A DNA stretch of 64,000 bases. Source: an uncultured Bacteroidota bacterium (GTDB lineage Bacteria; Bacteroidota; Bacteroidia; Chitinophagales; Chitinophagaceae). Numbering within the stretch: position 1 is the first letter of the stretch; each line of letters begins with the position of its first letter. Positions 1 through 64,000 of the stretch are shown here, piece after piece. The notes beneath the pieces were generated by a model. That model did not search any database. It saw only the letters and a list, made by a program, of their open reading frames with translations, and was not told the DNA's origin. Location: positions 1-64,000 of the forward strand of contig CADEDV010000018.1 of the NCBI GenBank assembly GCA_902826165.1, read 5' to 3'. The translations under genes were made by a program, and so were the position numbers.

Positions 1-940
1 GTTTTTGTTTTTCCCGGCCCAGCCGGCTGATCTCTTCCACCCATTTGGTCTGGGCCACCGGGCCGGTTCGTAAGATAGCATTCAGCCAGTCTTTCAACAG
101 GCTTTGCCAGTCTTCATCAGCATGCTGCACTAATTGTAAAGCTTCCCGGTAATTGCCCTCACTTACACCGGCTACCTGGCGGGCGGTGGGCGGTTCAGTT
201 TTATTCCGGCTGACCAGTGCGGTTTCGATATCCGAAATTTCCAGGGCTGGTATTTTCACCAACTGGCAACGGCTGAGGATGGTTGGTAATATCAACGATT
301 CATTTTCCGCTACCAGGATAAAAAGTGTATTGACAGGTGGCTCTTCAATCAGCTTGAGTAATTTATTGCCTTCATTACCCAAATATTCCGGCAGCCACAT
401 GATGAGGATCTTGTATTCACTTTCAAAACTCTTCAGGTTCAGCTTGCGGATGATATCATTACACTCATGGGCGGTGATATTACCCTGTTTGTTTTCAGCA
501 CCGATAAACTGTAACCAGTCATACGCATTTCCATACGGGTAACTTTTAATGAACTCTCTCCATTCAGTGATATAATCAGTGCTGATAGGAGGAGTGCCTG
601 CTTTCTTCGTCACCACCGGGTAGGAAAAATGTATATCCGGGTGGATCAGTTGCTGCGCTTTCTGGCAGGAAGGGCAGGTGCCGCAGGGCTCGTTGCAGGT
701 TACTGGTTGCGGGATATTGGTAGCTGGTTCGTCTCCGAAAAGAGATGGTCCGATAGCATGCTGTGATTTACCATTCACTTTATCACAAACCAGGAACTGT
801 GCAAAGGCCAGTGCCAGCGGTAAAGCACCGTTTCCTTCTTTTCCCAAAAACAGCAGCGCATGGCTCAGCCGGTTATGCTGCACCATTTCAGCTAATTGCT
901 GTTTGATGGGTTGTTGTCCTATGATCTGGGAGAATTGCAT
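1..940 (-). CDS. holB: DNA polymerase III subunit delta' (partial, C-terminus beyond window)
   Basis: Clamp-loader subunit of the replicative polymerase. Reading down from the ATG at 938-940 gives MQFSQIIGQQPIKQQ, the usual opening of delta-prime/DnaX-type AAA+ proteins. Four cysteines at residues 82, 86, 89 and 92 (CNEPCGTCPSC) form the zinc module of the family. The P-loop position reads GKEGNGA and lacks the Lys-Thr of an active Walker A, which is normal for delta-prime because it does not hydrolyse ATP. The sensor region EPPVNTLFILV and ILSRCQ follow around residues 190-215. The frame stays open to the window edge, so about 313 residues are seen and the end is missing. The upstream gene is separated from it by a terminator hairpin. 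Confidence 0.88.
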   Translation of the reverse strand, partial: MQFSQIIGQQPIKQQLAEMVQHNRLSHALLFLGKEGNGALPLALAFAQFLVCDKVNGKSQHAIGPSLFGDEPATNIPQPVTCNEPCGTCPSCQKAQQLIHPDIHFSYPVVTKKAGTPPISTDYITEWREFIKSYPYGNAYDWLQFIGAENKQGNITAHECNDIIRKLNLKSFESEYKILIMWLPEYLGNEGNKLLKLIEEPPVNTLFILVAENESLILPTILSRCQLVKIPALEISDIETALVSRNKTEPPTARQVAGVSEGNYREALQLVQHADEDWQSLLKDWLNAILRTGPVAQTKWVEEISRLGREKQK

Positions 941-970
941 TGGAAAGCGAAAGTAAACTTTCTGGTCATA

Positions 971-999
971 AAAAAAGCGACCCTTGAAAGAGGGTCGCT
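971..999 (-). terminator. Rho-independent terminator after the glutathione peroxidase gene
   Basis: A 9-bp perfect stem (976-984 with 991-999, AGCGACCCT/AGGGTCGCT) with a 6-base loop. On the minus strand it is followed by a T-run (complement of 971-975). It lies between the minus-strand gene ending at 1021 and holB starting at 940, so holB probably has its own promoter. Confidence 0.8.
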
Positions 1000-1020
1000 G
1001 TAGGAAATTTATTTGACCAA

Positions 1021-1539
1021 TTAATTCAACCACTTCAAAATATCTTCACTCATCGGTGTTGTTCTCGGGCTGAACGTAGCGATCAGCTCACCTTTTTCAT
1101 TGATAAGAAATTTTCCAAAGTTCCAGGTTACCGGGTCGGCAAAACCTTTGGCTGCTGCCTGCTCTTTTAAGTATTTGTATAATGGATGTGTATCATCTCC
1201 TTTCACCGAAATTTTTTCTGCCATCGGGAAGCTGACGCCATAATTCTTGGTACAGAATTCTTTGATGCCCTTATTATCGAGGGGCTCCTGTCCGTTAAAG
1301 TTGTTGGCTGGGAAACCGATGATCACCAACTTGTCTTTGTATTGCTTATAGAGTGTTTCTAATCCTTCGTACTGCGGTGTGAGGCCACATTTGGAGGCCG
1401 TGTTCACCACCATGATCTTCTTACCCTTGTATTGGGAAAGATCGATATCGGTACCATCAAGTCCACCTACTTTAAAATCATAGATAGAGCCACCGGTTAG
1501 CGTTACAGCTATGATCAGTGACAGGAATAATGTTTTCAT
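1021..1539 (-). CDS. Glutathione-peroxidase-like thiol peroxidase with N-terminal signal
   Basis: Reduces hydroperoxides, most likely using thioredoxin as most bacterial homologues do. The GPx signatures are visible: NTASKCGLT with the peroxidatic Cys51, GFPANNF around residue 75, and the WNFGKFL tetrad region carrying the Trp and Asn. A resolving-type cysteine sits in the KEFCTKNYG stretch. I start at the ATG at 1537-1539 (MKTLFLSLIIAVTL), which gives a hydrophobic leader; a longer in-frame start at 1575 adds 12 unlikely residues. The leader suggests export to the periplasm, though no clean AXA cleavage site is seen. The mature length of about 150 residues fits the family. Confidence 0.87.
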   Translation of the reverse strand: MKTLFLSLIIAVTLTGGSIYDFKVGGLDGTDIDLSQYKGKKIMVVNTASKCGLTPQYEGLETLYKQYKDKLVIIGFPANNFNGQEPLDNKGIKEFCTKNYGVSFPMAEKISVKGDDTHPLYKYLKEQAAAKGFADPVTWNFGKFLINEKGELIATFSPRTTPMSEDILKWLN

Positions 1540-1625
1540 TGTATATGAGTTTACGTTTATAAAGAAGAATAACAAAGTTAAGCTTGCCTGGTTGGCGAAT
1601 CGGTTAAATTTTATCGCTGGTTGCC

Positions 1626-3020
1626 CTATTGTTTTTCAAAACAACCCAGGTCAGGTAGGCCGACAGGCCTTGTTTTCCCATCCAGGTCAATAACTATACC
1701 CGCATTAACGCCTTTATTGATGGCGGGAGAGCCGGTTTTCAGCCTGAAATCATAATAATTCCGGGAGCTGTTCACACTGTCAAAATCGGGAGGAATATTA
1801 TTGACGATCTGTGTACTGGTCACATTGGCAGGAGCGGCTTGGACCTTCCATAAATTATGGTCAAAATTAACATTGAAAGGAGTACTGCCGTTTTTCAAAA
1901 CCACCACTTCATCCTCCACGGTTCCGTTTTCGCCCCAGAAAATACAATTACGGAATACAGCATCCAGGTTAGAGTTGCCATTGTTTGAAAAATTCGTTAC
2001 CGTCAGCACGGGATCTTTATGCTGTATGAAATTATTGGAATAAGTGACAACGGTGCAATGGGTGAACTGGTAATTACCACCACCCACGAGATAAACATTT
2101 TTGCCACAATTACTGACCAGGCAATTGGTTGCCCTGATACTAGAGTTGACAGCAATGATACCGGCGTCAAAAGCATTATCAACGATACATTCATTCATCG
2201 TCAGCTTGGGATTGGCATTGGTGGAAGGATTTTCAACACCGATGGATTGATAACCATTTTTGATGATAGCATAGTTCATCACATTATTGATACTGCTGCC
2301 GAGAAAATAAATGCCGGGCCAGCTGGCCGGGTAGTCTTTATAAGGCTCATCCATCCTGTCACCCTGGAAAATGACACGGTCTGCTGTATCTTTTAAACCA
2401 TTTACCTGTAACGTACCTTCTACGATGATTGGCGCATCTGCATGTACATATATGCGGCAGCCCTTGTTGATAGTAAGTGTCTGGTTGGTATCTACATACA
2501 AATAGCCGAGTATTACATAGGGCAGGTCATTATTCCATGTTTCATTGGTCAGCACTTGTTTATTGCGGAGGAAATGTGCATTCTGTCCCCAGGCTTCTAA
2601 TTGCACCAGCCTGTTTGTTCCATTATAACTGATCTGGATACTGTCCCGTACAATGAAAGGAAGGTTAGCAGCATTTGGATTAATGTTCACTTGCGCAAAT
2701 ACATAGAGACTGTCATTAGCTTCAATCTCAAGATTGGTTACCTCAGGTCCGGTAGTTCCGTCCACATTTATTTTATAAGCCGAACTGTTACCACCCATCA
2801 GTTTCACGGAACTGATACGCAGCTTCTGGTCATTCTCATTAACGATCTTGAAGGTTTTGGTAACAGAACCTGTTGTTGCAAATACGGTGTCATATTTTAA
2901 TGTGTCGATGGTAATAGTGACCCTTGCATCCGGAGAAGTAATAAAGGATTCTTTCCGGCAGGACAGAACAAGCAGGCAACAGGATAACAGGAACAGGCTT
3001 ACAATTCTCATTGGTATCAA
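1626..3020 (-). CDS. Right-handed beta-helix lipoprotein (choice-of-anchor Q type C-terminus)
   Basis: A secreted lipoprotein of 464 residues. The leader ends in a lipobox (LVLSC, Cys about 21). A beta-sandwich-like region (about residues 30-150) is followed by a parallel beta-helix with repeated short hydrophobic rungs (about 170-400: TMNECIVDNAFDAG, TNCLVSNCG, FRNCIFWGENG). The end, SPAINKGVNAG with DLDGKTRPVG and DLGCFE, is the signature of choice-of-anchor Q proteins, often found on secreted carbohydrate-active or surface proteins. No catalytic residues are recognisable. An internal ATG three codons in (MRIVSLF) is an equally good start. Its neighbours, ComF and a peroxidase, do not indicate a role. 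Confidence 0.75.
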   Translation of the reverse strand: MIPMRIVSLFLLSCCLLVLSCRKESFITSPDARVTITIDTLKYDTVFATTGSVTKTFKIVNENDQKLRISSVKLMGGNSSAYKINVDGTTGPEVTNLEIEANDSLYVFAQVNINPNAANLPFIVRDSIQISYNGTNRLVQLEAWGQNAHFLRNKQVLTNETWNNDLPYVILGYLYVDTNQTLTINKGCRIYVHADAPIIVEGTLQVNGLKDTADRVIFQGDRMDEPYKDYPASWPGIYFLGSSINNVMNYAIIKNGYQSIGVENPSTNANPKLTMNECIVDNAFDAGIIAVNSSIRATNCLVSNCGKNVYLVGGGNYQFTHCTVVTYSNNFIQHKDPVLTVTNFSNNGNSNLDAVFRNCIFWGENGTVEDEVVVLKNGSTPFNVNFDHNLWKVQAAPANVTSTQIVNNIPPDFDSVNSSRNYYDFRLKTGSPAINKGVNAGIVIDLDGKTRPVGLPDLGCFEKQ

Positions 3021-3041
3021 AAATAGCCCAACAAATTGAGA

Positions 3042-3740
3042 TTAACGAGCGGAGTAGCAAAGACAGGCTACGCTAAGCTTAACATTTTCAGCTCTCAGTA
3101 ATGTGGAGCCACAGGATTCAAGAGTAGCACCGGTAGTGATGACATCATCTACTAAAAGAATATGTTTACCTGCTATGGCAGCGGGATCTGTAAGCACAAA
3201 TTTTCCTTCCATATTCTTCCATCTTTCAATACGGCCTTTTTTGGTTTGGGTTTCTGTATGTTCAGGTCTTGTGATCACATCGTTCAGAATTGGCACAGGA
3301 AACTGTGACCGGATACCTTCGCATAGTAGCATGGATTGGTTATAACCACGTTTCTTTTCTTTGACCGGGAATAACGGCAGGGGAATCATGGCATCAACAG
3401 AAAACCTCCCGGATCTTTTCAGCAGATCGCCCATGAGTTGCCCCAATTGTATGCCCAGTTCTTTATTGCCTTTATATTTTACCTGGTGTACCAGTTTCTG
3501 CACTAATGATTCTTTAGTAAAATAATAACTGGCAGTAGCCTGTTCTAAAGGCAGGCGGCCATAGAATCTTTTTTCAATGGGATTCACCGGGTATTTTTCA
3601 AAATCGGTTTGGGGAATGGCTTCCAGGCATTGCAGGCAGAGCATGGAATTTTTGCCAAGCAAATCACTGCCGCATCCATCACATACATGCGGAAAAAGCA
3701 AATGAAGAAAGGAATCTTTTATTTCACGAAGGCTGACCAT
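3042..3740 (-). CDS. ComF family phosphoribosyltransferase-like protein
   Basis: A 232-residue ComF/GntX-type protein. The N-terminal zinc finger is clear (CDGCG...CLQCL, residues about 20-40). The C-terminal PRPP-binding loop reads LLVDDVITTGATL (about 195-207), the classic type I phosphoribosyltransferase motif. RGYNQS (about 133) is the conserved ComF motif. In naturally competent bacteria ComF acts after DNA uptake; in others its role is uncertain. It lies 36 bp downstream of radA on the same strand, and comEC is in the same window, so competence-related function is plausible but not shown. Confidence 0.88.
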   Translation of the reverse strand: MVSLREIKDSFLHLLFPHVCDGCGSDLLGKNSMLCLQCLEAIPQTDFEKYPVNPIEKRFYGRLPLEQATASYYFTKESLVQKLVHQVKYKGNKELGIQLGQLMGDLLKRSGRFSVDAMIPLPLFPVKEKKRGYNQSMLLCEGIRSQFPVPILNDVITRPEHTETQTKKGRIERWKNMEGKFVLTDPAAIAGKHILLVDDVITTGATLESCGSTLLRAENVKLSVACLCYSAR

Positions 3741-3776
3741 AAGACTATTTAATTAATCTCTTCGCTACTTCAAGCC

Positions 3777-5165
3777 TTAAAACAAATACTGGTAAACTTC
3801 TTCCACCCGGCCCATTGTTACTACTTCAATATTGAACTTCTGCTTAGCTAAGCCTTTCTGGTTGTATTTGGAAACAATGATCTTTTCAAACCCCAATTTT
3901 TCTGCCTCTGCTATGCGCTGCTCAATACGATTGACTGCTCTTATCTCTCCACTCAATCCCACTTCCCCTGCAAAGCAAATATGTTGTGGCAATGGCACAT
4001 CCTCGTAGGAAGATAATAAAGAACAAAGAACAGCAAGGTCAATAGAAGGGTCTTCTACTTTGATGCCGCCGGCTATATTTAAGAAAACGTCCTTCATACC
4101 AAAATGAAAACCGCCTCTTTTTTCCAGGACTGCCAATAATAATTGTAAGCGACGCAGATCAAAGCCAGAAACCGTTCGCTGTGGTGTTCCGTAAACAGAT
4201 TGAGTGACCAGTGCCTGCACTTCGATCAGCAATGGTCTTATACCTTCAATAGTAGCAGCGATCGCAATACCACTCAGCTGATCTTCTTTTTGTGTGATGA
4301 GAATTTCACTGGGGTTGGTTACTGCTCTCATACCAGTATCCGTCATTTCATAGATGCCCAGTTCAGCGGTGCTGCCAAAACGATTCTTTAGTGTACGCAG
4401 GATCCGGTAGGCATAATGACGGTCACCTTCAAACTGTAGTACTGTATCCACCATATGTTCCAGAATCTTTGGCCCGGCGATACTTCCATCCTTGGTAATA
4501 TGACCGATCAGGAAAACAGGAGTGTCTGTTTCCTTGGCAAAGCGTTGAAATTCGGCCGTGCATTCCCGTATCTGTGATACGCTGCCGGGGGATGAATCAA
4601 TAAACGGTGTATGTAAAGTTTGAACCGAATCAACGATAACGAGTTGCGGTTTCAGTTTTTTTATTTCCTGGAAAATGATCTGTGTGGATGTTTCAGTCAG
4701 CAGGTAAAAATTTTCCCCGTTAGCAGCTGATGGGGTTTGTTTCAAACGATCAGCCCGCATCTTGATCTGTTGTTCGCTTTCTTCACCGCTGATATAAAGA
4801 ACGGTAATATCTTTTATCCATAATCCATTTTGCAGGAACAAGGTTGATTTACCGATTCCAGGTTCACCTGCTACCAGAACAATACTTCCCGGAACAATCC
4901 CACCACCTAATACACGATTCAATTCTGTATCTGCAGTGGCAATTCTTTTTTCTTCACTGCTTTTGATCTCCTGTAATGAAACGGTTCGGTTCGTTCTTTT
5001 TTCTTCGTTATAATCTTTCCAGCCATTATTACTCTTGGCTGTTTCTTTTTGCACCAGTTCTTCAACAAATGTATTCCACTGCCCGCAGGATGGACATTGA
5101 CCTACCCATTTCACACTTTCATAACCACATTGCTGACAAAAAAATGCTGACTTGGTCTTACTCAT
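3777..5165 (-). CDS. radA: DNA repair protein RadA
   Basis: A RecA-like ATPase that helps process recombination intermediates and branch migration. All family marks are present: an N-terminal C4 zinc finger (CQQCGYESVKW...CPSCG, residues 10-27), Walker A GEPGIGKST near residue 99, the RadA-specific KNRFG motif near 260, and a C-terminal Lon-like domain (GGIKVEDPSIDLAV). The length of 462 residues is typical. It is transcribed divergently from the zinc peptidase at 5639 and is preceded by a 473-bp gap with a terminator-like hairpin that could act in its leader. Confidence 0.95.
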   Translation of the reverse strand: MSKTKSAFFCQQCGYESVKWVGQCPSCGQWNTFVEELVQKETAKSNNGWKDYNEEKRTNRTVSLQEIKSSEEKRIATADTELNRVLGGGIVPGSIVLVAGEPGIGKSTLFLQNGLWIKDITVLYISGEESEQQIKMRADRLKQTPSAANGENFYLLTETSTQIIFQEIKKLKPQLVIVDSVQTLHTPFIDSSPGSVSQIRECTAEFQRFAKETDTPVFLIGHITKDGSIAGPKILEHMVDTVLQFEGDRHYAYRILRTLKNRFGSTAELGIYEMTDTGMRAVTNPSEILITQKEDQLSGIAIAATIEGIRPLLIEVQALVTQSVYGTPQRTVSGFDLRRLQLLLAVLEKRGGFHFGMKDVFLNIAGGIKVEDPSIDLAVLCSLLSSYEDVPLPQHICFAGEVGLSGEIRAVNRIEQRIAEAEKLGFEKIIVSKYNQKGLAKQKFNIEVVTMGRVEEVYQYLF

Positions 5166-5638
5166 GCGTTAAAGGTAACTGATCAAAAAAATTTGGATGA
5201 AAAAGCTAAAAATTTTGAAAACAAACCCGGGAAAAAAGAAAAACAAACAGCAGAAAAAAATAAATAGCGTGAAGCAGATTTATAAAATGAAAAAGGGTCA
5301 ATCTTGACGACTGACCCTCTTACTTACTAACCCATTAAATTCTATTGCTAAGTTACAAATATGACCCACATTTCAAAATAAATTTTTGCTGCTGTTGATA
5401 ACTTTCAGCTTTAAAACCTTTTAAAAATCAAAATTACGCATCTTGAAAAAATTGCTTCTAATGTGCTTATAATCATTAAATTATAGCATTCCCTTTTTGC
5501 CATCTGGCCAGTTATTATTTCCTGTTTTAAGAACTGCATTATTTATTTGTGTGACAAAAAGGCCGAAAAAAGAGTAGTCATCCAAATGGCTGAAGATTTG
5601 TTATAAAAGCATAGGAAAATTTAAAAATTAATCAAAAA
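5166..5638. other. Divergent intergenic region between radA and the zinc peptidase
   Basis: 473 AT-rich bases with no convincing reading frame. It must hold promoters for both divergent genes, but I could not find a clear -33/-7 pair for either. The only strong structure is the hairpin at 5294-5318, listed separately as a possible small RNA or leader. TGACCC occurs at 5312-5317 and again at 5362-5367, so the GGGTCA at 5295-5300 could pair with either copy. Confidence 0.5.
5288..5357 (-). ncRNA. Candidate small RNA or radA leader with intrinsic terminator
   Basis: On the minus strand a 7-bp stem (5318-5312 with 5300-5294, AGGGTCA/TGACCCT) is followed directly by TTTTTCATTTT, a typical intrinsic terminator. 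No protein gene lies upstream of it on that strand, since the neighbouring gene at 5639 runs the other way. A near-match to the -7 box (CATATTTG on the minus strand, about 5357-5364) sits about 40 bases before the stem. The output would be a short RNA of roughly 60-70 nt, or an attenuated leader of radA. The upstream end is a guess. Confidence 0.35.
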
Positions 5639-6331
5639 ATGACACCCTCAATTATGATCGTTTCGCTGATATTTTTAGGTATCAGCATGTTGGTTTCACT
5701 GGCCCTGAAACGGAAGTTTAAGCAATACAGCCAGGTCCCGTTATCAAGTGGCCTGAGTGGCCGTGAAATTGCTGAAAAAATGCTCCGGGAAAGCGGTATT
5801 TATGATGTAAAAGTGACCTCCGTGGAAGGTTTTCTCAGCGACCACTATAACCCGGTTAATAAGACTGTAAACCTTAGTCCTGAGGTATATACCGGCACGA
5901 GTGTTTCAGCGGTAGCCGTGGCTGCTCACGAATGTGGCCATGCTGTTCAGCATGCAACTGCTTACAGCTGGTTGATGATGCGAAGTAAGCTGGTCCCGGT
6001 GGTCCAGGTAAGCTCTTCGCTGGTAAACTGGGTATTATTGATCGGTGTGGTAATGGCCAGCTCCGGGAACAGCACCCTTTTGTTGATTGGCATCATTATT
6101 TTCGCCCTGACGGTACTTTTTTCACTGGTCACTTTGCCTGTGGAATTTGATGCCAGTCGTAGAGCATTAGCCTGGTTAAATACAACAAATGTGACCAATT
6201 CCCGGGAGTATCCAAAAGCCAAAGATGCCCTGAAATGGGCGGCTACCACCTATGTCGTAGCTGCTTTGGCCGCTGTAGTGACACTAATACAATATGTCAT
6301 GTTATATCTTGGGGCTAAAGACAGGGAATAG
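5639..6331 (+). CDS. Zinc metallopeptidase, YugP-like membrane protein
   Basis: A 230-residue membrane protein of the YugP (DUF2324/peptidase_M) family. The zinc motif HECGH at residues 97-101 supplies two histidine ligands and the catalytic glutamate; EFDASRRAL near 168 carries the likely third ligand. Hydrophobic segments lie at residues 5-22, about 120-140 and 147-167, with another near the C-terminus. The substrate is unknown for this family. It is a single-gene unit closed by a strong terminator at 6360-6389. Confidence 0.87.
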   Translation: MTPSIMIVSLIFLGISMLVSLALKRKFKQYSQVPLSSGLSGREIAEKMLRESGIYDVKVTSVEGFLSDHYNPVNKTVNLSPEVYTGTSVSAVAVAAHECGHAVQHATAYSWLMMRSKLVPVVQVSSSLVNWVLLIGVVMASSGNSTLLLIGIIIFALTVLFSLVTLPVEFDASRRALAWLNTTNVTNSREYPKAKDALKWAATTYVVAALAAVVTLIQYVMLYLGAKDRE

Positions 6332-6359
6332 TTAATATGATGATTAATATTTATTTAAA

Positions 6360-6389
6360 AGTCGTGCAGCACATTGCACGGCTTTTTTT
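6360..6389 (+). terminator. Rho-independent terminator after the zinc peptidase
   Basis: A 9-bp stem (6360-6368 with 6375-6383, one G-T pair), 6-base loop and a run of seven Ts at 6383-6389. It separates the peptidase from the SusC/SusD unit, so the latter needs its own promoter in 6390-6432. Confidence 0.85.
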
Positions 6390-6432
6390 GTCTTAACATT
6401 TTATTAATATTTTAGCAACGCACTAAAATTAC

Positions 6433-9400
6433 ATGCACATGAGAAAAACAGCAGGCCTGATGCTGACGGTATTCCTATTATCCGTTCAGATGGTATGGGC
6501 TCAAAACAAAACAGTAATTGGAAAAGTTACGGATGGCAAAGATGGGTCCCCGATACCTGGTGCTTCAGTAACCGTAAAAGGATCAAGAAGCGGAACCACT
6601 TCGGGTTCAGATGGAACCTTCTCTCTTTCAGTTCCTGAAAAAAGTACAGCTCTCATTATTTCTGCTTTGGGTTTTGAATCCCAGGAAATAACTATCACCG
6701 GTTCTACAGTGGAAGTTTCACTAAAAGCCGGAGCCACACAAAGCCTTGATGAGGTAGTTGTAGTCGGTTATGGTGGAAAAATCAAAAAAGACTTAACGGG
6801 TAACATTGCCAGAATTAAAGGGGCTGAAGTTGCGAATACCCCTGTAACAAATTTTACCCAGGCTATCCAGGGAAGAGCTGCAGGTGTTTTTGTAGAAGCC
6901 AACAACGGTAAAGTGGGAGAAGGGGTTAAGGTCAGGATCAGGGGCGGAGGTTCATTAACGGCCGGAAACGATCCTTTATATGTAGTTGATGGAATTCCAA
7001 TCAATACCGATGGCCTTTCCGGTAATGCTTTGGCAGATCTTAATTTCAATGATATAGAAACATTCGACATTTTGAAAGATGCATCTGCCGCCTCTATTTA
7101 TGGTTCCCGGGCTGCGGGCGGTGTTGTTATTATTACAACCAAAAAAGGCCGTGCAGGGAAAACTAACCTGGGCGTGAATTTTCAATACGGAACTAATAAG
7201 CCGACAGGCTACAGGAAATTTCTGGATGCACGTCAGTACGTAGACCTTTTAAGAGAAGCTGCAATCAACAGTGATATTATTGAAGGTGTTGATCCATTAG
7301 ATCCGGCGCAATATCCGGGCTCATGGCTTCAGTTTGCTGAGAACAGGCTTACCCGTTATTCCGGCTATTCAGACTGGAGAAACTTAGAAACCAATACAGA
7401 CTGGCAAAAATTAGCTTTCAATGATAAAGCAACTACCAAAATGGTTGATATTACTGCATCGGGCGGTAATGATAAAACCCGTTTCTATATTAGCGGTGGG
7501 TTCAATGATGTGGATGGTATTTTGATCCTGAATAATTTTCAACGGATCTCATCCCGTTTTAATTTAGAACATGATGCAAGTAATAAAGTAAAGATTGGAA
7601 TCAATCTTGGCGTATCCCGCACCGTTGGTAACAGGAACAACCTGGATAATGCTTTCCAGACTCCTATGCAGTTAGTGGCATTGGCACCCATCACTCCTGT
7701 TCGTGATTTGAATGGCGTATTGTATAATACACCTACTACTACCTATTATAATGGTTTGATTGAAACTGAAAATTCAACGTACAAGTCAACAACGTTCAGA
7801 AACATAGGTAATGTGTTTCTGGCTTACAAGTTTACCAAAGACCTTGCATTCAGGACGGAGTTCGGTGCTGATATTCAATCTCAGAACGATGTACTTTTCA
7901 GGGGATTCAGAACCCTGACCGGTCTTTCAACAAATGGGTATGGTCAATCTGATTGGTTCCGGAATTTTACCTACAATACCAACAACTATTTTACCTATAC
8001 CAAAACAATTGCGGAGAAACATGATATTGATGCAACACTGGGTATGTCGTATCAAAAATTTGCCCAGGACTTCTCAAGTGTATATGGAGAGGACTTCCCT
8101 GTTGAAGATTTGCAAACATTGGCAAGTGCAGGTCGTATAACTGGAGGAACAACAACGAAAACAGAGTCGGCTATCGTATCTTATTTTGGAAGAGCTAACT
8201 ATAAGTTCAATAATAAATATTTGTTCTCTGCAAGTGTTCGTGCAGACGGGTCTTCAAAATTTGGTAAGAATAACCGATATGGTATATTCCCTGCTGTTTC
8301 TGCGGGATGGATATTAAGTGAGGAAAGTTTTCTTTCTTCGTCAAAACTGATCAGCTTCCTGAAGATCAGGGGTAGTTACGGGATAAACGGAAACGACCAG
8401 ATTGGTAATTTTAGCCAGTTAGGCTTATTTGGTGCAGGTAAGTACAATAATCAATCAGGCCTTGTACCCACTCAATTACCCAATCCTGACCTTGCCTGGG
8501 AAAAAAATAAGCAACTTGATATTGGTTTAGATTTCGGTTTATGGGGCAACCGCATCAGTGGTGAAATTGATTATTATGTAAGAAATACCGAGGATCTCCT
8601 CTACAGCGTACCTGTACCGGGTACTTCGGGTTTTACCACTCAGTTGGTTAATATCGGTTCAATGCAGAATAAAGGGATTGAATTTGTATTGAATTCAACC
8701 AATATTAAAAGCAGGGGCTTTACCTGGACATCAAGTTTTAATTTAGCAAAGAATGCTAATAAGATCACCAAGCTCGATGGTGATCAAACCATAATTCCTG
8801 GTAATGATGGCCGGTACCTGAATTCACTTTTAGTTGGAGAAGCAATCGGGGTGTTCTATGGTCCTAAGTTTGCAGGTGCAGATCCCGCTAACGGCGATGC
8901 ACTGTATTATCTTGCAGATGGAAAAACAACTACCAATGATTATAATGATGCAGCATCGTTTATAGTAGGTAATCCAAACCCCGATTGGATTGGTGGTTTA
9001 ACTAATACTTTTAACTATAAAGGAATTGAACTGTCAGTACTGTTTCAGGGTGTGTTTGGTAACCAGATACAAAATGGCGGCGGAGGTTTCATGTCAGCCA
9101 GTTTTGACTGGTTTGATAACCAGACAGCTGACCAGTTAGACAGGTGGCAAAATCCGGGTGATATTACCCAGGTACCTCAACTCAGGTTAGGCTACGGAAA
9201 CGGTATCAATGCATCCAGCCGTTATGTTGAAGATGGCGGATACGTTCGTTTGAAAAACGTAACACTTGCATATAATATCCCTTCATCAATTCTTAGTAAA
9301 TTAAAGATCCGTTCAGCCAGAATTTATGCAACGGGAGTTAACCTGGCAACATTCACTGATTATACCGGGTGGGATCCTGAAGTTAATACGGATTACCGGG

Positions 9401-9483
9401 CAGGTAACCGTAACCAGGGCAGTGACTTTTATGCTGCTCCTCAAATCAAATCATTGACTTTTGGCATTAACCTCGGGTTTTAA
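6433..9483 (+). CDS. SusC/RagA family TonB-linked outer membrane protein
   Basis: An outer membrane importer of 1016 residues that takes up a bulky nutrient, energised by TonB. Order: signal peptide (residues 1-23, ending MVWAQ), carboxypeptidase-D-regulatory-like domain (about 26-108: VIGKVTDGKDGSPIPGASV), TonB-box-like DEVVVVGYG (about 110), plug domain with PLYVVDGIPI and ASIYGSRAAGGVVIITTKKG (about 118-240), then the beta-barrel ending in the aromatic FGINLGF. The second codon pair offers a nearby alternative ATG at 6439. The SusD partner follows after 9 bp. No glycoside hydrolase or regulator is next to the pair, so the substrate cannot be inferred. Confidence 0.95.
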   Translation: MHMRKTAGLMLTVFLLSVQMVWAQNKTVIGKVTDGKDGSPIPGASVTVKGSRSGTTSGSDGTFSLSVPEKSTALIISALGFESQEITITGSTVEVSLKAGATQSLDEVVVVGYGGKIKKDLTGNIARIKGAEVANTPVTNFTQAIQGRAAGVFVEANNGKVGEGVKVRIRGGGSLTAGNDPLYVVDGIPINTDGLSGNALADLNFNDIETFDILKDASAASIYGSRAAGGVVIITTKKGRAGKTNLGVNFQYGTNKPTGYRKFLDARQYVDLLREAAINSDIIEGVDPLDPAQYPGSWLQFAENRLTRYSGYSDWRNLETNTDWQKLAFNDKATTKMVDITASGGNDKTRFYISGGFNDVDGILILNNFQRISSRFNLEHDASNKVKIGINLGVSRTVGNRNNLDNAFQTPMQLVALAPITPVRDLNGVLYNTPTTTYYNGLIETENSTYKSTTFRNIGNVFLAYKFTKDLAFRTEFGADIQSQNDVLFRGFRTLTGLSTNGYGQSDWFRNFTYNTNNYFTYTKTIAEKHDIDATLGMSYQKFAQDFSSVYGEDFPVEDLQTLASAGRITGGTTTKTESAIVSYFGRANYKFNNKYLFSASVRADGSSKFGKNNRYGIFPAVSAGWILSEESFLSSSKLISFLKIRGSYGINGNDQIGNFSQLGLFGAGKYNNQSGLVPTQLPNPDLAWEKNKQLDIGLDFGLWGNRISGEIDYYVRNTEDLLYSVPVPGTSGFTTQLVNIGSMQNKGIEFVLNSTNIKSRGFTWTSSFNLAKNANKITKLDGDQTIIPGNDGRYLNSLLVGEAIGVFYGPKFAGADPANGDALYYLADGKTTTNDYNDAASFIVGNPNPDWIGGLTNTFNYKGIELSVLFQGVFGNQIQNGGGGFMSASFDWFDNQTADQLDRWQNPGDITQVPQLRLGYGNGINASSRYVEDGGYVRLKNVTLAYNIPSSILSKLKIRSARIYATGVNLATFTDYTGWDPEVNTDYRAGNRNQGSDFYAAPQIKSLTFGINLGF

Positions 9484-9492
9484 TCTTAAAAA

Positions 9493-10908
9493 ATGAATAA
9501 TATGAAACGTAACATAATTATTTTATCAATACTTTCTCTTTCTGTCGCTTCCTGCGATAAAAAGATAGAGTTATTCCCCTACCAAAGTGTAGCCGAGGAA
9601 ATCGCCCTTACCTCAGATGCCAACGTCAAAAAAGTACTGAACGGTGCTTATGATGGAATATCTGATGGTGATTTATATGGCGGAAACATACTTCTGTTTT
9701 CAGAATTATTAGCTGCTAATGACGAAATAAGGTGGGAAGGAACTTTTAACCAGCCCGACGAGATTTGGCAAAAAGCGATGATCACCACTAACAGTTTTGT
9801 AAGAGATACATGGCTTGATGCTTACGATGCTATTAACCGGGCAAACAATGTACTCAGTGCTATTAATATCGTAGCAACTGCTGATCAGAACAGGGTAAAA
9901 GGGGAAGCATTGTTTATCAGAGCTTGTATGTATTTTGAATTGGTCAAGCTATATGCAAAACCCTACAGTGCCGGTAGTGTAACCACAAATCTTGGTGTTC
10001 CTTTGATATTAACTCCCACAAGGGGAATTGATGAGTCATCAAAAGTCCCAAGAAGTACAGTCGAGCAAACATTCACACAAATATTGGCGGACTTTAATGA
10101 AGCTGAGAGCTTATTACCTGCTATAAATCCAGGACCGGTTCCTGCTAATATAGCCACTCAAAGTCGATTTGTTTATGCGACTAAGGCTGCTGCTGCAGCT
10201 ATGTTGTCAAGGGTTTATTTGCAAATGGAAAACTATCCTGCGGCAAGGGATGCTGCCGACAGGGCAATCTCTAGCGCCACAGCAAATGGAAGATCTCTTG
10301 CTTCATCTTATGCAGGGGCTTTTAATACACTAGCACCTGCTTTTCCGGTTCCTACTCCTTCTATCTCTACAGAATATATTTATTCTATGACAGTAAGTTC
10401 GCTCGATGGTGCTAACAATATGCATTTATACTGGTCTATACCTGCGTATGGAGGAAGAGATGGCGATGTATCAATACAGCCCAGCCATCTTGCTTTATAC
10501 GATCCTTCTGATGCAAGATTAGCTATGTTCTATACCGGTGCCGGTGATGTACGTAGTGGCAAATGGCAGCAGCAATACAGGGTTCTGCCAATCATCCGCC
10601 TGGCAGAAATGTATCTTACCCGTGCAGAAGCAAACTTCAGAGCCGGTACTGCAATTGGTGCTACACCTTTGGATGATTATAACCGCACCCATCAAAGAGC
10701 AGGGCTTACCGCAGCAGTTGCTGTAACGCTGGCCGATATACTTTTAGAAAGAAAGCTGGAATTGGCGCATGAAGGACATGCCATTGCTGATGTAAAAAGG
10801 TTGAAACTCAGTGTAGACGGGTTTGCATATAATGCTAACGAATTAGTATTCCCGATTCCTCAGCGTGAGGTTGATGCAGCCGGTCTGATCCAGAACCCTG
10901 GTTATTGA
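9493..10908 (+). CDS. RagB/SusD family nutrient-binding lipoprotein
   Basis: The surface lid partner of the SusC protein just upstream. It has a lipobox (SVASC, Cys about 21), then the SusD fold: TPR-like helices with WLDAYDAINRANNVLSAI (about 98-115), GEALFIRACMYFELVKLYAKPY (about 137-158), and the C-terminal RLAEMYLTRAEA and ERKLELAHEGH motifs (about 370-435). At 471 residues it is at the short end of the family, which suggests a small ligand-binding loop region. The 9-bp gap shows a two-gene operon, closed by the terminator at 10943-10970. Confidence 0.94.
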   Translation: MNNMKRNIIILSILSLSVASCDKKIELFPYQSVAEEIALTSDANVKKVLNGAYDGISDGDLYGGNILLFSELLAANDEIRWEGTFNQPDEIWQKAMITTNSFVRDTWLDAYDAINRANNVLSAINIVATADQNRVKGEALFIRACMYFELVKLYAKPYSAGSVTTNLGVPLILTPTRGIDESSKVPRSTVEQTFTQILADFNEAESLLPAINPGPVPANIATQSRFVYATKAAAAAMLSRVYLQMENYPAARDAADRAISSATANGRSLASSYAGAFNTLAPAFPVPTPSISTEYIYSMTVSSLDGANNMHLYWSIPAYGGRDGDVSIQPSHLALYDPSDARLAMFYTGAGDVRSGKWQQQYRVLPIIRLAEMYLTRAEANFRAGTAIGATPLDDYNRTHQRAGLTAAVAVTLADILLERKLELAHEGHAIADVKRLKLSVDGFAYNANELVFPIPQREVDAAGLIQNPGY

Positions 10909-10942
10909 TCGACACAGAAAAAACTATAACTATAGCAAAAAA

Positions 10943-10970
10943 ATCCCTCGTTTTAAACGAGGGATTTTTT
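10943..10970. terminator. Bidirectional terminator between SusD and RNase G genes
   Basis: A near-perfect inverted repeat (10943-10953 with 10955-10965; ATCCCTCGTTT/AAACGAGGGAT) flanked by an A-run on the left (10937-10943) and a T-run on the right (10965-10971). It can stop transcription in both directions. It touches the stop codon of the convergent RNase G gene at 10970. Confidence 0.85.
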
Positions 10971-12526
10971 TATAATTTGATCTCTTCACCGTGCTGATCA
11001 AAGAATTTATATTCTGTCAGGTGGCAATTGGTATCCTGTACCAGTTTTGTTTTCTGGCCAAATTTTTTGTTCCACTTCGCCATTTTGGTTGACCAGGGCC
11101 AGCCTTTGGTGAGGTAGGCATACATAATAGGATGCACCAGCAATGTCAGGCTTGCATTCTTATGAGTAATGAGATAGCTGAGATTTTTTTCAATCTCATC
11201 TTCCAGCAATAGTGTTGAAGATATCTTGCCGGTTCCATTACAGCTTGGGCAAAGTTCCTGGGTATTGATATTCATTTCCGGCTTCATCCGCTGCCGGGTG
11301 ATCTGCATCAACCCGAATTTGGAAATAGGAAGCACCGCATGCTTAGCCCGGTCGGGAGCCATGAACTCTTCCATCTTTTCCATCAGTTTCCTTTTGTTCT
11401 CAGGAAACTTCATATCAATAAAATCAATCACAATGATACCACCCAGGTCACGAAGACGTAATTGTCTTGCCACTTCTTCTGCCGCTTCGAGGTTTGTTTC
11501 CAGGGCATTTTGTTCCTGGTTATTGCTTACACTTTTGTAGCCGCTGTTGATATCAATTACATGCAGGGCTTCGGTATGCTCAATGATGAGGTAGGCGCCA
11601 CTATTGAGATTTACAGTTTTGCCAAAAGAAGATTTTACCTGCTTGGTAATGCCAAAAGAATCAAAAATGGGCGACCCATTCTGGTAAAATGACACGATAT
11701 CTGCCTTCTCCGGGGCAATTCGCTGGATATAATTCTTGGTATCGGTGAAGATATTTTTATCATTCACCACGATCTTGTTGAAATCTTCATTCAGCAAGTC
11801 ACGCAAAATACTGGTGGCTTTTGTTTGCTCACTCAATATCTTGGCAGGAGCCACAGCACCTTTCAGGTTGGTTTGAATGCTCTTCCACATCTCCACGAGG
11901 GCAGAAAGATCTTCATGCAGTTCGGCTGTATTCTTTCCTTCGGCAGCAGTACGGACGATCACTCCAAAATTCTTAGGTTTGATCGCCTCCACTATTTTCT
12001 GCAACCGCTTTCTTTCTTCTGAAGAATGAATTTTACGGGATACAGCAACGATATCATTGAAGGGAGTGACCACCACAAATCTTCCGGGTAGCGACAGCTC
12101 ACAACTAAGCCGGGGTCCTTTAGCGGCGATGGGCTCTTTTAATATCTGCACCAGGATATTTGGCTTACCGCCCAGCACTTCATTGATCTTGCCGGTCTTA
12201 ATGATCTCAGGTTCAATCGTGAATTTGCCAAAATCCAGGCCGCCTTGTTCACTTTTATCGTTCATACACATGGTAGTGAACTTCAGCAATGATTTGGCAT
12301 AGGGACTCAGGTCGGTATAATGAAGAAAGGCGTCCTTCTCAAATCCAACATCCACGAATGCGGCATTTAATCCCGGTATCAGTTTTTTTACTTTACCAAG
12401 ATAAAGGTCGCCTACGGCAAAACGGGCATCGCTTTTTTCGCTATGCAGTTCTACCAGCTTCTTATCTTCCAGCAGGGCAATTTCAACACCCTGGGGAGCG
12501 ACATTAATAATAAGTTCTTTGTTCAT
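10970..12526 (-). CDS. rng: Rne/Rng family ribonuclease (RNase G)
   Basis: An endoribonuclease for rRNA maturation and mRNA decay, 518 residues. The N-terminus MNKELIINVAPQGVEIALLED is standard. An S1 RNA-binding domain covers about residues 35-130 (GDLYLGKVKKLIPGLNAAFVDVG). The metal-binding catalytic site is visible as HVIDINSG (about 326) and IVIDFIDM (about 367). The CPSCNGTG zinc-link near residue 433 is needed for dimerisation. No long C-terminal degradosome scaffold is present, so RNase G rather than E. The ribosomal small protein lies upstream on the same strand. Confidence 0.95.
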   Translation of the reverse strand: MNKELIINVAPQGVEIALLEDKKLVELHSEKSDARFAVGDLYLGKVKKLIPGLNAAFVDVGFEKDAFLHYTDLSPYAKSLLKFTTMCMNDKSEQGGLDFGKFTIEPEIIKTGKINEVLGGKPNILVQILKEPIAAKGPRLSCELSLPGRFVVVTPFNDIVAVSRKIHSSEERKRLQKIVEAIKPKNFGVIVRTAAEGKNTAELHEDLSALVEMWKSIQTNLKGAVAPAKILSEQTKATSILRDLLNEDFNKIVVNDKNIFTDTKNYIQRIAPEKADIVSFYQNGSPIFDSFGITKQVKSSFGKTVNLNSGAYLIIEHTEALHVIDINSGYKSVSNNQEQNALETNLEAAEEVARQLRLRDLGGIIVIDFIDMKFPENKRKLMEKMEEFMAPDRAKHAVLPISKFGLMQITRQRMKPEMNINTQELCPSCNGTGKISSTLLLEDEIEKNLSYLITHKNASLTLLVHPIMYAYLTKGWPWSTKMAKWNKKFGQKTKLVQDTNCHLTEYKFFDQHGEEIKL

Positions 12527-12674
12527 TACAGCTTACATAAATGAAAACACCTTCGATGCTGTAAACACCGGCTTGCCAGGAACCGTACCGAATGCGGAAA
12601 TAACCTGTAGGAGAATTGTCTGAAGCAGATTGGTGGGGTGCAAACCTGTACGGCAAACAAACCGGTCAAACTGA

Positions 12675-12704
12675 ATATACGCCCCATTTAACCGGGGCGT
12701 ATAT
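12675..12704 (-). terminator. Hairpin downstream of the small ribosomal protein gene
   Basis: A perfect 11-bp stem (12675-12685 with 12694-12704; ATATACGCCCC/GGGGCGTATAT) with an 8-base loop, 17 bp after the stop of the minus-strand gene at 12721. There is no proper T-run after it on the minus strand, so it may be a weak terminator or a processing/stability hairpin ahead of rng. Confidence 0.5.
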
Positions 12705-12720
12705 ACGTTTCAGAAAAGAA

Positions 12721-12816
12721 TTATTTATTTCTCTTCTTATGACGGTTCTTTCTCAGTCTTTTTTTACGCTTATGCGTCGCAATTTTATGACGCTTCCTTT
12801 TTTTACCACAAGGCAT
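12721..12816 (-). CDS. AURKAIP1/COX24-domain small ribosomal protein (bS22/mS38-like)
   Basis: A 31-residue, extremely basic protein, MPCGKKRKRHKIATHKRKKR followed by LRKNRHKKRNK. I read it codon by codon from the ATG at 12814-12816 to TAA at 12721-12723. The KKRKRHKI-THKRKKRLRKNRHK pattern is the AURKAIP1/COX24 family, which in mitochondria is mS38 and in actinobacteria bS22, a protein that sits on the small ribosomal subunit near the decoding site. Bacteroidota genomes commonly carry this MPCGKK form. It is far below common length cut-offs and easily missed. It lies upstream of rng on the same strand, with a hairpin between. Confidence 0.88.
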   Translation of the reverse strand: MPCGKKRKRHKIATHKRKKRLRKNRHKKRNK

Positions 12817-12861
12817 ACTCAAATAATTTTTAATTCTTGTTTATAATAAGTTTCTCAACTT

Positions 12862-13758
12862 CTATTTCTTCAGCTCCTGAATTCTTTTCTCGATCTCTTT
12901 CCTGGCATCAGCACGGGTGATATATTTTAAACTCTCCCCATACCAGCTGATGGCTTTATCTTTTTTCCCGGTTCGTTCACAAACGTCAGCCAGCATCAAA
13001 ACGGTCTCTACATTGTCAGGCTGCAGGCGATGCACTGTTTCCAAACGGCTGATAGCTTTGTCATATTGCCCGGAATACAGGGAGCCTTTGGCTAATGTCA
13101 TCTGGGCATATATATTGGTACTGTCCTTATCTGTTACTTCTTTGATTTTTGCAATACCGACCATTGGGGCGGCAGCTATATTTCCAAAGAGATAACAGGC
13201 ACCCAGACCAACTTTGGCCGAATCGTTATCAGGATTGATCTTCAAAGACCTTTCAAACAAATCTTTGGCCTGCAATGCTTTCCACTTCACCAATTCGGGA
13301 TCACGGTCCATTTGCAGGTTATCCAAAAATAAGTGGGCAGCAAAGGTGAGGGTTTTTTCCGAATTTTCCAATCTGGCTGCTTCGGCTTCATACCAGGCAT
13401 AAGGCTCAAAAATCCGGGCTGAATCACCCCAAAAATGAGATAATTGGTGAAATACCCTTAGTTGCTGGTCTTTTACATCACCCCGTGAGATAGAATTTTC
13501 CAATGTATTGAGCCGTACAACCTGCTCGGTATTCAGCTGTTTCTTGGCCATTAAAAGGATGGTATCAATAGTAATGCTGCTTTTGGCAGGACCATGATCA
13601 TGTCCGTCATCTTCACTATGCGCCTGGTTTTCAATTGCAGCTACCGGCTTTTTGGGAGGTATCGTAGGCCCGAACCTATAAATAGCTGCTACAATTACAA
13701 CAGCTACGGCAACAGTAATCCATTGAGGTTTTTTCACAATAAAAATTTCAGTGGGCAA
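12862..13758 (-). CDS. Tetratricopeptide repeat protein with N-terminal membrane anchor
   Basis: A 298-residue protein with a transmembrane segment at about residues 14-28 (WITVAVAVVIVAAIYRF), a histidine- and acid-rich linker (SEDDGHDHGP, about 47-56), then TPR repeats from about 120 to 290 (for example NPDNDSAKVGLGACYLFGN and YDKAISRLETVHRLQPDN). TPRs bind other proteins; no enzyme domain is seen. The His/Asp linker could bind metal, but that is speculation. It lies 45 bp upstream of the small ribosomal protein and 66 bp downstream of the HU gene, all on the minus strand. Confidence 0.8.
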   Translation of the reverse strand: MPTEIFIVKKPQWITVAVAVVIVAAIYRFGPTIPPKKPVAAIENQAHSEDDGHDHGPAKSSITIDTILLMAKKQLNTEQVVRLNTLENSISRGDVKDQQLRVFHQLSHFWGDSARIFEPYAWYEAEAARLENSEKTLTFAAHLFLDNLQMDRDPELVKWKALQAKDLFERSLKINPDNDSAKVGLGACYLFGNIAAAPMVGIAKIKEVTDKDSTNIYAQMTLAKGSLYSGQYDKAISRLETVHRLQPDNVETVLMLADVCERTGKKDKAISWYGESLKYITRADARKEIEKRIQELKK

Positions 13759-13824
13759 AGTTACCTCAAACCCCTGAACAAGCTTCAGTAATTAAGGGAG
13801 AATGTTTGAAAGGCGGGTGATATC

Positions 13825-14145
13825 TTATTCTGCATCATCACCAGGGCCGGGATCTGGTTTAGGTTCTTTTAACTTCTTGACTTCGGCAACAAATTCTTTA
13901 GCTGGCTTGAACGCAGGAATATAATGCTCAGGAATATGTACTGCAATATTCTTTTTGATATTACGGCCGATCTTGGCTGCTCTTTTCTTGGTAATAAAGC
14001 TGCCAAATCCGCGAATATAGATATTCTCACCCCCGGCCAGGGTGTCTTTTACTTCTTTAAACATGGTTTCAAGGGTTACCAGGACATCAACCTTTGGTAT
14101 CCCTGTTTTTTCTGAAATCTGATTAACGAGATCGGCTTTTCTCAT
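13825..14145 (-). CDS. HU/IHF family DNA-binding protein
   Basis: A histone-like nucleoid protein of 106 residues that bends DNA as a dimer. The N-terminus MRKADLVNQISEKTG and the signature GFGSFITKKRAAKIGRN (about 46-62) are diagnostic, and HYIPAFKPAKEF (about 73-84) is the end of the DNA-binding arm region. It ends in an unusual proline/acid tail (KEPKPDPGPGDDAE) not found in compact HU. A TTG-N20-TAAATTGG promoter candidate lies just upstream. Confidence 0.93.
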   Translation of the reverse strand: MRKADLVNQISEKTGIPKVDVLVTLETMFKEVKDTLAGGENIYIRGFGSFITKKRAAKIGRNIKKNIAVHIPEHYIPAFKPAKEFVAEVKKLKEPKPDPGPGDDAE

Positions 14146-14174
14146 TGTTGCAGGTTTTTAATGGTTTTCGAATG

Positions 14175-14205
14175 CCAATTTATGATAAAATAATATGATT
14201 GTCAA
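14175..14205 (-). promoter_or_regulatory. Candidate promoter of the HU gene
   Basis: On the minus strand, TTG (complement of 14203-14205) is separated by 20 bases from TAAATTGG (complement of 14175-14182), one mismatch from the Bacteroidota -7 consensus TAnnTTTG. The -7 box ends 29 bp before the HU start at 14145. TTGACA followed after 17 bases by TAAATT also fits a classical sigma-70 reading. Confidence 0.45.
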
Positions 14206-14287
14206 CAGGATAGGCAGTTTTTTTTAAAACAAAAGCCACAGGAATTTGAAAAATGAAGGATATTTAAAGCTTAAATAGCCAGGACTA

Positions 14288-15385
14288 TTGAAAACAACCG
14301 ATAAAATTGAACTGAAAAAAGGGTTTCCTGCCCTGCTGCTGAAGTGGAATAGGGAGCAAAATGACCGGCAAATGCCCTGGAAAGGCGAAAAAGACCCCTA
14401 CAAGATATGGTTGAGCGAGATAATACTGCAGCAAACCCGGGTGGAACAGGGGCTAAGCTATTATAATAACTTCATAAAAACCTTCCCGGATATTCAGCAA
14501 CTGGCAAAGGCAAAGGACGAAAAAATCTTTAAGCTGTGGGAAGGCCTGGGTTATTATACCCGTTGCCGCAACCTGATCGCTTCAGCCCGGTCTATTGCTA
14601 AAGAAAAGAAAGGGAAATTTCCGGGTAGCTATGAAGAAATAAAAGCATTAAAAGGTGTGGGACCCTATACGGCTGCTGCTATCAGCTCCTTTGCTTTTAA
14701 TCTTCCTCATGCTGTTGTTGATGGCAATGTATTCAGGGTGCTTGCCCGTGTATTCGGCATTGATAAACCAACGGATACTACAGAAGGGAAAAAATATTTC
14801 ACCCAACTGGCAGAAGAGCTGCTTGATAAGAAACGACCCGGTCTCTATAACCAGGCCATTATGGATTTTGGAGCGGTGGTTTGTAAACCCGTTTCTCCTC
14901 TTTGTGCAACCTGTTGTTTCAAAAAACACTGTATCGCTTTTCAGCGTGACCGTATTAATGAATTACCTGTTAAAGAGAAAAAAATAAAGATCCGCAAACG
15001 CTGGTTCTATTACCTGGTACTGGAACATAAAAATGAGATTACTATCCGGCAACGGACAGAAAGAGATATCTGGCAAGACCTGTATGAATTTCCGCTGATC
15101 GAATCTGCTGTTGAACTGGATAAGAAAACCCTGTTGCAGCAAATTGAAAAAAGAAAATTGTTCAATAATAAAGAAGCAGAATTGATTTCGATTTCTACAT
15201 TGTTTAAACAACAGTTATCTCATCAGCTGATAGCCGGCCAATTCATAAAATTCAAAGTAAAGAGAAAGTTTCCCGGGACCGGGTCCTGGCAATGGATAGC
15301 AAAGGATAAGATCGGGAAGTATGCGTTTCCCCGGTTCATTAACCAATACCTTAAAGAAAAGACCGGGCGGCAAAGTTTATTCTGA
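14288..15385 (+). CDS. mutY: A/G-specific adenine glycosylase MutY
   Basis: Removes adenine mispaired with 8-oxoguanine. Visible in 365 residues: SEIILQQTRV (about 43-52) with the catalytic Glu, helix-hairpin-helix LKGVGPYTAAAI (about 120-131), catalytic Asp in VVDGNVFRVLAR (about 144-151), and the 4Fe-4S loop C-x6-C-x2-C-x5-C (CKPVSPLCATCCFKKHC, about 198-214). A C-terminal NUDIX-like domain follows (about 230-350). The start is TTG at 14288; no ATG stands before the conserved core. It heads the mutY-ssb-gldE-gldD order common in Bacteroidota. Confidence 0.95.
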   Translation: MKTTDKIELKKGFPALLLKWNREQNDRQMPWKGEKDPYKIWLSEIILQQTRVEQGLSYYNNFIKTFPDIQQLAKAKDEKIFKLWEGLGYYTRCRNLIASARSIAKEKKGKFPGSYEEIKALKGVGPYTAAAISSFAFNLPHAVVDGNVFRVLARVFGIDKPTDTTEGKKYFTQLAEELLDKKRPGLYNQAIMDFGAVVCKPVSPLCATCCFKKHCIAFQRDRINELPVKEKKIKIRKRWFYYLVLEHKNEITIRQRTERDIWQDLYEFPLIESAVELDKKTLLQQIEKRKLFNNKEAELISISTLFKQQLSHQLIAGQFIKFKVKRKFPGTGSWQWIAKDKIGKYAFPRFINQYLKEKTGRQSLF

Positions 15386-15416
15386 TGTTAAATCAGCAAC
15401 CTGATACATTTTTTTG

Positions 15417-15447
15417 TTGGTAGCCCCTGAAAAAGAAATTAACTTTA
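15417..15447 (+). promoter_or_regulatory. Candidate promoter of ssb
   Basis: TTG at 15417-15419 (inside TTTTTGTTGG), 20-base spacer, then TAACTTTA at 15440-15447, one mismatch from TAnnTTTG. The predicted transcript start is about 15455, giving a leader of roughly 40 nt before the ATG at 15497. Confidence 0.45.
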
Positions 15448-15496
15448 AAGAGCATTGTTAGCCGCAGACGATTTCTTAACCTAAAGGAATAAATCT

Positions 15497-15928
15497 ATGA
15501 GAGGCGTAAACCGAGTAATGCTTATTGGCAACCTGGGAAAAGATCCCGATGTACAGTTCCTGGAAGGGAATATTGCCGTTGCTAAATTTCCACTGGCCAC
15601 TACCGAAACGTTTAAAGACCGTTCCGGTAAACTGGTCTCCCAAACAGAATGGCACACAGTTGTACTGTGGCGGGGCCTGGCCGAACTGGCACAGAAATAC
15701 CTTCACAAAAGCAGCCTTGTTTACATTGAAGGCCGGCTGAGAACCCGTAGTTGGGAAGATAAAGATGGTAACCGCAAATTTGCTACGGAAGTAGTAGGAG
15801 ATAATCTTATTATGCTGGATAAAAGAGCAGATGGAACCGGGGGAACCGGTCATGGAGATTCGGGTATGGAAGGAATGGGCGGGTCTGATATGCCCATGGG
15901 AGATCCTTCGGAAAGTCTGCCATTCTGA
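15497..15928 (+). CDS. ssb: Single-stranded DNA-binding protein
   Basis: Binds single-stranded DNA in replication and repair. The OB fold covers about residues 1-110: MRGVNRVMLIGNLGKDP, SQTEWHTVVLWRGLAELAQKYLHKS and YIEGRLRTRSWEDKDGNRKF are standard. A flexible Gly-rich linker (GGTGHGDSGMEGMGG) follows, and the end ESLPF is the acidic-tail analogue that recruits partners. 143 residues is usual for the phylum. It lies 111 bp after mutY with its own promoter candidate. Confidence 0.96.
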   Translation: MRGVNRVMLIGNLGKDPDVQFLEGNIAVAKFPLATTETFKDRSGKLVSQTEWHTVVLWRGLAELAQKYLHKSSLVYIEGRLRTRSWEDKDGNRKFATEVVGDNLIMLDKRADGTGGTGHGDSGMEGMGGSDMPMGDPSESLPF

Positions 15929-15948
15929 AATAGAAAACTATAAAAGCA

Positions 15949-15956
15949 TATTTTTG
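15949..15956 (+). promoter_or_regulatory. -7 box candidate upstream of gldE
   Basis: TATTTTTG, a perfect match to TAnnTTTG, 69 bp before the gldE start at 16026. No good -33 element lies at the expected distance, so the call rests on the -7 box alone. Confidence 0.35.
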
Positions 15957-15970
15957 CGCAAGCAATCAGC

Positions 15971-15994
15971 AGGCAGGCCTTCCGACCTGCCTTT
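15971..15994 (+). terminator. Hairpin between ssb and gldE
   Basis: A 7-bp stem (15971-15977 with 15986-15992, AGGCAGG/CCTGCCT), 8-base loop and only three Ts. It may weakly terminate ssb, or be a hairpin in the gldE leader if the -7 box at 15949 is used. Confidence 0.4.
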
Positions 15995-16025
15995 ATGATT
16001 CATTCTCTAACCAAAATACCTGGCA

Positions 16026-17369
16026 TTGGACAGTCATACAGACATCCATTTATTGAACGACCTGTTTTCTTTTACACTTTTAGCGGCTAACCCGCAGGGT
16101 AATATCATTCTTATCATTTTATTGTTGGTGCTGGTCACTCTTGCATTTGTGATCTCGGGCTCAGAAGTAGCTTTATTTTCCCTGGGCAGCAAGGATATCA
16201 ATATGCTGAAAACAAAACAGCACACTGCTGCCAAAAAAATTACCGAGCTGCTGGAAGAACCTAAAGAAGTATATGCATCATTACTGATAGCCGGCACTTT
16301 TATTAATATCTGCATCATTGTTCTTTCTAATTACCTGGCTGACCAGTTTATCAATTTTGATAAAATTCCCCAGTGGCTGGAAATTCTCAGCAAGGCATTA
16401 GTGATCGCATTTATACTGGTATTCTTTGGAAGGCTGATGCCCAAAGTAGCTGCTACACAAAATAATCTCCGGTTTGCCTATGGCACTTCGTTTATTATTG
16501 AAGCCCTGCACCTGATGCTGCGCCGGATCAGCCGCTGGATCGTTTCATTAGCCGATGGAATTGGCAGAAGACTCGGTGCTAACCGGTCGGAAGCTATCAG
16601 TATCCAGGAATTAGATGAGGCCATTGATATTAAGACTGATGAAGAAGCATCGCCAGCCGAAAAAAACATCATGAAAGGGATCGTAAAGTTTGGAAATATC
16701 TCGGTGAAACAGATCATGCGAAGCCGGCTGGATGTAAGTGGTATTGATTATAAAAGTTCTTTTAAGGATTTGGTAAAAAAAGCAGAAGAGCTTCATTATT
16801 CAAGGTTACCGGTATATAAAGAAAGCCTGGATGAAATAGCTGGTATTATCAATACCAAAGACCTGTTACCATTCTTAAACGAAGCCGAAAACTTCGACTG
16901 GCACCCGCTAATGCGCCAGCCCTTCTTTGTTCCGGAAGCAAAACTGATCGAAGACCTGTTGAAGGATTTTCAGCATAAGCATATTCATTTTGCTGTGGTG
17001 GTGGATGAGTTTGGCGGTACCAGTGGCATAGTAACCATGGAGGATGTACTGGAGGAAGTGATCGGTGAGATCAAGGATGAATTTGACGAGGAGGAAAGCG
17101 GCAACCGGAAACTGGATGATAATAACTATCTGTTTGAAGGAAAGACCATGGTCAATGATATGTGTAAACTGATGAAACTACCTATGGACACGTTTGACCA
17201 GGTGAGAGGCGAAAGTGAATCAGTTGGCGGATTGGTATTAGAGTTAACAGGGGAGTTTCCTGCTGCCAATACAGTTGTAAGTGCAGGCGACTTTGATTTT
17301 ACGGTACTGGAAACGGACAACAACCGTATCCGCCTGGTAAAAGTGACCATTAATCCTAAAGAAAAATGA
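16026..17369 (+). CDS. gldE: Gliding motility-associated protein GldE (DUF21/CBS/CorC_HlyC)
   Basis: An inner membrane protein of 447 residues tied to gliding motility and type IX secretion in Bacteroidota; by family it resembles CorC/HlyC-type magnesium exporters. Order: DUF21 membrane domain (about 20-200, with four hydrophobic segments such as IILIILLLVLVTLAFVISG), two CBS domains (about 215-340; KQIMRSRLDVSGID and FGGTSGIVTMEDVLEEVIGEI), and a C-terminal CorC_HlyC domain (about 360-445). The start is TTG at 16026. gldD follows directly, the known pairing, and overexpressed GldE can partly replace GldD in some Flavobacterium mutants. Confidence 0.92.
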   Translation: MDSHTDIHLLNDLFSFTLLAANPQGNIILIILLLVLVTLAFVISGSEVALFSLGSKDINMLKTKQHTAAKKITELLEEPKEVYASLLIAGTFINICIIVLSNYLADQFINFDKIPQWLEILSKALVIAFILVFFGRLMPKVAATQNNLRFAYGTSFIIEALHLMLRRISRWIVSLADGIGRRLGANRSEAISIQELDEAIDIKTDEEASPAEKNIMKGIVKFGNISVKQIMRSRLDVSGIDYKSSFKDLVKKAEELHYSRLPVYKESLDEIAGIINTKDLLPFLNEAENFDWHPLMRQPFFVPEAKLIEDLLKDFQHKHIHFAVVVDEFGGTSGIVTMEDVLEEVIGEIKDEFDEEESGNRKLDDNNYLFEGKTMVNDMCKLMKLPMDTFDQVRGESESVGGLVLELTGEFPAANTVVSAGDFDFTVLETDNNRIRLVKVTINPKEK

Positions 17370-17383
17370 CGGGAATCTTAACA

Positions 17384-17983
17384 ATGAAAAAGAAGTTTTT
17401 TATTATAGCTGTATTCACGGCTGCCTGTTCTTTTTTGATAACAGCCTGCAACAGCAATTATACCTATAAGAAGAAAGGTTATTTCAAAATTGATTTCCCG
17501 GAAAAAAAATACCAGCTGTTTGACAAACCTGGCTATCCCTATTCGTTTGAATATCCCGTCTATGCTACAGTGATCAAAGACTCCAGTTTCTTTGGGGATG
17601 CTACCGAAAACCCCTGGTGGATCAATATTGATGTGCCGCAGTTGGGTGGCAGGATATATATTAGTTACAAGGAAGTGGCAAAAAGTAATTTTGATTCCCT
17701 CGTTAATGATGCTTTTAAAATGGCCTACCGGAAGCATACAGATATTTCAACAGGCATTAATGACAGCCTCGTACAAACAGCCAATGGTGTGGAAGGTATT
17801 TATTTTTCTTTAGCCGGTAATACAGCTACAGCCAACCAGTTTTTTCTAACCGACTCCATCAATCACTTTCTGAGAGGGGCTTTATATTTTGATGCAGCAC
17901 CGAATGAGGACTCATTGGGTATTGTGAATGATTTTCTTAAAAAGGACCTTTTGCACCTGGTTAATACATTGAAGTGGAAATAG
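17384..17983 (+). CDS. gldD: Gliding motility lipoprotein GldD
   Basis: A lipoprotein needed for gliding and type IX secretion in Flavobacterium. I start at ATG 17384 (MKKKFFIIAVFTAACSFLITAC), which puts the lipobox Cys at residue 22; an in-frame ATG at 17366 overlaps the gldE stop and would add six residues. GYFKIDFPEKKYQLFD followed by PYSFEYPVYA is typical of GldD, as is NPWWINIDVPQLGGRIYISY. About 199 residues is the family length. It is co-transcribed with gldE. Confidence 0.93.
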   Translation: MKKKFFIIAVFTAACSFLITACNSNYTYKKKGYFKIDFPEKKYQLFDKPGYPYSFEYPVYATVIKDSSFFGDATENPWWINIDVPQLGGRIYISYKEVAKSNFDSLVNDAFKMAYRKHTDISTGINDSLVQTANGVEGIYFSLAGNTATANQFFLTDSINHFLRGALYFDAAPNEDSLGIVNDFLKKDLLHLVNTLKWK

Positions 17984-18059
17984 GAAATATTCTCTTTTAT
18001 TCAAACAGGATTTCAGGAAAGCAATTTTCTTTGCTAATTTGAGACATAACCTGAACTCA

Positions 18060-19865
18060 ATGAGCCGTAGTACTAAAGCCAGCCTGCTTATCGCTATTTT
18101 ATTTTTTTCTTCCTGTATATCACTTTACGCACAAGAAGCGGCTGCGGTCGATTCCCTGAAAAAGGCGTATGAAAAAGCAACTGCTCCAGAGGAGAAAGTA
18201 ACTCTGATGGACGAACTCAGCCGGGTGATGATGAATGTGAATCCAAAAGAAGCCGATGAATTTGGTAATAAGCTCATCGCAATTGCTGAAGAATCCAGGG
18301 ACAGGAAACTGATGTTCAAAGCCTACCTGTCCAATGGAACCCGCTGTTCTTATTTAGCCAATCAAAAAATTTACTCTCAAAAAGCGATAGAATTTTACAA
18401 TAAAGCACTTGACCTGGCCCGCCAGAACCGGATGGAAGAAGAAGTGGGTGCAGCACAAATGCATTTGTCGGCCCTTTACCGGTTGATACCGGACAATGAA
18501 AAGGCCTTATCCTATGCCACACAGGCCTTTTCCCTGGTAACTACTTTACGAAATGACAGCCTGAAAGCAGAAGCACACAATACATACGGGCAAGCCTACC
18601 TGGCTAAAAATGAGAATATACTTGCCCTGCGTAATTTCCTGAGTGCACTGCGGATAGCAGAAGATATAAAGAATGCCCCGCTCATCCGTAACTGCTATCT
18701 CTACCTCTCTTCTTTTTATGCTGATATTGAAGATTATGACAAAGCCATTGATTATATGACAATGGCCTATAAGAAACTGGATGAAGTGAAAGAGAAAAAC
18801 GCCCCATATCAAAAAGTGATATATACAAATAACCTGGGAAATCTCTTTGCATATAAAAAGAATTACGATATAGCCATCAATTATTTTGAAAGATCGATCA
18901 GGATGGCCGATTCATTAAAATTCGCTACGTTAAAAATACCCGGGTATGTAAGCCTGTTAAATCAATACCTGCGGATTGATGAGCCGCAAAAGGCGTTTGA
19001 TTATTTAAATTCTCCTTCGGGAGATAACCTGAAAAAGTACCTGGGCAATTTTGGAATGGCTGCTGTGATCGACCAGGCCTATGGAGTTATTTATACCGAG
19101 CTGGGAAATTTTGATTCGGCCCGCACCTACCTGGAGAAAGCGAAGCCCATGTTTGAAAACAGCACTAACGAGAATAATAAAGTGGGATTCTATGGCCAGC
19201 TGGCCGGTTTCTACCGTAAATCAGGGGATAAAAAAAATGCAATTATTTATTATCTGAAAGTAAAAGAGATCAGTGAAAAAAACGGGCTATTGGAGAATGT
19301 TAAAAAAGCATCACAATACCTGGATACATTATACCGGCAAACCGGTGATATTACAGCAGCGGGTATTTACAATGCCTTTTATTACCAGTACAAGGATAGT
19401 ATAGAAACACTCAAACGGGAAAAAGAACTGACACAGGTGGAGGCGGCAGATGAACAACAACGGCAGGTCCGTAATGCAGCTGAGCTTGCAGAAAAGAAGC
19501 GGCAGCGAAATAATATTCAATACCTGGCCATAACAATTGGTATTGTGGCTTTATTCATAGGGCTGGTGATCCTGGGAATGTTTAAAGTATCAGCCACCAG
19601 CATTAAAATGATCGGTTTTTTTGCCTTCCTGATGTTCTTTGAGTTCATTTTCCTGATCTTCAAAAAGAATATTTATTCCATCACCAACGGAGAGCCCTGG
19701 AAAGATCTGCTGTTCATGATCGGGCTCGCTGCATTATTACTGCCACTCCATCACTGGCTGGAACATAAAGTGATACACTATCTCACCTCTCATAACAGGC
19801 TTACATCGGCTGGTCACCATATAAAAAGAAGACTTTTCAGGCGGACAAAAGAGGGAGAAGAGTAA
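18060..19865 (+). CDS. TPR-coiled-coil membrane protein without output domain
   Basis: About 601 residues starting at ATG 18060 (MSRSTKASLLIAILFF), preferred over an upstream TTG because it gives a clean signal peptide ending SLYAQ. Residues about 30-430 form TPR repeats (EKALSYATQAFSLV, YDKAIDYMTMAYKKLDE, YDIAINYFERSIRMAD). A charged coiled coil follows (about 440-485), then three hydrophobic segments (about 490-512, 520-545, 552-572) and a basic tail. This is the input half of many Bacteroidota TPR histidine kinases, but the kinase is replaced by membrane helices. Function unknown; it probably senses or scaffolds at the envelope. Confidence 0.75.
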   Translation: MSRSTKASLLIAILFFSSCISLYAQEAAAVDSLKKAYEKATAPEEKVTLMDELSRVMMNVNPKEADEFGNKLIAIAEESRDRKLMFKAYLSNGTRCSYLANQKIYSQKAIEFYNKALDLARQNRMEEEVGAAQMHLSALYRLIPDNEKALSYATQAFSLVTTLRNDSLKAEAHNTYGQAYLAKNENILALRNFLSALRIAEDIKNAPLIRNCYLYLSSFYADIEDYDKAIDYMTMAYKKLDEVKEKNAPYQKVIYTNNLGNLFAYKKNYDIAINYFERSIRMADSLKFATLKIPGYVSLLNQYLRIDEPQKAFDYLNSPSGDNLKKYLGNFGMAAVIDQAYGVIYTELGNFDSARTYLEKAKPMFENSTNENNKVGFYGQLAGFYRKSGDKKNAIIYYLKVKEISEKNGLLENVKKASQYLDTLYRQTGDITAAGIYNAFYYQYKDSIETLKREKELTQVEAADEQQRQVRNAAELAEKKRQRNNIQYLAITIGIVALFIGLVILGMFKVSATSIKMIGFFAFLMFFEFIFLIFKKNIYSITNGEPWKDLLFMIGLAALLLPLHHWLEHKVIHYLTSHNRLTSAGHHIKRRLFRRTKEGEE

Positions 19866-19873
19866 GCAGGACT

Positions 19874-19881
19874 TACCTTTG
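19874..19881 (+). promoter_or_regulatory. -7 box candidate upstream of the DUF3109 gene
   Basis: TACCTTTG matches TAnnTTTG. It ends 17 bp before the TTG start at 19899, implying a leader of only about 10 nt. No -33 element is clear. Confidence 0.35.
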
Positions 19882-19898
19882 CCGGAAATTAATGTGAT

Positions 19899-20501
19899 TT
19901 GATAGTTATTGATAAAATATTGATCAGTGAAGATGTCATAGATAAAAAATTTGTTTGTGACCTGAGCAAATGTAAAGGCGGTTGCTGCGAGGATGGAGCA
20001 GCTGGTGCCCCGCTGAGTAAAGAGGAGTTGCAACTGGTAACAGACTTGTATGAAAAAGTGAAACCCTACCTCACCAAAGAGGCGATTGCAGAAATTGAGA
20101 AAAAGGGAAAATATGTGTATGATACGGAATTTGAATGGGTAACACCCACGTTAGACAGCGACCATGAGATTTGTGTCTATGGTATCCGGGGGGAGAATGG
20201 GATCATCAAATGTGCATTTGAGCAGGCCTATAATGAGGGAGTGATTCCCTGGAAAAAACCGATCAGTTGTCATCTCTATCCAATCATTGCCAAAAAAGGG
20301 AAACATGGCGATTATGAAAGGGTGAACTATGAACCAAGGGAAACCATGTGCAGCCCGGCCTGTGCATTGGGTGAAAAGTTGAAAGTACCGGTGTACCAGT
20401 TTCTCAAAGAACCGATCATCCGGATGTGGGGAGAAGATTTTTATAATGCCCTCGATACTATTGCTAAAGGAGAGTGGGAGGAAATCGATTTTAAAGAATA
20501 A
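19899..20501 (+). CDS. DUF3109 family cysteine-rich protein
   Basis: A 200-residue protein of the DUF3109 family, common in Bacteroidota. Cysteines at residues 20, 25, 29 and 30 (CDLSKCKGGCC) resemble the YkgJ-type zinc/iron chelating cluster, and further cysteines occur in CVYG, KCAFEQAY, SCHLYP and CSPACALG, so a metal or Fe-S centre is likely. The start is TTG at 19899. The LutB-like Fe-S gene follows 29 bp later, suggesting a shared redox task, but the biochemical role is not known. Confidence 0.85.
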   Translation: MIVIDKILISEDVIDKKFVCDLSKCKGGCCEDGAAGAPLSKEELQLVTDLYEKVKPYLTKEAIAEIEKKGKYVYDTEFEWVTPTLDSDHEICVYGIRGENGIIKCAFEQAYNEGVIPWKKPISCHLYPIIAKKGKHGDYERVNYEPRETMCSPACALGEKLKVPVYQFLKEPIIRMWGEDFYNALDTIAKGEWEEIDFKE

Positions 20502-20530
20502 GTCATCATAAATTATTTAACCCAGTTGTT

Positions 20531-21910
20531 GTGAAAGAAACAGCCGCCGATTTTATTGCAAAGAGCACTATCAAAACTGCCGATAAAGAACACCGGCGCA
20601 AGATCAATTTTAATATTGGCAAATACAATGCAGTGGTGCCGCAGGGGAAAGAGCAATTCGCCGATGTGCATTTAGCACGGGAAAGAGCTAAAAATATTAA
20701 GTGGCGGGCTATTGAAACATTAGACAAACAGCTCGAGGATTTTGAACTGGCCATCAGCAAACGGGGTGCTAAAGTAATATGGGCGGAAGATACACAACAG
20801 GCACTCGATGCTATTCAGAAAATATGCGAGGCAAAGAATTGCAAAACACTTGTGAAGAGCAAGAGCATGGTCACAGAAGAAATTCACCTGAATGATTTTT
20901 TGGAAAAGATCGGGGTAGAAAGTGTGGAGACCGATCTTGGCGAATATATTCAACAATTGGATGGTGAGCCGCCTTATCATATTGTTACACCGGCCATGCA
21001 TAAAAGCAAGGAAGATGTGGCAAAACTCTTTGCAGAAAAATTAGGAACAGATCCCAAAGCAACGCCACAACAATTAACACTGACTGCCAGGAAGATTCTA
21101 AGAGATAAATATGTGCAGGCAGAGATCGGTGTAACCGGGGCCAATTTTATCATTTCAGATATCGGTGGTATTGCCGTGACCGAGAATGAAGGAAATGCCA
21201 GGTTAAGTTGTGCGTTTCCTAAAACACATATTGTCATTGCTGGCATCGAGAAAGTTATTCCTTCCATGCAAGACCTGGCTTTGTTCTGGCCGTTACTCTC
21301 GACATTTGGAACAGGACAAAAAGTAACAGTTTATAATACCATCGTTACCGGCCCGAGGCAAGAAAGCGAAACAGATGGCCCGGAGGAAATGTATGTCATA
21401 CTGCTTGATAACGGACGTACAAATATTCTTGCCAATGAAAAGCAACGGGAAAGTTTATACTGCATCCGGTGCGGTGCCTGCCTGAATGCCTGCCCGGTGT
21501 ACAAAAATATTGGTGGTCATGCCTATGGCGCTACATACAGTGGCCCGATCGGCTCGGTGATCACTCCACACCTGAAAGGGATGGAAGAGTGGAAACACCT
21601 CAGTCATGCTTCCTCTCTTTGTGGTAATTGTACAGAAGTGTGTGCCGTGAAAATCAATCTCCATGAATTGCTATTAGAAAACCGCCATGAAGCAGCTCAA
21701 GAGGGATATGCGCCATTTGCTGAAAAAATGATCTGGAAAGGCTGGAAGATGGCGATGCTGAGAAGAAGCTGGATGAATATGGCCAATGGGAATATGAAAA
21801 CAAAACTGATCAATAAAGTAGCCAGCTCCTGGACATCCCACCGGGGTAAACTGGATTTCCCGCAAAAATCCTTCAATCAGCAATGGAAAGAAAAATTCGG
21901 CAACAAATGA
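20531..21910 (+). CDS. lutB: LutB-like iron-sulfur lactate utilization protein
   Basis: A LUD-domain protein with ferredoxin-type Fe-S motifs, 459 residues, as in the LutABC L-lactate oxidase. The N-terminal LUD domain spans about 70-300 (KSKSMVTEEIHLNDFLEKIGVESVETDLGEYIQQL; GVTGANFIISDIGGIAVTENEGN). Two cluster motifs follow: CIRCGACLNACPVY (about 310-323) and CGNCTEVCAVKI (about 363-374). The second ends in CAV rather than CP. The start is GTG at 20531. No lutA lies beside it; the LutC-like gene is 29.5 kb away at 51431. Role in lactate oxidation is inferred from family only. Confidence 0.88.
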   Translation: MKETAADFIAKSTIKTADKEHRRKINFNIGKYNAVVPQGKEQFADVHLARERAKNIKWRAIETLDKQLEDFELAISKRGAKVIWAEDTQQALDAIQKICEAKNCKTLVKSKSMVTEEIHLNDFLEKIGVESVETDLGEYIQQLDGEPPYHIVTPAMHKSKEDVAKLFAEKLGTDPKATPQQLTLTARKILRDKYVQAEIGVTGANFIISDIGGIAVTENEGNARLSCAFPKTHIVIAGIEKVIPSMQDLALFWPLLSTFGTGQKVTVYNTIVTGPRQESETDGPEEMYVILLDNGRTNILANEKQRESLYCIRCGACLNACPVYKNIGGHAYGATYSGPIGSVITPHLKGMEEWKHLSHASSLCGNCTEVCAVKINLHELLLENRHEAAQEGYAPFAEKMIWKGWKMAMLRRSWMNMANGNMKTKLINKVASSWTSHRGKLDFPQKSFNQQWKEKFGNK

Positions 21911-21927
21911 TCTAGTTGCAACCGATC

Positions 21928-22626
21928 ATGAATAACCAGGTTAGCTATTATAATCGCTTCGGTAAACAGTTTGAACAAAACATACTGGATTGCCCCGAAC
22001 CTGCGGTATGGACAACTGATTATGCAGAAAAAGGCCGGGTATACCAGGAAATGAAAACCCGTGTTGCGCAGCAACAAACATTAATTACAGAGAGGTTTAT
22101 AAAAGAAGAACCTGTTCTGGATATTGGTTGTGGATTTGGCCGCCAGGCTTTTTTGTTAGCACAACAGGGCTTCAGCGTTACAGGAACAGATACCAGTGAT
22201 GTATTTATTGACATAGCGACGAAATTGTTTGATAAATACGGATATAAGGGAAAGTTTTATTGTATTGATCTGCAGAAAGGGGAAATGCCAGGCGGTTCAT
22301 TTAAACAAATTTTATTACTGGATGTGCTTGAACATATCAAGCCTTTTCAACGGAGAAAATTCATCAAACAAATTTTCCAACTGGCAGCACCGGGAGCACA
22401 ACTCATCATCTCTTTACCGCATGTAAAGAAACGACTCAGTTCGCAGGTAAATAACAGGATCAGGAAAGGGATAACGCAACATTTTTCTTATTTTACAAGC
22501 AAGGAAGAGCATCCTTACCCAATCCCGGACAAGAGCGATATCCTGAAGTATATACAGGGCTTATTTCGTATTGAAAGTGAATTGGTCTCTCCGGAAACAG
22601 ATTATTTTGTTTTAAGAAAAGTATAG
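21928..22626 (+). CDS. Class I SAM-dependent methyltransferase
   Basis: A 232-residue methyltransferase starting at ATG 21928 (MNNQVSYYNRFGKQFEQN). The SAM-binding motif I is VLDIGCGFGRQAFLLAQQG (about 59-77), motif II includes TGTDTSD (about 80-86), and ILLLDVLEHIKPFQRRKFI (about 125-143) is motif IV/post-IV. The substrate is unknown. The polysaccharide deacetylase gene starts 2 bp after its stop, so the two are translated together; a cell-envelope glycan or a lipid-linked substrate is possible but not shown. Confidence 0.85.
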   Translation: MNNQVSYYNRFGKQFEQNILDCPEPAVWTTDYAEKGRVYQEMKTRVAQQQTLITERFIKEEPVLDIGCGFGRQAFLLAQQGFSVTGTDTSDVFIDIATKLFDKYGYKGKFYCIDLQKGEMPGGSFKQILLLDVLEHIKPFQRRKFIKQIFQLAAPGAQLIISLPHVKKRLSSQVNNRIRKGITQHFSYFTSKEEHPYPIPDKSDILKYIQGLFRIESELVSPETDYFVLRKV

Positions 22627-22628
22627 AC

Positions 22629-23930
22629 TTGCTGGTTTACACCCCCCATATCAACAACAGGATCCGGTACGTCATGGACTTCGCCGGTACCCAAATCAGC
22701 GGGCAGCCGTTTGCTGTTACAGATGACATCAATGGCTTTATAAATTTTAGTGGTCCAAAGATCAATTACAGTAATGAACCGGGTGCAACAAGTGAATACT
22801 GGATAAAACCACACCCCTTGTTAACTGAGACAGGCACCCATACGCAGTCAATTACTGTTTTTGAAACAAATGGAACAAAAGCTTTTTTTAAAACAGAAGG
22901 TAGTTTTCTATTTGATGTATTCGCTGCCACATTTTACCTGTTAAGCCGGTACGAAGAATATTTGCCGCACCGGAAAGATTTATATAGCCGGTATGCTCAT
23001 GAAAATTCTTTGGCATTCAGGGAAAAATTCCTGGCTGTTCCACTGGTGAACCAATGGCTACTTTTGTTTAGGGATTCGTTGCAAAGTAAGTTTCCTTCTT
23101 TACCTATAAGGGAACGAAAATTTTCATTCCTGCCTACGTATGATATTGATGAGGCCTTTTCTTATAAGTATAAAGGATGGTTCAGGACAGCAGGTGCTAT
23201 AGTAAAAGCGATACTTAATGGAAGTTTGGATAAAGTTACTGAACGAAGAAAGGTATTGAATGGAGGGTTGCAGGATCCTTATGATTCCTACGAATGGATG
23301 GACGCTTTGCATGAACAGCATCAATTGCATCCCCGGTATTTTTTCCTGGTGGCTCAGCAAACCGGCAAATATGACAGAAACATTCTACCATGTAAAGCTG
23401 CGTTTAAGTCAATTGTAAGGCAGCATGCCGGTAAATATGATATTGGTATTCATCCTTCCTGGCAGAGTGGTGATAAGCCGGAATTGATCAAAGAGGAAAT
23501 GGGTGTATTGGAAAATTTGACCAGTACGAAGATCATTTCATCCCGGCAACATTTTATAAGGCTGACATTACCCCAAACATTTCGTTACCTGCTTGAAGCA
23601 GGTATCAAAGAAGATTTTTCGATGGGCTATGGCAGCATCAATGGATTCAGGGCATCAGTTGCTTCGCCTTTTTACTGGTACGACCTTGAGAGAGAAGAGA
23701 AAACGGAGTTGCTGCTCTATCCCTTCTGTTATATGGATGCCAATTCATTTTTTGAACAAAAATATTCTGTACAGCAGGCACTGGATGAAATGCGCCAGTA
23801 TTATAAAGCTGTGAAAGACGTAGATGGATTACTGATCACTCTCTGGCATAATACTTTTTTAGGGACTGATAGTTTATTCAAAGGCTGGAGAGAAACCTAC
23901 GAACAATTTATCAGGGAAGCGGCTATTTAA
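22629..23930 (+). CDS. Polysaccharide deacetylase family protein (DUF7033-like N-terminus)
   Basis: A 433-residue protein whose N-terminal third matches the region that precedes polysaccharide deacetylase domains in Bacteroidota. The NodB-type motif appears as FLPTYDIDEAFSYK (about 158-171; the metal/catalytic Asp pair) and YDIGIHPSWQSGD (about 273-285; metal His). GSINGFRASVASPFYWYDLE (about 336-355) is the third motif. It would remove acyl groups from a glycan. The start is TTG at 22629. It is coupled to the methyltransferase upstream and converges with the EamA gene with only 2 bp between. Confidence 0.82.
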   Translation: MLVYTPHINNRIRYVMDFAGTQISGQPFAVTDDINGFINFSGPKINYSNEPGATSEYWIKPHPLLTETGTHTQSITVFETNGTKAFFKTEGSFLFDVFAATFYLLSRYEEYLPHRKDLYSRYAHENSLAFREKFLAVPLVNQWLLLFRDSLQSKFPSLPIRERKFSFLPTYDIDEAFSYKYKGWFRTAGAIVKAILNGSLDKVTERRKVLNGGLQDPYDSYEWMDALHEQHQLHPRYFFLVAQQTGKYDRNILPCKAAFKSIVRQHAGKYDIGIHPSWQSGDKPELIKEEMGVLENLTSTKIISSRQHFIRLTLPQTFRYLLEAGIKEDFSMGYGSINGFRASVASPFYWYDLEREEKTELLLYPFCYMDANSFFEQKYSVQQALDEMRQYYKAVKDVDGLLITLWHNTFLGTDSLFKGWRETYEQFIREAAI

Positions 23931-23932
23931 AT

Positions 23933-24949
23933 TTAAATTCCTTCAGCTTCCGGTTGCTCCGGAGCAGGAATCGCTTTGAAAGCTTTGTTCACAAGATAAA
24001 CTCCCAGTAAGGTTACTAATCCACCGACAACAATAAAGATCGTCAGGTTTTCCCCGAACAATAAGGCGCCTAGCAAAACAGCCACCATTGGGTTGATATA
24101 CGCATAGACGGATGTTTGTTCAGTGGGCAGATGTTGTAAGGCATACAAATAAGCAATGAAAGCTACTAATGACCCAAAGACCACGAGATAGGCGATAGCT
24201 GCCCATGATTGCCATGGGATAGCCGTTAATGTCACTGCCCTGCCTGTTGCCGATGAAAAGGAATACAATACAACCGCACTGATGATCATTTGCAAACCAA
24301 GACTGAAATAGGGATTAAAATTCAGGGCTTGTTTTTTTGTATATAAAGTGGCGAATGCCCAGGTCCAGGTGGCGATGACCGATAATATAATTCCCCAACG
24401 AAATGCAGGATCTGCAAAATCATTCAGGTGATTACTGAAAATGATACAGACACCACCAAAGCCCAGCAGTAATCCCAGGATTGCTTTAACAGGAATTTTT
24501 TCTTTAGAAATAAATAAACCGATGACCACTATCCACAAAGGGAAGATGGCCCCGATGATAGCACCTAACCCGGCAGAGATCTTATATTGTAATGCGAGGG
24601 TGCTGAGCCCGTTACTGATCATAAAATTTAAAAAACTTAAAACCAGTATAGGTATCCATTCTTTTCCTTTTGGAAGTGAAGCACCTTTAAAAAGAAAAAA
24701 CAACACATAACATAAGCCTCCCAGAAACTGGCGAATAGCCGCCATTTGCAAAGCGTCGGGGATATATTTTACCCCTTCTTTGGAAGCGATCCAGGTGGTA
24801 CCCCAAAAAAAACAAACCAATGCCAGTGCAAAAATGGCTTTACTCCGGGTGCCTTTTTTCCGGATGGTCAAAGGGTTAAAGACCGATAATTTCTTTAAAG
24901 AATCAGCAGAGGATTGAACAATGGTTTTATGAAAATCAAATATGTTCAT
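23933..24949 (-). CDS. DMT superfamily transporter (EamA)
   Basis: A 338-residue inner membrane protein with ten hydrophobic segments in two EamA repeats (about 38-165 and 180-320). Typical family stretches are FFWGTTWIASKEGVKYIPDALQMAAIR and NPMVAVLLGALLFGENLT. Substrate unknown; members export metabolites or amino acids. Its ATG overlaps the purH stop by one base (TAATG), so translation is coupled to purH. Confidence 0.87.
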   Translation of the reverse strand: MNIFDFHKTIVQSSADSLKKLSVFNPLTIRKKGTRSKAIFALALVCFFWGTTWIASKEGVKYIPDALQMAAIRQFLGGLCYVLFFLFKGASLPKGKEWIPILVLSFLNFMISNGLSTLALQYKISAGLGAIIGAIFPLWIVVIGLFISKEKIPVKAILGLLLGFGGVCIIFSNHLNDFADPAFRWGIILSVIATWTWAFATLYTKKQALNFNPYFSLGLQMIISAVVLYSFSSATGRAVTLTAIPWQSWAAIAYLVVFGSLVAFIAYLYALQHLPTEQTSVYAYINPMVAVLLGALLFGENLTIFIVVGGLVTLLGVYLVNKAFKAIPAPEQPEAEGI

Positions 24950-26454
24950 TAATGTTTAAAATGACGCATACCTGTTATGATCATAGCCAGGTTATGATCT
25001 TTACAATATTCGATGGAATCATTATCTCTTATAGAACCACCGGGCTGGATAAAACAGGTAATGCCTGCCTCATGTCCCAATTTTACACAATCATCAAAGG
25101 GGAAGAAAGCATCACTGGCCATTACAGCCCCATGCAGATCAAATTTGAATTGTTTAGCCTTATCAATGGCCTGGGTAAGTGAATCAATACGGCTTGTTTG
25201 TCCGCAACCTTTTCCAACTAATTGTTTATTTTTTACCAGGACAATCGCATTTGACTTTAAATGCTTGCAGACCAGGTTGGCAAAGACCAGGTCTTGTTTC
25301 TCGGCTTCTGTGACAGTTCTTTTAACCGTGCCGGTCCATTCGCTGAAATTGCCTTCATCAATGCCTTGTGCTAAAATTCCGTTCAATAAACACTTATACT
25401 GGACTTTTCCGGTTGGTTGTGCTTTTAACTGTAACAGTATCCTGTTTTTCTTTGATTTTAATACTACCAGTGCTTCATCATCATAGGCAGGCGCAATCAA
25501 TACTTCAAAGAATATTTCATTGATCGCATCGGCTGTGGCTTTATCAATGGTGCCATTAGAAATTAATACACCACCAAACGCACTGGTTGGATCACCGGCC
25601 AGTGCGGCATCCCAGCTTTCTTTTACAGTAGCTCTTTGTGCTATCCCGCAAACATTGGTGTGCTTGATAATGGCAAAAGTAGTATCGCTGAATTCTTTGA
25701 TCAGCTGCAGAGCAGCGTCAACATCCACCAGGTTATTATAGGAAAGTTCTTTTCCATTCAGCTGGTTGAACAGTTCATCAAGATTGCCATAGAATACACC
25801 TGACTGATGCGGGTTCTCACCATACCGCATTGTTTTTTGTGGTTTATTGAAAGGAGTTTCTATTGTTGTCTGGTGAAAATAGTTAGAGATAGCAGTATCA
25901 TATGCAGTGCATACATCAAACGCTTTGATAGCAAATGTTCTTCTTTGCTCAAGTGAAGTTTCCCCCTGTTGAGAAGCCAGTAGTTCGGCAAACCCTTCAT
26001 AATCTGCTTTCCGGGCTATTACAACAACATCTTTAAAATTCTTGGCTGCACCACGGATCATAGAAGGTCCGCCGATATCTATTTTTTCAATGATCGCTTT
26101 TTCATCCGTAGTAGAAGCCACTGTTTCTTCAAACGGGTAGAGGTCAACGATTACCAGGTCGATCTCGGGGATATTATACTGTTTCATTTCCTGCACATGT
26201 GTCTGGTCATCTCTCTTTCCAAGAATGCCACCAAAAACGGAGGGATGCAATGTTTTTACCCTGCCTCCCAGTATTGAAGGGTAGCTGGTCAGGCTTTCAA
26301 CCGGTATTACTTTTGTACCAAGATTTTCTATAAAAGTTTGTGTGCCGCCAGTGGAATAGATCGTGACACCGAGTTCAGACAGTTGTTTGATAATGTTTTC
26401 CAGTCCGTCTTTGTAAAAAACAGAAATAAGTGCCGATTGAATCTTTTTATTCAT
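24949..26454 (-). CDS. purH: Bifunctional AICAR formyltransferase / IMP cyclohydrolase
   Basis: Catalyses the last two steps of de novo purine synthesis. The N-terminal cyclohydrolase (MGS-like) domain covers about residues 1-190 (MNKKIQSALISVFYKDGLE, IYSTGGTQTFIENLG, GGRVKTLHPSVFGGIL). The AICAR transformylase domain follows, with MRYGENPHQSGVFY (about 208), the catalytic KHTNVCGIA (Lys-His, about 264), and the end SIRDNDSIEYCKDHNLAMIITGMRHFKH. 501 residues is standard. An EamA transporter gene overlaps its stop. Confidence 0.96.
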   Translation of the reverse strand: MNKKIQSALISVFYKDGLENIIKQLSELGVTIYSTGGTQTFIENLGTKVIPVESLTSYPSILGGRVKTLHPSVFGGILGKRDDQTHVQEMKQYNIPEIDLVIVDLYPFEETVASTTDEKAIIEKIDIGGPSMIRGAAKNFKDVVVIARKADYEGFAELLASQQGETSLEQRRTFAIKAFDVCTAYDTAISNYFHQTTIETPFNKPQKTMRYGENPHQSGVFYGNLDELFNQLNGKELSYNNLVDVDAALQLIKEFSDTTFAIIKHTNVCGIAQRATVKESWDAALAGDPTSAFGGVLISNGTIDKATADAINEIFFEVLIAPAYDDEALVVLKSKKNRILLQLKAQPTGKVQYKCLLNGILAQGIDEGNFSEWTGTVKRTVTEAEKQDLVFANLVCKHLKSNAIVLVKNKQLVGKGCGQTSRIDSLTQAIDKAKQFKFDLHGAVMASDAFFPFDDCVKLGHEAGITCFIQPGGSIRDNDSIEYCKDHNLAMIITGMRHFKH

Positions 26455-26505
26455 AAAAATTTGAGTTGAAAGGCAGGCGTATCGCCAGGGAGCCGCAAAG
26501 GTAAG

Positions 26506-28620
26506 TTAACGGAGGTTCATGACAAAAGCCCCTTCTGTTGCTACGTCATGACAGGGAATACCCAGTGAATCACAATCTTTTTTCCAAAGAGTTGCTTTCC
26601 AGGAAGAATTAGAGCCATCAATAACCACCTGCCGGACAACGAAGCTACTGAGCAGCCTGTTTATATAGAGTTTCGGGTTTTTTGAGATAACCAGCAGATC
26701 AACTGGTTGCTTTTCTTCAACCGGCTCATAGATAATGCTGTTGTCAAGGAGCAGTATCTTTTTTGATTGGTAGTGAAATAGCTGTTCTTTTTTAATAAAT
26801 GCAGCGATATTGCCCGCCGGTTTAATCCTGTATAAAATCCGGGATGGCTTGAGGTGAAAATTTCTGGCAAAATCATCAGCCAGTAATGAGCTATCTCCAT
26901 AAAAAAGATATTTCCGGCCACTGATAAAATCAATGGCTTGTTTTTGGGGCACATTATAAACAATGACCTTTTGCTGCTGCTCAGCTGTAATAAATGACCA
27001 GGAACGTAGTACTAAAAAGCAAAACGCTGAAATAAGGCCCCATTTCAATGCCTGGCCCGATTGCTCCATTAACCAGTAACTAATAGCAGCCACTGCTGCA
27101 ATCAATAAAACGGCCTGGGGGATACTGATCTGTAAACCATCCCAAAGGGAGAAACGGATCGCTTCGACTCTTTCAATATAGGAATTCATTGCCCATATTA
27201 ACCAGTGAAGGATTTTACCAACGAAAAATGCAACAGCCGGAATAAATGAGATAATGCATAAAACAATTTCCCCGATCAGAATTAAACTGGATAGAGGGAC
27301 CGCAACAAAATTTGTTAAGAGGAAATAATTCGGGAATTGATGAAAATGATAAATACTGATGGGGGTGGTAAAAATTTGTGCAGCCAGTGTTACTGCATTC
27401 AGTTTCCACAGGAAATCAATGGCTTTATTCCGGAAGTAAAACCAGTTATAGATGGGCCGCATAAAAATGATGATGCTCAGTACAGCCGCATAGGATAACT
27501 GGAAACCGACATCCCATAGCCAGTAAGGGTTGATGCAAAGTAGGATAAATGCAGAAAGAGAAAGGGTATTGAAAATGGAAGTACGTTTTGTGTAACCCTC
27601 GCCTAAAACAATACAAGTAAACATTAGTGCGGATCGGAGTACAGAAGGTTGTGCGCCAGCCAGCAAACTGAACAGCCAGAGACCAGTAATGATCAGCAAT
27701 GGCCGCAACCAACTGAGTTTTTTTCTTTTCTGAAGTGGTTGTAGCAGTTGAACCAATAACCAATAGATCAAACCCAGGTGAAGTCCGGAAATGGCAATAA
27801 CATGCACCACACCGGTATTGGTATAGGATTGCACAAGGGATTGATCCAGATCGTCTTTGTAGCCGATCAGTAATGCTTCAGCTAATCCAAGCTCCTTATT
27901 TCCTTTAATATTGGTGCGGAGGATATTGATGACCCAATCCCGGGCCTGGAAAATAAACGCAGGTAGCCATTTTTCTTTTTTGGAACCCAGTATTTCAAAT
28001 TCATCTTCTTGCAGGTAAACCTGGTGTGTAATACCCTGGAAGAGGGAATATCTTTTATAGTCAAAGCCGCCAGGGTTGCCTGAATTTTTAATTTCCTGCA
28101 ACGGTTTTTTGAAGATGATCTGTGAACCATAGCTTAGTTGCCGGAGTGCACTGTCTTTTTTAAAATAGATAATGATCTTACCGTTTGCCAGCCGGGATGA
28201 ATCATTATGGAGCAGGTAAGTGACAGATGCAGTTGCTTTTAAGGATTTTGTTTTTTCAACTAATGGCTCATCCAGCCGTACGATGATCGCATCACCTGTC
28301 CTATAGTGTTTACCAAGCCATTGATTTTGATGCCGGATGTCCTCATACCAGGCTAGCAAAGCACCCAACGCAAGGAAGCCAGAAAACGCAGCCACACCGT
28401 TAAGGGTGCGGAGTTTATAACGCCTGAAAAATGGAAGAAAGAAGAAACTGCTGCTCAAAAGAATGCCCGTAGTAAAGATCATCCACCAGCTGGTGAGGTT
28501 AACCTGCCAATGCCATTGCAGTACAATACCTGCTATGAGGGCAATCAGCAGCCTGACGAAAGGAGCCTTTTTCCAAAAATAGACAGTGGCGACTGGCATA
28601 TCTAAAAGATACGCAGTCAT
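26506..28620 (-). CDS. comEC: ComEC/Rec2 family DNA-uptake channel lacking a canonical metallo-beta-lactamase site
   Basis: Inner membrane channel for transforming DNA, 704 residues. The N-terminal part has membrane helices and a DUF4131 OB-like domain (about 15-190: GDAIIVRLDEPLVEKTKS, NSGNPGGFDYKRYSLFQGI). The Competence domain lies at about 230-500 (LLIGYKDDLDQSLVQSYTNTGVVHVIAISGLHLGLIYWLL is diagnostic; also SVLRSALMF). The C-terminal 170 residues occupy the place of the metallo-beta-lactamase domain but I find no HxHxDH motif. ComF is also in the window. Truncated Bacteroidota ComEC proteins are common, so it is not clearly broken. Confidence 0.92.
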   Translation of the reverse strand: MTAYLLDMPVATVYFWKKAPFVRLLIALIAGIVLQWHWQVNLTSWWMIFTTGILLSSSFFFLPFFRRYKLRTLNGVAAFSGFLALGALLAWYEDIRHQNQWLGKHYRTGDAIIVRLDEPLVEKTKSLKATASVTYLLHNDSSRLANGKIIIYFKKDSALRQLSYGSQIIFKKPLQEIKNSGNPGGFDYKRYSLFQGITHQVYLQEDEFEILGSKKEKWLPAFIFQARDWVINILRTNIKGNKELGLAEALLIGYKDDLDQSLVQSYTNTGVVHVIAISGLHLGLIYWLLVQLLQPLQKRKKLSWLRPLLIITGLWLFSLLAGAQPSVLRSALMFTCIVLGEGYTKRTSIFNTLSLSAFILLCINPYWLWDVGFQLSYAAVLSIIIFMRPIYNWFYFRNKAIDFLWKLNAVTLAAQIFTTPISIYHFHQFPNYFLLTNFVAVPLSSLILIGEIVLCIISFIPAVAFFVGKILHWLIWAMNSYIERVEAIRFSLWDGLQISIPQAVLLIAAVAAISYWLMEQSGQALKWGLISAFCFLVLRSWSFITAEQQQKVIVYNVPQKQAIDFISGRKYLFYGDSSLLADDFARNFHLKPSRILYRIKPAGNIAAFIKKEQLFHYQSKKILLLDNSIIYEPVEEKQPVDLLVISKNPKLYINRLLSSFVVRQVVIDGSNSSWKATLWKKDCDSLGIPCHDVATEGAFVMNLR

Positions 28621-28636
28621 GGGTGTTCAAAAAATA

Positions 28637-29122
28637 CTACTTAGCGGGTATAGCGGCCAGCATCTTGTTCAGGTAAGCGATCTGGCCAAGGTGGTAGATA
28701 TTATGTTGCACAAGGCCGTTCAGCAGGAAGCGGAAGTTATACTTCCTAAAATCCACTTTTTCCTCCAGGAATGCATCTTCTTTTTTCCTGAGTTCTTTAA
28801 TGATTGAAGCATGCAAAGACTTAAATTCTTTAACCCCTTTTTTCCAGCTATGCAATTTGGGGTCAATTATTCTCCAATCCAGCTCTTCTGCAGCTGTGAG
28901 ATCGTAACTGGCATTTTTTTGAATCCGTTTCAATGTAAAATCAGCCCAGGTGTTCATATGCCAGAGCAGCTCGGCGATTGAATGTTCTGTGCCATTGGGC
29001 TTTTTAAAGACCTTCTTGTTATCGGTTTCATCAATTAGTTCAGATACTGAACGTCCAAACCAGGGCTGGCCATTTAAGATTGTTTCAAAACTGAGAATAA
29101 CAGCGCTGATTTCTTTGTTCAT
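28637..29122 (-). CDS. DinB family protein
   Basis: A 161-residue four-helix-bundle protein of the DinB/YfiT superfamily. The metal-ligand histidines are visible: SIAELLWHMNTWADF (His about 54) and GLVQHNIYHLGQIAYL (His about 139 and 143). Members act as thiol-dependent transferases or have unknown functions. It lies 16 bp upstream of comEC on the same strand, but a functional link is not obvious. Confidence 0.85.
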   Translation of the reverse strand: MNKEISAVILSFETILNGQPWFGRSVSELIDETDNKKVFKKPNGTEHSIAELLWHMNTWADFTLKRIQKNASYDLTAAEELDWRIIDPKLHSWKKGVKEFKSLHASIIKELRKKEDAFLEEKVDFRKYNFRFLLNGLVQHNIYHLGQIAYLNKMLAAIPAK

Positions 29123-29443
29123 ACTTGTTGCTTGATACTTGCCGCAAAATTAATGAGGCGGTTAATTAACAGCTTCTATGTTTGCTGCAGCTTATCCCGT
29201 TATTTAACGGGTTTCAATTATTATTTTTCCCGGTAAAAAATTAATATTCTCACGGTGTTTTTTAATTATTTACACGGTATTTTTATATCATTCTCCCCCT
29301 TAAATATCTGTCAATCCATCTCTTATAAATAAGTTTAATTCGTAATTAATTGATAGTGTAGTACTTATACGACAAATCTCCATTTCTCCCTCAATAGCTT
29401 TAGCCGGTCATTTTATACTTAAATCAACTAAACAACTAAAGCT
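29123..29443. other. Regulatory-looking intergenic region
   Basis: 321 bases between the divergent DinB gene and the unknown gene at 29444. There is no gene. It holds a short palindrome (29196-29211), a phased direct-repeat array (29206-29284) and an inverted repeat whose right arm enters the next start codon (29394-29445). Together these suggest that the downstream cluster is tightly controlled. Confidence 0.6.
29206..29284 (+). repeat. Phased direct repeats (CGGT-T-rich units at 22-23 bp intervals)
   Basis: Units reading (CA)CGGTRTTTTT occur with CGG at 29208, 29231, 29253 and 29275, spaced 23, 22 and 22 bp, that is two helical turns. The last two units are the closest (CACGGTGTTTTT at 29251-29262, CACGGTATTTTT at 29273-29284); the first two are degenerate (AACGGGTTT and CCCGGTAAAAA). 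Same-face spacing is what one expects for cooperative protein binding. It lies 160-240 bp before the gene at 29444. Confidence 0.55.
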
Positions 29444-29445
29444 AT
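29394..29445 (+). promoter_or_regulatory. Inverted repeat overlapping the start codon of the gene at 29444
   Basis: Perfect 10-bp arms, ATAGCTTTAG at 29394-29403 and CTAAAGCTAT at 29436-29445, separated by 32 bases. The right arm includes the first two bases of the ATG. If transcribed, the folded leader would hide the initiation region. No ribosome-binding site is seen outside the arm. Confidence 0.5.
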
Positions 29446-29917
29446 GGTAAAGGCTCAAAAAAAATCTGTAAAAGCCGGTAAATTGGTAAACACAGAACAT
29501 GTAAACAGGGTGATCAGGAATTACAAACAGGAACGCTGGGTGCATAACTCAAAACGCCTGGGTAAAGAAGATTCACTGAGTGTCTGGTACAGTGTGGAGG
29601 AACTGGAAGAATTCCTGGCGAAAGTAAAGGATCATGGCGGAGATGGCATTAAGCTGTATTTCGGTGCTTATGATACAGAACATGCCCCTCAACCTTTGTA
29701 TGAGGGAAGACAGACGGTGGTGTTTGTTGCTACAAAGGAAAAGCAATCAGGAAAAGGGCTCATTAACAAGGATGTTTATATTAATGAAGGGAAGGGGACT
29801 ACAATACTTGCATATAATTCAGGTAAATTATGTCCTCCCATGTGTACAAATGACGATGGATTTGGGATTGGTATAACCATTATTGATAAGGGTGAAAGCG
29901 GAATAATCGTTGCCTAA
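29444..29917 (+). CDS. Unknown protein with CPPMC motif
   Basis: 157 residues, no signal peptide and no membrane segment, so probably cytoplasmic. I do not recognise a named domain. The N-terminus is basic (VKAQKKSVKAGK). A central block GIKLYFGAYD (about 66-75) and RQTVVFVATKEKQ (about 88-100) looks like beta strands, and near the end LCPPMC (about 127-132) has two cysteines able to bind metal or form a disulfide. I recall similar small CPPxC proteins in Bacteroidota beside multi-helix membrane proteins, but this is from memory. A strong terminator follows it, yet the next genes run in the same direction 79 bp later. Confidence 0.8.
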   Translation: MVKAQKKSVKAGKLVNTEHVNRVIRNYKQERWVHNSKRLGKEDSLSVWYSVEELEEFLAKVKDHGGDGIKLYFGAYDTEHAPQPLYEGRQTVVFVATKEKQSGKGLINKDVYINEGKGTTILAYNSGKLCPPMCTNDDGFGIGITIIDKGESGIIVA

Positions 29918-29933
29918 CCTTTGAATATCACAC

Positions 29934-29968
29934 AATAAAGCCTCCTGAAAAGGAGGTTTTATTTTTTT
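29934..29968 (+). terminator. Rho-independent terminator after the CPPMC gene
   Basis: A 13-bp stem (29934-29946 with 29951-29963, one G-T pair), a GAAA tetraloop and a T-run to 29968. It separates the CPPMC gene from the membrane protein, so the two are either separately transcribed or linked by read-through. Confidence 0.85.
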
Positions 29969-29996
29969 AAGATTAATTGTTTTCATTATTTAGAGT

Positions 29997-30653
29997 ATGG
30001 CTTTTTTACCAATATATGTATATTTCATTGCTCTGAGTTTAGTTGTTAGTATCGTTGTATTTAATTCTTTTCATAGAGGAGATTCATATTTAAAAAACTT
30101 TCCTCCCTTTTTAGCTGCAACTTTAATTATAGAAACTTATGGATCTTACTTATCTTATCATAATGAAAACAATGTAGATCTATATAATTTTTTTACTGTT
30201 ATTGAGTTTTGTTTTTACCAACTTCTTATCAGTATGATGATTAAGAATAAGAGGATGAGGAAAGTAATTTGGTTTTCTTGCATTCTATATGCAGTGATTG
30301 CTGCTATAAATATTATTTTTTTTCAGGGGAAGTATAGTTTTCATACTATAACTTATTCACTCGGATGCCTTATTATAGTTTCATACTGTGTTTATTATTT
30401 TTTTGAACTTTTCCGATTTCCAAAATCTGTAAAACTAGTCCAGACTCCTGCATTCTGGATATGTTCAAGCTTATTATTTTATTATTGCTGTAGTTTTCCT
30501 CTTTTTGCTTTCGTTAATTATTGGGGAACAATAAAATGGGTCGTTGAAAGTTTTGATAGCATAGTTACTATTTTGAACATATTTTTATACTCTTTATTTA
30601 CTATTGCTTTCTTATGCAGCAGAACCCGGAAATATACATTGTCATCTTCATAG
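29997..30653 (+). CDS. Seven-helix membrane protein of unknown function, very AT-rich
   Basis: 218 residues, nearly all membrane. I count seven hydrophobic segments: about 2-22, 34-54, 63-82, 88-109, 115-138, 150-173 and 186-208. Soluble parts are very short. No named family is recognised. Base composition is striking: about 27% G+C over 30001-30600 by hand count, against roughly 45% in the genes on both sides. The histidine kinase ATG lies inside this gene (40-bp overlap), so the two proteins are made together. It may be the sensing part for that kinase, which has no sensory domain of its own. Confidence 0.82.
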   Translation: MAFLPIYVYFIALSLVVSIVVFNSFHRGDSYLKNFPPFLAATLIIETYGSYLSYHNENNVDLYNFFTVIEFCFYQLLISMMIKNKRMRKVIWFSCILYAVIAAINIIFFQGKYSFHTITYSLGCLIIVSYCVYYFFELFRFPKSVKLVQTPAFWICSSLLFYYCCSFPLFAFVNYWGTIKWVVESFDSIVTILNIFLYSLFTIAFLCSRTRKYTLSSS

Positions 30654-31417
30654 GCATAATACTGGGTTTGCTGCTGGTTGGATTTATTGTTACCATTCTT
30701 TTTTTGTACCAGCGCAGGCAGCAACGCCAGGAACAGGAAATGGTTCTGATGAAAGATAAATATGAGAAAGAGGCACTTCGTTCACAGCTGGAAATACAGG
30801 AAAATACCTTTAAGACTATCGGGCAGGAATTGCATGATAATATCGGTCAAATGCTGTCTGTTGTTAAACTGTCTCTTTCTGTTGTACCATTAGAAAAGGA
30901 CCAGAAAGCCTATGAACTGGTAAAAAATTCACAGGAAGTGTTGAATAAAGCGATCATTGACCTTTCTAACCTCACCAAAAGTTTACATACAGAGAGAATT
31001 GTTGATATCGGCCTGCCTGAATCCATCCGCTTTGAATTATATGCTATCCGGAAAGCAGGCCTTATTGAAGTGCACTTTAACCAGGAAGGAGAAGAGGAGC
31101 CATTCAACGAACAGAAATCAATTTTCCTGTTCCGGATGTTCCAGGAGACGCTGAATAATATCCTGAAACATGCAAAGGCTTCAGCAATAACGGTAATGAT
31201 TCGGTATCTCCCCGGCTCCTTCGAGCTGGAGATAAATGATAACGGGGTCGGGTTTGATCTTTCAGAAAAACAACAATCTTCCTCTTCCGTCAGCGGCGTA
31301 GGTTTACGAAGCCTTTTTAACAGGGCCCGGATCATAGATGCCGATATTTCTATTGACAGCAAGCCCGGAACGGGTACTAATGTGCTGATAAAACTATCTT
31401 TGCCGCAAGAATCATGA
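30614..31417 (+). CDS. Small membrane histidine kinase (HisKA_3 type)
   Basis: 267 residues: one transmembrane segment (about 8-31), a charged coiled coil (about 32-65), the HisKA_3 dimerisation helix with the phosphate-accepting His74 in ELHDNIGQ, and an HATPase domain (about 165-265: FRMFQETLNNILKHAKAS as N box, NDNGVGFDLS as G1, GVGLRSLFNRARI as G2). It has no periplasmic or cytoplasmic sensor domain. It starts inside the preceding membrane-protein gene and is followed 3 bp later by a NarL-type regulator, its evident partner. Confidence 0.92.
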   Translation: MQQNPEIYIVIFIGIILGLLLVGFIVTILFLYQRRQQRQEQEMVLMKDKYEKEALRSQLEIQENTFKTIGQELHDNIGQMLSVVKLSLSVVPLEKDQKAYELVKNSQEVLNKAIIDLSNLTKSLHTERIVDIGLPESIRFELYAIRKAGLIEVHFNQEGEEEPFNEQKSIFLFRMFQETLNNILKHAKASAITVMIRYLPGSFELEINDNGVGFDLSEKQQSSSSVSGVGLRSLFNRARIIDADISIDSKPGTGTNVLIKLSLPQES

Positions 31418-31420
31418 TCT

Positions 31421-32080
31421 ATGGCAAAGAAAAACAAGAAGGTCAGCGTTGCAATTGCGGATGATCACAGCCTGCTGCGAAAAGCATTAGCTAATCTTGT
31501 TAATACCTTTGATGTTTATTCAGTGGTTATCGAAGCAGATAACGGTAAACATCTCCGGACAAAGATCCTCACGGAAGGCATTCCGGATATTGTTATGCTG
31601 GATGTGAATATGCCGGAGATGGATGGTTTTGAAACGACGCAATGGCTGTACAAAAACTACCCGCAGGTTAAAATACTGGCTTTGTCCATGCTGAGTGATG
31701 AGCGGACGATCATTAAAATGTTCCGGTTAGGTGCAAAGGGATACCTGTTGAAAAATACAGACCCGGAGGAGTTAAAACAGGCATTGGATTCACTGATGGA
31801 TAAGAATGTATATGTTTCAGAATATGTTTCCGGTAAGCTGATAAGTGGTCTCCACCACGATGCTGACCAGCCCCTCAAAGAATTGTTGCTGAACGAAAGG
31901 GAAAGAGAATTCCTTCGCTGGGCATGTACGGAGTTATCCTACAGGGAAATAGCAGAAAAAATGTTTATCAGTGCACGAACAGCGGACGATTACAGGCAGG
32001 TATTGTTCAATAAATTAAAAGTACATAGCCGGGTGGGATTAGTGATGTATGCCATTAAGAACGGAATTGTTGAGATATAG
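31421..32080 (+). CDS. NarL/FixJ-type response regulator
   Basis: 219 residues. The receiver domain (about 8-125) has the acidic pair DD (14-15), phosphorylated Asp61 in VMLDVNMPEMDG, and LLKNTDPEEL with the conserved Lys near 112. The C-terminal LuxR-type helix-turn-helix (about 150-215) reads EREFLRWACTELSYREIAEKMFISARTADDYRQVLFNKLKVHSRVGLV. It is coupled to the kinase at 30614. Its targets are not known; the phased repeats at 29206-29284 are a natural candidate. Confidence 0.93.
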   Translation: MAKKNKKVSVAIADDHSLLRKALANLVNTFDVYSVVIEADNGKHLRTKILTEGIPDIVMLDVNMPEMDGFETTQWLYKNYPQVKILALSMLSDERTIIKMFRLGAKGYLLKNTDPEELKQALDSLMDKNVYVSEYVSGKLISGLHHDADQPLKELLLNEREREFLRWACTELSYREIAEKMFISARTADDYRQVLFNKLKVHSRVGLVMYAIKNGIVEI

Positions 32081-32102
32081 AATTCACAGTAATATTTAAT
32101 TG

Positions 32103-32130
32103 AATAACCCGGCAGCTGCCGGGTTATTTT
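32103..32130. terminator. Bidirectional terminator between response regulator and carB
   Basis: A perfect 26-bp palindrome (32103-32128; arms AATAACCCGGCAG/CTGCCGGGTTATT) followed by TTTT on the plus strand. It closes both the two-component operon and the convergent carB. Confidence 0.8.
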
Positions 32131-32136
32131 GCTACA

Positions 32137-34962
32137 TTATTTACTCAGGTACATACTCCTGTCTTTGTATAATTGCCTGAAGTAAGGATCCCGGAGGTCT
32201 TTTACAAAACGGATGGCTTCCCCGGTTGATTTCATTTCGGGCCCCAGCTCTTTATTAACGCCGGGGAATTTATTAAAACTGAATACCGGTTCTTTGATGG
32301 CGTATCCTTTGAGTTTTTTCTCAAAAGTAAAATCACGGAGCTTATTTACCCCGATCATGACTTTTGTAGCAATATTCAGGTAAGGTATCTGGTAAGCTTT
32401 AGCAATAAAAGGAGTCGTCCTTGATGCCCTGGGATTGGCTTCTATCACATGCACCCTGCCGCCTTTAATCGCAAACTGAATATTGATCAGCCCTTTGATA
32501 TTGAGTTTTCTTGCAATTTTTTCAGCATACTCCTCCATGGTCTGCACCACTAATGGCGTCAGGTTGAAGGCGGGCAATACTGCATTACTGTCACCACTAT
32601 GGATGCCGGCAGGTTCTATATGCTCCATCACGCCCATCACATGAAAATCTTCACCATCAAATATCCCATCAATTTCTGCTTCCTGGCAACGATCCAGGAA
32701 ATGATCGATCAGGATCTTATTACCGGGAATATGTTTTAAAAGACTGACAACCGCCTTTTCCACTTCATCATCATTGATCACAATCCGCATACGTTGCCCG
32801 CCTAATACATAAGAAGGGCGAACCAGCACCGGATATCCTACTTTATTTGCCACCACAATCGCTTCATCCACATCATAGGCGGTTCCATAATCAGGATAAG
32901 GAATGTCCAGTTCTTTCAGCAGGTCACTGAAACGGCCGCGGTCTTCGGCGATATCCATACTGTCGTAGGAGGTACCAATGATCTTTATTCCTTTCTCGTG
33001 TAATTTCTCTGCCAGTTTCAGCGCCGTTTGCCCACCCAGCTGAACGATAACACCTTCTGGTTTTTCATGTTCAATGATCTCCCAGAGATGTTCCCAGTAA
33101 ACGGGTTCAAAATATAATTTATCCGCTACATCAAAATCGGTAGAAACGGTTTCCGGGTTACAGTTCACCATGATAGCTTCATAGCCGGCTTCTTTGATAG
33201 CGAGCAGGCCATGTACGCAGCAATAATCAAATTCAATTCCCTGGCCGATACGGTTAGGACCTGAACCGAGTACAACAATCTTCTTTTTATCAGACAGTTT
33301 TGACTCATTGTAATTACCTTCTTCAAAGGTGGAATAGAAATAAGGGGTCTTTGCTTCAAATTCTGCGGCACAGGTATCTACCATTTTATACACCCTTGTA
33401 ATACCGGCTGCTTTTCTTTTATTATAAACATCTTCTTCATTGCCATGTTCTGTGATACGGCTGATCTGTTCATCACTGAAGCCATTTACTTTGGCTTCCC
33501 GCAGCAATTCTAATGGCAACGTATCAAGATCGTATTTGGCAATTTCTTTTTCTATTGTACATATTTTCTGGATCTCATGAATGAACCAGCGGTCAATACC
33601 GTTAGTGGCTTTTGAAATGGTACTGGCAGAAATACCCGCCATCAGCGCATCTTTGATACGGAAGATCCTGTCCCATTTCGGCGTTTTGATATATTCCAGC
33701 AATTCATCTGCATGCATCAGGCTTTTGCCATAATATCCCAGCCCAACAGCATTATTCTCTAAACTCTGACAGGCTTTTTGCACGGCTTCTGTAAAGCTTC
33801 TGCCGATGGCCATTACTTCGCCCACACTTTTCATCTGTAAGCCTAAAGTATCATTAGCCCCTTTGAATTTATCAAAATTCCACCTCGGTATCTTCACGAT
33901 CACATAATCCAGCGCCGGTTCAAAATATGCAGAAGTGTTTTTAGTGATCTGGTTTTCCAGTTCATCCAATGTATAACCGATGGCTAATTTAGCAGCGATC
34001 TTTGCAATGGGATAACCAGTGGCTTTACTGGCTAATGCCGATGAACGGCTCACCCTGGGGTTGATCTCGATGGCAATGATCTCTTCTGTATCCGGGCTCA
34101 TGGCAAATTGTACGTTACAACCGCCGGCAAAATTGCCAAGGTCACGCATCATCATGATAGCTGTATTACGCATCAGTTGCATACCGGTATCACTCAGGGT
34201 CATTGCAGGAGCCACGGTAATGGAATCACCGGTGTGAACTCCCATGGGGTCAAAATTTTCTACTGTACAGATGATACAAACATTATCAGCGGAGTCTCTC
34301 AATAATTCTAATTCAAATTCTTTCCAGCCGAGTACGGCTTTTTCGACCAACACTTCGTGAATGGGGGATGCCTGCAATCCGCGGTTCAATGCTTCGTCCA
34401 GCTCGGATTTATCATGCACAAAGCCACCACCTGTTCCACCAAGAGTAAAGGAAGGGCGGATCACCAGCGGGAAACCTATTTCCTGGGCAAATTCCTTTCC
34501 TTCCAGGAAGGAGTTGGCTGTTTTGGCCGTTGCTACCGGCACACCCAACTGGATCATCCACTGGCGGAATTTTTCCCTGTCTTCTGCTTTATCAATTGCT
34601 TTGATATCCACACCGATCAACCGCACCCCATATTTTTCCCAGATACCAAGGTCTTCTGCTTCTTTGGCCAGGTTAAGGGCTGTTTGCCCTCCCATGGTAG
34701 GCAGTACAGCATCGATCTGGTTTTCTTCTAGTATTTCTTCAATACTCTCCACCGTCAGTGGCAACAGGTAAACCCTGTCAGCCATCATCGGGTCAGTCAT
34801 GATGGTAGCCGGGTTGCTGTTAATAAGATATACTTTGATACCTTCTTCCCGAAGGCTGCGGGCAGCCTGGGTTCCGGAATAGTCAAATTCACAGGCTTGT
34901 CCAATAATAATAGGTCCTGAACCGATGATCAGGACCGACTTAATAGAATTGTCTTTGGGCAT
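32137..34962 (-). CDS. carB: Carbamoyl-phosphate synthase large subunit, short form
   Basis: Makes carbamoyl phosphate for arginine and pyrimidine synthesis. Two homologous ATP-grasp halves are seen: SVLIIGSGPIIIGQACEFDYSGTQA at residues about 9-33 with FPLVIRPSFTLGGTGGG near 167, and KIVVLGSGPNRIGQGIEFDY near 563 with YPVLVRPSYVLGGQRM near 700. The protein stops at residue 941 (RSMYLSK), where the family continues for about 130 residues with the MGS-like allosteric domain. Such short CarB forms occur in Bacteroidota, so it is probably functional but unlikely to respond to UMP/ornithine. No carA is in the window. Confidence 0.95.
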   Translation of the reverse strand: MPKDNSIKSVLIIGSGPIIIGQACEFDYSGTQAARSLREEGIKVYLINSNPATIMTDPMMADRVYLLPLTVESIEEILEENQIDAVLPTMGGQTALNLAKEAEDLGIWEKYGVRLIGVDIKAIDKAEDREKFRQWMIQLGVPVATAKTANSFLEGKEFAQEIGFPLVIRPSFTLGGTGGGFVHDKSELDEALNRGLQASPIHEVLVEKAVLGWKEFELELLRDSADNVCIICTVENFDPMGVHTGDSITVAPAMTLSDTGMQLMRNTAIMMMRDLGNFAGGCNVQFAMSPDTEEIIAIEINPRVSRSSALASKATGYPIAKIAAKLAIGYTLDELENQITKNTSAYFEPALDYVIVKIPRWNFDKFKGANDTLGLQMKSVGEVMAIGRSFTEAVQKACQSLENNAVGLGYYGKSLMHADELLEYIKTPKWDRIFRIKDALMAGISASTISKATNGIDRWFIHEIQKICTIEKEIAKYDLDTLPLELLREAKVNGFSDEQISRITEHGNEEDVYNKRKAAGITRVYKMVDTCAAEFEAKTPYFYSTFEEGNYNESKLSDKKKIVVLGSGPNRIGQGIEFDYCCVHGLLAIKEAGYEAIMVNCNPETVSTDFDVADKLYFEPVYWEHLWEIIEHEKPEGVIVQLGGQTALKLAEKLHEKGIKIIGTSYDSMDIAEDRGRFSDLLKELDIPYPDYGTAYDVDEAIVVANKVGYPVLVRPSYVLGGQRMRIVINDDEVEKAVVSLLKHIPGNKILIDHFLDRCQEAEIDGIFDGEDFHVMGVMEHIEPAGIHSGDSNAVLPAFNLTPLVVQTMEEYAEKIARKLNIKGLINIQFAIKGGRVHVIEANPRASRTTPFIAKAYQIPYLNIATKVMIGVNKLRDFTFEKKLKGYAIKEPVFSFNKFPGVNKELGPEMKSTGEAIRFVKDLRDPYFRQLYKDRSMYLSK

Positions 34963-35071
34963 TTTTTATGAGGAATTATATAGCGTTCGGGATGGAAAAA
35001 CAAATTGCGCAAAAGTAAGGGAATGGAAGGGATTGACAGGGCAATTGAATATTTTTTTTCCAGCCACTTAC

Positions 35072-35659
35072 TCAGAATGGCTTTAGGGGCTTTGGCCTCG
35101 GGATTTTGCGGTAGGATAATGCATAGAGATCATCATAAATATTCTTTCCCTGCCCGGTGAGGCTTATGACTGTTTGTTTCAGTTCTTCAGGAGTGGCAAA
35201 GCCTCTTCTGCTGGGTGAAAAGTTCTCGGTAATAGTTTTCATCGTCAATGTATCCCTTTGCAGGGAAAAATTAGCGAGGTAAAACACTTTTTGAGTTTTG
35301 ATCTCTGGCGGCTTTTTGCCACGGGTGGTAACGAGAACAATGGATCCTTCCACGTTCATGAACCGTTGCCCGTTCACATAAGAAATATAGCCGGTGAAAT
35401 AAGAAGTGTCGGGTAATATAATATCGCCTTTGGCAGCTTTACCGTAGCGTATAATAGCGTAGGTAGAATCGGAGTTTTGAGTAATATCGAGGGCCTCGAT
35501 ACCAAAATAATCGCTGCCATCTTTTACAATGCCATACCAATAGCCCAGCAACGTACTATCAACAGGCTCTACAGGTCTTGCTTCCAGCGGTACTGCCGAC
35601 TCATGAGGGCAGGCATACAGTAAAATGCTGATGGGTATCAGCCAAAGCAATTTTTTCAA
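35072..35659 (-). CDS. Hypothetical lipoprotein
   Basis: 195 residues with a lipoprotein signal (LLYAC, Cys17). The mature part seems beta-rich (GYWYGIVKDGSDYFGIEALDIT, YAIIRYGKAAKGDIILP) with a basic, proline-rich end (YRKIPRPKPLKPF). I do not recognise the family. It stands alone between carB and the MORN gene, all on the minus strand. Confidence 0.72.
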   Translation of the reverse strand: MKKLLWLIPISILLYACPHESAVPLEARPVEPVDSTLLGYWYGIVKDGSDYFGIEALDITQNSDSTYAIIRYGKAAKGDIILPDTSYFTGYISYVNGQRFMNVEGSIVLVTTRGKKPPEIKTQKVFYLANFSLQRDTLTMKTITENFSPSRRGFATPEELKQTVISLTGQGKNIYDDLYALSYRKIPRPKPLKPF

Positions 35660-35753
35660 AGCAGTTGTTGGTTAAGAGGAAAAGATACGAAGATCAGCGC
35701 CAACTCGGGTAAACCGGGTTGAGGGAATTGTAAAATATGGGAACAATAAGAGC

Positions 35754-36461
35754 TTAATCGTTGATCCTGATATTAATAATATATGTTCCTGCTTCCCTGA
35801 ATTCTATTTCCACATCCTCAGTTCCCATTTTGACTCTCATGCGGATGGGGAAACGAACATCTTCAATAATCGATTCGGTTTTTTTGGCGTGGTTATCATT
35901 AACATATAACCGGCCATAAGCGCCTGTCACTGCCTCTATCTCATCCACTTTTATTTTAGGTAATTCATCGCTGCTGACAGAACTGGCACCACCGGATGTA
36001 TTGGTGATGAAAAAAGTGATCTTATTGTAGGGATCGGTTTTGTATTCCACTTCCACATCGGTTACCATCTTGCTTTTATTGATGATTCGGTAAGGATGTT
36101 CGTATTTACCTATGTAAACATCTTTTTTCCAATAACCCTGTACAATGCTATCGCCGGCATTAGCCCTTTTATAAAGCAATGTTCCCTTCCCGTCTTTCAG
36201 CCCTTTTGAAAAACTGCCCCTGAATTCATTGCCATTCTTCCATATATAAGTGCCATTACCATCGGGCAGGCCCGATTTAAAATCTCCTTCGTAGCTGTCT
36301 GTTCCGGTTGCCTTGCCTTTACCGCTGGCTTTTCCTTTTTTACATTCACCGGTATATGTTCCTTTGAGTTCTGCTTTTTCAACAGCGCAATCCTGGGCTG
36401 ATATAGTTGCTGATAGCAACAGGGCAACAATAGCAGGGAGGATGGTTTTTAATATTTTCAT
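35754..36461 (-). CDS. Secreted MORN-repeat protein
   Basis: 235 residues with a signal peptide (ILPAIVALLLSATISAQ). Residues about 30-110 hold three to four MORN repeats: GTYTGECKKGKASGKG, YEGDFKSGLPDGNGTY, FRGSFSKGLKDGKGTL and QGYWKKDVYIGKY. MORN repeats mediate protein or lipid contact. The C-terminal 120 residues are beta-rich and unrecognised (VEYKTDPYNKITFFITNTSG). Exported, probably to the periplasm or outer membrane. Confidence 0.8.
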   Translation of the reverse strand: MKILKTILPAIVALLLSATISAQDCAVEKAELKGTYTGECKKGKASGKGKATGTDSYEGDFKSGLPDGNGTYIWKNGNEFRGSFSKGLKDGKGTLLYKRANAGDSIVQGYWKKDVYIGKYEHPYRIINKSKMVTDVEVEYKTDPYNKITFFITNTSGGASSVSSDELPKIKVDEIEAVTGAYGRLYVNDNHAKKTESIIEDVRFPIRMRVKMGTEDVEIEFREAGTYIINIRIND

Positions 36462-36538
36462 TAAACAAGGATTAAAATATTTTCAAAATTACCTGTTATA
36501 GGAATAAAATAAGGAGCTATGTTGTTAATTTGTAAAAC

Positions 36539-38371
36539 ATGATGAAAGATAGCCGACACTGGTTCAAAAAAATATGGTTCTTGTTGATTATGCTGGTACC
36601 TGGTATCCTTCAATCACAGTCCGTTACAAATACAGTTCAAAAAGGATATTTCAGGAACCCACTCGGTATCCCGATGGAGATCGTTGCTAATATGGGAGAA
36701 CTCAGGGCCAATCACTGGCATATGGGTTTGGATATCCGCACTAATCAAAAAGAGAATCAGCCGGTCTATGCAGCTGCGGAAGGATATGTTACGCATATAG
36801 GCATCAGGCCACAAAGCTTCGGACGATATATAATTGTGAATCACCCAAACGGCCTTTCCACTTTATATGCTCACCTTAATGATTTTTTTCCAGCACTCGA
36901 ACAATACGTAACAGCCAAACAGTATGAACAGGAGACATGGGCTATTGAATTGGATTTTGGTTCGCAACAATTCCCGGTTGCAAAAGGACAGTTCATTGCC
37001 TACAGTGGTAATACGGGAGGATCGCAGGGACCGCATTTACATTTCGAAATTTTTGATACCAAAACAACCAGGCGTCTCAATCCTTTACTTTTTGGTTTTC
37101 CACTACAGGATAATGTGCCACCTGACCTGGTGAAACTGGCTTTGTATGATCGCAGTATCAGCCTATATGAACAAACGCCTAAGTTTTTTACAGTAAAAAG
37201 AACAGGCAGTGGTTATATTATTCCCAAAATGCCAGTCTTGAAAACCGGGTTACAAAAACTCAGTTTTGGAATACAGGCCTATGATCGTATCAGTGGCTCT
37301 CCCAATGCCGACGGTATTTATTCGGCAGAACTGTTTGTTGATGAAAACGCTCAGGTGCGATTTATAATTGACAGCATTGATTATGCAGCCACTGCTTATA
37401 TGAATGCACAGATCGATTATAAGTATCGTTCAAATGGGGGAGCTTTCCTCCAGCATTTATCAAGATTGCCGGGTGATCGTGGTGGTATATATCAGCCCGT
37501 GGCCGGAGACGGGGTGATCGAATTAAAAGATACATTTCAGCATACAATCCGTGTTGAAATAAAGGATGCTTATAAAAATGTTTCCCAGCTTTCTTTCCAG
37601 TTGCAATATGATAGCAGTCAGGCAAAAAAGAGTTTCCAGGAGATACTTCATCAACATTATGCTCCCAACCAGGTGAATGTATTGGAGAAACCAGACTTTG
37701 AAGTGTATTTGCCCGAAGGATGTTTATATGATAGCATACAACCCCTTTATTACAGGAGTAATACAAATTCCTTCTATGCAGTATCAGGACTGCACCAGTT
37801 AAACGATGCTTCCATACCCTTGCACGATAACATTAAGGTCCGTATCAAACCGGATAAGATAATCCCTGCTGAACGAAGGGATAAAATAATCATACAACGA
37901 AATGGCCGTGGTGTGTCAAACAGGAATGCCGAATGGCAGGGGGAATGGCTGGCCGCTTCATTTGGTGATCTCGGAACCTTCCAGGCTTTTGCAGATGTGC
38001 TGCCGCCAACCATCAATGAATTAGGAAAAGGGGATACTATTAACCTGAGTCCGGCAACAAGAATAGTATTTACCCCGGCGGATAATTTTGGGATAAAAAG
38101 TTTCCGGGCCGAACTCGACAGCCAGTGGATTCGTTTTACCAACGATAAAAGCCGCAACTGGATCTATGTATTTGATGAACGCTGCCCATATGGAATACAT
38201 CATTTAAAGGTAACAGTAGAGGATATGGTGGGTAATACAACAATTAAGAGCTGGTGGTTTAAAAAATATCCCTACACGCCGCCAAAGAAAAAGATACCAG
38301 CTAAAAAGAAGAATAGCAGTAAAAGGAAAGTAACTACCTCAAAGAAAAAAGCCGCAGTAAAGAAAAAATAA
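36539..38371 (+). CDS. M23 family metallopeptidase with lysine-rich tail
   Basis: 610 residues, signal peptide near 10-26 (IWFLLIMLVPGILQSQ). The peptidase M23 (LytM) domain is N-terminal: NHWHMGLD (about 58-65, His and Asp zinc ligands), YAAAEGYVTHIGI, GRYIIVNHPNGLSTLYAHL and GPHLHFEI (about 176-183). It probably cuts peptidoglycan cross-bridges. The large middle region is unrecognised and beta-rich, and residues about 580-610 form a Lys-rich tail (PPKKKIPAKKKNSSKRKV), unusual for an exported enzyme. Bcp follows 22 bp later. Confidence 0.88.
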   Translation: MMKDSRHWFKKIWFLLIMLVPGILQSQSVTNTVQKGYFRNPLGIPMEIVANMGELRANHWHMGLDIRTNQKENQPVYAAAEGYVTHIGIRPQSFGRYIIVNHPNGLSTLYAHLNDFFPALEQYVTAKQYEQETWAIELDFGSQQFPVAKGQFIAYSGNTGGSQGPHLHFEIFDTKTTRRLNPLLFGFPLQDNVPPDLVKLALYDRSISLYEQTPKFFTVKRTGSGYIIPKMPVLKTGLQKLSFGIQAYDRISGSPNADGIYSAELFVDENAQVRFIIDSIDYAATAYMNAQIDYKYRSNGGAFLQHLSRLPGDRGGIYQPVAGDGVIELKDTFQHTIRVEIKDAYKNVSQLSFQLQYDSSQAKKSFQEILHQHYAPNQVNVLEKPDFEVYLPEGCLYDSIQPLYYRSNTNSFYAVSGLHQLNDASIPLHDNIKVRIKPDKIIPAERRDKIIIQRNGRGVSNRNAEWQGEWLAASFGDLGTFQAFADVLPPTINELGKGDTINLSPATRIVFTPADNFGIKSFRAELDSQWIRFTNDKSRNWIYVFDERCPYGIHHLKVTVEDMVGNTTIKSWWFKKYPYTPPKKKIPAKKKNSSKRKVTTSKKKAAVKKK

Positions 38372-38393
38372 CAAGCAGTAATACTATCATTTT

Positions 38394-38855
38394 ATGGTAA
38401 CATTAAAAGAAGGTGATAAAGCCCCGGCTTTCTCTGGCATGGATCAGAATGGGAACAAGATTTCTTTGTCTGCTTACAAGGGAAAGAAAGTGGTACTCTA
38501 TTTTTACCCGGAAGATGATACTCCCACCTGTACGATACAAGCCTGTAACCTGCGGGATAATTATGGGTTACTCAGGAAAAATGGTTTTGAAGTAATTGGT
38601 GTAAGCCCGGATGATTCCCAAAAGCATAAAAAATTTGAAGCCAAATTTGATCTTCCCTTTACTTTAATAGCAGATACAAACCATGCCATTTTAGAAAAGT
38701 ATGGTGTATGGGACCAGAAGCAGATGTTCGGTCACAAATATATGGGTGTACTGCGAACCACTTTTGTAATTGCTGAAAAAGGAATTATCCGCAAAATATT
38801 CCTGAGACCCAAAAACAAAGCCCACGCAGAAGAGATTATAGCGGCGTACAAATAA
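38394..38855 (+). CDS. bcp: Thioredoxin-dependent thiol peroxidase (Bcp)
   Basis: Peroxiredoxin Q/BCP that detoxifies hydroperoxides with thioredoxin. 153 residues. The peroxidatic Cys46 and resolving Cys51 appear in PTCTIQAC (usual pattern CTxEAC; Gln replaces Glu here). YFYPEDDTPTCT and GVSPDDSQKHKKFEAKFDLPFTLIAD are standard. It is likely cytoplasmic. It forms a short operon with the M23 gene upstream. Confidence 0.94.
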   Translation: MVTLKEGDKAPAFSGMDQNGNKISLSAYKGKKVVLYFYPEDDTPTCTIQACNLRDNYGLLRKNGFEVIGVSPDDSQKHKKFEAKFDLPFTLIADTNHAILEKYGVWDQKQMFGHKYMGVLRTTFVIAEKGIIRKIFLRPKNKAHAEEIIAAYK

Positions 38856-38863
38856 TTTTGCTA

Positions 38864-38877
38864 TCCCCACTTTCAGG
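38864..38877 (+). promoter_or_regulatory. Motif copy TCCCC-ACT-TTCAGG upstream of the first paralogous lipoprotein
   Basis: First of four same-strand copies of TCMCC-N3-TTCRG in 38864-44849. It ends 112 bp before the ATG at 38990. A short AGGGAG/CTCCCT inverted repeat (38875-38880 and 38885-38890) overlaps it. Confidence 0.4.
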
Positions 38878-38989
38878 GAGTAATCTCCCTATTCCGGCGA
38901 TTGTTCAGGCGATACTCCAGGCCCATCTTTGTCCTGTCATTACAACAAACAAGTTCAATCAACAACCTTAACCTTTAAACTTATCCAGG

Positions 38990-39790
38990 ATGAAAAAAAT
39001 TAAACAATTAACAGCTATGCTGGCTTTATCGTCAGTGATCATCATTGGCTGTGATAAAGACGAAGATGATGATTATAACAACCAGCCTGCTGTTCAGTCA
39101 ACAATTGTAGCAGGTGCCGGCGACAGCACAACAGTAGCCGGGAAAATGGCTGAGTTCCGGTTGGTACTCGGAGATCCGCTCAATACAACTCCCAATCAAA
39201 CGGCAGGACGCCGCGAGGTGAACTGGGATGGCGTACCGGCCAATTTTACCAACAATACTGCTTTCCCGCTTGATTTTTTTGGTAAATCAGATGCTGCGGA
39301 ACCCAATGGAAGAAAAAGGGGATTGTTATATGCCAATAACGGTACACTCATCAGGATTGACAGTTCTGATTTTGCAGAGATCGATCCTTCTTATGCCGGG
39401 CAGTTTGAACCCTTCAGCCGCAAACGATTAGTGATTGCAGCCGGAACAACTGTTTCTGAGATATTATTTAAAGTTCCGGGTACTACCACCGATGCTTCGG
39501 TGAAAGGATTTGGTATTGTCTTCGTGGATGTGGATGATGCTAATTCAACCTTCATTGAATTCTTTAATGGTACAAAAAGCCTTGGAAAATTCAAAGCTCC
39601 CGCTGCGGCCGGTTCAGGTAAATTCTCTTTCCTTGGTGTTCATTTTGTGACAGAAAAGATCACAAAGCTGAAGATCACCAGTGGTAATGCGGCATTGGCG
39701 GCAGGTGTAAAAGATATAACGGACGGAGGAACAAAAGACCTGGTGGTATACGACGATTTTCTCTACAGCGAACCAGTAGCTGTACAATAA
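38990..39790 (+). CDS. Paralogous lipoprotein 1, jelly-roll-like domain
   Basis: 266 residues with lipobox IIGC (Cys21) and an acidic spacer (DKDEDDDYNN). It is clearly homologous to the protein encoded at 39931: both contain NTTPxQxxGRRExNWDGVP, a DVDDAxSTxIEffxGxxSLGxFKxP block, SFLGVxFxxEKITKxxIxxGNA and end with KDLVxxDDFLYxEPxAxQ. The DVDxxxST-IEyF-G pattern resembles extracellular domains I know from PEP-CTERM proteins. Function unknown; surface or periplasmic. Confidence 0.78.
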   Translation: MKKIKQLTAMLALSSVIIIGCDKDEDDDYNNQPAVQSTIVAGAGDSTTVAGKMAEFRLVLGDPLNTTPNQTAGRREVNWDGVPANFTNNTAFPLDFFGKSDAAEPNGRKRGLLYANNGTLIRIDSSDFAEIDPSYAGQFEPFSRKRLVIAAGTTVSEILFKVPGTTTDASVKGFGIVFVDVDDANSTFIEFFNGTKSLGKFKAPAAAGSGKFSFLGVHFVTEKITKLKITSGNAALAAGVKDITDGGTKDLVVYDDFLYSEPVAVQ

Positions 39791-39821
39791 TTATGTCATA
39801 ACAGTGGACGGTTTATATACC

Positions 39822-39854
39822 AAAAGCCCCGTGGTACTCTTACCCGGGGCTTTT
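39822..39854 (+). terminator. Terminator after lipoprotein 1
   Basis: A 10-bp stem (39822-39831 with 39845-39854; AAAAGCCCCG/CGGGGCTTTT) with a 13-base loop, ending in TTTTC. It shows that the second paralogue is a separate unit. Confidence 0.75.
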
Positions 39855-39858
39855 CTTA

Positions 39859-39872
39859 TCCCCGTATTCGGT
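39859..39872 (+). promoter_or_regulatory. Motif copy TCCCC-GTA-TTCGGT upstream of the second paralogous lipoprotein
   Basis: Second copy of TCMCC-N3-TTCRG, directly after the terminator and 58 bp before the ATG at 39931. Confidence 0.4.
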
Positions 39873-39930
39873 GATAGAAAAAACAAGTAACAGGAAGGAA
39901 ATTTGCAGGTATCAATTAAACTTTATAACC

Positions 39931-40689
39931 ATGAAAAAAATATTCCTTCTTTTAATGGCTGTGTCTGTTATGGCAGGTTGTGAGAAAAAAAATGAGCAGG
40001 ATACTCCCAGGGCAATCATAATTACTGGTTCAGGTGATATTACGGCAAAGCTAAATGAGTTCAGAAGTCTTTTAGGGGATGTGCTGAATACAACACCGGG
40101 CCAGGTCTCAGGCCGCAGGGAGATCAACTGGGATGGCGTGCCCGACCAATATATTACTGAAAGAATCCCATCTGATTTTTTTAATCCAACTGCAGCCGGC
40201 TCACCGGCCTCATTGCAAAGAGGGTTTCAATATTCAGGAGATGTGGATGCCCGGATCAGTAACAACCTGTTTGCTGACCAGGAAGCCAGTAATGCGACCG
40301 AATTTTCATCATTTAGTGGTGGTAAAACGTTTTCTGCAATTAGCACTAATTTATGGAATGTTGATTTTGAAGTACCCGGCCAGGCCGTAGCAGCCAGCGT
40401 AAATGGATTTGGTGCCGTGTTTTCCGATGTGGATGACGCAAGCTCCACAACCATCGAATATTTTTCCGGTAACCGCAGCCTGGGTCTGTTTAAAGTGCCG
40501 GTAAGGTCTGCGGGCAGTAGCCATTCTTTCCTGGGAGTTTATTTTCCTGATGAAAAAATTACGAAGGTTACGATCCGGCAGGGGAATGCTGTAGTAGCCA
40601 ATGGGGTGAAAGATATTTCTGCCGGTGGGAGCAAGGACCTGGTGATTATGGATGATTTTTTATATAATGAACCCAAGGCAATTCAATAG
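39931..40689 (+). CDS. Paralogous lipoprotein 2, jelly-roll-like domain
   Basis: 252 residues from ATG 39931 (MKKIFLLLMAVSVMAGC; Cys17 lipobox); a longer in-frame start at 39871 would bury the signal peptide and is rejected. It is a tandem homologue of the protein encoded at 38990 over nearly its whole length (RREINWDGVP; SSTTIEYFSGNRSLGLFKVP; VTIRQGNAVVANGVKDISAGG; DDFLYNEPKAIQ). It differs in the spacer after the Cys, which is less acidic. Function unknown. Confidence 0.78.
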   Translation: MKKIFLLLMAVSVMAGCEKKNEQDTPRAIIITGSGDITAKLNEFRSLLGDVLNTTPGQVSGRREINWDGVPDQYITERIPSDFFNPTAAGSPASLQRGFQYSGDVDARISNNLFADQEASNATEFSSFSGGKTFSAISTNLWNVDFEVPGQAVAASVNGFGAVFSDVDDASSTTIEYFSGNRSLGLFKVPVRSAGSSHSFLGVYFPDEKITKVTIRQGNAVVANGVKDISAGGSKDLVIMDDFLYNEPKAIQ

Positions 40690-40721
40690 TATTTACGGCG
40701 ATTTACAGTTTGGTTTAAGTA

Positions 40722-40754
40722 GCCGTCCCGTCCTGTTGGCGGGGCGGTTTTGTT
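40722..40754 (+). terminator. Terminator after lipoprotein 2
   Basis: A 9-bp stem with two G-T pairs (40722-40730 with 40740-40748; GCCGTCCCG/CGGGGCGGT), 9-base loop, then TTTTGTTT. It lies before the ATG I chose for the sensor kinase, which supports starting that gene at 40796. Confidence 0.65.
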
Positions 40755-40795
40755 TGCCTGTAACTAATCCGCCGGGTCTTTCGTATTTTTTCAGT

Positions 40796-43700
40796 ATGAA
40801 CACCGGGCTAAAACGGATTGGGTTTACAGGAGCATTGTTGTTGCTGTTGTTGTTGGGGACGGCACAACAACCGGTTTTATATTTTAAGCAATTGAGCAGG
40901 GCCAACGGGCTGTCTAATAATAAAGTCAATTGCATCTTACAGGACAAAAAAGGATTTATATGGATCGGAACAGATGATGGCCTTAATCGCTACGATGGCA
41001 ATAATTTTATTGTATTTAAAAATAGCCCCGGCCAGCTATCTTCAGTATCGGGCAATACTATCACAGACCTGCATGAAGACAAAGAAGGGCTGATCTGGAT
41101 AGCTACAGCAGATGGGGGTATTACCCGTTATGATCATCGGCTACCACCCGATCAGCAATTCCGCCAGTATAAACACCAGCCCGGTGATAAAAATAGTATC
41201 CCGGTAAATATTGTCAATGCACTGCAGGAAGACAGCAGAGGTGATCTCTGGCTGGCTACCAGTGGCAAAGGAGTACTCCGGTTCAATAAACAGCAGGAAG
41301 AATTTGTTCAGCCCAAGGGCATTGGGGTGTGGACGATCTATGATATGTGTTTCGACCGGCAGGGGATGATATGGGCGGGCCGTGAAGGGGGAAGTATTTT
41401 AAAAGTTAACCCGGTCAATTTACGGGTGCAAACGGATGAACGATATGCTAATTTATATGTCTCGCTCCCGCATGTGGTGGTAACAAAATTATTCAGGGAC
41501 AGCAAACAACATATCTGGTTTGGTTCCTGGGATAAAGCTGTTTACCGGCAGAACTCCGTTACCGGGGTGGAGCAAAGTTTCAGCAATAATAATGATGATC
41601 CTTTTTCATTCGGAAAAGATGAAGCCATTGCCTTTAATGAAGATAAACAGGGCCGTATCTGGATTGGCGGTAAATATTCAGGACTCTACATATACGATCC
41701 GGTAGCAGGCAAGTTTTATAATTACAGGCACGATCCTGCAAGGGAAGGGACCCTTGGTGATAATAAAGTCAACTGTATTTTTATCGATCGCTCAGGAATT
41801 GTTTGGGTGGGAACTAATAATGGTATTAGTATTTATCATGCAGCGCAACAACAGTTTGAACAGGAATTTTTACCCCGGAAGAATGACAGGGGAGATAAGC
41901 CGCTTGTTATTTATGATTTTTGTAAAGAAGAAAATGGTGATCTCTGGATTGGCACAAATAAAGGCCTTTATATCCGGCAACCAGGTGGTAATTACCTGCA
42001 CCGGAAGATAACATTCAAAGGAACGGAAATCAGTATTACCAAGTTTTATAAAGAACCTGGTGGCACTGTTTATATCGGTACGGATTATTCCTTGTTCCGG
42101 TATGATATATCCACTGGCAGCATCAGTATGCTTCCGAATACAGAGAAAGACCAGGTGATGGCAAAGATCATTGAGTCGAGAGTTGTTTCAGTTGTAAAAG
42201 ACACAATAGATGGGCACCCGGTATTGCTTACGGTCCCTTATGGTCATTTTTTTGCTTATTATGATTTTACTGAACAACGCTGGATATCCCGGAAGGATAG
42301 CACAAAGAAAATATTAAGCAGGTATAATATTACTGATAACCTCATCAGGAGAATCGTAAAAACAAAAGACGGGAACCTATGGTTGGCGAATGCAAAAAAT
42401 GGCCTTGTATTATTAGATGAGCAGACAAGTGGAAGTGTCACTTACCGGAATAATCCTGCTGTGGCCGGGAGTATCAGTAATAATAATGTATACGATATCA
42501 AAGAAGACAAGGTTGGGAACCTCTGGATCAGCACCTATGGTGGTGGATTGAATTATTTTGATACACAGAAAAAAGAGTTTCAGCATTTTGGTTCCGTTAA
42601 TAACCTGCTGGAGGGACTCGAACTGGATAAATATGGAAACGCCTGGAGTATCAGTAACGGCGGCTTGCAAAAATTTGACCCCCGTACCAAAACGTTTTCT
42701 TCTGTTGAATTGCCGGATGTAGAAAAAACAGGCGGGGTCAGGGGATACATTTATAAAGATGATGAAGGGAAAATGTATGTGGCCGGGGATGGTTATTTTA
42801 TTGCATTTAACCCGGAACGGATCGTGATTGAGAAAAAGCAACCGGAAGTTTTTTTAACAGATTTCGGCATTTTCAATAATTCTTATTCGCACTTGCTGAT
42901 GCAAAATGAGATCGCACTGGGTTATACACAAAACTTTTTCACTATTCATTTTGCAGCTCCTTTTTATGCAGCATCGGCACCCGTGCAGTATTCCTATATG
43001 CTGGAAGGAGTGGATAAGGACTGGGTCAATGCCGGTTCTTCCACCCAGGCGCCATATACCAACCTGGGTGGAGGCGAATACACATTTAAGGTAAGAGCCA
43101 CCACCTCACCCGGTAGCTGGAGTGATAAAATAACGACTATTAAAATCCGGATTATTCCTCCTTTCTGGAAGCAATGGTGGTTTTTTTTGCTGACAGCTGT
43201 ATTGATAGCAGGGATGATCTATGCAGTATATCGTTACCGAATCAATGAATTATTGAAACGGCAGGCGATTCGTAATAAAATAGCACAGGACCTGCACGAT
43301 AATGTGGGTTCAACGCTCAGCAGCATTTCAGTCTATAGCCAGGTGGCTAAAATCTATAAAGAAAAGAACCGCCAGGAAGACCTGCAGAGTACCCTGGAAA
43401 AAATCAGCAGCACTTCGGGTGAAATGATCTCAGAAATGAATGATATCGTCTGGGCCATCAACCCGAGAAACGATAATATGGATACCATACTGCAGCGAAT
43501 GGAATCCTATGCCAAGCCCTTGCTCAATGCACAGGGGATACAGTATAAATTTGAATACGATGCGAACCTGGTGTGGCAAAATCTGCAGATGGAAAGCCGG
43601 AAAAATTTTTACCTCATATTCAAAGAAGCGGTTAACAATGCGGTGAAATATTCTGCTTGTAAACATTTGTTCGTGAGAGTGGAAAAAAGACAGCATCACA

Positions 43701-43891
43701 TTACGTTGACAGTAAAAGATGATGGAAAAGGATTTGATCTGGCAGAAGCTGCTGTTAAGGCAAACAGCTCTATGTCCGGGAATGGACTTCGCAATATGCA
43801 AATGAGGGCTAAGGAGATGAAAGGCAACCTTCTGATCAACAGCAAACCCGGCGAAGGAACAACCATAGAGCTTAAATTCCCTGCTGCATAG
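40796..43891 (+). CDS. Propeller-type sensor histidine kinase (Reg_prop, Y_Y_Y, HisKA_3)
   Basis: 1031 residues from ATG 40796; the longer frame from 40652 overlaps the previous gene and terminator. Order: signal peptide (GALLLLLLLGTAQQ), a periplasmic two-domain beta-propeller of about 14 Reg_prop repeats (about 25-690; each with IWIGTDDGLNRYD-like ends), a Y_Y_Y domain (about 720-785: YSYMLEGVDKDWVNAG), one transmembrane segment (about 793-815), HisKA_3 with His834 in DLHDNVGS, and an HATPase domain (about 925-1030, GDGKGFDLAEA-like G1 as DDGKGFDL). Such kinases usually sense glycans. Its regulator follows 66 bp later. Confidence 0.93.
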   Translation: MNTGLKRIGFTGALLLLLLLGTAQQPVLYFKQLSRANGLSNNKVNCILQDKKGFIWIGTDDGLNRYDGNNFIVFKNSPGQLSSVSGNTITDLHEDKEGLIWIATADGGITRYDHRLPPDQQFRQYKHQPGDKNSIPVNIVNALQEDSRGDLWLATSGKGVLRFNKQQEEFVQPKGIGVWTIYDMCFDRQGMIWAGREGGSILKVNPVNLRVQTDERYANLYVSLPHVVVTKLFRDSKQHIWFGSWDKAVYRQNSVTGVEQSFSNNNDDPFSFGKDEAIAFNEDKQGRIWIGGKYSGLYIYDPVAGKFYNYRHDPAREGTLGDNKVNCIFIDRSGIVWVGTNNGISIYHAAQQQFEQEFLPRKNDRGDKPLVIYDFCKEENGDLWIGTNKGLYIRQPGGNYLHRKITFKGTEISITKFYKEPGGTVYIGTDYSLFRYDISTGSISMLPNTEKDQVMAKIIESRVVSVVKDTIDGHPVLLTVPYGHFFAYYDFTEQRWISRKDSTKKILSRYNITDNLIRRIVKTKDGNLWLANAKNGLVLLDEQTSGSVTYRNNPAVAGSISNNNVYDIKEDKVGNLWISTYGGGLNYFDTQKKEFQHFGSVNNLLEGLELDKYGNAWSISNGGLQKFDPRTKTFSSVELPDVEKTGGVRGYIYKDDEGKMYVAGDGYFIAFNPERIVIEKKQPEVFLTDFGIFNNSYSHLLMQNEIALGYTQNFFTIHFAAPFYAASAPVQYSYMLEGVDKDWVNAGSSTQAPYTNLGGGEYTFKVRATTSPGSWSDKITTIKIRIIPPFWKQWWFFLLTAVLIAGMIYAVYRYRINELLKRQAIRNKIAQDLHDNVGSTLSSISVYSQVAKIYKEKNRQEDLQSTLEKISSTSGEMISEMNDIVWAINPRNDNMDTILQRMESYAKPLLNAQGIQYKFEYDANLVWQNLQMESRKNFYLIFKEAVNNAVKYSACKHLFVRVEKRQHHITLTVKDDGKGFDLAEAAVKANSSMSGNGLRNMQMRAKEMKGNLLINSKPGEGTTIELKFPAA

Positions 43892-43897
43892 CAGGCG

Positions 43898-43911
43898 TCA
43901 CCGCTTTCGGG
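43898..43911 (+). promoter_or_regulatory. Motif copy TCACC-GCT-TTCGGG upstream of the response regulator
   Basis: Third copy of TCMCC-N3-TTCRG, 46 bp before the ATG at 43958. It begins a TCAC...GTGA inverted pair (43898-43901 with 43916-43919). Confidence 0.4.
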
Positions 43912-43957
43912 GATTGTGACTGCGAAAAATTAGCAGAACTTTACAGAAATACACAAC

Positions 43958-44605
43958 ATGGGCTTACGCATCGCCATATTTGATGACAATAAAAACATCA
44001 GGGAAAGTATCAGTATGTTATTAAATACTGAACCTGATTTTACATTAGTGGGATCATTCGGGCATGTGCTGGATTGTGTCAGCGACGTAAGAGAATCAAA
44101 ACCAGATGTGGTGCTTATGGATATTGAAATGCCTGGTATGACCGGTATTGAGGCAGTGAAGGCGATAAAAAAAGAATTTCCGCAGGTGCAGATCCTGATG
44201 CAAACAGTGTTTGAAGATGATGACCGTGTGTTTGATTCGATCTGTGCGGGGGCATCAGGCTACATCCTGAAAAATTTCCTGAATACAAAGCTGGTGGATG
44301 CGATCCGTGAGTTGCAATATGGCGGTTCGCCCATGAGCCCATCCGTGGCGAGGAAAGTCCTCAATAAAATGCAGTCTGTTTCTTCCGTGATTATGCCGGA
44401 GGAAGCACCGGATTATCACCTTACTCCCCGGGAAAAAGAAGTACTGGGCTGCCTGGTGAATGGACAGAGCTATAAGATGATCGCTGCAGAATTGTTTATC
44501 AGCTATGAGACCGTTCGCAGCCATGTAAAAAAAATATATGAGAAACTGCATGTTGCTTCTCTTACTGAAGTAGTGGCAAAAGCCATTAATCAGAGGATTG
44601 TCTGA
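43958..44605 (+). CDS. NarL/FixJ-type response regulator
   Basis: 215 residues. Receiver domain about 1-120 with DD (9-10), phosphorylated Asp55 in VLMDIEMPGMTG and the conserved Lys in YILKNFLN (about 109). The C-terminal LuxR helix-turn-helix (about 150-212) reads LTPREKEVLGCLVNGQSYKMIAAELFISYETVRSHVKKIYEKLHV. It is the evident partner of the propeller kinase at 40796. It may bind the TCMCC-N3-TTCRG motif found before four genes here, including its own; that is inference. Confidence 0.94.
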   Translation: MGLRIAIFDDNKNIRESISMLLNTEPDFTLVGSFGHVLDCVSDVRESKPDVVLMDIEMPGMTGIEAVKAIKKEFPQVQILMQTVFEDDDRVFDSICAGASGYILKNFLNTKLVDAIRELQYGGSPMSPSVARKVLNKMQSVSSVIMPEEAPDYHLTPREKEVLGCLVNGQSYKMIAAELFISYETVRSHVKKIYEKLHVASLTEVVAKAINQRIV

Positions 44606-44918
44606 TAACGGCTTTTTGATCGGGGTTCTTCAATCAACACTATTTAAAGGGTAAATAATTTTAGACCCCATGTAAGTATTTTAATCTCCAATAATTATCA
44701 AATAATACACATAGCTCAGCGCTGTCAAATTGAAACATGTCTAACAAAATATAAGTTCTTAACAACTTAGAAAATCATAATAGTTAATAACTGAAATACT
44801 ATAGGTCAAAATATTTTTTTCTGCAGTTCTCTTTCTCACCTTCTTCGGGTATGTGATTTAACAAATCCGGCGATTGTCCCGCGGATTCCTGGAGATGATA
44901 TTTGTAACTCAAAAATCA
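44606..44918. other. AT-rich intergenic region before the alpha/beta hydrolase
   Basis: 313 bases without a gene. The only notable content is the fourth motif copy (44836-44849) and TCCGGCGATTGT at 44866-44877, which is also present at 38893-38904. A small AAGTT/AACTT inverted repeat lies near 44753-44768. No clear promoter boxes. Confidence 0.5.
44836..44849 (+). promoter_or_regulatory. Motif copy TCACC-TTC-TTCGGG upstream of the alpha/beta hydrolase
   Basis: Fourth copy of TCMCC-N3-TTCRG, 69 bp before the ATG at 44919. Like the copy at 43898 it starts a TCAC...GTGA inverted pair. Confidence 0.4.
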
Positions 44919-45869
44919 ATGTGTATGAAAAGGATATTGAGTTATGCGATGGTGTATTTAACTGCAGTTATTAACCAGGCCTCAGCGCAAAGACCGGAAG
45001 GAGTCAACCCGGATCATTTATCTGTGCTTTCCATTCGTTTTTCTCCACCACCTATTAAAAAAATAGAGTTACCCGGTGGTATGCAACTGGAGTATGCTGA
45101 ACAAGGTAATGCAGCCGGGACTCCCGTGATCTTTTTGCATGGGTATACCGATTCCTGGCATTCATTTGAAACAGTACTTTCTTACCTGCCGGATAATATT
45201 CATGCTTTTGTTCCTTCACAAAGGGGGCATGGTAATTCTTTGAAACTTGGAATCAATTATCACCCGAAAGATTTTGCTGCAGATGTCGCTGCGTTTATGA
45301 AAGTGAAAGGTTTGGCTAAAGCTATTATTGTTGGTCACTCTATGGGCGGTATTATAGCCCAGCAATTTGCATTGGATTACCCGGAACTTGCAAAGGGTAT
45401 TGTATTAATAAGCACGGATGCCTCATTTAAAGATAACCCGGGTTTGCCGGAGTTTACTCAGGAAATATTAAAACTTTCAGATCCTGTTCCGCATGAGTTT
45501 GCAAATGAATTTCAGAAGGGAACCTGTGCTAAGCCTATTGATGCAGGCTATTTTAAAGTACTGGTTAATGAAAGCCTGAAAGTTCCTGCACATATATGGA
45601 AAGATGTTATGACTGGGATTATGAATGTTGATTACAGTCGCCAATTGTACAGGATCAATCAACCAGCATTGATCGTTTGGGGTGATAAGGATTGGGTTTG
45701 TTCAAAAAAAGACCAGGATATATTGATAAAAGGAATCAGCAACGGGAGATTATTGATTTACCAGGAAACAGGTCATGCCCTGCATTGGGAAGAACCGGAA
45801 AGATTTGCCACAGACCTGGTGGATTTTATAGAAGAAATAAGTACCCACAAAAAAGAAGAAAATAAATAA
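44919..45869 (+). CDS. Secreted alpha/beta hydrolase
   Basis: About 316 residues from ATG 44919 (MCMKRILSYAMVYLTAVINQASAQ); a TTG at 44874 is possible but would bury the signal peptide, and ATG 44925 is equally likely. The catalytic triad is visible: Ser in VGHSMGGIIAQQ (about 145), Asp in VWGDKDWV (about 254) and His in ETGHALHWEEPERF (about 284). The oxyanion region is FLHGYTDSW (about 75). Substrate unknown. It follows a sensor kinase/regulator pair and carries the shared upstream motif, so it may be a target of that system. Confidence 0.87.
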   Translation: MCMKRILSYAMVYLTAVINQASAQRPEGVNPDHLSVLSIRFSPPPIKKIELPGGMQLEYAEQGNAAGTPVIFLHGYTDSWHSFETVLSYLPDNIHAFVPSQRGHGNSLKLGINYHPKDFAADVAAFMKVKGLAKAIIVGHSMGGIIAQQFALDYPELAKGIVLISTDASFKDNPGLPEFTQEILKLSDPVPHEFANEFQKGTCAKPIDAGYFKVLVNESLKVPAHIWKDVMTGIMNVDYSRQLYRINQPALIVWGDKDWVCSKKDQDILIKGISNGRLLIYQETGHALHWEEPERFATDLVDFIEEISTHKKEENK

Positions 45870-46074
45870 TGCCTGCAATCTCAAAACATAGAATGCGAGA
45901 TAACAGATAAAGCTTGTCGAATAAATGAGCAGGAAATAGTACAGGATGGTTTTAAGCTGGTACAATTTTTTTTAAAGCTAACAACGGTTTTCCCCATTTA
46001 TTGAAAGATATGCCAGCCCCTGACTTTAATGATGAATACGATTCAACTATGTAATAATTTTTAAACTTTATTTT

Positions 46075-46824
46075 ATGCCTGATCCTTTAGAAATTTTATC
46101 AGACCCGGTTTCACTTTACATTTTGGGAATGTACCTATTGCTGATCCTCTGGGAAGCTTTTTTGCCAGCCCGGAAACTGCCGCATATCCCTTACTGGCAG
46201 ATCAAAGGCATTTTATCTTTCTTTTTCTTTTTTTACCTGTCAACCTATTTGCCGTTATTATATGCCACATGGTTGCCTTCATCGCAACTACTGAATTTTG
46301 CTGAGGTCAATGTAATGGTGGGTGGTATCATAGGCATACTTGTTTATGAATTTGGTATGTATGCCTGGCACAGGTTCATGCACAGTAGTAATGTATTATG
46401 GAGAGTATTTCACCAGATGCATCATAGTGCTGAACGATTAGATACCTATGGTGCATTTTATTTCAGCCCCTTTGACATGGTTGGCTGGACGGTACTGGGT
46501 ACTGTTTGCTTTTCTTTTATTACCGGTCTGCAAGCACAATCCATTACGATCGTATTGCTGGTAACCAATTTCTTCAGCATTTTTCAGCATGCAAATATTA
46601 AAACACCCGCCTGGCTGGGTTATATTATTCAGCGGCCGGAAAGCCATGCAATCCATCATGCCAAAGGTGTACATGCTTATAACTACTCAGACCTGCCATT
46701 ATTTGATATCCTTTTCGGTACATTCAGAAACCCCGCAAAGTATGTGGAAGAAACAGGTTTTTATAACGGGGCTTCTTCCAGGGTAAAAGATATGCTGCTC
46801 TTCCGGGAGGTTGACAAACCCTGA
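46075..46824 (+). CDS. Sterol desaturase / fatty acid hydroxylase family protein
   Basis: A 249-residue membrane di-iron oxygenase. The histidine boxes are in place: WHRFMH (about 101-106), HQMHHSAER (about 113-121) and HAIHHAKGVHAYNYSD (about 188-203). Four or more hydrophobic segments flank them (about 15-30, 45-65, 75-95, 140-165). It likely hydroxylates or desaturates a lipid in the inner membrane; the exact substrate cannot be told. A strong terminator follows. Confidence 0.9.
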   Translation: MPDPLEILSDPVSLYILGMYLLLILWEAFLPARKLPHIPYWQIKGILSFFFFFYLSTYLPLLYATWLPSSQLLNFAEVNVMVGGIIGILVYEFGMYAWHRFMHSSNVLWRVFHQMHHSAERLDTYGAFYFSPFDMVGWTVLGTVCFSFITGLQAQSITIVLLVTNFFSIFQHANIKTPAWLGYIIQRPESHAIHHAKGVHAYNYSDLPLFDILFGTFRNPAKYVEETGFYNGASSRVKDMLLFREVDKP

Positions 46825-46845
46825 CCAAGTTTAAACGGCTTTTTC

Positions 46846-46881
46846 GTTGCCTGCTTTATAACAAAGCAGGCAACTTTTTTT
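46846..46881 (+). terminator. Terminator after the sterol desaturase family gene
   Basis: A perfect 12-bp stem (46846-46857 with 46863-46874; GTTGCCTGCTTT/AAAGCAGGCAAC), 5-base loop and seven Ts. Confidence 0.9.
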
Positions 46882-46920
46882 ACTGCTTTACCGATTACTA
46901 CAACATCTTAAACTGATTGT

Positions 46921-47862
46921 ATGAAGAAAATAGTAGTAGTATACCTGTTGATGCTTATATCAACTGTGCTGGTTGCCCAGGATTCATTACTGAATATCGG
47001 GGATAATGCAGCTGCCGCAAAAACACCGGTGAAAATTTTTAATTCACAAAAAGCTATCAATGCCAATACCACCGAAGTGGTGGGTAAAGGCAAGATGGAA
47101 TTTAAGGTGATGCATAATTTTGGTGATATTGGCGGCGATTTTGGCGGGTTGAAGAATTTCTTTGGCCTGGATAATGCATCTGATATCAAGATCGCTTTTG
47201 AAATTGGGTTGGGCAAACGATTCGATATCCTTTTTGCAAGGGCAAAAGGAGCCGGTCAGCAGCAAAAACTATGGGAGATGGGTATCAAGTACCAGTTACT
47301 GCAACAACTGGAGAATGACCCCACACATCCTTTATCCGTTGCTTTTTTTGCCAATGCGGTGATCGCTGCTAATAAAGCTTCTGCATTAGATAATCTTGAT
47401 CATAGTTTCAGGGATATTTCAGACCGCACCAGTAATACGTTTCAACTGATCATCGCTAAAAAAATGGGGAAAGTGAGTTTACAATTGAATCCCACATTAG
47501 TTACAAGAGGATATGCGATCTCTTATGACCAAAAATCCATTTTTGCGTTAGGCGGTGCATTGAAAGTACCTGTAATGCGTAACCTGAACCTGGTGGTGGA
47601 CTATTTTCATCCTTTCCGTTCACAGAGCAGCAAAGATTCATTCGCCGTACAGGCCACGCCGTTGAAATTTTTTGATCCGCTGGGTATCGGGTTTGAGATC
47701 GTTACACCCGGCCACGTATTCCATCTCAACTTTACCAATGCCACTGAAACATTGGAGAACCGGTATATACCAAGAACAGTGACCAGTTGGGGAAAAGGAC
47801 AGTTTCGCTGGGGCTTTACCATTGCAAGACAGTTTTCCCTGTGGCGCCCGAAAGAAAAATAG
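46921..47862 (+). CDS. DUF5777 family outer-membrane-like beta-barrel protein
   Basis: 313 residues with a signal peptide (VVVYLLMLISTVLVAQ). The rest alternates short strands as in a beta-barrel (KMEFKVMHNFGDIGG, IKIAFEIGLGKRFDILFARA, VSLQLNPTLVTRGY, FRWGFTIARQF). The opening KIFNSQKAINANTTEVVGKGKMEFKVMH-type pattern is what I associate with DUF5777, often near c-type cytochrome or YceI-like genes in Bacteroidota. No such genes are adjacent here. Role unknown. Confidence 0.8.
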   Translation: MKKIVVVYLLMLISTVLVAQDSLLNIGDNAAAAKTPVKIFNSQKAINANTTEVVGKGKMEFKVMHNFGDIGGDFGGLKNFFGLDNASDIKIAFEIGLGKRFDILFARAKGAGQQQKLWEMGIKYQLLQQLENDPTHPLSVAFFANAVIAANKASALDNLDHSFRDISDRTSNTFQLIIAKKMGKVSLQLNPTLVTRGYAISYDQKSIFALGGALKVPVMRNLNLVVDYFHPFRSQSSKDSFAVQATPLKFFDPLGIGFEIVTPGHVFHLNFTNATETLENRYIPRTVTSWGKGQFRWGFTIARQFSLWRPKEK

Positions 47863-47911
47863 TTGTAACAAAAGCAAAACCTTTAAAGAGATTTCAATAC
47901 TGAAAGCTCTT

Positions 47912-48751
47912 TTAGTTGATGATCCATTCAATGTCTCCAAAACTGAATACTTCTTCAATACTATGCTGAACGACCAACTGTCCAGTGGGAGATACATTTT
48001 TAATAATGGCTTCAAAGACACGGCTATCTTTCTTTAGTCTAACAGGCTGCCCTTTTTTATAAAGCTGTGAATTGTAGTTGCGGTAAATGCTGTCAAATCC
48101 CCTTTGGGTTAATTCATTAAAACGGCTGTACAGGCGTTCACATAATTCTTTCGCCAGCGCCACCACATCGTAATTTTTCCCGGTGATCTGTTTCAGGGAA
48201 ACCGGGTTTTTCAGCTCGTCGGGAAAGGAGGTCTGGTTTATATTAATACCAATTCCAACAACCGCCCATTGCCACTGACCTGCTGCGGTTTTTTGCATTT
48301 CATTTTCTGACAGCCCGCCCTTTTTCACCGATGCCAAACTGCTGATCACCGATTCGATCAAAATACCCCCTGCCTTTCTGTCCTGCCAGTAAAGATCGTT
48401 AGGCCATTTAATTTTTGTATCCTCTCCGGCATAAGTGTTGAAGAAATCATGAACAGCCATTGCCACCGCAGCACTGAACTGAAATTGTTGCGACAGCTGT
48501 AACGGGTAAGGATTCAGTACCACACTCAGGATGATATTGGCATCTTTTTCAGCTGCCCAAACACGACCCCGCTGACCTTTTCCGGCCACCTGTTCATGGG
48601 CAAAATAAGCCTGCCCGTGCTGTACCTGGCCCTGCCTGTCCGGCAGTCGGGCTTCATGCAACCGGGCAAGGGCATAGTTATTGGTACTATCAACCGATTG
48701 GAGTTCAATAAATGGCATTCCGGAAGGCATAGATACAGGCTGTTCTGGCAA
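47912..48751 (-). CDS. birA: Biotin--[acetyl-CoA-carboxylase] ligase
   Basis: Attaches biotin to the biotin carboxyl carrier protein. 279 residues, no N-terminal helix-turn-helix, so enzyme only. Key parts: IELQSVDSTNNYA (about 10-22), the ATP loop EQVAGKGQRGRVW (about 53-65, GRGRRGRxW type), IKWPNDLYWQDRKAGGILIE (about 118-137) with the catalytic Lys, and VVGIGININQ (about 165-174). The C-terminal SH3-like cap ends SPTGQLVVQH. It is divergent from rsfS, an arrangement followed by ftsH that is common in the phylum. Confidence 0.93.
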   Translation of the reverse strand: MPEQPVSMPSGMPFIELQSVDSTNNYALARLHEARLPDRQGQVQHGQAYFAHEQVAGKGQRGRVWAAEKDANIILSVVLNPYPLQLSQQFQFSAAVAMAVHDFFNTYAGEDTKIKWPNDLYWQDRKAGGILIESVISSLASVKKGGLSENEMQKTAAGQWQWAVVGIGININQTSFPDELKNPVSLKQITGKNYDVVALAKELCERLYSRFNELTQRGFDSIYRNYNSQLYKKGQPVRLKKDSRVFEAIIKNVSPTGQLVVQHSIEEVFSFGDIEWIIN

Positions 48752-48876
48752 TTAATTGCTATTTTTGACAAAGTAAAATGCTTTCTTGTTGCCGGTTGCT
48801 ATTTTTTAATAATAACAGCCTGTTGACGACAGCAAGTTGGCCAAAAACAGATATTAAATTTAAACACCTTCATTAT

Positions 48877-49281
48877 TTGGAACAATTGGCATCACTGACC
48901 AACCGCAAGAAGAAAAGTGCAACCCGGTTAACGAAGAATTCGAAAATCATCAAAACCATTATTGCCGCTATACAGGAGAAGAAAGGGGAGAATATCATCT
49001 CGCTGGACCTCCGGAAGATCAATGAAGCGGTGGCAGATTTCTTTATTATCTGTGAGGCGGGCAACCAGCCGCAGGTAAGGGCTATTGCAGAGAATGTAGA
49101 GGCACGGGTAAATATGGCCTGCGAGGAGAATCCCTATCATCATGAAGGGTATCATAACCTGCACTGGGTGTTGATCGATTATGTAAATGTGGTGGTGCAT
49201 GTAATGTTATCAGAAGACCGGAAATTTTACAAACTGGAAGAAATGTGGAGTGATGCAGCCGCCGAGGAGCATGACGAATAA
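48877..49281 (+). CDS. rsfS: Ribosomal silencing factor RsfS
   Basis: Binds ribosomal protein uL14 and blocks subunit joining under starvation. I start at TTG 48877 (MEQLASLTNRKKKSATRLTK), giving about 134 residues; an upstream ATG at 48778 would add 33 residues with no family resemblance, but a TATTTTTG -7 box at 48760-48767 just before it means the longer form cannot be excluded. The core EKKGENIISLDLRKINEAVADFFIICEAGNQPQVRAIAENVE and HNLHWVLIDYVNVVVHVM is standard. Confidence 0.88.
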   Translation: MEQLASLTNRKKKSATRLTKNSKIIKTIIAAIQEKKGENIISLDLRKINEAVADFFIICEAGNQPQVRAIAENVEARVNMACEENPYHHEGYHNLHWVLIDYVNVVVHVMLSEDRKFYKLEEMWSDAAAEEHDE

Positions 49282-49356
49282 TGTTAAATATTATACAAGC
49301 CGAACTTTTTCTATCAATAATTATTAATTAGCAGGGAGCCCCCGGAAAATAAATAT

Positions 49357-51423
49357 ATGTCACAAGAACAACCGAACAGAAATCCAAGACCAGGTAACCG
49401 TCCGCCAAGCGACGACCCGAACCAACCTAAGAAAGGCCCGAAATTCAGTATTTACTGGGTGTATGCAATCATCATTGCGATGCTGATCGGTATGCAGGTT
49501 TTCAGCCCTTTTTCTTCGAGCATGAAAGAGATCTCACAGGATCAATTTGGTGATATGATGAAGCAGGGGGATGTTGAAAAATACCTCGTTGTCAGTAATA
49601 AGAATAAGGTACGGGTAACACTCAAACAATCCAGTCTTCCCAGATACGAAAAGGAACTGAAAGAAAACGGCGGTTATAGTAAAGAAGGCCCGCATATGGT
49701 CTTTAGTATTGTATCAGGTGATTCTTTCCAGGATGATATGCGGAAGTTTTACACGGATAACCCAACGGTAAAGAACGTAGGAAAGGCCGGGTCGGAGAGA
49801 GATATCTTTGGTGGTATTCTTCAATTCTTATTGCCCGTACTTCTTTTTGTAGGGCTCTGGATATTACTGATGCGAAAAATGGGTGGTGGAGCCGGGGGCT
49901 CTGGTGGTCCGGGCGGTATTTTCAATATCGGTAAATCAAAAGCTACCTTATTTGATAAAGGAACAAGAGTAAATATCACGTTTGCTGATGTGGCTGGCCT
50001 GGATGAAGCCAAAGTAGAAGTGATGGAGATCGTTGAATTTTTAAAGAACCCTAAAAAATATACAGCCCTTGGTGGTAAAATACCAAAAGGTGCATTGCTG
50101 GTCGGTCCTCCCGGAACCGGTAAAACATTACTGGCAAAAGCTATGGCCGGAGAAGCACAGGTTCCTTTCTTTAGCCTGAGCGGATCTGATTTCGTGGAAA
50201 TGTTTGTGGGTGTGGGCGCCAGCCGGGTAAGAGATCTATTTAAGCAAGCCAGGGAAAAAGCACCTTGTATCATCTTTATTGATGAGATTGATGCCATCGG
50301 CCGTGCCAGGGGTAAGAATGCGATGATGAGCAATGATGAAAGAGAAAGCACACTGAACCAGATGCTGGTGGAAATGGATGGTTTCGGAACTGATACCGGT
50401 ATTATTGTATTAGCCGCTACCAACCGTCCTGATGTACTGGACTCAGCGTTGTTGCGTCCGGGTCGTTTCGACAGGCAGATATCCATTGACAAACCTGACT
50501 TGAAAGGAAGAGAAGATATTTTCAAAGTTCATCTGAAACCGATCAAAATTTCAACGAAGCTGGATATTCATAAGCTGGCTGAACAAACACCTGGTTTTGC
50601 AGGTGCAGATATCGCCAACGTATGTAACGAAGCAGCACTGATCGCTGCCAGGAAAGGAAAAGATGCGGTGGAGATGGAAGATTTCCAGGATGCCGTGGAC
50701 AGGGTGATCGGTGGATTGGAAAAGAAGAACAAGATCATAGCACCGGCAGAAAAAAGGATCATTGCTTATCATGAAGCAGGTCATGCTATCTGCGGCTGGT
50801 ACCTGGAACATGCGTATCCTTTGCTGAAAGTAACCATCGTCCCCAGAGGTACTGCTGCATTGGGGTATGCGCAATACACGCCGAAAGAACAGTATTTATA
50901 TAATACCGATCAGCTCAGCGACCAGATCTGTATGACATTGGGGGGAAGAGCCAGTGAAGATATTTTCTTTGGCAAAATTTCAACCGGTGCACAAAATGAC
51001 CTGCAACAAATTACCCGGATCGCTTATGCGATGGTGACAGTGTATGGTATGAATGATAAAGTGGGGAATGTGAGTTTCTACGACCCGCAACAGGAAACCA
51101 CCTTTACTAAGCCTTATTCAGAAGAAACCTCCAAGATCATTGACCAGGAAGTAAGAAAACTGATCGATGATGCCTACATCCGTACCAAGCAGTTGCTGAC
51201 GGATAAAAAGGCAGAAGTGGAAAAACTGGCTGAGGCCTTACTGGAAAGAGAGGTATTGTTCCAGAGTGATGTGGAAGCCCTGATCGGTAAAAGACCGTAT
51301 GAAGAAAAAAAATCACTGGCTGAAGACAAAAAAGATGACCTGGATACGACTGATAACAGCGAAATATCCGCTGGTGTTCCGCCGTATGACAGTGATATAA
51401 CGAATAAATCGTTGCCATCATAA
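49357..51423 (+). CDS. ftsH: ATP-dependent zinc metalloprotease FtsH
   Basis: Membrane protease for quality control, 688 residues. Two membrane segments (about 28-48 and 147-168), the AAA+ module with Walker A GPPGTGKT (about 249-256), Walker [16 protein letters not shown] (about 304) and the SRH region [11 protein letters not shown] (about 364), then the zinc site [12 protein letters not shown] (about 466-477). The N-terminal 27 residues are Pro/Asn-rich. The C-terminal tail is acidic and low-complexity. rsfS-ftsH-LUD order is shared with relatives. Confidence 0.97.
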
Positions 51424-51430
51424 AAGGCAT

Positions 51431-52066
51431 ATGAGTATATCCACCTCCAAAGAGAATATTTTAAAGAAAATAAGAAAGGCGTTGAGTCATCCAACGCCTC
51501 TTCCTTTTCCCGGCAGTGAGGGAAACACTTCCGTGTTTCATCCTTCACAGCAAGAACTGGAAATTGAATTCGCTGAACAGTTTTCCAAACTACAGGGACG
51601 TTTTGTTTTTTGTATCAACCAGCAGGAGCTGGCTTTTCAATTGAGCAGCCTGGTGAAGAAGCAGGACTGGAACAAGGTGTTTTGCCTGGAAGATAAACTC
51701 ATCGAACCGGTTGCCGGTTCTATCAGCGACAGGATCGTAAAGACCGGTCTTGCTGCTTGTGATGTTTCCATCACCGGTTGTGAATGTTTGATCGCAAGAA
51801 CAGGTTCCATTGTATTAAGTGCTGCACAACCCGGTGGAAGAACCACCAGTGTGTATGCTCCGGTTCATATTTGCATTGCTTTTACCAATCAACTGGTTTA
51901 TGACCTGAAGGATGGCTTGCAGCTGGTAAAAGATAAATATGGTAATAACCTCCCTTCGCTGATCAGTTTTGCCACCGGACCCAGCCGCACAGCCGATATT
52001 GAAAAAACATTGGTAGTGGGTGTGCACGGTCCCAAAGAAGTTTATTTATTCCTAGTTGAGTCCTGA
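51431..52066 (+). CDS. lutC: LUD domain protein (LutC-like)
   Basis: 211 residues with the LUD fold of LutC, the third component of the L-lactate oxidase. The LUD signature is ACDVSITGCECLIARTGSIVLSA (about 115-137) followed by GRTTSVYAPVHICIAF, and GPSRTADIEKTLVVGVHGPKEVYLFLVE closes the domain. It starts 7 bp after ftsH, so it is probably in the ftsH operon, as in other Bacteroidota, rather than with the LutB-like gene at 20531. Confidence 0.87.
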   Translation: MSISTSKENILKKIRKALSHPTPLPFPGSEGNTSVFHPSQQELEIEFAEQFSKLQGRFVFCINQQELAFQLSSLVKKQDWNKVFCLEDKLIEPVAGSISDRIVKTGLAACDVSITGCECLIARTGSIVLSAAQPGGRTTSVYAPVHICIAFTNQLVYDLKDGLQLVKDKYGNNLPSLISFATGPSRTADIEKTLVVGVHGPKEVYLFLVES

Positions 52067-52096
52067 AATTCCACTCTCCTTTAGTAATTTTAAGGT

Positions 52097-52522
52097 ATGA
52101 CAAATGCCAGGGTTTACCAGTTATTCGTGTATGGTTCATTGCGCAGTGGTTTTCGCAGCCCGGCCTATGAATACATCAGCCGCTTCTTTACATTCATTGC
52201 TGAAGCAAAAGTAAGAGGCATTTTATATGACCTGGGCGAATACCCTGCTGCAGTTCCTTCAACAGAAGATAAATTCATCATTGGTGAACTGTATTCTATT
52301 ACTAATGAATCAGAATTTTCCTGGGCTATTGGCCAGCTGGATGATTATGAAGGCGTGACAGTAGAAGATGATGAAGAGAAACTTTACTACCGAGACCTTG
52401 CCGAAGTTTTAATAAATGATTCCGCTACCAGCGCCTGGATGTATTGGTACAATGGCGATGTGAGTGGCAGACCACAAATTGAATCAGGGGATGTATTACA
52501 ATATATCCGGGATAAGAAATAA
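52097..52522 (+). CDS. Gamma-glutamylcyclotransferase family protein
   Basis: 141 residues of the GGCT-like/AIG2 fold. The diagnostic N-terminal motif is LFVYGSLRSGF (about 9-19), and the catalytic-type glutamate is in the QLDDYEGV stretch (about 87-94). Real substrate unknown. A -7-like box (TAATTTTA, 52085-52092) lies only 4 bp before the ATG, hinting at a leaderless message. lpxH follows 8 bp later. Confidence 0.86.
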   Translation: MTNARVYQLFVYGSLRSGFRSPAYEYISRFFTFIAEAKVRGILYDLGEYPAAVPSTEDKFIIGELYSITNESEFSWAIGQLDDYEGVTVEDDEEKLYYRDLAEVLINDSATSAWMYWYNGDVSGRPQIESGDVLQYIRDKK

Positions 52523-52530
52523 GCTACTGC

Positions 52531-53313
52531 GTGCAACAACCTGCTCAAAAAAAGATTTACTTCCTTTCCGACTTCCATCTCGGTGCTCCCGACCATTCTA
52601 AAAGCCTGGAACGGGAAAAAAGGCTGGTACAATTCCTTGATGACATTAAAAATGATGCCGGAGAGATCTTTTTAGTGGGTGATATGTTCGATTTCTGGTA
52701 TGAGTACAAAAAAGTAGTGCCCAAAGGATATGTTCGTCTGTTAGGCAAGCTGGCTGAATTATCAGATGCAGGCGTTCAACTGCATTTCTTTGTGGGTAAT
52801 CATGATATGTGGATGAAGGAGTATTTCCAGCAGGAACTGAATATGCCGGTTTATTATGAACCCAAAGAATTTGTACGGAGCGGCAAGAAATTTTTAATTG
52901 GCCATGGAGATGGATTAGGTCCCGGTGATCATGGCTATAAAAGGTTGAAGAAAATATTTCGAAATCCTGCCTGCCAGTGGTTATTCGGCGTTTTACCACC
53001 TGTGATTGGTGTTGGCCTGGCGAATTATCTTAGCCGCCGCAGCCGTGCCCAGACGGGAAGTTCTGAAGAGGTTTTTCTGGGAGAAGAAAAGGAGTGGCTC
53101 ATTATTTATTGCAAAGAAGTACTTCAAAAAGAAAATTTCGATTTTTTTGTCTTTGGGCATAGACATTTAGCGATTGATTATCGTCTCTCCAAAGACAGCC
53201 GGTATATTAACCTCGGCGACTGGATCCGGTATTTTACCTATGCCGTCTTCGATGGAGAAAGAATGGAGTTGAAATCGTATACCGGGCAGGAAAACAAGAT
53301 CATCCGTAATTGA
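52531..53313 (+). CDS. lpxH: UDP-2,3-diacylglucosamine diphosphatase
   Basis: Calcineurin-like metallophosphatase that forms lipid X in lipid A synthesis, 260 residues. Metal motifs: SDFHLGAP (about 12-19), GDMFDFWYEY (about 50-59), VGNHDMW (about 89-95), LIGHGDGLGPGD (about 118-129) and FGHRHLAIDY (about 208-217). The start is GTG at 52531. The C-terminal stop overlaps the next gene's ATG by one base (TGATG). Assignment as lpxH rather than another UDP-sugar phosphatase is by family similarity. Confidence 0.9.
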   Translation: MQQPAQKKIYFLSDFHLGAPDHSKSLEREKRLVQFLDDIKNDAGEIFLVGDMFDFWYEYKKVVPKGYVRLLGKLAELSDAGVQLHFFVGNHDMWMKEYFQQELNMPVYYEPKEFVRSGKKFLIGHGDGLGPGDHGYKRLKKIFRNPACQWLFGVLPPVIGVGLANYLSRRSRAQTGSSEEVFLGEEKEWLIIYCKEVLQKENFDFFVFGHRHLAIDYRLSKDSRYINLGDWIRYFTYAVFDGERMELKSYTGQENKIIRN

Positions 53314-54122
53314 TGAAAAGAGTATTGAATATATTGTTACTGGTTTTTATTACTTCTGTTGTTCAGGGGCAGACCGATACCTCATTCAAATTGGTAAGAA
53401 CGATCACGGGTGATATTGTCAGCTTTACCGTAGATAACCTGGATAATATTTATATACTCAACAGCCGCAACCAGGTCAAGAAACTGAATGCGAATGGAGA
53501 TTCAGTTGCTATTTTTAACGATGTAAAAAGATTCGGGCAGGCCACCCTGATCGATGTATCGAATCCGTTAAAAGTATTATTGTTTTATAAAGACTTTGCC
53601 ACCGTAGTGGTACTGGATCGTTTTTTAAACGTGGTCAATAGCATTGATCTCCGGAAACAAAATATCCTGCAGGCCAAAGCAGTTGCACAGTCCTACGATA
53701 ATAAAATATGGGTATTTGACGAGTTGGAGAGTAAATTGAAAAAAGTGGATGAGGACGGAAAAATATTATTGGAAACACCTGATTTCAGGCAGCTGTTTGG
53801 CCAGGCACCCACTCCCCAGAAAATATTTGACCAGGACCAGTATGTGTACCTGTATGATTCCACGCAACCCGTTTTTGTATTTGATTATTACGGGGCTTTA
53901 AAAAATAAGATTCTCATCAGCGGCTGGCAAAATTTTAAAGTAGCCGGCAAATATATCTTTGGCTCCAACGGGGATATATTGCACCGCTACGAGATCAGCA
54001 GTTTCCGGCTGGATGAATGGAAGATGCCGGAAGAGATCTATAAAAGCCGCTCCTTCAATTTTACATCGGCCCGTTTATATGCCCTTAAAAAGGACCGTAT
54101 TGAAGTGTACTCTTTCCGCTGA
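53313..54122 (+). CDS. Secreted hypothetical protein, propeller-like
   Basis: 269 residues from ATG 53313, overlapping the lpxH stop. Signal peptide (VLNILLLVFITSVVQGQ). The body has repeated strand pairs (DNLDNIYILNSRNQVKKLNANGDSVAIF; NKIWVFDELESKLKKVDEDGKILLET; QYVYLYDSTQPVFVFDYYGAL) that look like blades of a beta-propeller. No catalytic motif seen. Translation coupling to lpxH suggests an envelope role but not which. Confidence 0.75.
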   Translation: MKRVLNILLLVFITSVVQGQTDTSFKLVRTITGDIVSFTVDNLDNIYILNSRNQVKKLNANGDSVAIFNDVKRFGQATLIDVSNPLKVLLFYKDFATVVVLDRFLNVVNSIDLRKQNILQAKAVAQSYDNKIWVFDELESKLKKVDEDGKILLETPDFRQLFGQAPTPQKIFDQDQYVYLYDSTQPVFVFDYYGALKNKILISGWQNFKVAGKYIFGSNGDILHRYEISSFRLDEWKMPEEIYKSRSFNFTSARLYALKKDRIEVYSFR

Positions 54123-54187
54123 TTAAAACCCTGGTATAATATAAGGTTCATCATTACTCAGTAATAATTAACTACCATATTATTCAA

Positions 54188-54195
54188 TAATTTTG
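54188..54195 (+). promoter_or_regulatory. -7 box candidate immediately before the MscS gene
   Basis: TAATTTTG matches TAnnTTTG exactly and ends 4 bp before the ATG at 54200. Transcription would then begin at or next to the start codon. No -33 element is clear. Confidence 0.4.
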
Positions 54196-54199
54196 CGGC

Positions 54200-55294
54200 A
54201 TGAATGATTTTTTTGAAAAAATATGGTTGGATAACCCTGTAAAGAATTACTTCATCGTAGCCGGGGTCATCCTTTTTGTACTGATCCTGAAAAAATTCAT
54301 CTCCCGCTATTTTGCCGGTCTGCTGTTCAGCGTGGTACACAGTATCTGGAAAGATGTTGACAAGAAATCATTCATCAACCTGGTGGTGAAGCCGCTTGGT
54401 TTTTTCCTGCTGATACTGGTGTCCATTATTTCCTTGCATAAACTCAGGTTCCCGCAGGACTTCAATATCGAAGTGTATAAATACACAATAAAAGATATCA
54501 TCCATTGCCTGGGTACTATTATCCTGATCGTTTCTTTTATCAGGTTGCTGTTACGGATGATCGATTTTATTGCGATGATACTCGAGAAAAGAGCTAACCT
54601 GACACCCGACCTCTCTGATAACCAGCTGATCGTTTTCTTCAAGGATTTTTTTAAAGTCATCCTTGTCATCATTGGTATCATGATGGTGCTGAACTATGCA
54701 TTCAGTATGAATATCGGCAGCCTGCTTACCGGTTTGAGTATTGTGGGTGCTGCCATCGCATTAGCCTTGCGGGAAAGTATTGAAAACCTGATCGCCTCTT
54801 TTATTATTTTCTTTGACAAACCATTTACTACCGGTGACCTGGTGAAAGTGCAGACCGTGACAGGTGTGGTGGAGAAAATAGGTTTGCGCAGTACAAGAAT
54901 AAGAACAGAGCAGAAAACATTTGTGACGGTGCCTAACAAACAAATGGTGGATACCATTTTGGATAATCTTTCCCTGCGTACACAACGGCGTGGTGACCTG
55001 AAACTGGAAGTGGGTTTAGAAACCTCTTCCCATAAACTGGAATTACTAATAGCCGGAATAAAAAGAATAACAGATCGCAGAGAGATTGAAGAAGCGAATG
55101 TATTACTGTCCGAGATCACTGCAACAGCTGTAGTGATAACAGCTGATTATTACACGGCACCTATTACCATCCGGGATTTTAATACAGTGAAACAGGAGGT
55201 GAACCTGCAATCGATTAAACTGCTGGAAGAATTGAAAATTGAAATTGCAGGTACCAGCACTGATATTAAGATCGTATCACAGCCGAAAGCATAA
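54200..55294 (+). CDS. MscS-type mechanosensitive ion channel
   Basis: A 364-residue channel that opens under membrane tension. Several hydrophobic segments lie at about 15-35, 60-80, 95-120 and 145-165; the pore helix TM3 region reads GSLLTGLSIVGAAIALALRESIENLIASFIIFFDKPFTTGDLV (about 173-215), the hallmark of the family, and IGLRSTRIRTEQKTFVTVPNKQM (about 228-250) follows in the cytoplasmic beta domain. Converges with the thioredoxin-like gene with 4 bp between. Confidence 0.93.
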   Translation: MNDFFEKIWLDNPVKNYFIVAGVILFVLILKKFISRYFAGLLFSVVHSIWKDVDKKSFINLVVKPLGFFLLILVSIISLHKLRFPQDFNIEVYKYTIKDIIHCLGTIILIVSFIRLLLRMIDFIAMILEKRANLTPDLSDNQLIVFFKDFFKVILVIIGIMMVLNYAFSMNIGSLLTGLSIVGAAIALALRESIENLIASFIIFFDKPFTTGDLVKVQTVTGVVEKIGLRSTRIRTEQKTFVTVPNKQMVDTILDNLSLRTQRRGDLKLEVGLETSSHKLELLIAGIKRITDRREIEEANVLLSEITATAVVITADYYTAPITIRDFNTVKQEVNLQSIKLLEELKIEIAGTSTDIKIVSQPKA

Positions 55295-55298
55295 TTGT

Positions 55299-55826
55299 TT
55301 ATTGAGTAAAGCCGGAGTTGATCACTTGCCCGAGTTCTTTATCCCATAAACCGGTTTTGCCATATTCGATAACCCTTCCCAGTTCTTTTCCCTCTTTCAG
55401 CACGATCAGGGTTGGTACATTTTTTACATTCAGGCTTTCACAAAGATTGCCGAGTGTTTTTTTATCCCGGTCTGTACCAACAAGGGTGATGTGTTTGTCC
55501 GAAAACCCGGCGGCATCCGCCAGTGCAAAAAATTTAGGAATGATAAAATGAGAATCCTCGCACCAGGTACCCATGACCACAATGACCTGGATGGAATCGC
55601 CATGCTGCTTTAACGCTGCGAGTGCAAGGCTGTGCGGCGTATATGCTTTTTGATTAGCAACATACCAACTGGTAAAAGAGCTATCCGCTTCCAGTATTTC
55701 CCGGGAGATTATGCCTTTCAATGATTTTTCGCCGGGCCGTTCTACCAGTACCTGGAACTGGTTCTGGGCAGATAAAACTGAACTGAATAACAAAGCCAGC
55801 AGGAATACAGGAATGATTTTCTTCAT
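55299..55826 (-). CDS. Thioredoxin-like protein with single active-site cysteine
   Basis: About 175 residues from ATG 55826 (MKKIIPVFLLALLFSSVLSAQ, signal peptide); a longer frame from 55922 adds 32 unlikely residues. The thioredoxin fold is seen in VIVVMGTWCEDSHFIIPKFF (about 79-98) and KNVPTLIVLKEGKELGRV with the cis-Pro. The active site is C-E-D-S rather than CxxC, so it cannot form the usual disulfide in the motif; a second Cys lies at LCESLNV. It is probably exported. A monothiol reductase or a binding role are both possible. Confidence 0.85.
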   Translation of the reverse strand: MKKIIPVFLLALLFSSVLSAQNQFQVLVERPGEKSLKGIISREILEADSSFTSWYVANQKAYTPHSLALAALKQHGDSIQVIVVMGTWCEDSHFIIPKFFALADAAGFSDKHITLVGTDRDKKTLGNLCESLNVKNVPTLIVLKEGKELGRVIEYGKTGLWDKELGQVINSGFTQ

Positions 55827-56004
55827 GGTTTCAGATAAATGTAGTGGCAAAAGTAAAAGGCTGTGGTCAAATGATGAAAGGCGAAGCGTTAAAGTTGCAA
55901 AGGGACGACAGACTATGGACAATAGTCAACATCCGGTCACTTAATACAGGCAAGATAATACGTTAGGGAAATTCCGTGGTCCGTTGTTGGTGGACCATCG
56001 TCTG

Positions 56005-56580
56005 TCACAAATTCGCTTTCAGCTCCAGCAGAAAATCTTTGATCTTTCGCAAAGATTGTATCATGGCAAATTTTTCTTCTGCTTTTTTATTTTTCTTCAG
56101 GTAATCCTTGGCCCCTTCAATGGTGAATTTGCGGCGGCGCAGCAGGTCATAGATCATCACCAGGTTCTTGATATCCACCGGGCGGAAAAAACGGTCACCT
56201 TTTCGGTTCTTGCGGGGTTGTAAAATATCAAACTCGGTTTCCCAGTACCGGATCAGGGATTGATTTTCCCGGAACATCCTGGCCACATCACCGATAGAGT
56301 AATATTGTTTCTGGAAAAGTATATCATCCGGTGGGATCTGGATCAGGTCGGCCCCGATCTCAATATCTTTTAATGATTTCCGGCCCCGGGTCGATTTCTT
56401 CTTTTCTTTTAATTTGACGATCACTTTCACACCTGCCTTTTCTTCTTCCGGTATTTCAATGGGCAAGGGCTCTTCTTCCGCAACTGTGATAATGGGTTCT
56501 TCCACCACAGGCGTCACTTCTTTCACCGGTTCTTCCGGAGCAGAAAAATCAAAGGTTATTTGTGTCAGCTGTTTCGCCAT
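56005..56580 (-). CDS. MerR family transcriptional regulator
   Basis: 191 residues. An acidic, low-complexity N-terminus (about 10-70, many Glu/Pro) precedes a MerR helix-turn-helix: YYSIGDVARMFRENQSLIRYWETEFDILQPRKNRKGDRFFRPVDI (about 92-136), with wing RKNRKGDRFF and a second helix pair to about 165. No effector-binding cysteines are seen. Unlike classical MerR the domain is central. The ligand and target genes are unknown. It stands between two minus-strand genes. Confidence 0.88.
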   Translation of the reverse strand: MAKQLTQITFDFSAPEEPVKEVTPVVEEPIITVAEEEPLPIEIPEEEKAGVKVIVKLKEKKKSTRGRKSLKDIEIGADLIQIPPDDILFQKQYYSIGDVARMFRENQSLIRYWETEFDILQPRKNRKGDRFFRPVDIKNLVMIYDLLRRRKFTIEGAKDYLKKNKKAEEKFAMIQSLRKIKDFLLELKANL

Positions 56581-56665
56581 AATGGACGGGTAAAGATACG
56601 AAGCTCACCGGCGTTGGTAACATTCCGGTAACAGTGTGGAAAAATAGACATGCAATGAACTGCCT

Positions 56666-57637
56666 TTAATCAAAGCTCTGGTTAGAAGCTGCAGCTTTCT
56701 TCAACAGCAGGTCAAATTGTTCAGGTGTCAGGTCATTATAGAAGAAATAGATCGGGTCGATCTTGTTGCCGTATTTGTGCACTTCATAATGGCAGTGCGG
56801 CCCGGTTGATTTCCCGGTACTACCCACCCAGCCAATCACTTCACCCCGCTTCACTACCTGCCCATTCCTGGCTTTTACCCGCACCATATGGCCATATAAT
56901 GTTTCATAGCCATAGCCATGGTTGATGATCACATGGTTGCCATAACCATTGCCGGTGTTACCCGAAGTAGAAACAGTTCCATCTGCAGTAGCATAAATAG
57001 GAGTTCCCTGTGGTGCAGCAAAGTCGAGCCCGGCATGCATCTTCATGGTTTTATACACCGGGTCAATGCGGTAACCGAAACCGGAAGCCACCCGGTTCAG
57101 GTCTTTATTACTGACCGGCTGAATGGCGGGAGTATGCGAGAGTAACTGCTCTTTATTCGCCACCAGTTTATCAATTTCGGTATAAGATTTTTGTTGTGTA
57201 TTGATCCGGTTCACCAGGTTATCCAATGTGGTTTGTATGGAAGCCACCAGTTCATTATCCTTCATCCGCTCCACAGTGGCAATCTCTTTCTGGATGGCCT
57301 GCTCTTTAGCCCTGGCACTGTCTGGAATCGGGTTGGCTTCGAAAATGGCCCGGTACACATTATTGTCCCTTTTCTCCAGTTCCTGCATCTGCTGCTGGAT
57401 AGATTTCAGATCCCGTTTCATATCATCATACCGGTCCTTCAGGTTCTCGTTCTGCCGCTGTAATATTTTTTCTTTGGGGGAGCCTACAAACTGGAAAGCC
57501 ACATAGGAGATCAGGGCGGCGGTAACAAAAGCAGCTGCCACAAACCCAAATACACGCAACAGCTTGACCCGTAAAGGAGTTTCCAGTTTTTCATACCGGA
57601 GTGTGTTGGTGTTATAGTAGTACTTGATCTTTTTCAT
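56666..57637 (-). CDS. M23 family metallopeptidase with coiled coil
   Basis: 323 residues from ATG 57637 (MKKIKYYYNTNTLRYEKLE); the frame is open upstream to 58069 but that part overlaps the alaS start and looks spurious. One transmembrane segment at about 30-50 (VFGFVAAAFVTAALISYVAF), a coiled coil (about 55-110), then LytM: SGFGYRIDPVYKTMKMHAGLDFAAPQGTPIYA (about 188-219; HAGLD) and GPHCHYEVH (about 287-295; HxH). Likely a periplasmic peptidoglycan endopeptidase or an activator, anchored in the inner membrane. Divergent from alaS. Confidence 0.92.
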   Translation of the reverse strand: MKKIKYYYNTNTLRYEKLETPLRVKLLRVFGFVAAAFVTAALISYVAFQFVGSPKEKILQRQNENLKDRYDDMKRDLKSIQQQMQELEKRDNNVYRAIFEANPIPDSARAKEQAIQKEIATVERMKDNELVASIQTTLDNLVNRINTQQKSYTEIDKLVANKEQLLSHTPAIQPVSNKDLNRVASGFGYRIDPVYKTMKMHAGLDFAAPQGTPIYATADGTVSTSGNTGNGYGNHVIINHGYGYETLYGHMVRVKARNGQVVKRGEVIGWVGSTGKSTGPHCHYEVHKYGNKIDPIYFFYNDLTPEQFDLLLKKAAASNQSFD

Positions 57638-57707
57638 AGCCTGCCGGCCAGCTAAGTTGGAATATTGAAATTGTGGCACCTTGCAAGGGATGGAACCGGC
57701 CTTCTCA

Positions 57708-57739
57708 TTGGGCTGACTACGTTTGAATCCGTACTTTTG
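57708..57739 (+). promoter_or_regulatory. Candidate alaS promoter
   Basis: TTG at 57708-57710, 21-base spacer, then TACTTTTG at 57732-57739, an exact TAnnTTTG match. The predicted start near 57746 gives a leader of about 60 nt before the ATG at 57809. Confidence 0.5.
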
Positions 57740-57808
57740 CCAACCTTTACAAGGGAAACAAATATAGGCTCTTAATAAGCAAAAATCAACCCAACCCGGG
57801 CAACATTT

Positions 57809-60520
57809 ATGATGACCAGCGCAGATATACGTAAGGCTTTCCTGGATTTTTTCCACTCCAAAGGGCACACGATTGTCCCTTCGGCCCCCATCGTGGTCAA
57901 AAACGACCCGACCCTCATGTTTACCAATGCCGGGATGAACCAGTTCAAGGATTATTTCCTGGGTAATAAAGTTCCGCCATATGGCCGGGTGGCTGATACC
58001 CAAAAATGCCTGCGGGTAAGTGGTAAGCACAACGACCTGGAAGAAGTAGGCGTGGATACCTACCATCATACCATGTTTGAAATGCTGGGCAACTGGAGTT
58101 TTGGTGATTATTTTAAGAATGAAGCCATCAGCTGGAGCTGGGAATTGCTGACCGGTGTTTATAAAATACCGGCTGACCGTCTATATGCCACAGTCTTTGA
58201 AGGCGATAGCAAAGAAGGCCTCCCGGCATCAACTGTAGCATTAGCAAAATGGAAAGAATATTTGCCGGATGATCATATTGTCTATGGCAATAAGAAAGAT
58301 AATTTCTGGGAAATGGGAGATACAGGTCCCTGTGGTCCCTGCAGCGAGATACATGTGGACTGCCGACCTGACGAAGAAAGAAAACAAACACCGGGGCATT
58401 TACTGGTGAACAAAGATCATCCGCAGGTAATAGAGATCTGGAATAATGTATTCATTCAATACAACCGGAAAAAAGACGGCAGCCTGGAACCATTGCCCGC
58501 CACCCATGTGGATACGGGTATGGGATTAGAACGATTAGTGAGAGTGTTGCAGGGTAAAACATCCAACTATGATACGGATATTTTCAGTGGCACCATCGCA
58601 GTAACAGAAAAGATCACCGGCAAGAAATATGATTACAGTGATACCAAAGAAGCGGTGGCTTTCCGGGTATTAGCTGATCATATCAGGGCCATCAGTTTTA
58701 CAATAGCGGATGGGCAATTACCCTCCAATACGGGAGCAGGGTATGTGATCCGCCGTATATTAAGAAGGGCAGTACGGTATTATTATTCTTACCTCGACTA
58801 TAAACTACCGTTGCTCACTCAGTTGGTGCCGGTATTAGCCAAACAATTTGAAACGGTATTCCCGGAATTGCAACAGCAGGTAGATTTTGTGAGTAAAGTG
58901 GTGAAGGAAGAGGAAGATGCATTTTTGAGAACACTTGATAAAGGATTGAGAGTATTTTATAACATAACAAGAGACCCGGTTAATAGAATAGTAACTACAG
59001 CTGAAAATCTGGATGAAAGAAAGCAAGAGTTTTTAGATCAAATGATTGCAAAAGATGCGTATAGCCACGTATTAGAAAAAAAAATTCTTCCAGGATTTTT
59101 CGCTTTCCAATTACATGATACTTACGGTTTTCCAATAGATCTTACGAATCTATTAGCTCAAGAAGAAGGATGGACAGTAGATATGCAAGGATTTCAAGAA
59201 GAACTTGGAAAGCAAAAAGATCGAAGCCGTGCTGCGGGAGCGATTGATGCCGGGGACTGGATGGTTCTCAAAGAAGGCTCTAATAAATTCGTCGGTTACG
59301 ATTCATTAGAAGCCAAAGCATCCGTTTTAAAATACAGGAAAGTAAAAGCCAAGGGTAAAGAATTATACCAGCTTGTACTGGATACAACTCCTTTTTATGC
59401 TGAAAGTGGTGGGCAGGTAGGCGACAGGGGCCAATTGACAATTGGTAATAAGCAGGTGTCCATTAGTGATACCAAAAAAGATAATGACCTCATCATTCAT
59501 TTTGCAGAAACCATTCCTGCTGATCTTTCTGGGGAAGTGATTGCCAAAGTGGACGCAACAAAAAGAAAAAAGACCGAACTGCATCACTCTGCCACGCACT
59601 TGTTACATGCTGCCTTACGAAAAGTGTTAGGTAATCATGTGGCACAAAAAGGTTCTTTGGTCAACGAAGAACACCTGCGTTTCGACTTTTCTCATTTTGC
59701 CAAAGTCGTGGAGGAAGAAATGGCCAACGTGGAAGAGCTGGTGAATGAAAAGATCAGGGCCAATATACCAGTAGTGATCAAGTCGATGCCAAAGGATGAA
59801 GCGATGAAGCTGGGTGCCATGGCATTGTTTGGCGAAAAATATGGTGATGTGGTAAGAGTGGTGATCATGGATCCCAATTATTCCGTGGAGTTATGCGGCG
59901 GTACGCATGTGGGTGCCACCGGCGAACTCGGCCTGTTCAAACTCACCAGTGAATCAGCTGTAGCGGCTGGTGTCCGCCGGGTGGAAGCCGTTTGTGGTGC
60001 AGAAGCTATGCAGTATATCAACGAACAGGCTGCATTAATTACTTCCGTAAAAGAAACGTTGAAAAACCCGAAAGACCTGCTGAAAGCCGTGGAGAACCTG
60101 CAGACAGAAAATGCAGAACTGAAGAAACATGTGGAATCCATGGAAGCCCGGCAGCTAGTGATCATCCGGAACGAGTTGTTGCAGAAAGATGAGATCATCA
60201 ACAGTATCAATTTTATCGGCGATATCGTGGAAGTCGGCAATGCAGATGCACTCAAGAAATTATGTTTCGACCTGAAGAATCATCTTCGTGATCATGTGGC
60301 TGTTCTTTGCGCCAATATCGGCGGCAAACCATTTGTGGCAGTTGGGATGTCAGAAACAGTCGCAGCCGCTAAAAACTTAGATGCAGGTAAGATCATCAAA
60401 GAACATATTGCCCCGCTGATCAAAGGCGGTGGCGGCGGACAGAAAACATTGGCGACTGCCGGCGGCCAGGATATCAGCAACCTGCAACAGGTAATTGAAA
60501 AAGTAAAATCGTTGCTGTAA
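57809..60520 (+). CDS. alaS: Alanine--tRNA ligase
   Basis: Charges tRNA-Ala. 903 residues: the class II catalytic core at the N-terminus (RKAFLDFFHSKGHTIVPSAPIV, NDPTLMFTNAGMNQFKDYFLG), a helical domain, the editing domain with HHSATHLLHAALR (about 592) and the zinc site CGGTHVGATGELG (about 696), and a C-terminal C-Ala domain ending KGGGGGQKTLATAGG. The stretch at residues about 358-470 contains roughly 25 extra residues and differs in base composition from the rest of the gene (see findings). The frame is intact. Confidence 0.97.
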   Translation: MMTSADIRKAFLDFFHSKGHTIVPSAPIVVKNDPTLMFTNAGMNQFKDYFLGNKVPPYGRVADTQKCLRVSGKHNDLEEVGVDTYHHTMFEMLGNWSFGDYFKNEAISWSWELLTGVYKIPADRLYATVFEGDSKEGLPASTVALAKWKEYLPDDHIVYGNKKDNFWEMGDTGPCGPCSEIHVDCRPDEERKQTPGHLLVNKDHPQVIEIWNNVFIQYNRKKDGSLEPLPATHVDTGMGLERLVRVLQGKTSNYDTDIFSGTIAVTEKITGKKYDYSDTKEAVAFRVLADHIRAISFTIADGQLPSNTGAGYVIRRILRRAVRYYYSYLDYKLPLLTQLVPVLAKQFETVFPELQQQVDFVSKVVKEEEDAFLRTLDKGLRVFYNITRDPVNRIVTTAENLDERKQEFLDQMIAKDAYSHVLEKKILPGFFAFQLHDTYGFPIDLTNLLAQEEGWTVDMQGFQEELGKQKDRSRAAGAIDAGDWMVLKEGSNKFVGYDSLEAKASVLKYRKVKAKGKELYQLVLDTTPFYAESGGQVGDRGQLTIGNKQVSISDTKKDNDLIIHFAETIPADLSGEVIAKVDATKRKKTELHHSATHLLHAALRKVLGNHVAQKGSLVNEEHLRFDFSHFAKVVEEEMANVEELVNEKIRANIPVVIKSMPKDEAMKLGAMALFGEKYGDVVRVVIMDPNYSVELCGGTHVGATGELGLFKLTSESAVAAGVRRVEAVCGAEAMQYINEQAALITSVKETLKNPKDLLKAVENLQTENAELKKHVESMEARQLVIIRNELLQKDEIINSINFIGDIVEVGNADALKKLCFDLKNHLRDHVAVLCANIGGKPFVAVGMSETVAAAKNLDAGKIIKEHIAPLIKGGGGGQKTLATAGGQDISNLQQVIEKVKSLL

Positions 60521-60523
60521 TGC

Positions 60524-60664
60524 TCAGAAACGGGGATGGATTTCATCGTCATCTTCCAGTTGCTTCTTTTTGATCTTCCGGGTGTCTTTATAGATCTTAA
60601 AAGCAAAATAGAGAGCAGCGATGCAGATCAATATACAAATGATAGCAAATATTTCAGGGCCCAT
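60524..60664 (-). CDS. 46-residue single-pass membrane protein
   Basis: Read from ATG 60662-60664 to TGA at 60524-60526: MGPEIFAIICILICIAALYF then AFKIYKDTRKIKKKQLEDD and DEIHPRF. One hydrophobic helix (about 4-22) is followed by a basic stretch and an acidic end, the usual layout for a small inner membrane protein with cytoplasmic tail. It fills the gap between alaS and the GNAT gene, antisense to both. No family recognised. It is too short for many gene finders. No strong ribosome-binding site is seen. Confidence 0.6.
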   Translation of the reverse strand: MGPEIFAIICILICIAALYFAFKIYKDTRKIKKKQLEDDDEIHPRF

Positions 60665-60795
60665 TGAGGTTAGTTAGTGGTGGATTGGAAACTGGTGTTC
60701 TGTTCAAAAATCCGCATTTTAAAATCCTGGCCAATACCACTTATAGGGTAGTGGAAATCACCAACAAATCCACGTAAAAACCACATACTCAATTC

Positions 60796-61311
60796 ATGAC
60801 ACTTGTTTTTGAAACGCAAAGATTGCTGTTCCGTCTTTTCACTATGGAAGATGCAGCATTGATCTATACATTGAATCTTGACCCGGAAGTAACAAGGTTT
60901 ACACATGATCCCATTACGGATATTGAACAAGCCAAAACAGTATTGGAAAAAACCATTTTGCCCCAATATGCGCTGTATAACCATGGCCGCTGGGCGGTGC
61001 ATATCAAAGAAACCGGCGAATTCATGGGCTGGTGTGGGTTGAAGTACAGGGCCGAACTCAATGAAATTGACCTGGGATACCGGTTCATGAAGCAATATTG
61101 GGGAAAGGGATACGCCACCGAAGCAGCTGATGCCAGTATCCGTTATGGGTTTGAAAAGCTGAACCTTCGCCGTATCGTGGGTAGGGCAGAGTTGGGCAAT
61201 ACTGGCTCCATCCGGGTTTTGGAGAAATGTGGAATGACTTATATTGGTAATGAAGAAGTGGACGGGTACCGGGTCCGCACCTATGAAGCTATCAACCCGT
61301 TCGTCCGCTGA
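60796..61311 (+). CDS. GNAT family N-acetyltransferase (RimJ/RimL type)
   Basis: 171 residues of the acetyltransferase_3 (RimJ/RimL-like) group. TQRLLFRLFTMEDAALIYTL (about 8-27) is the typical opening; the acetyl-CoA-binding region is IDLGYRFMKQYWGKGYATEAADA (about 91-113; Q/RxxGxG/A as QYWGKGYA), and ENTGSIRVLEKCGM-like NTGSIRVLEKCGMTYIG (about 135-151) is standard. The acetyl acceptor is unknown. Confidence 0.9.
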   Translation: MTLVFETQRLLFRLFTMEDAALIYTLNLDPEVTRFTHDPITDIEQAKTVLEKTILPQYALYNHGRWAVHIKETGEFMGWCGLKYRAELNEIDLGYRFMKQYWGKGYATEAADASIRYGFEKLNLRRIVGRAELGNTGSIRVLEKCGMTYIGNEEVDGYRVRTYEAINPFVR

Positions 61312-61355
61312 TCCGGCCTTTTAAAAACTGCCGGGTATTTAACATTTCCGAAACA

Positions 61356-61386
61356 TTTCGTAATACAGAAAATCTCATTATATTTG
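61356..61386 (+). promoter_or_regulatory. Candidate promoter of the PDZ protein gene
   Basis: TTTC at 61356-61359, 19-base spacer, TATATTTG at 61379-61386 (exact TAnnTTTG). Spacing is as described for Bacteroides promoters. The -33 has one mismatch to TTTG. It ends 42 bp before the ATG at 61429. Confidence 0.55.
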
Positions 61387-61408
61387 ATCTACGAAATTTG
61401 ACGTAGAT
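61387..61408 (+). repeat. Inverted repeat just after the -7 box
   Basis: Arms ATCTACG (61387-61393) and CGTAGAT (61402-61408) with an 8-base spacer, starting right after the -7 box at 61379-61386. The position fits a repressor operator or a hairpin at the 5' end of the message. Confidence 0.5.
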
Positions 61409-61428
61409 AATTTATTAAAACAAAAATT

Positions 61429-62448
61429 ATGATACAGGTTAGTAGAAAATTTTCTGTGCTTGCCCTGGCCGCAGCCATGATCCTTCCTGCTTCACTGCTG
61501 GCACAGCCGGAAGAGAAAGCGAAGGATAAAAAAGATGCCGAGCAGATCATCATTACCCGCAAAGGTGACAAAGATGAAAAAGTGGTGGTGGAGATCAATG
61601 GTGACAAGATCACGGTGAATGGTAAATCGCTGGATGAATACAAAGACGGAGATGTAACAGTCCGCCGCAACAAGATCAAAGATGTTTGGGCTTTTGCGGA
61701 TGGTATGAGTGGGTTCAGCACTTTCCCTGCACAAACTGGTCTGAAAAGAAAAGTAAGTGTTGATTCCAACAGGGCGATGTTGGGTGTGACCACTGAAAAA
61801 GCGGAGACCGGCGTAAGACTGCAGGCGGTAACCAAAGGAAGTGGTGCTGAAAACGCAGGGCTTAAAGAAGGTGATGTGATCACAAAGATTGGTGACACGA
61901 AGATCGAAGACCCGGATGATCTTACGGCAAGTATCAAGAAACACAAGCCAGGTGATAAAGTAACTGTTACTTATCTCCGTGATAAAAAAGAACAAAAAGC
62001 CACAGCCGAACTCAGCAAATGGAAAGGTACCACAATGGTATATTCTGGGAATGGTCAAAATTTTAATATAGACCTCGGCGATCTGGATTTTGAACGCATC
62101 ATGCCGAGAACACCGGTCGTTCCCCGTGTTACACAACCTTTCGGGCAAAACTGGAGCTGGTCTGGCGGCAGCCCTAAGCTTGGGTTATCTGTCCAGGACA
62201 CAGAAGATGGAAAAGGTGTGAAAGTAATTGAAGTAGATGATGAAAGTAATGCGCAGAAAGCAGGAGTGAAAGAAGATGATGTAATACTGGAAGCAGATGG
62301 CAAAGCGGTGAACGGTGCTGATGAAATGGCAAAGGTCATCCGTGAAAGCAAGGAAAAAGGTTCCGTGATGCTGAAACTGCAAAGAGCCGGTAAAACACAG
62401 AATATTGAAGTAAAGATTCCCCGCAAGTTGAAAACGGCAGATCTTTAA
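61429..62448 (+). CDS. Secreted protein with two PDZ domains
   Basis: 339 residues, signal peptide ending PASLLAQ (about 26). A central linker is charged (EEKAKDKKDAEQ). PDZ 1 lies at about 118-195 (MLGVTTEKAETGVRLQAVTKGSGAENAGLKEGDVITKIGDTKIEDPDDL) and PDZ 2 at about 245-330 (LGLSVQDTEDGKGVKVIEVDDESNAQKAGVKEDDVILEADGKAVNGADEM). No protease domain is attached, unlike DegP/HtrA. It may bind peptides or partner proteins at the periplasm/outer membrane. It has its own promoter and terminator. Confidence 0.9.
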   Translation: MIQVSRKFSVLALAAAMILPASLLAQPEEKAKDKKDAEQIIITRKGDKDEKVVVEINGDKITVNGKSLDEYKDGDVTVRRNKIKDVWAFADGMSGFSTFPAQTGLKRKVSVDSNRAMLGVTTEKAETGVRLQAVTKGSGAENAGLKEGDVITKIGDTKIEDPDDLTASIKKHKPGDKVTVTYLRDKKEQKATAELSKWKGTTMVYSGNGQNFNIDLGDLDFERIMPRTPVVPRVTQPFGQNWSWSGGSPKLGLSVQDTEDGKGVKVIEVDDESNAQKAGVKEDDVILEADGKAVNGADEMAKVIRESKEKGSVMLKLQRAGKTQNIEVKIPRKLKTADL

Positions 62449-62472
62449 TTACTATATATTGTGCATGTAGTG

Positions 62473-62505
62473 CCCTTCCGCCCCAGGCGGGAGGGTTTCT
62501 TTTTT
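62473..62505 (+). terminator. Terminator after the PDZ gene
   Basis: A 10-bp stem with one G-T pair (62473-62482 with 62486-62495; CCCTTCCGCC/GGCGGGAGGG), 3-base loop, then TTTCTTTTTT. Confidence 0.85.
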
Positions 62506-62532
62506 ATAAGAACCCACCCCGCTGAATTGACC

Positions 62533-62540
62533 TATTTTTG
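62533..62540 (+). promoter_or_regulatory. -7 box candidate upstream of gatB
   Basis: TATTTTTG, exact TAnnTTTG match, 13 bp before the ATG at 62554. No good -33 element is seen at the usual distance. Confidence 0.4.
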
Positions 62541-62553
62541 CAGGGTTTAAAAA

Positions 62554-64000
62554 ATGACAGACTACAGTAAATACGAAATAGTGGTGGGCCTGGAAGTGCA
62601 TGCCCAGTTGCAAACCAATAGTAAACTTTTTTGTGGTGACAGTATTGCTTTTGGAGCAGAGCCGAACACCCATATCAGCCCGATCACATTGGGCCATCCC
62701 GGCACTTTACCTAAAATGAACCGGAAGGCCATAGAATATGCGGTCAAAATGGGACTGGCCTGCCATTGCGAGATCGAACGCTACAACTATTTTGCCCGTA
62801 AGAATTATTTTTATCCCGACCTGCCCAAAGGTTACCAGGTATCACAACACACCACGCCGGTTTGTAAAGGAGGATATGTAACTATCCGGACAGCAGAGTG
62901 GGAAAGAAATATCCGGCTCAACCGCATCCATATGGAAGAAGATGCCGGTAAAAGTATTCATGATGCTGATCCCGAAAATACCTGCGTGGACTATAACCGG
63001 GCCGGAACTGCCCTGATCGAGATAGTAACAGAACCGGATATTACTTCAGCGGAAGAAGCGTTTGCTTATGTCAGTGAGATCAGGAAACTGGTCCGCTACC
63101 TGGAGATCTGCGATGGGAATATGGAAGAAGGCAGCCTGCGTTGTGATGCAAATATTTCAGTCCGGTTGAAAGGCGAAAGCAAACTGGGAACAAAAGTGGA
63201 AGTAAAGAACCTCAACTCGATCCGCAATGTAAAACGAGCTATCGAGTTTGAAGCCAAACGGCTGATGGAGCTTGTTGATAAGGGAGAAACCGTTATACAA
63301 CAAACCAGGAGCTTTGATGCAAACAACGGCACCACTTTTGCCACCCGGGAAAAAGAGGATGCAGATGATTACCGTTATTTCCCTGAACCCGACCTGGCAC
63401 CGTTTCATTTGCAGGAAGAATTTATTGAAAGAATGAGACAGCAACTACCGGTGCTGCATACGGAAAGGATCAAAAAATATACTTCAGAATACCAGTTGTC
63501 GGATTATGATGCTGCTGTGCTGACAGAAGAAAAAGCCTTTGCTGATTATTTTGAAAAGATCATTGCCTGCACGACGAATTATAAAGGAGCGGCTAACTGG
63601 ATGCTGGGCCCGGTGAAATCATGGCTGAATGAGAATAACAAGGAGATCAGCGATTTTCCTGTGCAGCCGGAAAAGATGGCTGCTATTATCCAATTAACGG
63701 ACGAAGGAAAGCTGAGTTTTTCAGTGGCATCCACCAAATTGTTTTCGTCTTTACTGAAGCAGCCGTCAAAAGAACCCCTGCAAATTGCAGAAGAGGAAAA
63801 TCTTGTACAACAATCGGATATTTCTTCCATTGAACCAATTATTGACGGAGTGCTGGAAAAACTGGCCGATAAAGTGGCGGAATATAAAAAGGGGAAGAAA
63901 GGATTGATCTCACTTTTTGTGGGAGAAGTAATGAAGCAATCCAAAGGGAAAGCCGATCCTAAAGTGACCAACGAATTGTTATTAAAAAAATTAAAATCAT
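62554..64000 (+). CDS. gatB: Asp-tRNA(Asn)/Glu-tRNA(Gln) amidotransferase subunit B (reaches window end)
   Basis: Part of GatCAB, which converts mischarged Glu-tRNA-Gln and Asp-tRNA-Asn. The start MTDYSKYEIVVGLEVHAQLQT, NYFYPDLPKGYQVSQH (about 87-102), RIHMEEDAGKSIHD (about 128-141), DYNRAGTALIEIVTEPD (about 149-165) and KVEVKNLNSIRNVKRAIEFE (about 212-231) are standard. The C-terminal GatB_Yqey domain runs to the end. The frame is open to the last base; the codon at the edge begins with T, so the stop is probably one codon beyond. About 482 residues are visible, close to full length. Confidence 0.95.
   Translation, partial: MTDYSKYEIVVGLEVHAQLQTNSKLFCGDSIAFGAEPNTHISPITLGHPGTLPKMNRKAIEYAVKMGLACHCEIERYNYFARKNYFYPDLPKGYQVSQHTTPVCKGGYVTIRTAEWERNIRLNRIHMEEDAGKSIHDADPENTCVDYNRAGTALIEIVTEPDITSAEEAFAYVSEIRKLVRYLEICDGNMEEGSLRCDANISVRLKGESKLGTKVEVKNLNSIRNVKRAIEFEAKRLMELVDKGETVIQQTRSFDANNGTTFATREKEDADDYRYFPEPDLAPFHLQEEFIERMRQQLPVLHTERIKKYTSEYQLSDYDAAVLTEEKAFADYFEKIIACTTNYKGAANWMLGPVKSWLNENNKEISDFPVQPEKMAAIIQLTDEGKLSFSVASTKLFSSLLKQPSKEPLQIAEEENLVQQSDISSIEPIIDGVLEKLADKVAEYKKGKKGLISLFVGEVMKQSKGKADPKVTNELLLKKLKS

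Follow-up and report, generated by a model that had tools for sequence, protein, structure and literature searches.

A conserved four-gene cassette of Bacteroidota that joins a CPPMC protein and a seven-helix membrane protein to a sensorless histidine kinase and a NarL/LuxR-type regulator

In the NreABC system of staphylococci, a small soluble protein stands with a kinase and a NarL-type regulator; the system has no membrane protein and its kinase is soluble. In sensory rhodopsin, a separate seven-helix protein controls a membrane-helix transducer in trans. The LiaFSR system, whose output is LiaIH, has a terminated first transcription unit with read-through. LiaFSR combines an accessory membrane protein with a bare kinase and a NarL-type regulator (PMC7191749). 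In vraUTSR, vraU comes first and the gene for a membrane protein second; an intramembrane-sensing kinase follows, and last comes the regulator, which binds the promoter of its own operon (PMC9380581). Seven-helix receptors that drive bacterial signalling are represented by BtsS/LytS and 7TMR-DISM (PMC10653868).

Here we analysed a cassette of four genes in a 64,000-nucleotide stretch of DNA from an uncultured member of the Chitinophagaceae (hereafter, the window). With it, the machinery of bacterial sensing gains two protein families that no catalogue lists and that are linked to each other in numerous genomes of a single phylum. A description of the cassette was not found in the literature, as far as open-licence papers go; because this coverage is incomplete, novelty is provisional, and the cassette appears to be undescribed so far.

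The four genes and their products

The sequence-only reading of the window had proposed a run of four genes at 29444-32080 encoding a small soluble protein with an LCPPMC motif, a second uncatalogued protein with seven membrane helices, a bare one-helix histidine kinase and a NarL-type regulator. All four open reading frames were found there (Table 1), and the description of their products held: the first protein has no signal peptide, neither of the first two reaches a Pfam or NCBIfam cutoff, and the AlphaFold model of the second has seven helices (mean pLDDT 93.6). The kinase passes the Pfam cutoff for HisKA_3 at 30.0 bits and for HATPase_c at 44.1 bits, and the regulator carries Response_reg (88.6 bits) and GerE (48.2 bits). 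As had also been noted, the kinase gene starts inside the membrane-protein gene, by 40 bp, and the regulator gene starts 3 bp past the end of the kinase gene.

Table 1. Genes and regulatory elements of the cassette in the window
Feature	Position	Strand	Description
ACGG/CCGT box array	29197..29277	+	CCGTTATTTAACGG at 29197-29210; ACGG at 29252 and 29274, 22 bp apart
Palindromic element TTATAAAT-N7-ATTCGTAA-TTAATTGA	29323..29353	+	starts 121 bp ahead of the CPPMC start; candidate operator
TAGCTTTA, promoter -7-like element	29395..29402	+	TAnnTT[TC][AG] match in relatives
CPPMC protein	29444..29917	+	157 aa, soluble; superfamily core; C-terminal N-x-G-x-x-CPPxC tail
Intrinsic terminator	29934..29970	+	between CPPMC and seven-helix genes; 13-bp stem plus T-run
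Seven-helix membrane protein	29997..30653	+	218 aa; AF2 model
Histidine kinase	30614..31417	+	HisKA_3 + HATPase_c; one N-terminal helix, without sensor domain
NarL/LuxR-type response regulator	31421..32080	+	Response_reg + GerE

The kinase has 267 aa with a single hydrophobic segment ahead of the H-box, a layout found in 69 of 70 homologous loci. Besides this membrane segment it has neither an extracytoplasmic nor a cytoplasmic sensor domain, which is the property by which LiaS and VraS are classed as intramembrane-sensing kinases. A kinase that lacks a sensor needs a partner in the membrane, and, judged by gene layout, the overlapping seven-helix protein is the obvious candidate.

The predicted seven-helix bundle is rhodopsin/GPCR-like in arrangement, which is not evidence of descent: in VIA-align comparisons with rhodopsins and GPCRs the best match had a Z of 14.2 with an rmsd of 3.7 over 198 residues, where Z values of 12-14 are near the level that unrelated helical bundles can reach. 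A Foldseek search with the model gave no significant match (E above 0.2), and a sequence search of the PDB with the family profile gave none. Among 34 members of the family, no Pfam family was consistently matched, weak similarities to unrelated membrane families being confined to single members; there was no match to the 7TMR-DISM, 5TM-LytS, HisKA_7TM or LiaF-type families at E 0.1, nor to the rhodopsin family. The window protein has no lysine in helix 7 (residues 180-207), so that the retinal-binding lysine is absent. Positive residues are concentrated at the C-terminus and in the loops that follow helices 1, 3 and 5, so the N-terminus is expected outside and the C-terminus inside. Fusions to a kinase were not found, as no open reading frame in the fetched loci matched both profiles.

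For the CPPMC protein, the AF2 model (pLDDT 81) had no convincing counterpart among PDB folds, with a best Z of 3.1 or less, which does not by itself prove a new fold. Its relatives had no consistent Pfam match, and neither the PspA (LiaH-type) nor GAF-type families matched the protein. DUF4397 was rejected as an assignment at 17.8 bits against a Pfam gathering cutoff of 30.6, with a weak match in 3 of 31 members. We also discounted a kinship with xylanases, because the PDB matches of the CPPMC profile (E about 0.01) covered only residues 18-84 and were taken as chance.

A signal-peptide-like start was found in none of 137 core CPPMC members, and 11 of 29 divergent members had a signal-peptide-like or lipoprotein-like N-terminus, five of them with a lipobox-like motif. 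Such a split between core and divergent members is difficult to square with one shared mode of action. In the protein, a strongly conserved, folded domain some 120 residues long leads into the conserved tail, which stands at the very C-terminus in many divergent members. More than 90% of core sequences keep the cysteine pair and some have lost it; because it is missing in the Niastella group and in several lipoprotein forms, an essential metal or redox site at this pair, conserved across the superfamily, is unlikely.

Several CPPMC relatives stand before other copies of the cassette. Two paralogous cassettes in the window's own genome have such a gene, at L041 1056-1496 (C33) and L043 4021-4683 (C12), one product being soluble and one lipoprotein-like. 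At L145, two adjoining CPPMC-superfamily genes (6217-7125 and 7155-8042) lie upstream of one cassette, and the gene nearer to it has a lipoprotein-like start and apparently two copies of the domain.

Conservation and linkage of the cassette

A CPPMC relative was found in 66 and a seven-helix relative in 161 of 246 genomes of the family, and in the neighbourhoods of these matches the genes for the CPPMC protein, the seven-helix protein, the kinase and the regulator followed each other in this order on one strand almost everywhere. Gene order was also kept around distant CPPMC relatives scoring 23-56 bits. In named genomes, the seven-helix gene came next after the CPPMC gene in 78 of 80 loci, usually with kinase and regulator after it; one of the two exceptions lies at a contig end and the other is a true one (L219). 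The CPPMC gene was directly upstream of a seven-helix gene in 16/16 CPPMC loci when 31 relatives were searched with profiles of both superfamilies, and a search of 345 genomes from the phylum gave 57 matches to the CPPMC superfamily, 53 of them so placed. These counts come from mutually related genomes and are not independent events. The named and other locus collections share some genomes, so that the two locus sets overlap.

Spacing is conserved as well: the median gaps between successive genes in the named-genome loci were +87.5, -34 and +5.5 bp, and the seven-helix and kinase genes overlapped in 62 of 72 loci. Across 70 loci, mean identity was lowest in the seven-helix protein (39%), followed by the kinase (50%), the CPPMC protein (55%) and the regulator (58%). 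Distances correlated at 0.62 between CPPMC and seven-helix proteins and, more strongly, at 0.86 between kinase and regulator. The closest CPPMC relatives in named genomes came from MAGs labelled Chitinophagaceae and Chitinophagales (90 and 88% identity). The cassette of four genes is thus a conserved unit in many Bacteroidota, kept in order, strand and spacing across genera; its arrangement is far from chance, and the counts exclude chance linkage. This co-occurrence shows a functional link and leaves its kind undefined.

Co-occurrence of the two uncatalogued genes beside kinases, named as a check in the sequence-only reading, was thereby borne out, and their independent occurrence, named there as grounds for refutation, gave a divided answer: the CPPMC gene is almost never away from a seven-helix gene, but the seven-helix gene is often without a recognisable CPPMC gene. 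In the 31 relatives, 67 seven-helix matches stood against 16 CPPMC loci. Among 26 seven-helix loci chosen for lack of a clear CPPMC profile match, 25 had a kinase after the seven-helix gene, and in 13 the upstream open reading frames bore at least one of two CPPMC signatures, the first being a motif of the G-[IV]-R-x-Y type and the second a tail of the CPxxC type, with both in six. Control reading frames from the same loci (n=228) had the first signature in two cases, the second in three and both in none. Because the signatures are enriched over these controls, many seven-helix genes without a CPPMC profile match probably have a divergent CPPMC gene upstream. The seven-helix family is broader than the CPPMC family and almost always lies beside a kinase.

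The window's own genome holds two further blocks of seven-helix, kinase and regulator genes, at L042 2096-4248 (C79) and L233 1938-4128 (C5), with no CPPMC gene or signature recognisable upstream of either. Two or three tandem seven-helix genes precede the kinase at L117, L120, L121, L125, L126, L216, L217, L224 and L227; among named genomes these tandem cassettes include those of Niastella, Pseudoflavitalea and Longitalea. The only clear case of a CPPMC gene apart from its other three genes is that of L219 and L147 (G125), in which about 70 kb lie between the CPPMC gene and the other three.

Regulatory DNA before and after the CPPMC gene

The palindromic element ahead of the CPPMC gene has the consensus TTAYRAAT-N7-ATTYRTAA followed by TTnATTGA. 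It scored at least 19 of 27 in 72 of 79 CPPMC upstream regions, where it nearly always starts at about -120, and all 72 copies scoring at least 22 in 756 kb of fetched loci lay upstream of a CPPMC gene, within 200 bp of its start. Because the palindrome is specific to the cassette, the cassette's own regulator is the natural candidate for its binding.

The sequence-only reading had noted repeats in the promoter region, and these proved to be ACGG/CCGT boxes, about 8 times as dense here as in the rest of the intergenic DNA at the loci compared. They are present in 74 of 78 loci, with the array extending from about -160 to -280 and spacings of 10, 14-15 and 22-24 bp. Boxes also lie ahead of other cassette copies in the window's own genome, and the C12 copy (L043) has the CCGTTATTTAACGG palindrome in common with the window. 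LytTR regulators bind nine-base ACC-type repeats with a 12-bp spacer (PMC6193735). Because the boxes resemble LytTR-type repeats and recur near genes for secreted proteins in G092, binding by a second, LytTR-type regulator is possible.

In G092, three more ACGGTATTTTTTCCCTTTTTT[TA]ACGG sites were found at L273 2127, L274 2380 and L275 2332, where neighbouring genes encode predicted secreted proteins some 480-716 aa long and, at one site, a LytTR-like regulator; such sites may belong to a larger regulon or to a different regulator. Within the genome of the window, a wider regulon was sought and rejected, as the tandem box pattern gave the window locus plus two matches at the level of a reversed-pattern control, and the palindrome occurred at a single locus, that of the window.

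An element of the form TAnnTT[TC][AG] lies 25-75 bp ahead of the start in 50 of 58 loci, mostly at 48-49 bp. Of 73 homologous gaps between the CPPMC and seven-helix genes, 55 hold a terminator-like structure, where shuffled sequences gave one on average. A hairpin at the start codon had also been proposed; the underlying 10-bp inverted repeat exists (arms at 29394-29403 and 29436-29445), but its folding was weak (z -1.35; 18 of 200 shuffles as good) and it was retained only in the genus and, at 9 bp, in one other genome. Because its first arm coincides with the conserved promoter-like element, the hairpin is probably coincidental, and we rejected it as a translational switch.

A possible mode of action and comparison with known systems

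We read the locus as a four-part, probably self-regulating membrane signalling cassette with the CPPMC protein as its main output, with a probability of roughly 0.55. The seven-helix protein would detect a signal in the membrane and control the kinase by helix-helix contact, and the kinase would phosphorylate the regulator. The regulator would then bind the palindromic element and strongly activate the CPPMC gene, a switch that probably turns the cassette on. Partial read-through past the terminator would carry transcription into the seven-helix, kinase and regulator genes, leaving the CPPMC protein as the abundant main product and the other three at a lower level, and the CPPMC protein would probably also act back on the receptor or kinase. 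The CPPMC gene looks like the main product because of its regulatory DNA and its own terminator, and a feedback or partner role is suggested by the presence of one superfamily beside separate cassette copies. The L219 genome fits this scheme, because its solitary CPPMC gene has kept palindrome and boxes; its block of seven-helix, kinase and regulator genes has no palindrome. Of the roles initially suggested for the CPPMC protein, that of output finds backing in the regulatory DNA and the terminator, and the part of that suggestion that drew on the start-codon hairpin falls away. Several observations weigh against the scheme: the resemblance of the boxes to LytTR-type sites, a fold similarity near the level of unrelated bundles, the exported-type starts of divergent CPPMC members, and a distance correlation between the CPPMC and seven-helix proteins below that of kinase and regulator.

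The CPPMC protein might instead belong to the sensor. As a soluble subunit it would bind a ligand or serve as an adaptor, docking on the seven-helix protein or the kinase to set the activity of that partner, as NreA sets the activity of NreB. Its superfamily precedes different paralogous cassettes, which would be unusual for an exchangeable output gene, its core is strongly conserved, and ligands beyond the inner membrane would be within reach of the exported paralogues. Regulatory DNA and terminator, however, suggest that the protein is made in excess over the receptor, and the incomplete cysteine pair argues against a metal or redox centre shared by the superfamily, so that we regard a sensor subunit as rather unlikely. 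It is still far less probable that the CPPMC protein serves as precursor for a signal outside the cell that the seven-helix protein recognises, in a circuit resembling quorum sensing with the CPPxC tail as the active part: the terminal position and conservation of the tail and the genetic pairing with a receptor-like protein would agree with such a role, but the 137 core members have no signal peptide, a folded domain of about 120 residues precedes the tail, and the cassette has no peptidase or exporter gene.

The seven-helix protein, for its part, belongs to a family without a known ligand or function and has weak single-member similarities to unrelated membrane families, and could accordingly be an enzyme, a transporter or a stability factor for the kinase. 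We consider this improbable, since the gene almost always adjoins and usually overlaps that of a sensorless kinase and the family has no consistent Pfam match to transporters or enzymes. A merely loose grouping of unrelated genes, held together by chance or hitchhiking, would be in keeping with the separation in the L219 genome; its probability is close to nil, as numerous genera and also paralogous copies repeat the arrangement and preserve its order, strand and spacing.

A broader reading is tentative: Bacteroidota may possess a widespread, undescribed class of signalling system with a GPCR-like, free-standing receptor that acts in trans on a bare kinase, and with a dedicated new-fold partner that comes in a cytoplasmic and an exported form. 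Should the seven-helix protein prove to be such a receptor, bacteria would have their own equivalent of receptor-transducer pairs, in several copies per genome. Sensory rhodopsin is similar in helix arrangement to the model of the cassette protein, which differs in having neither a rhodopsin Pfam match nor the helix-7 lysine for retinal. BtsS/LytS and 7TMR-DISM proteins carry their seven helices in one chain with the kinase or output domain, whereas in the cassette the helices form a separate protein. NreABC shares with the cassette the small soluble protein, the kinase and the NarL-type regulator, and differs by its soluble kinase, the lack of a membrane protein and the absence of a GAF-type match in the CPPMC protein.

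A terminated first unit with read-through would be a further likeness to the LiaFSR system of Bacillus and relatives, which has the same combination of membrane protein, bare kinase and NarL-type regulator. LiaF inhibits its kinase as long as there is no stimulus; the seven-helix family has no LiaF-type match, and the CPPMC protein none to the LiaH (PspA) type. The VraUTSR system of Staphylococcus aureus has a comparable gene order, with a kinase without a sensor domain and its cognate regulator; VraT differs from a seven-helix bundle by its extracellular C-terminal domain (PMC9380581), and the seven-helix family has no VraT-type Pfam match. By analogy with VraUTSR and LiaFSR, the cassette would fit an autoregulated switch with the CPPMC protein as its main output.
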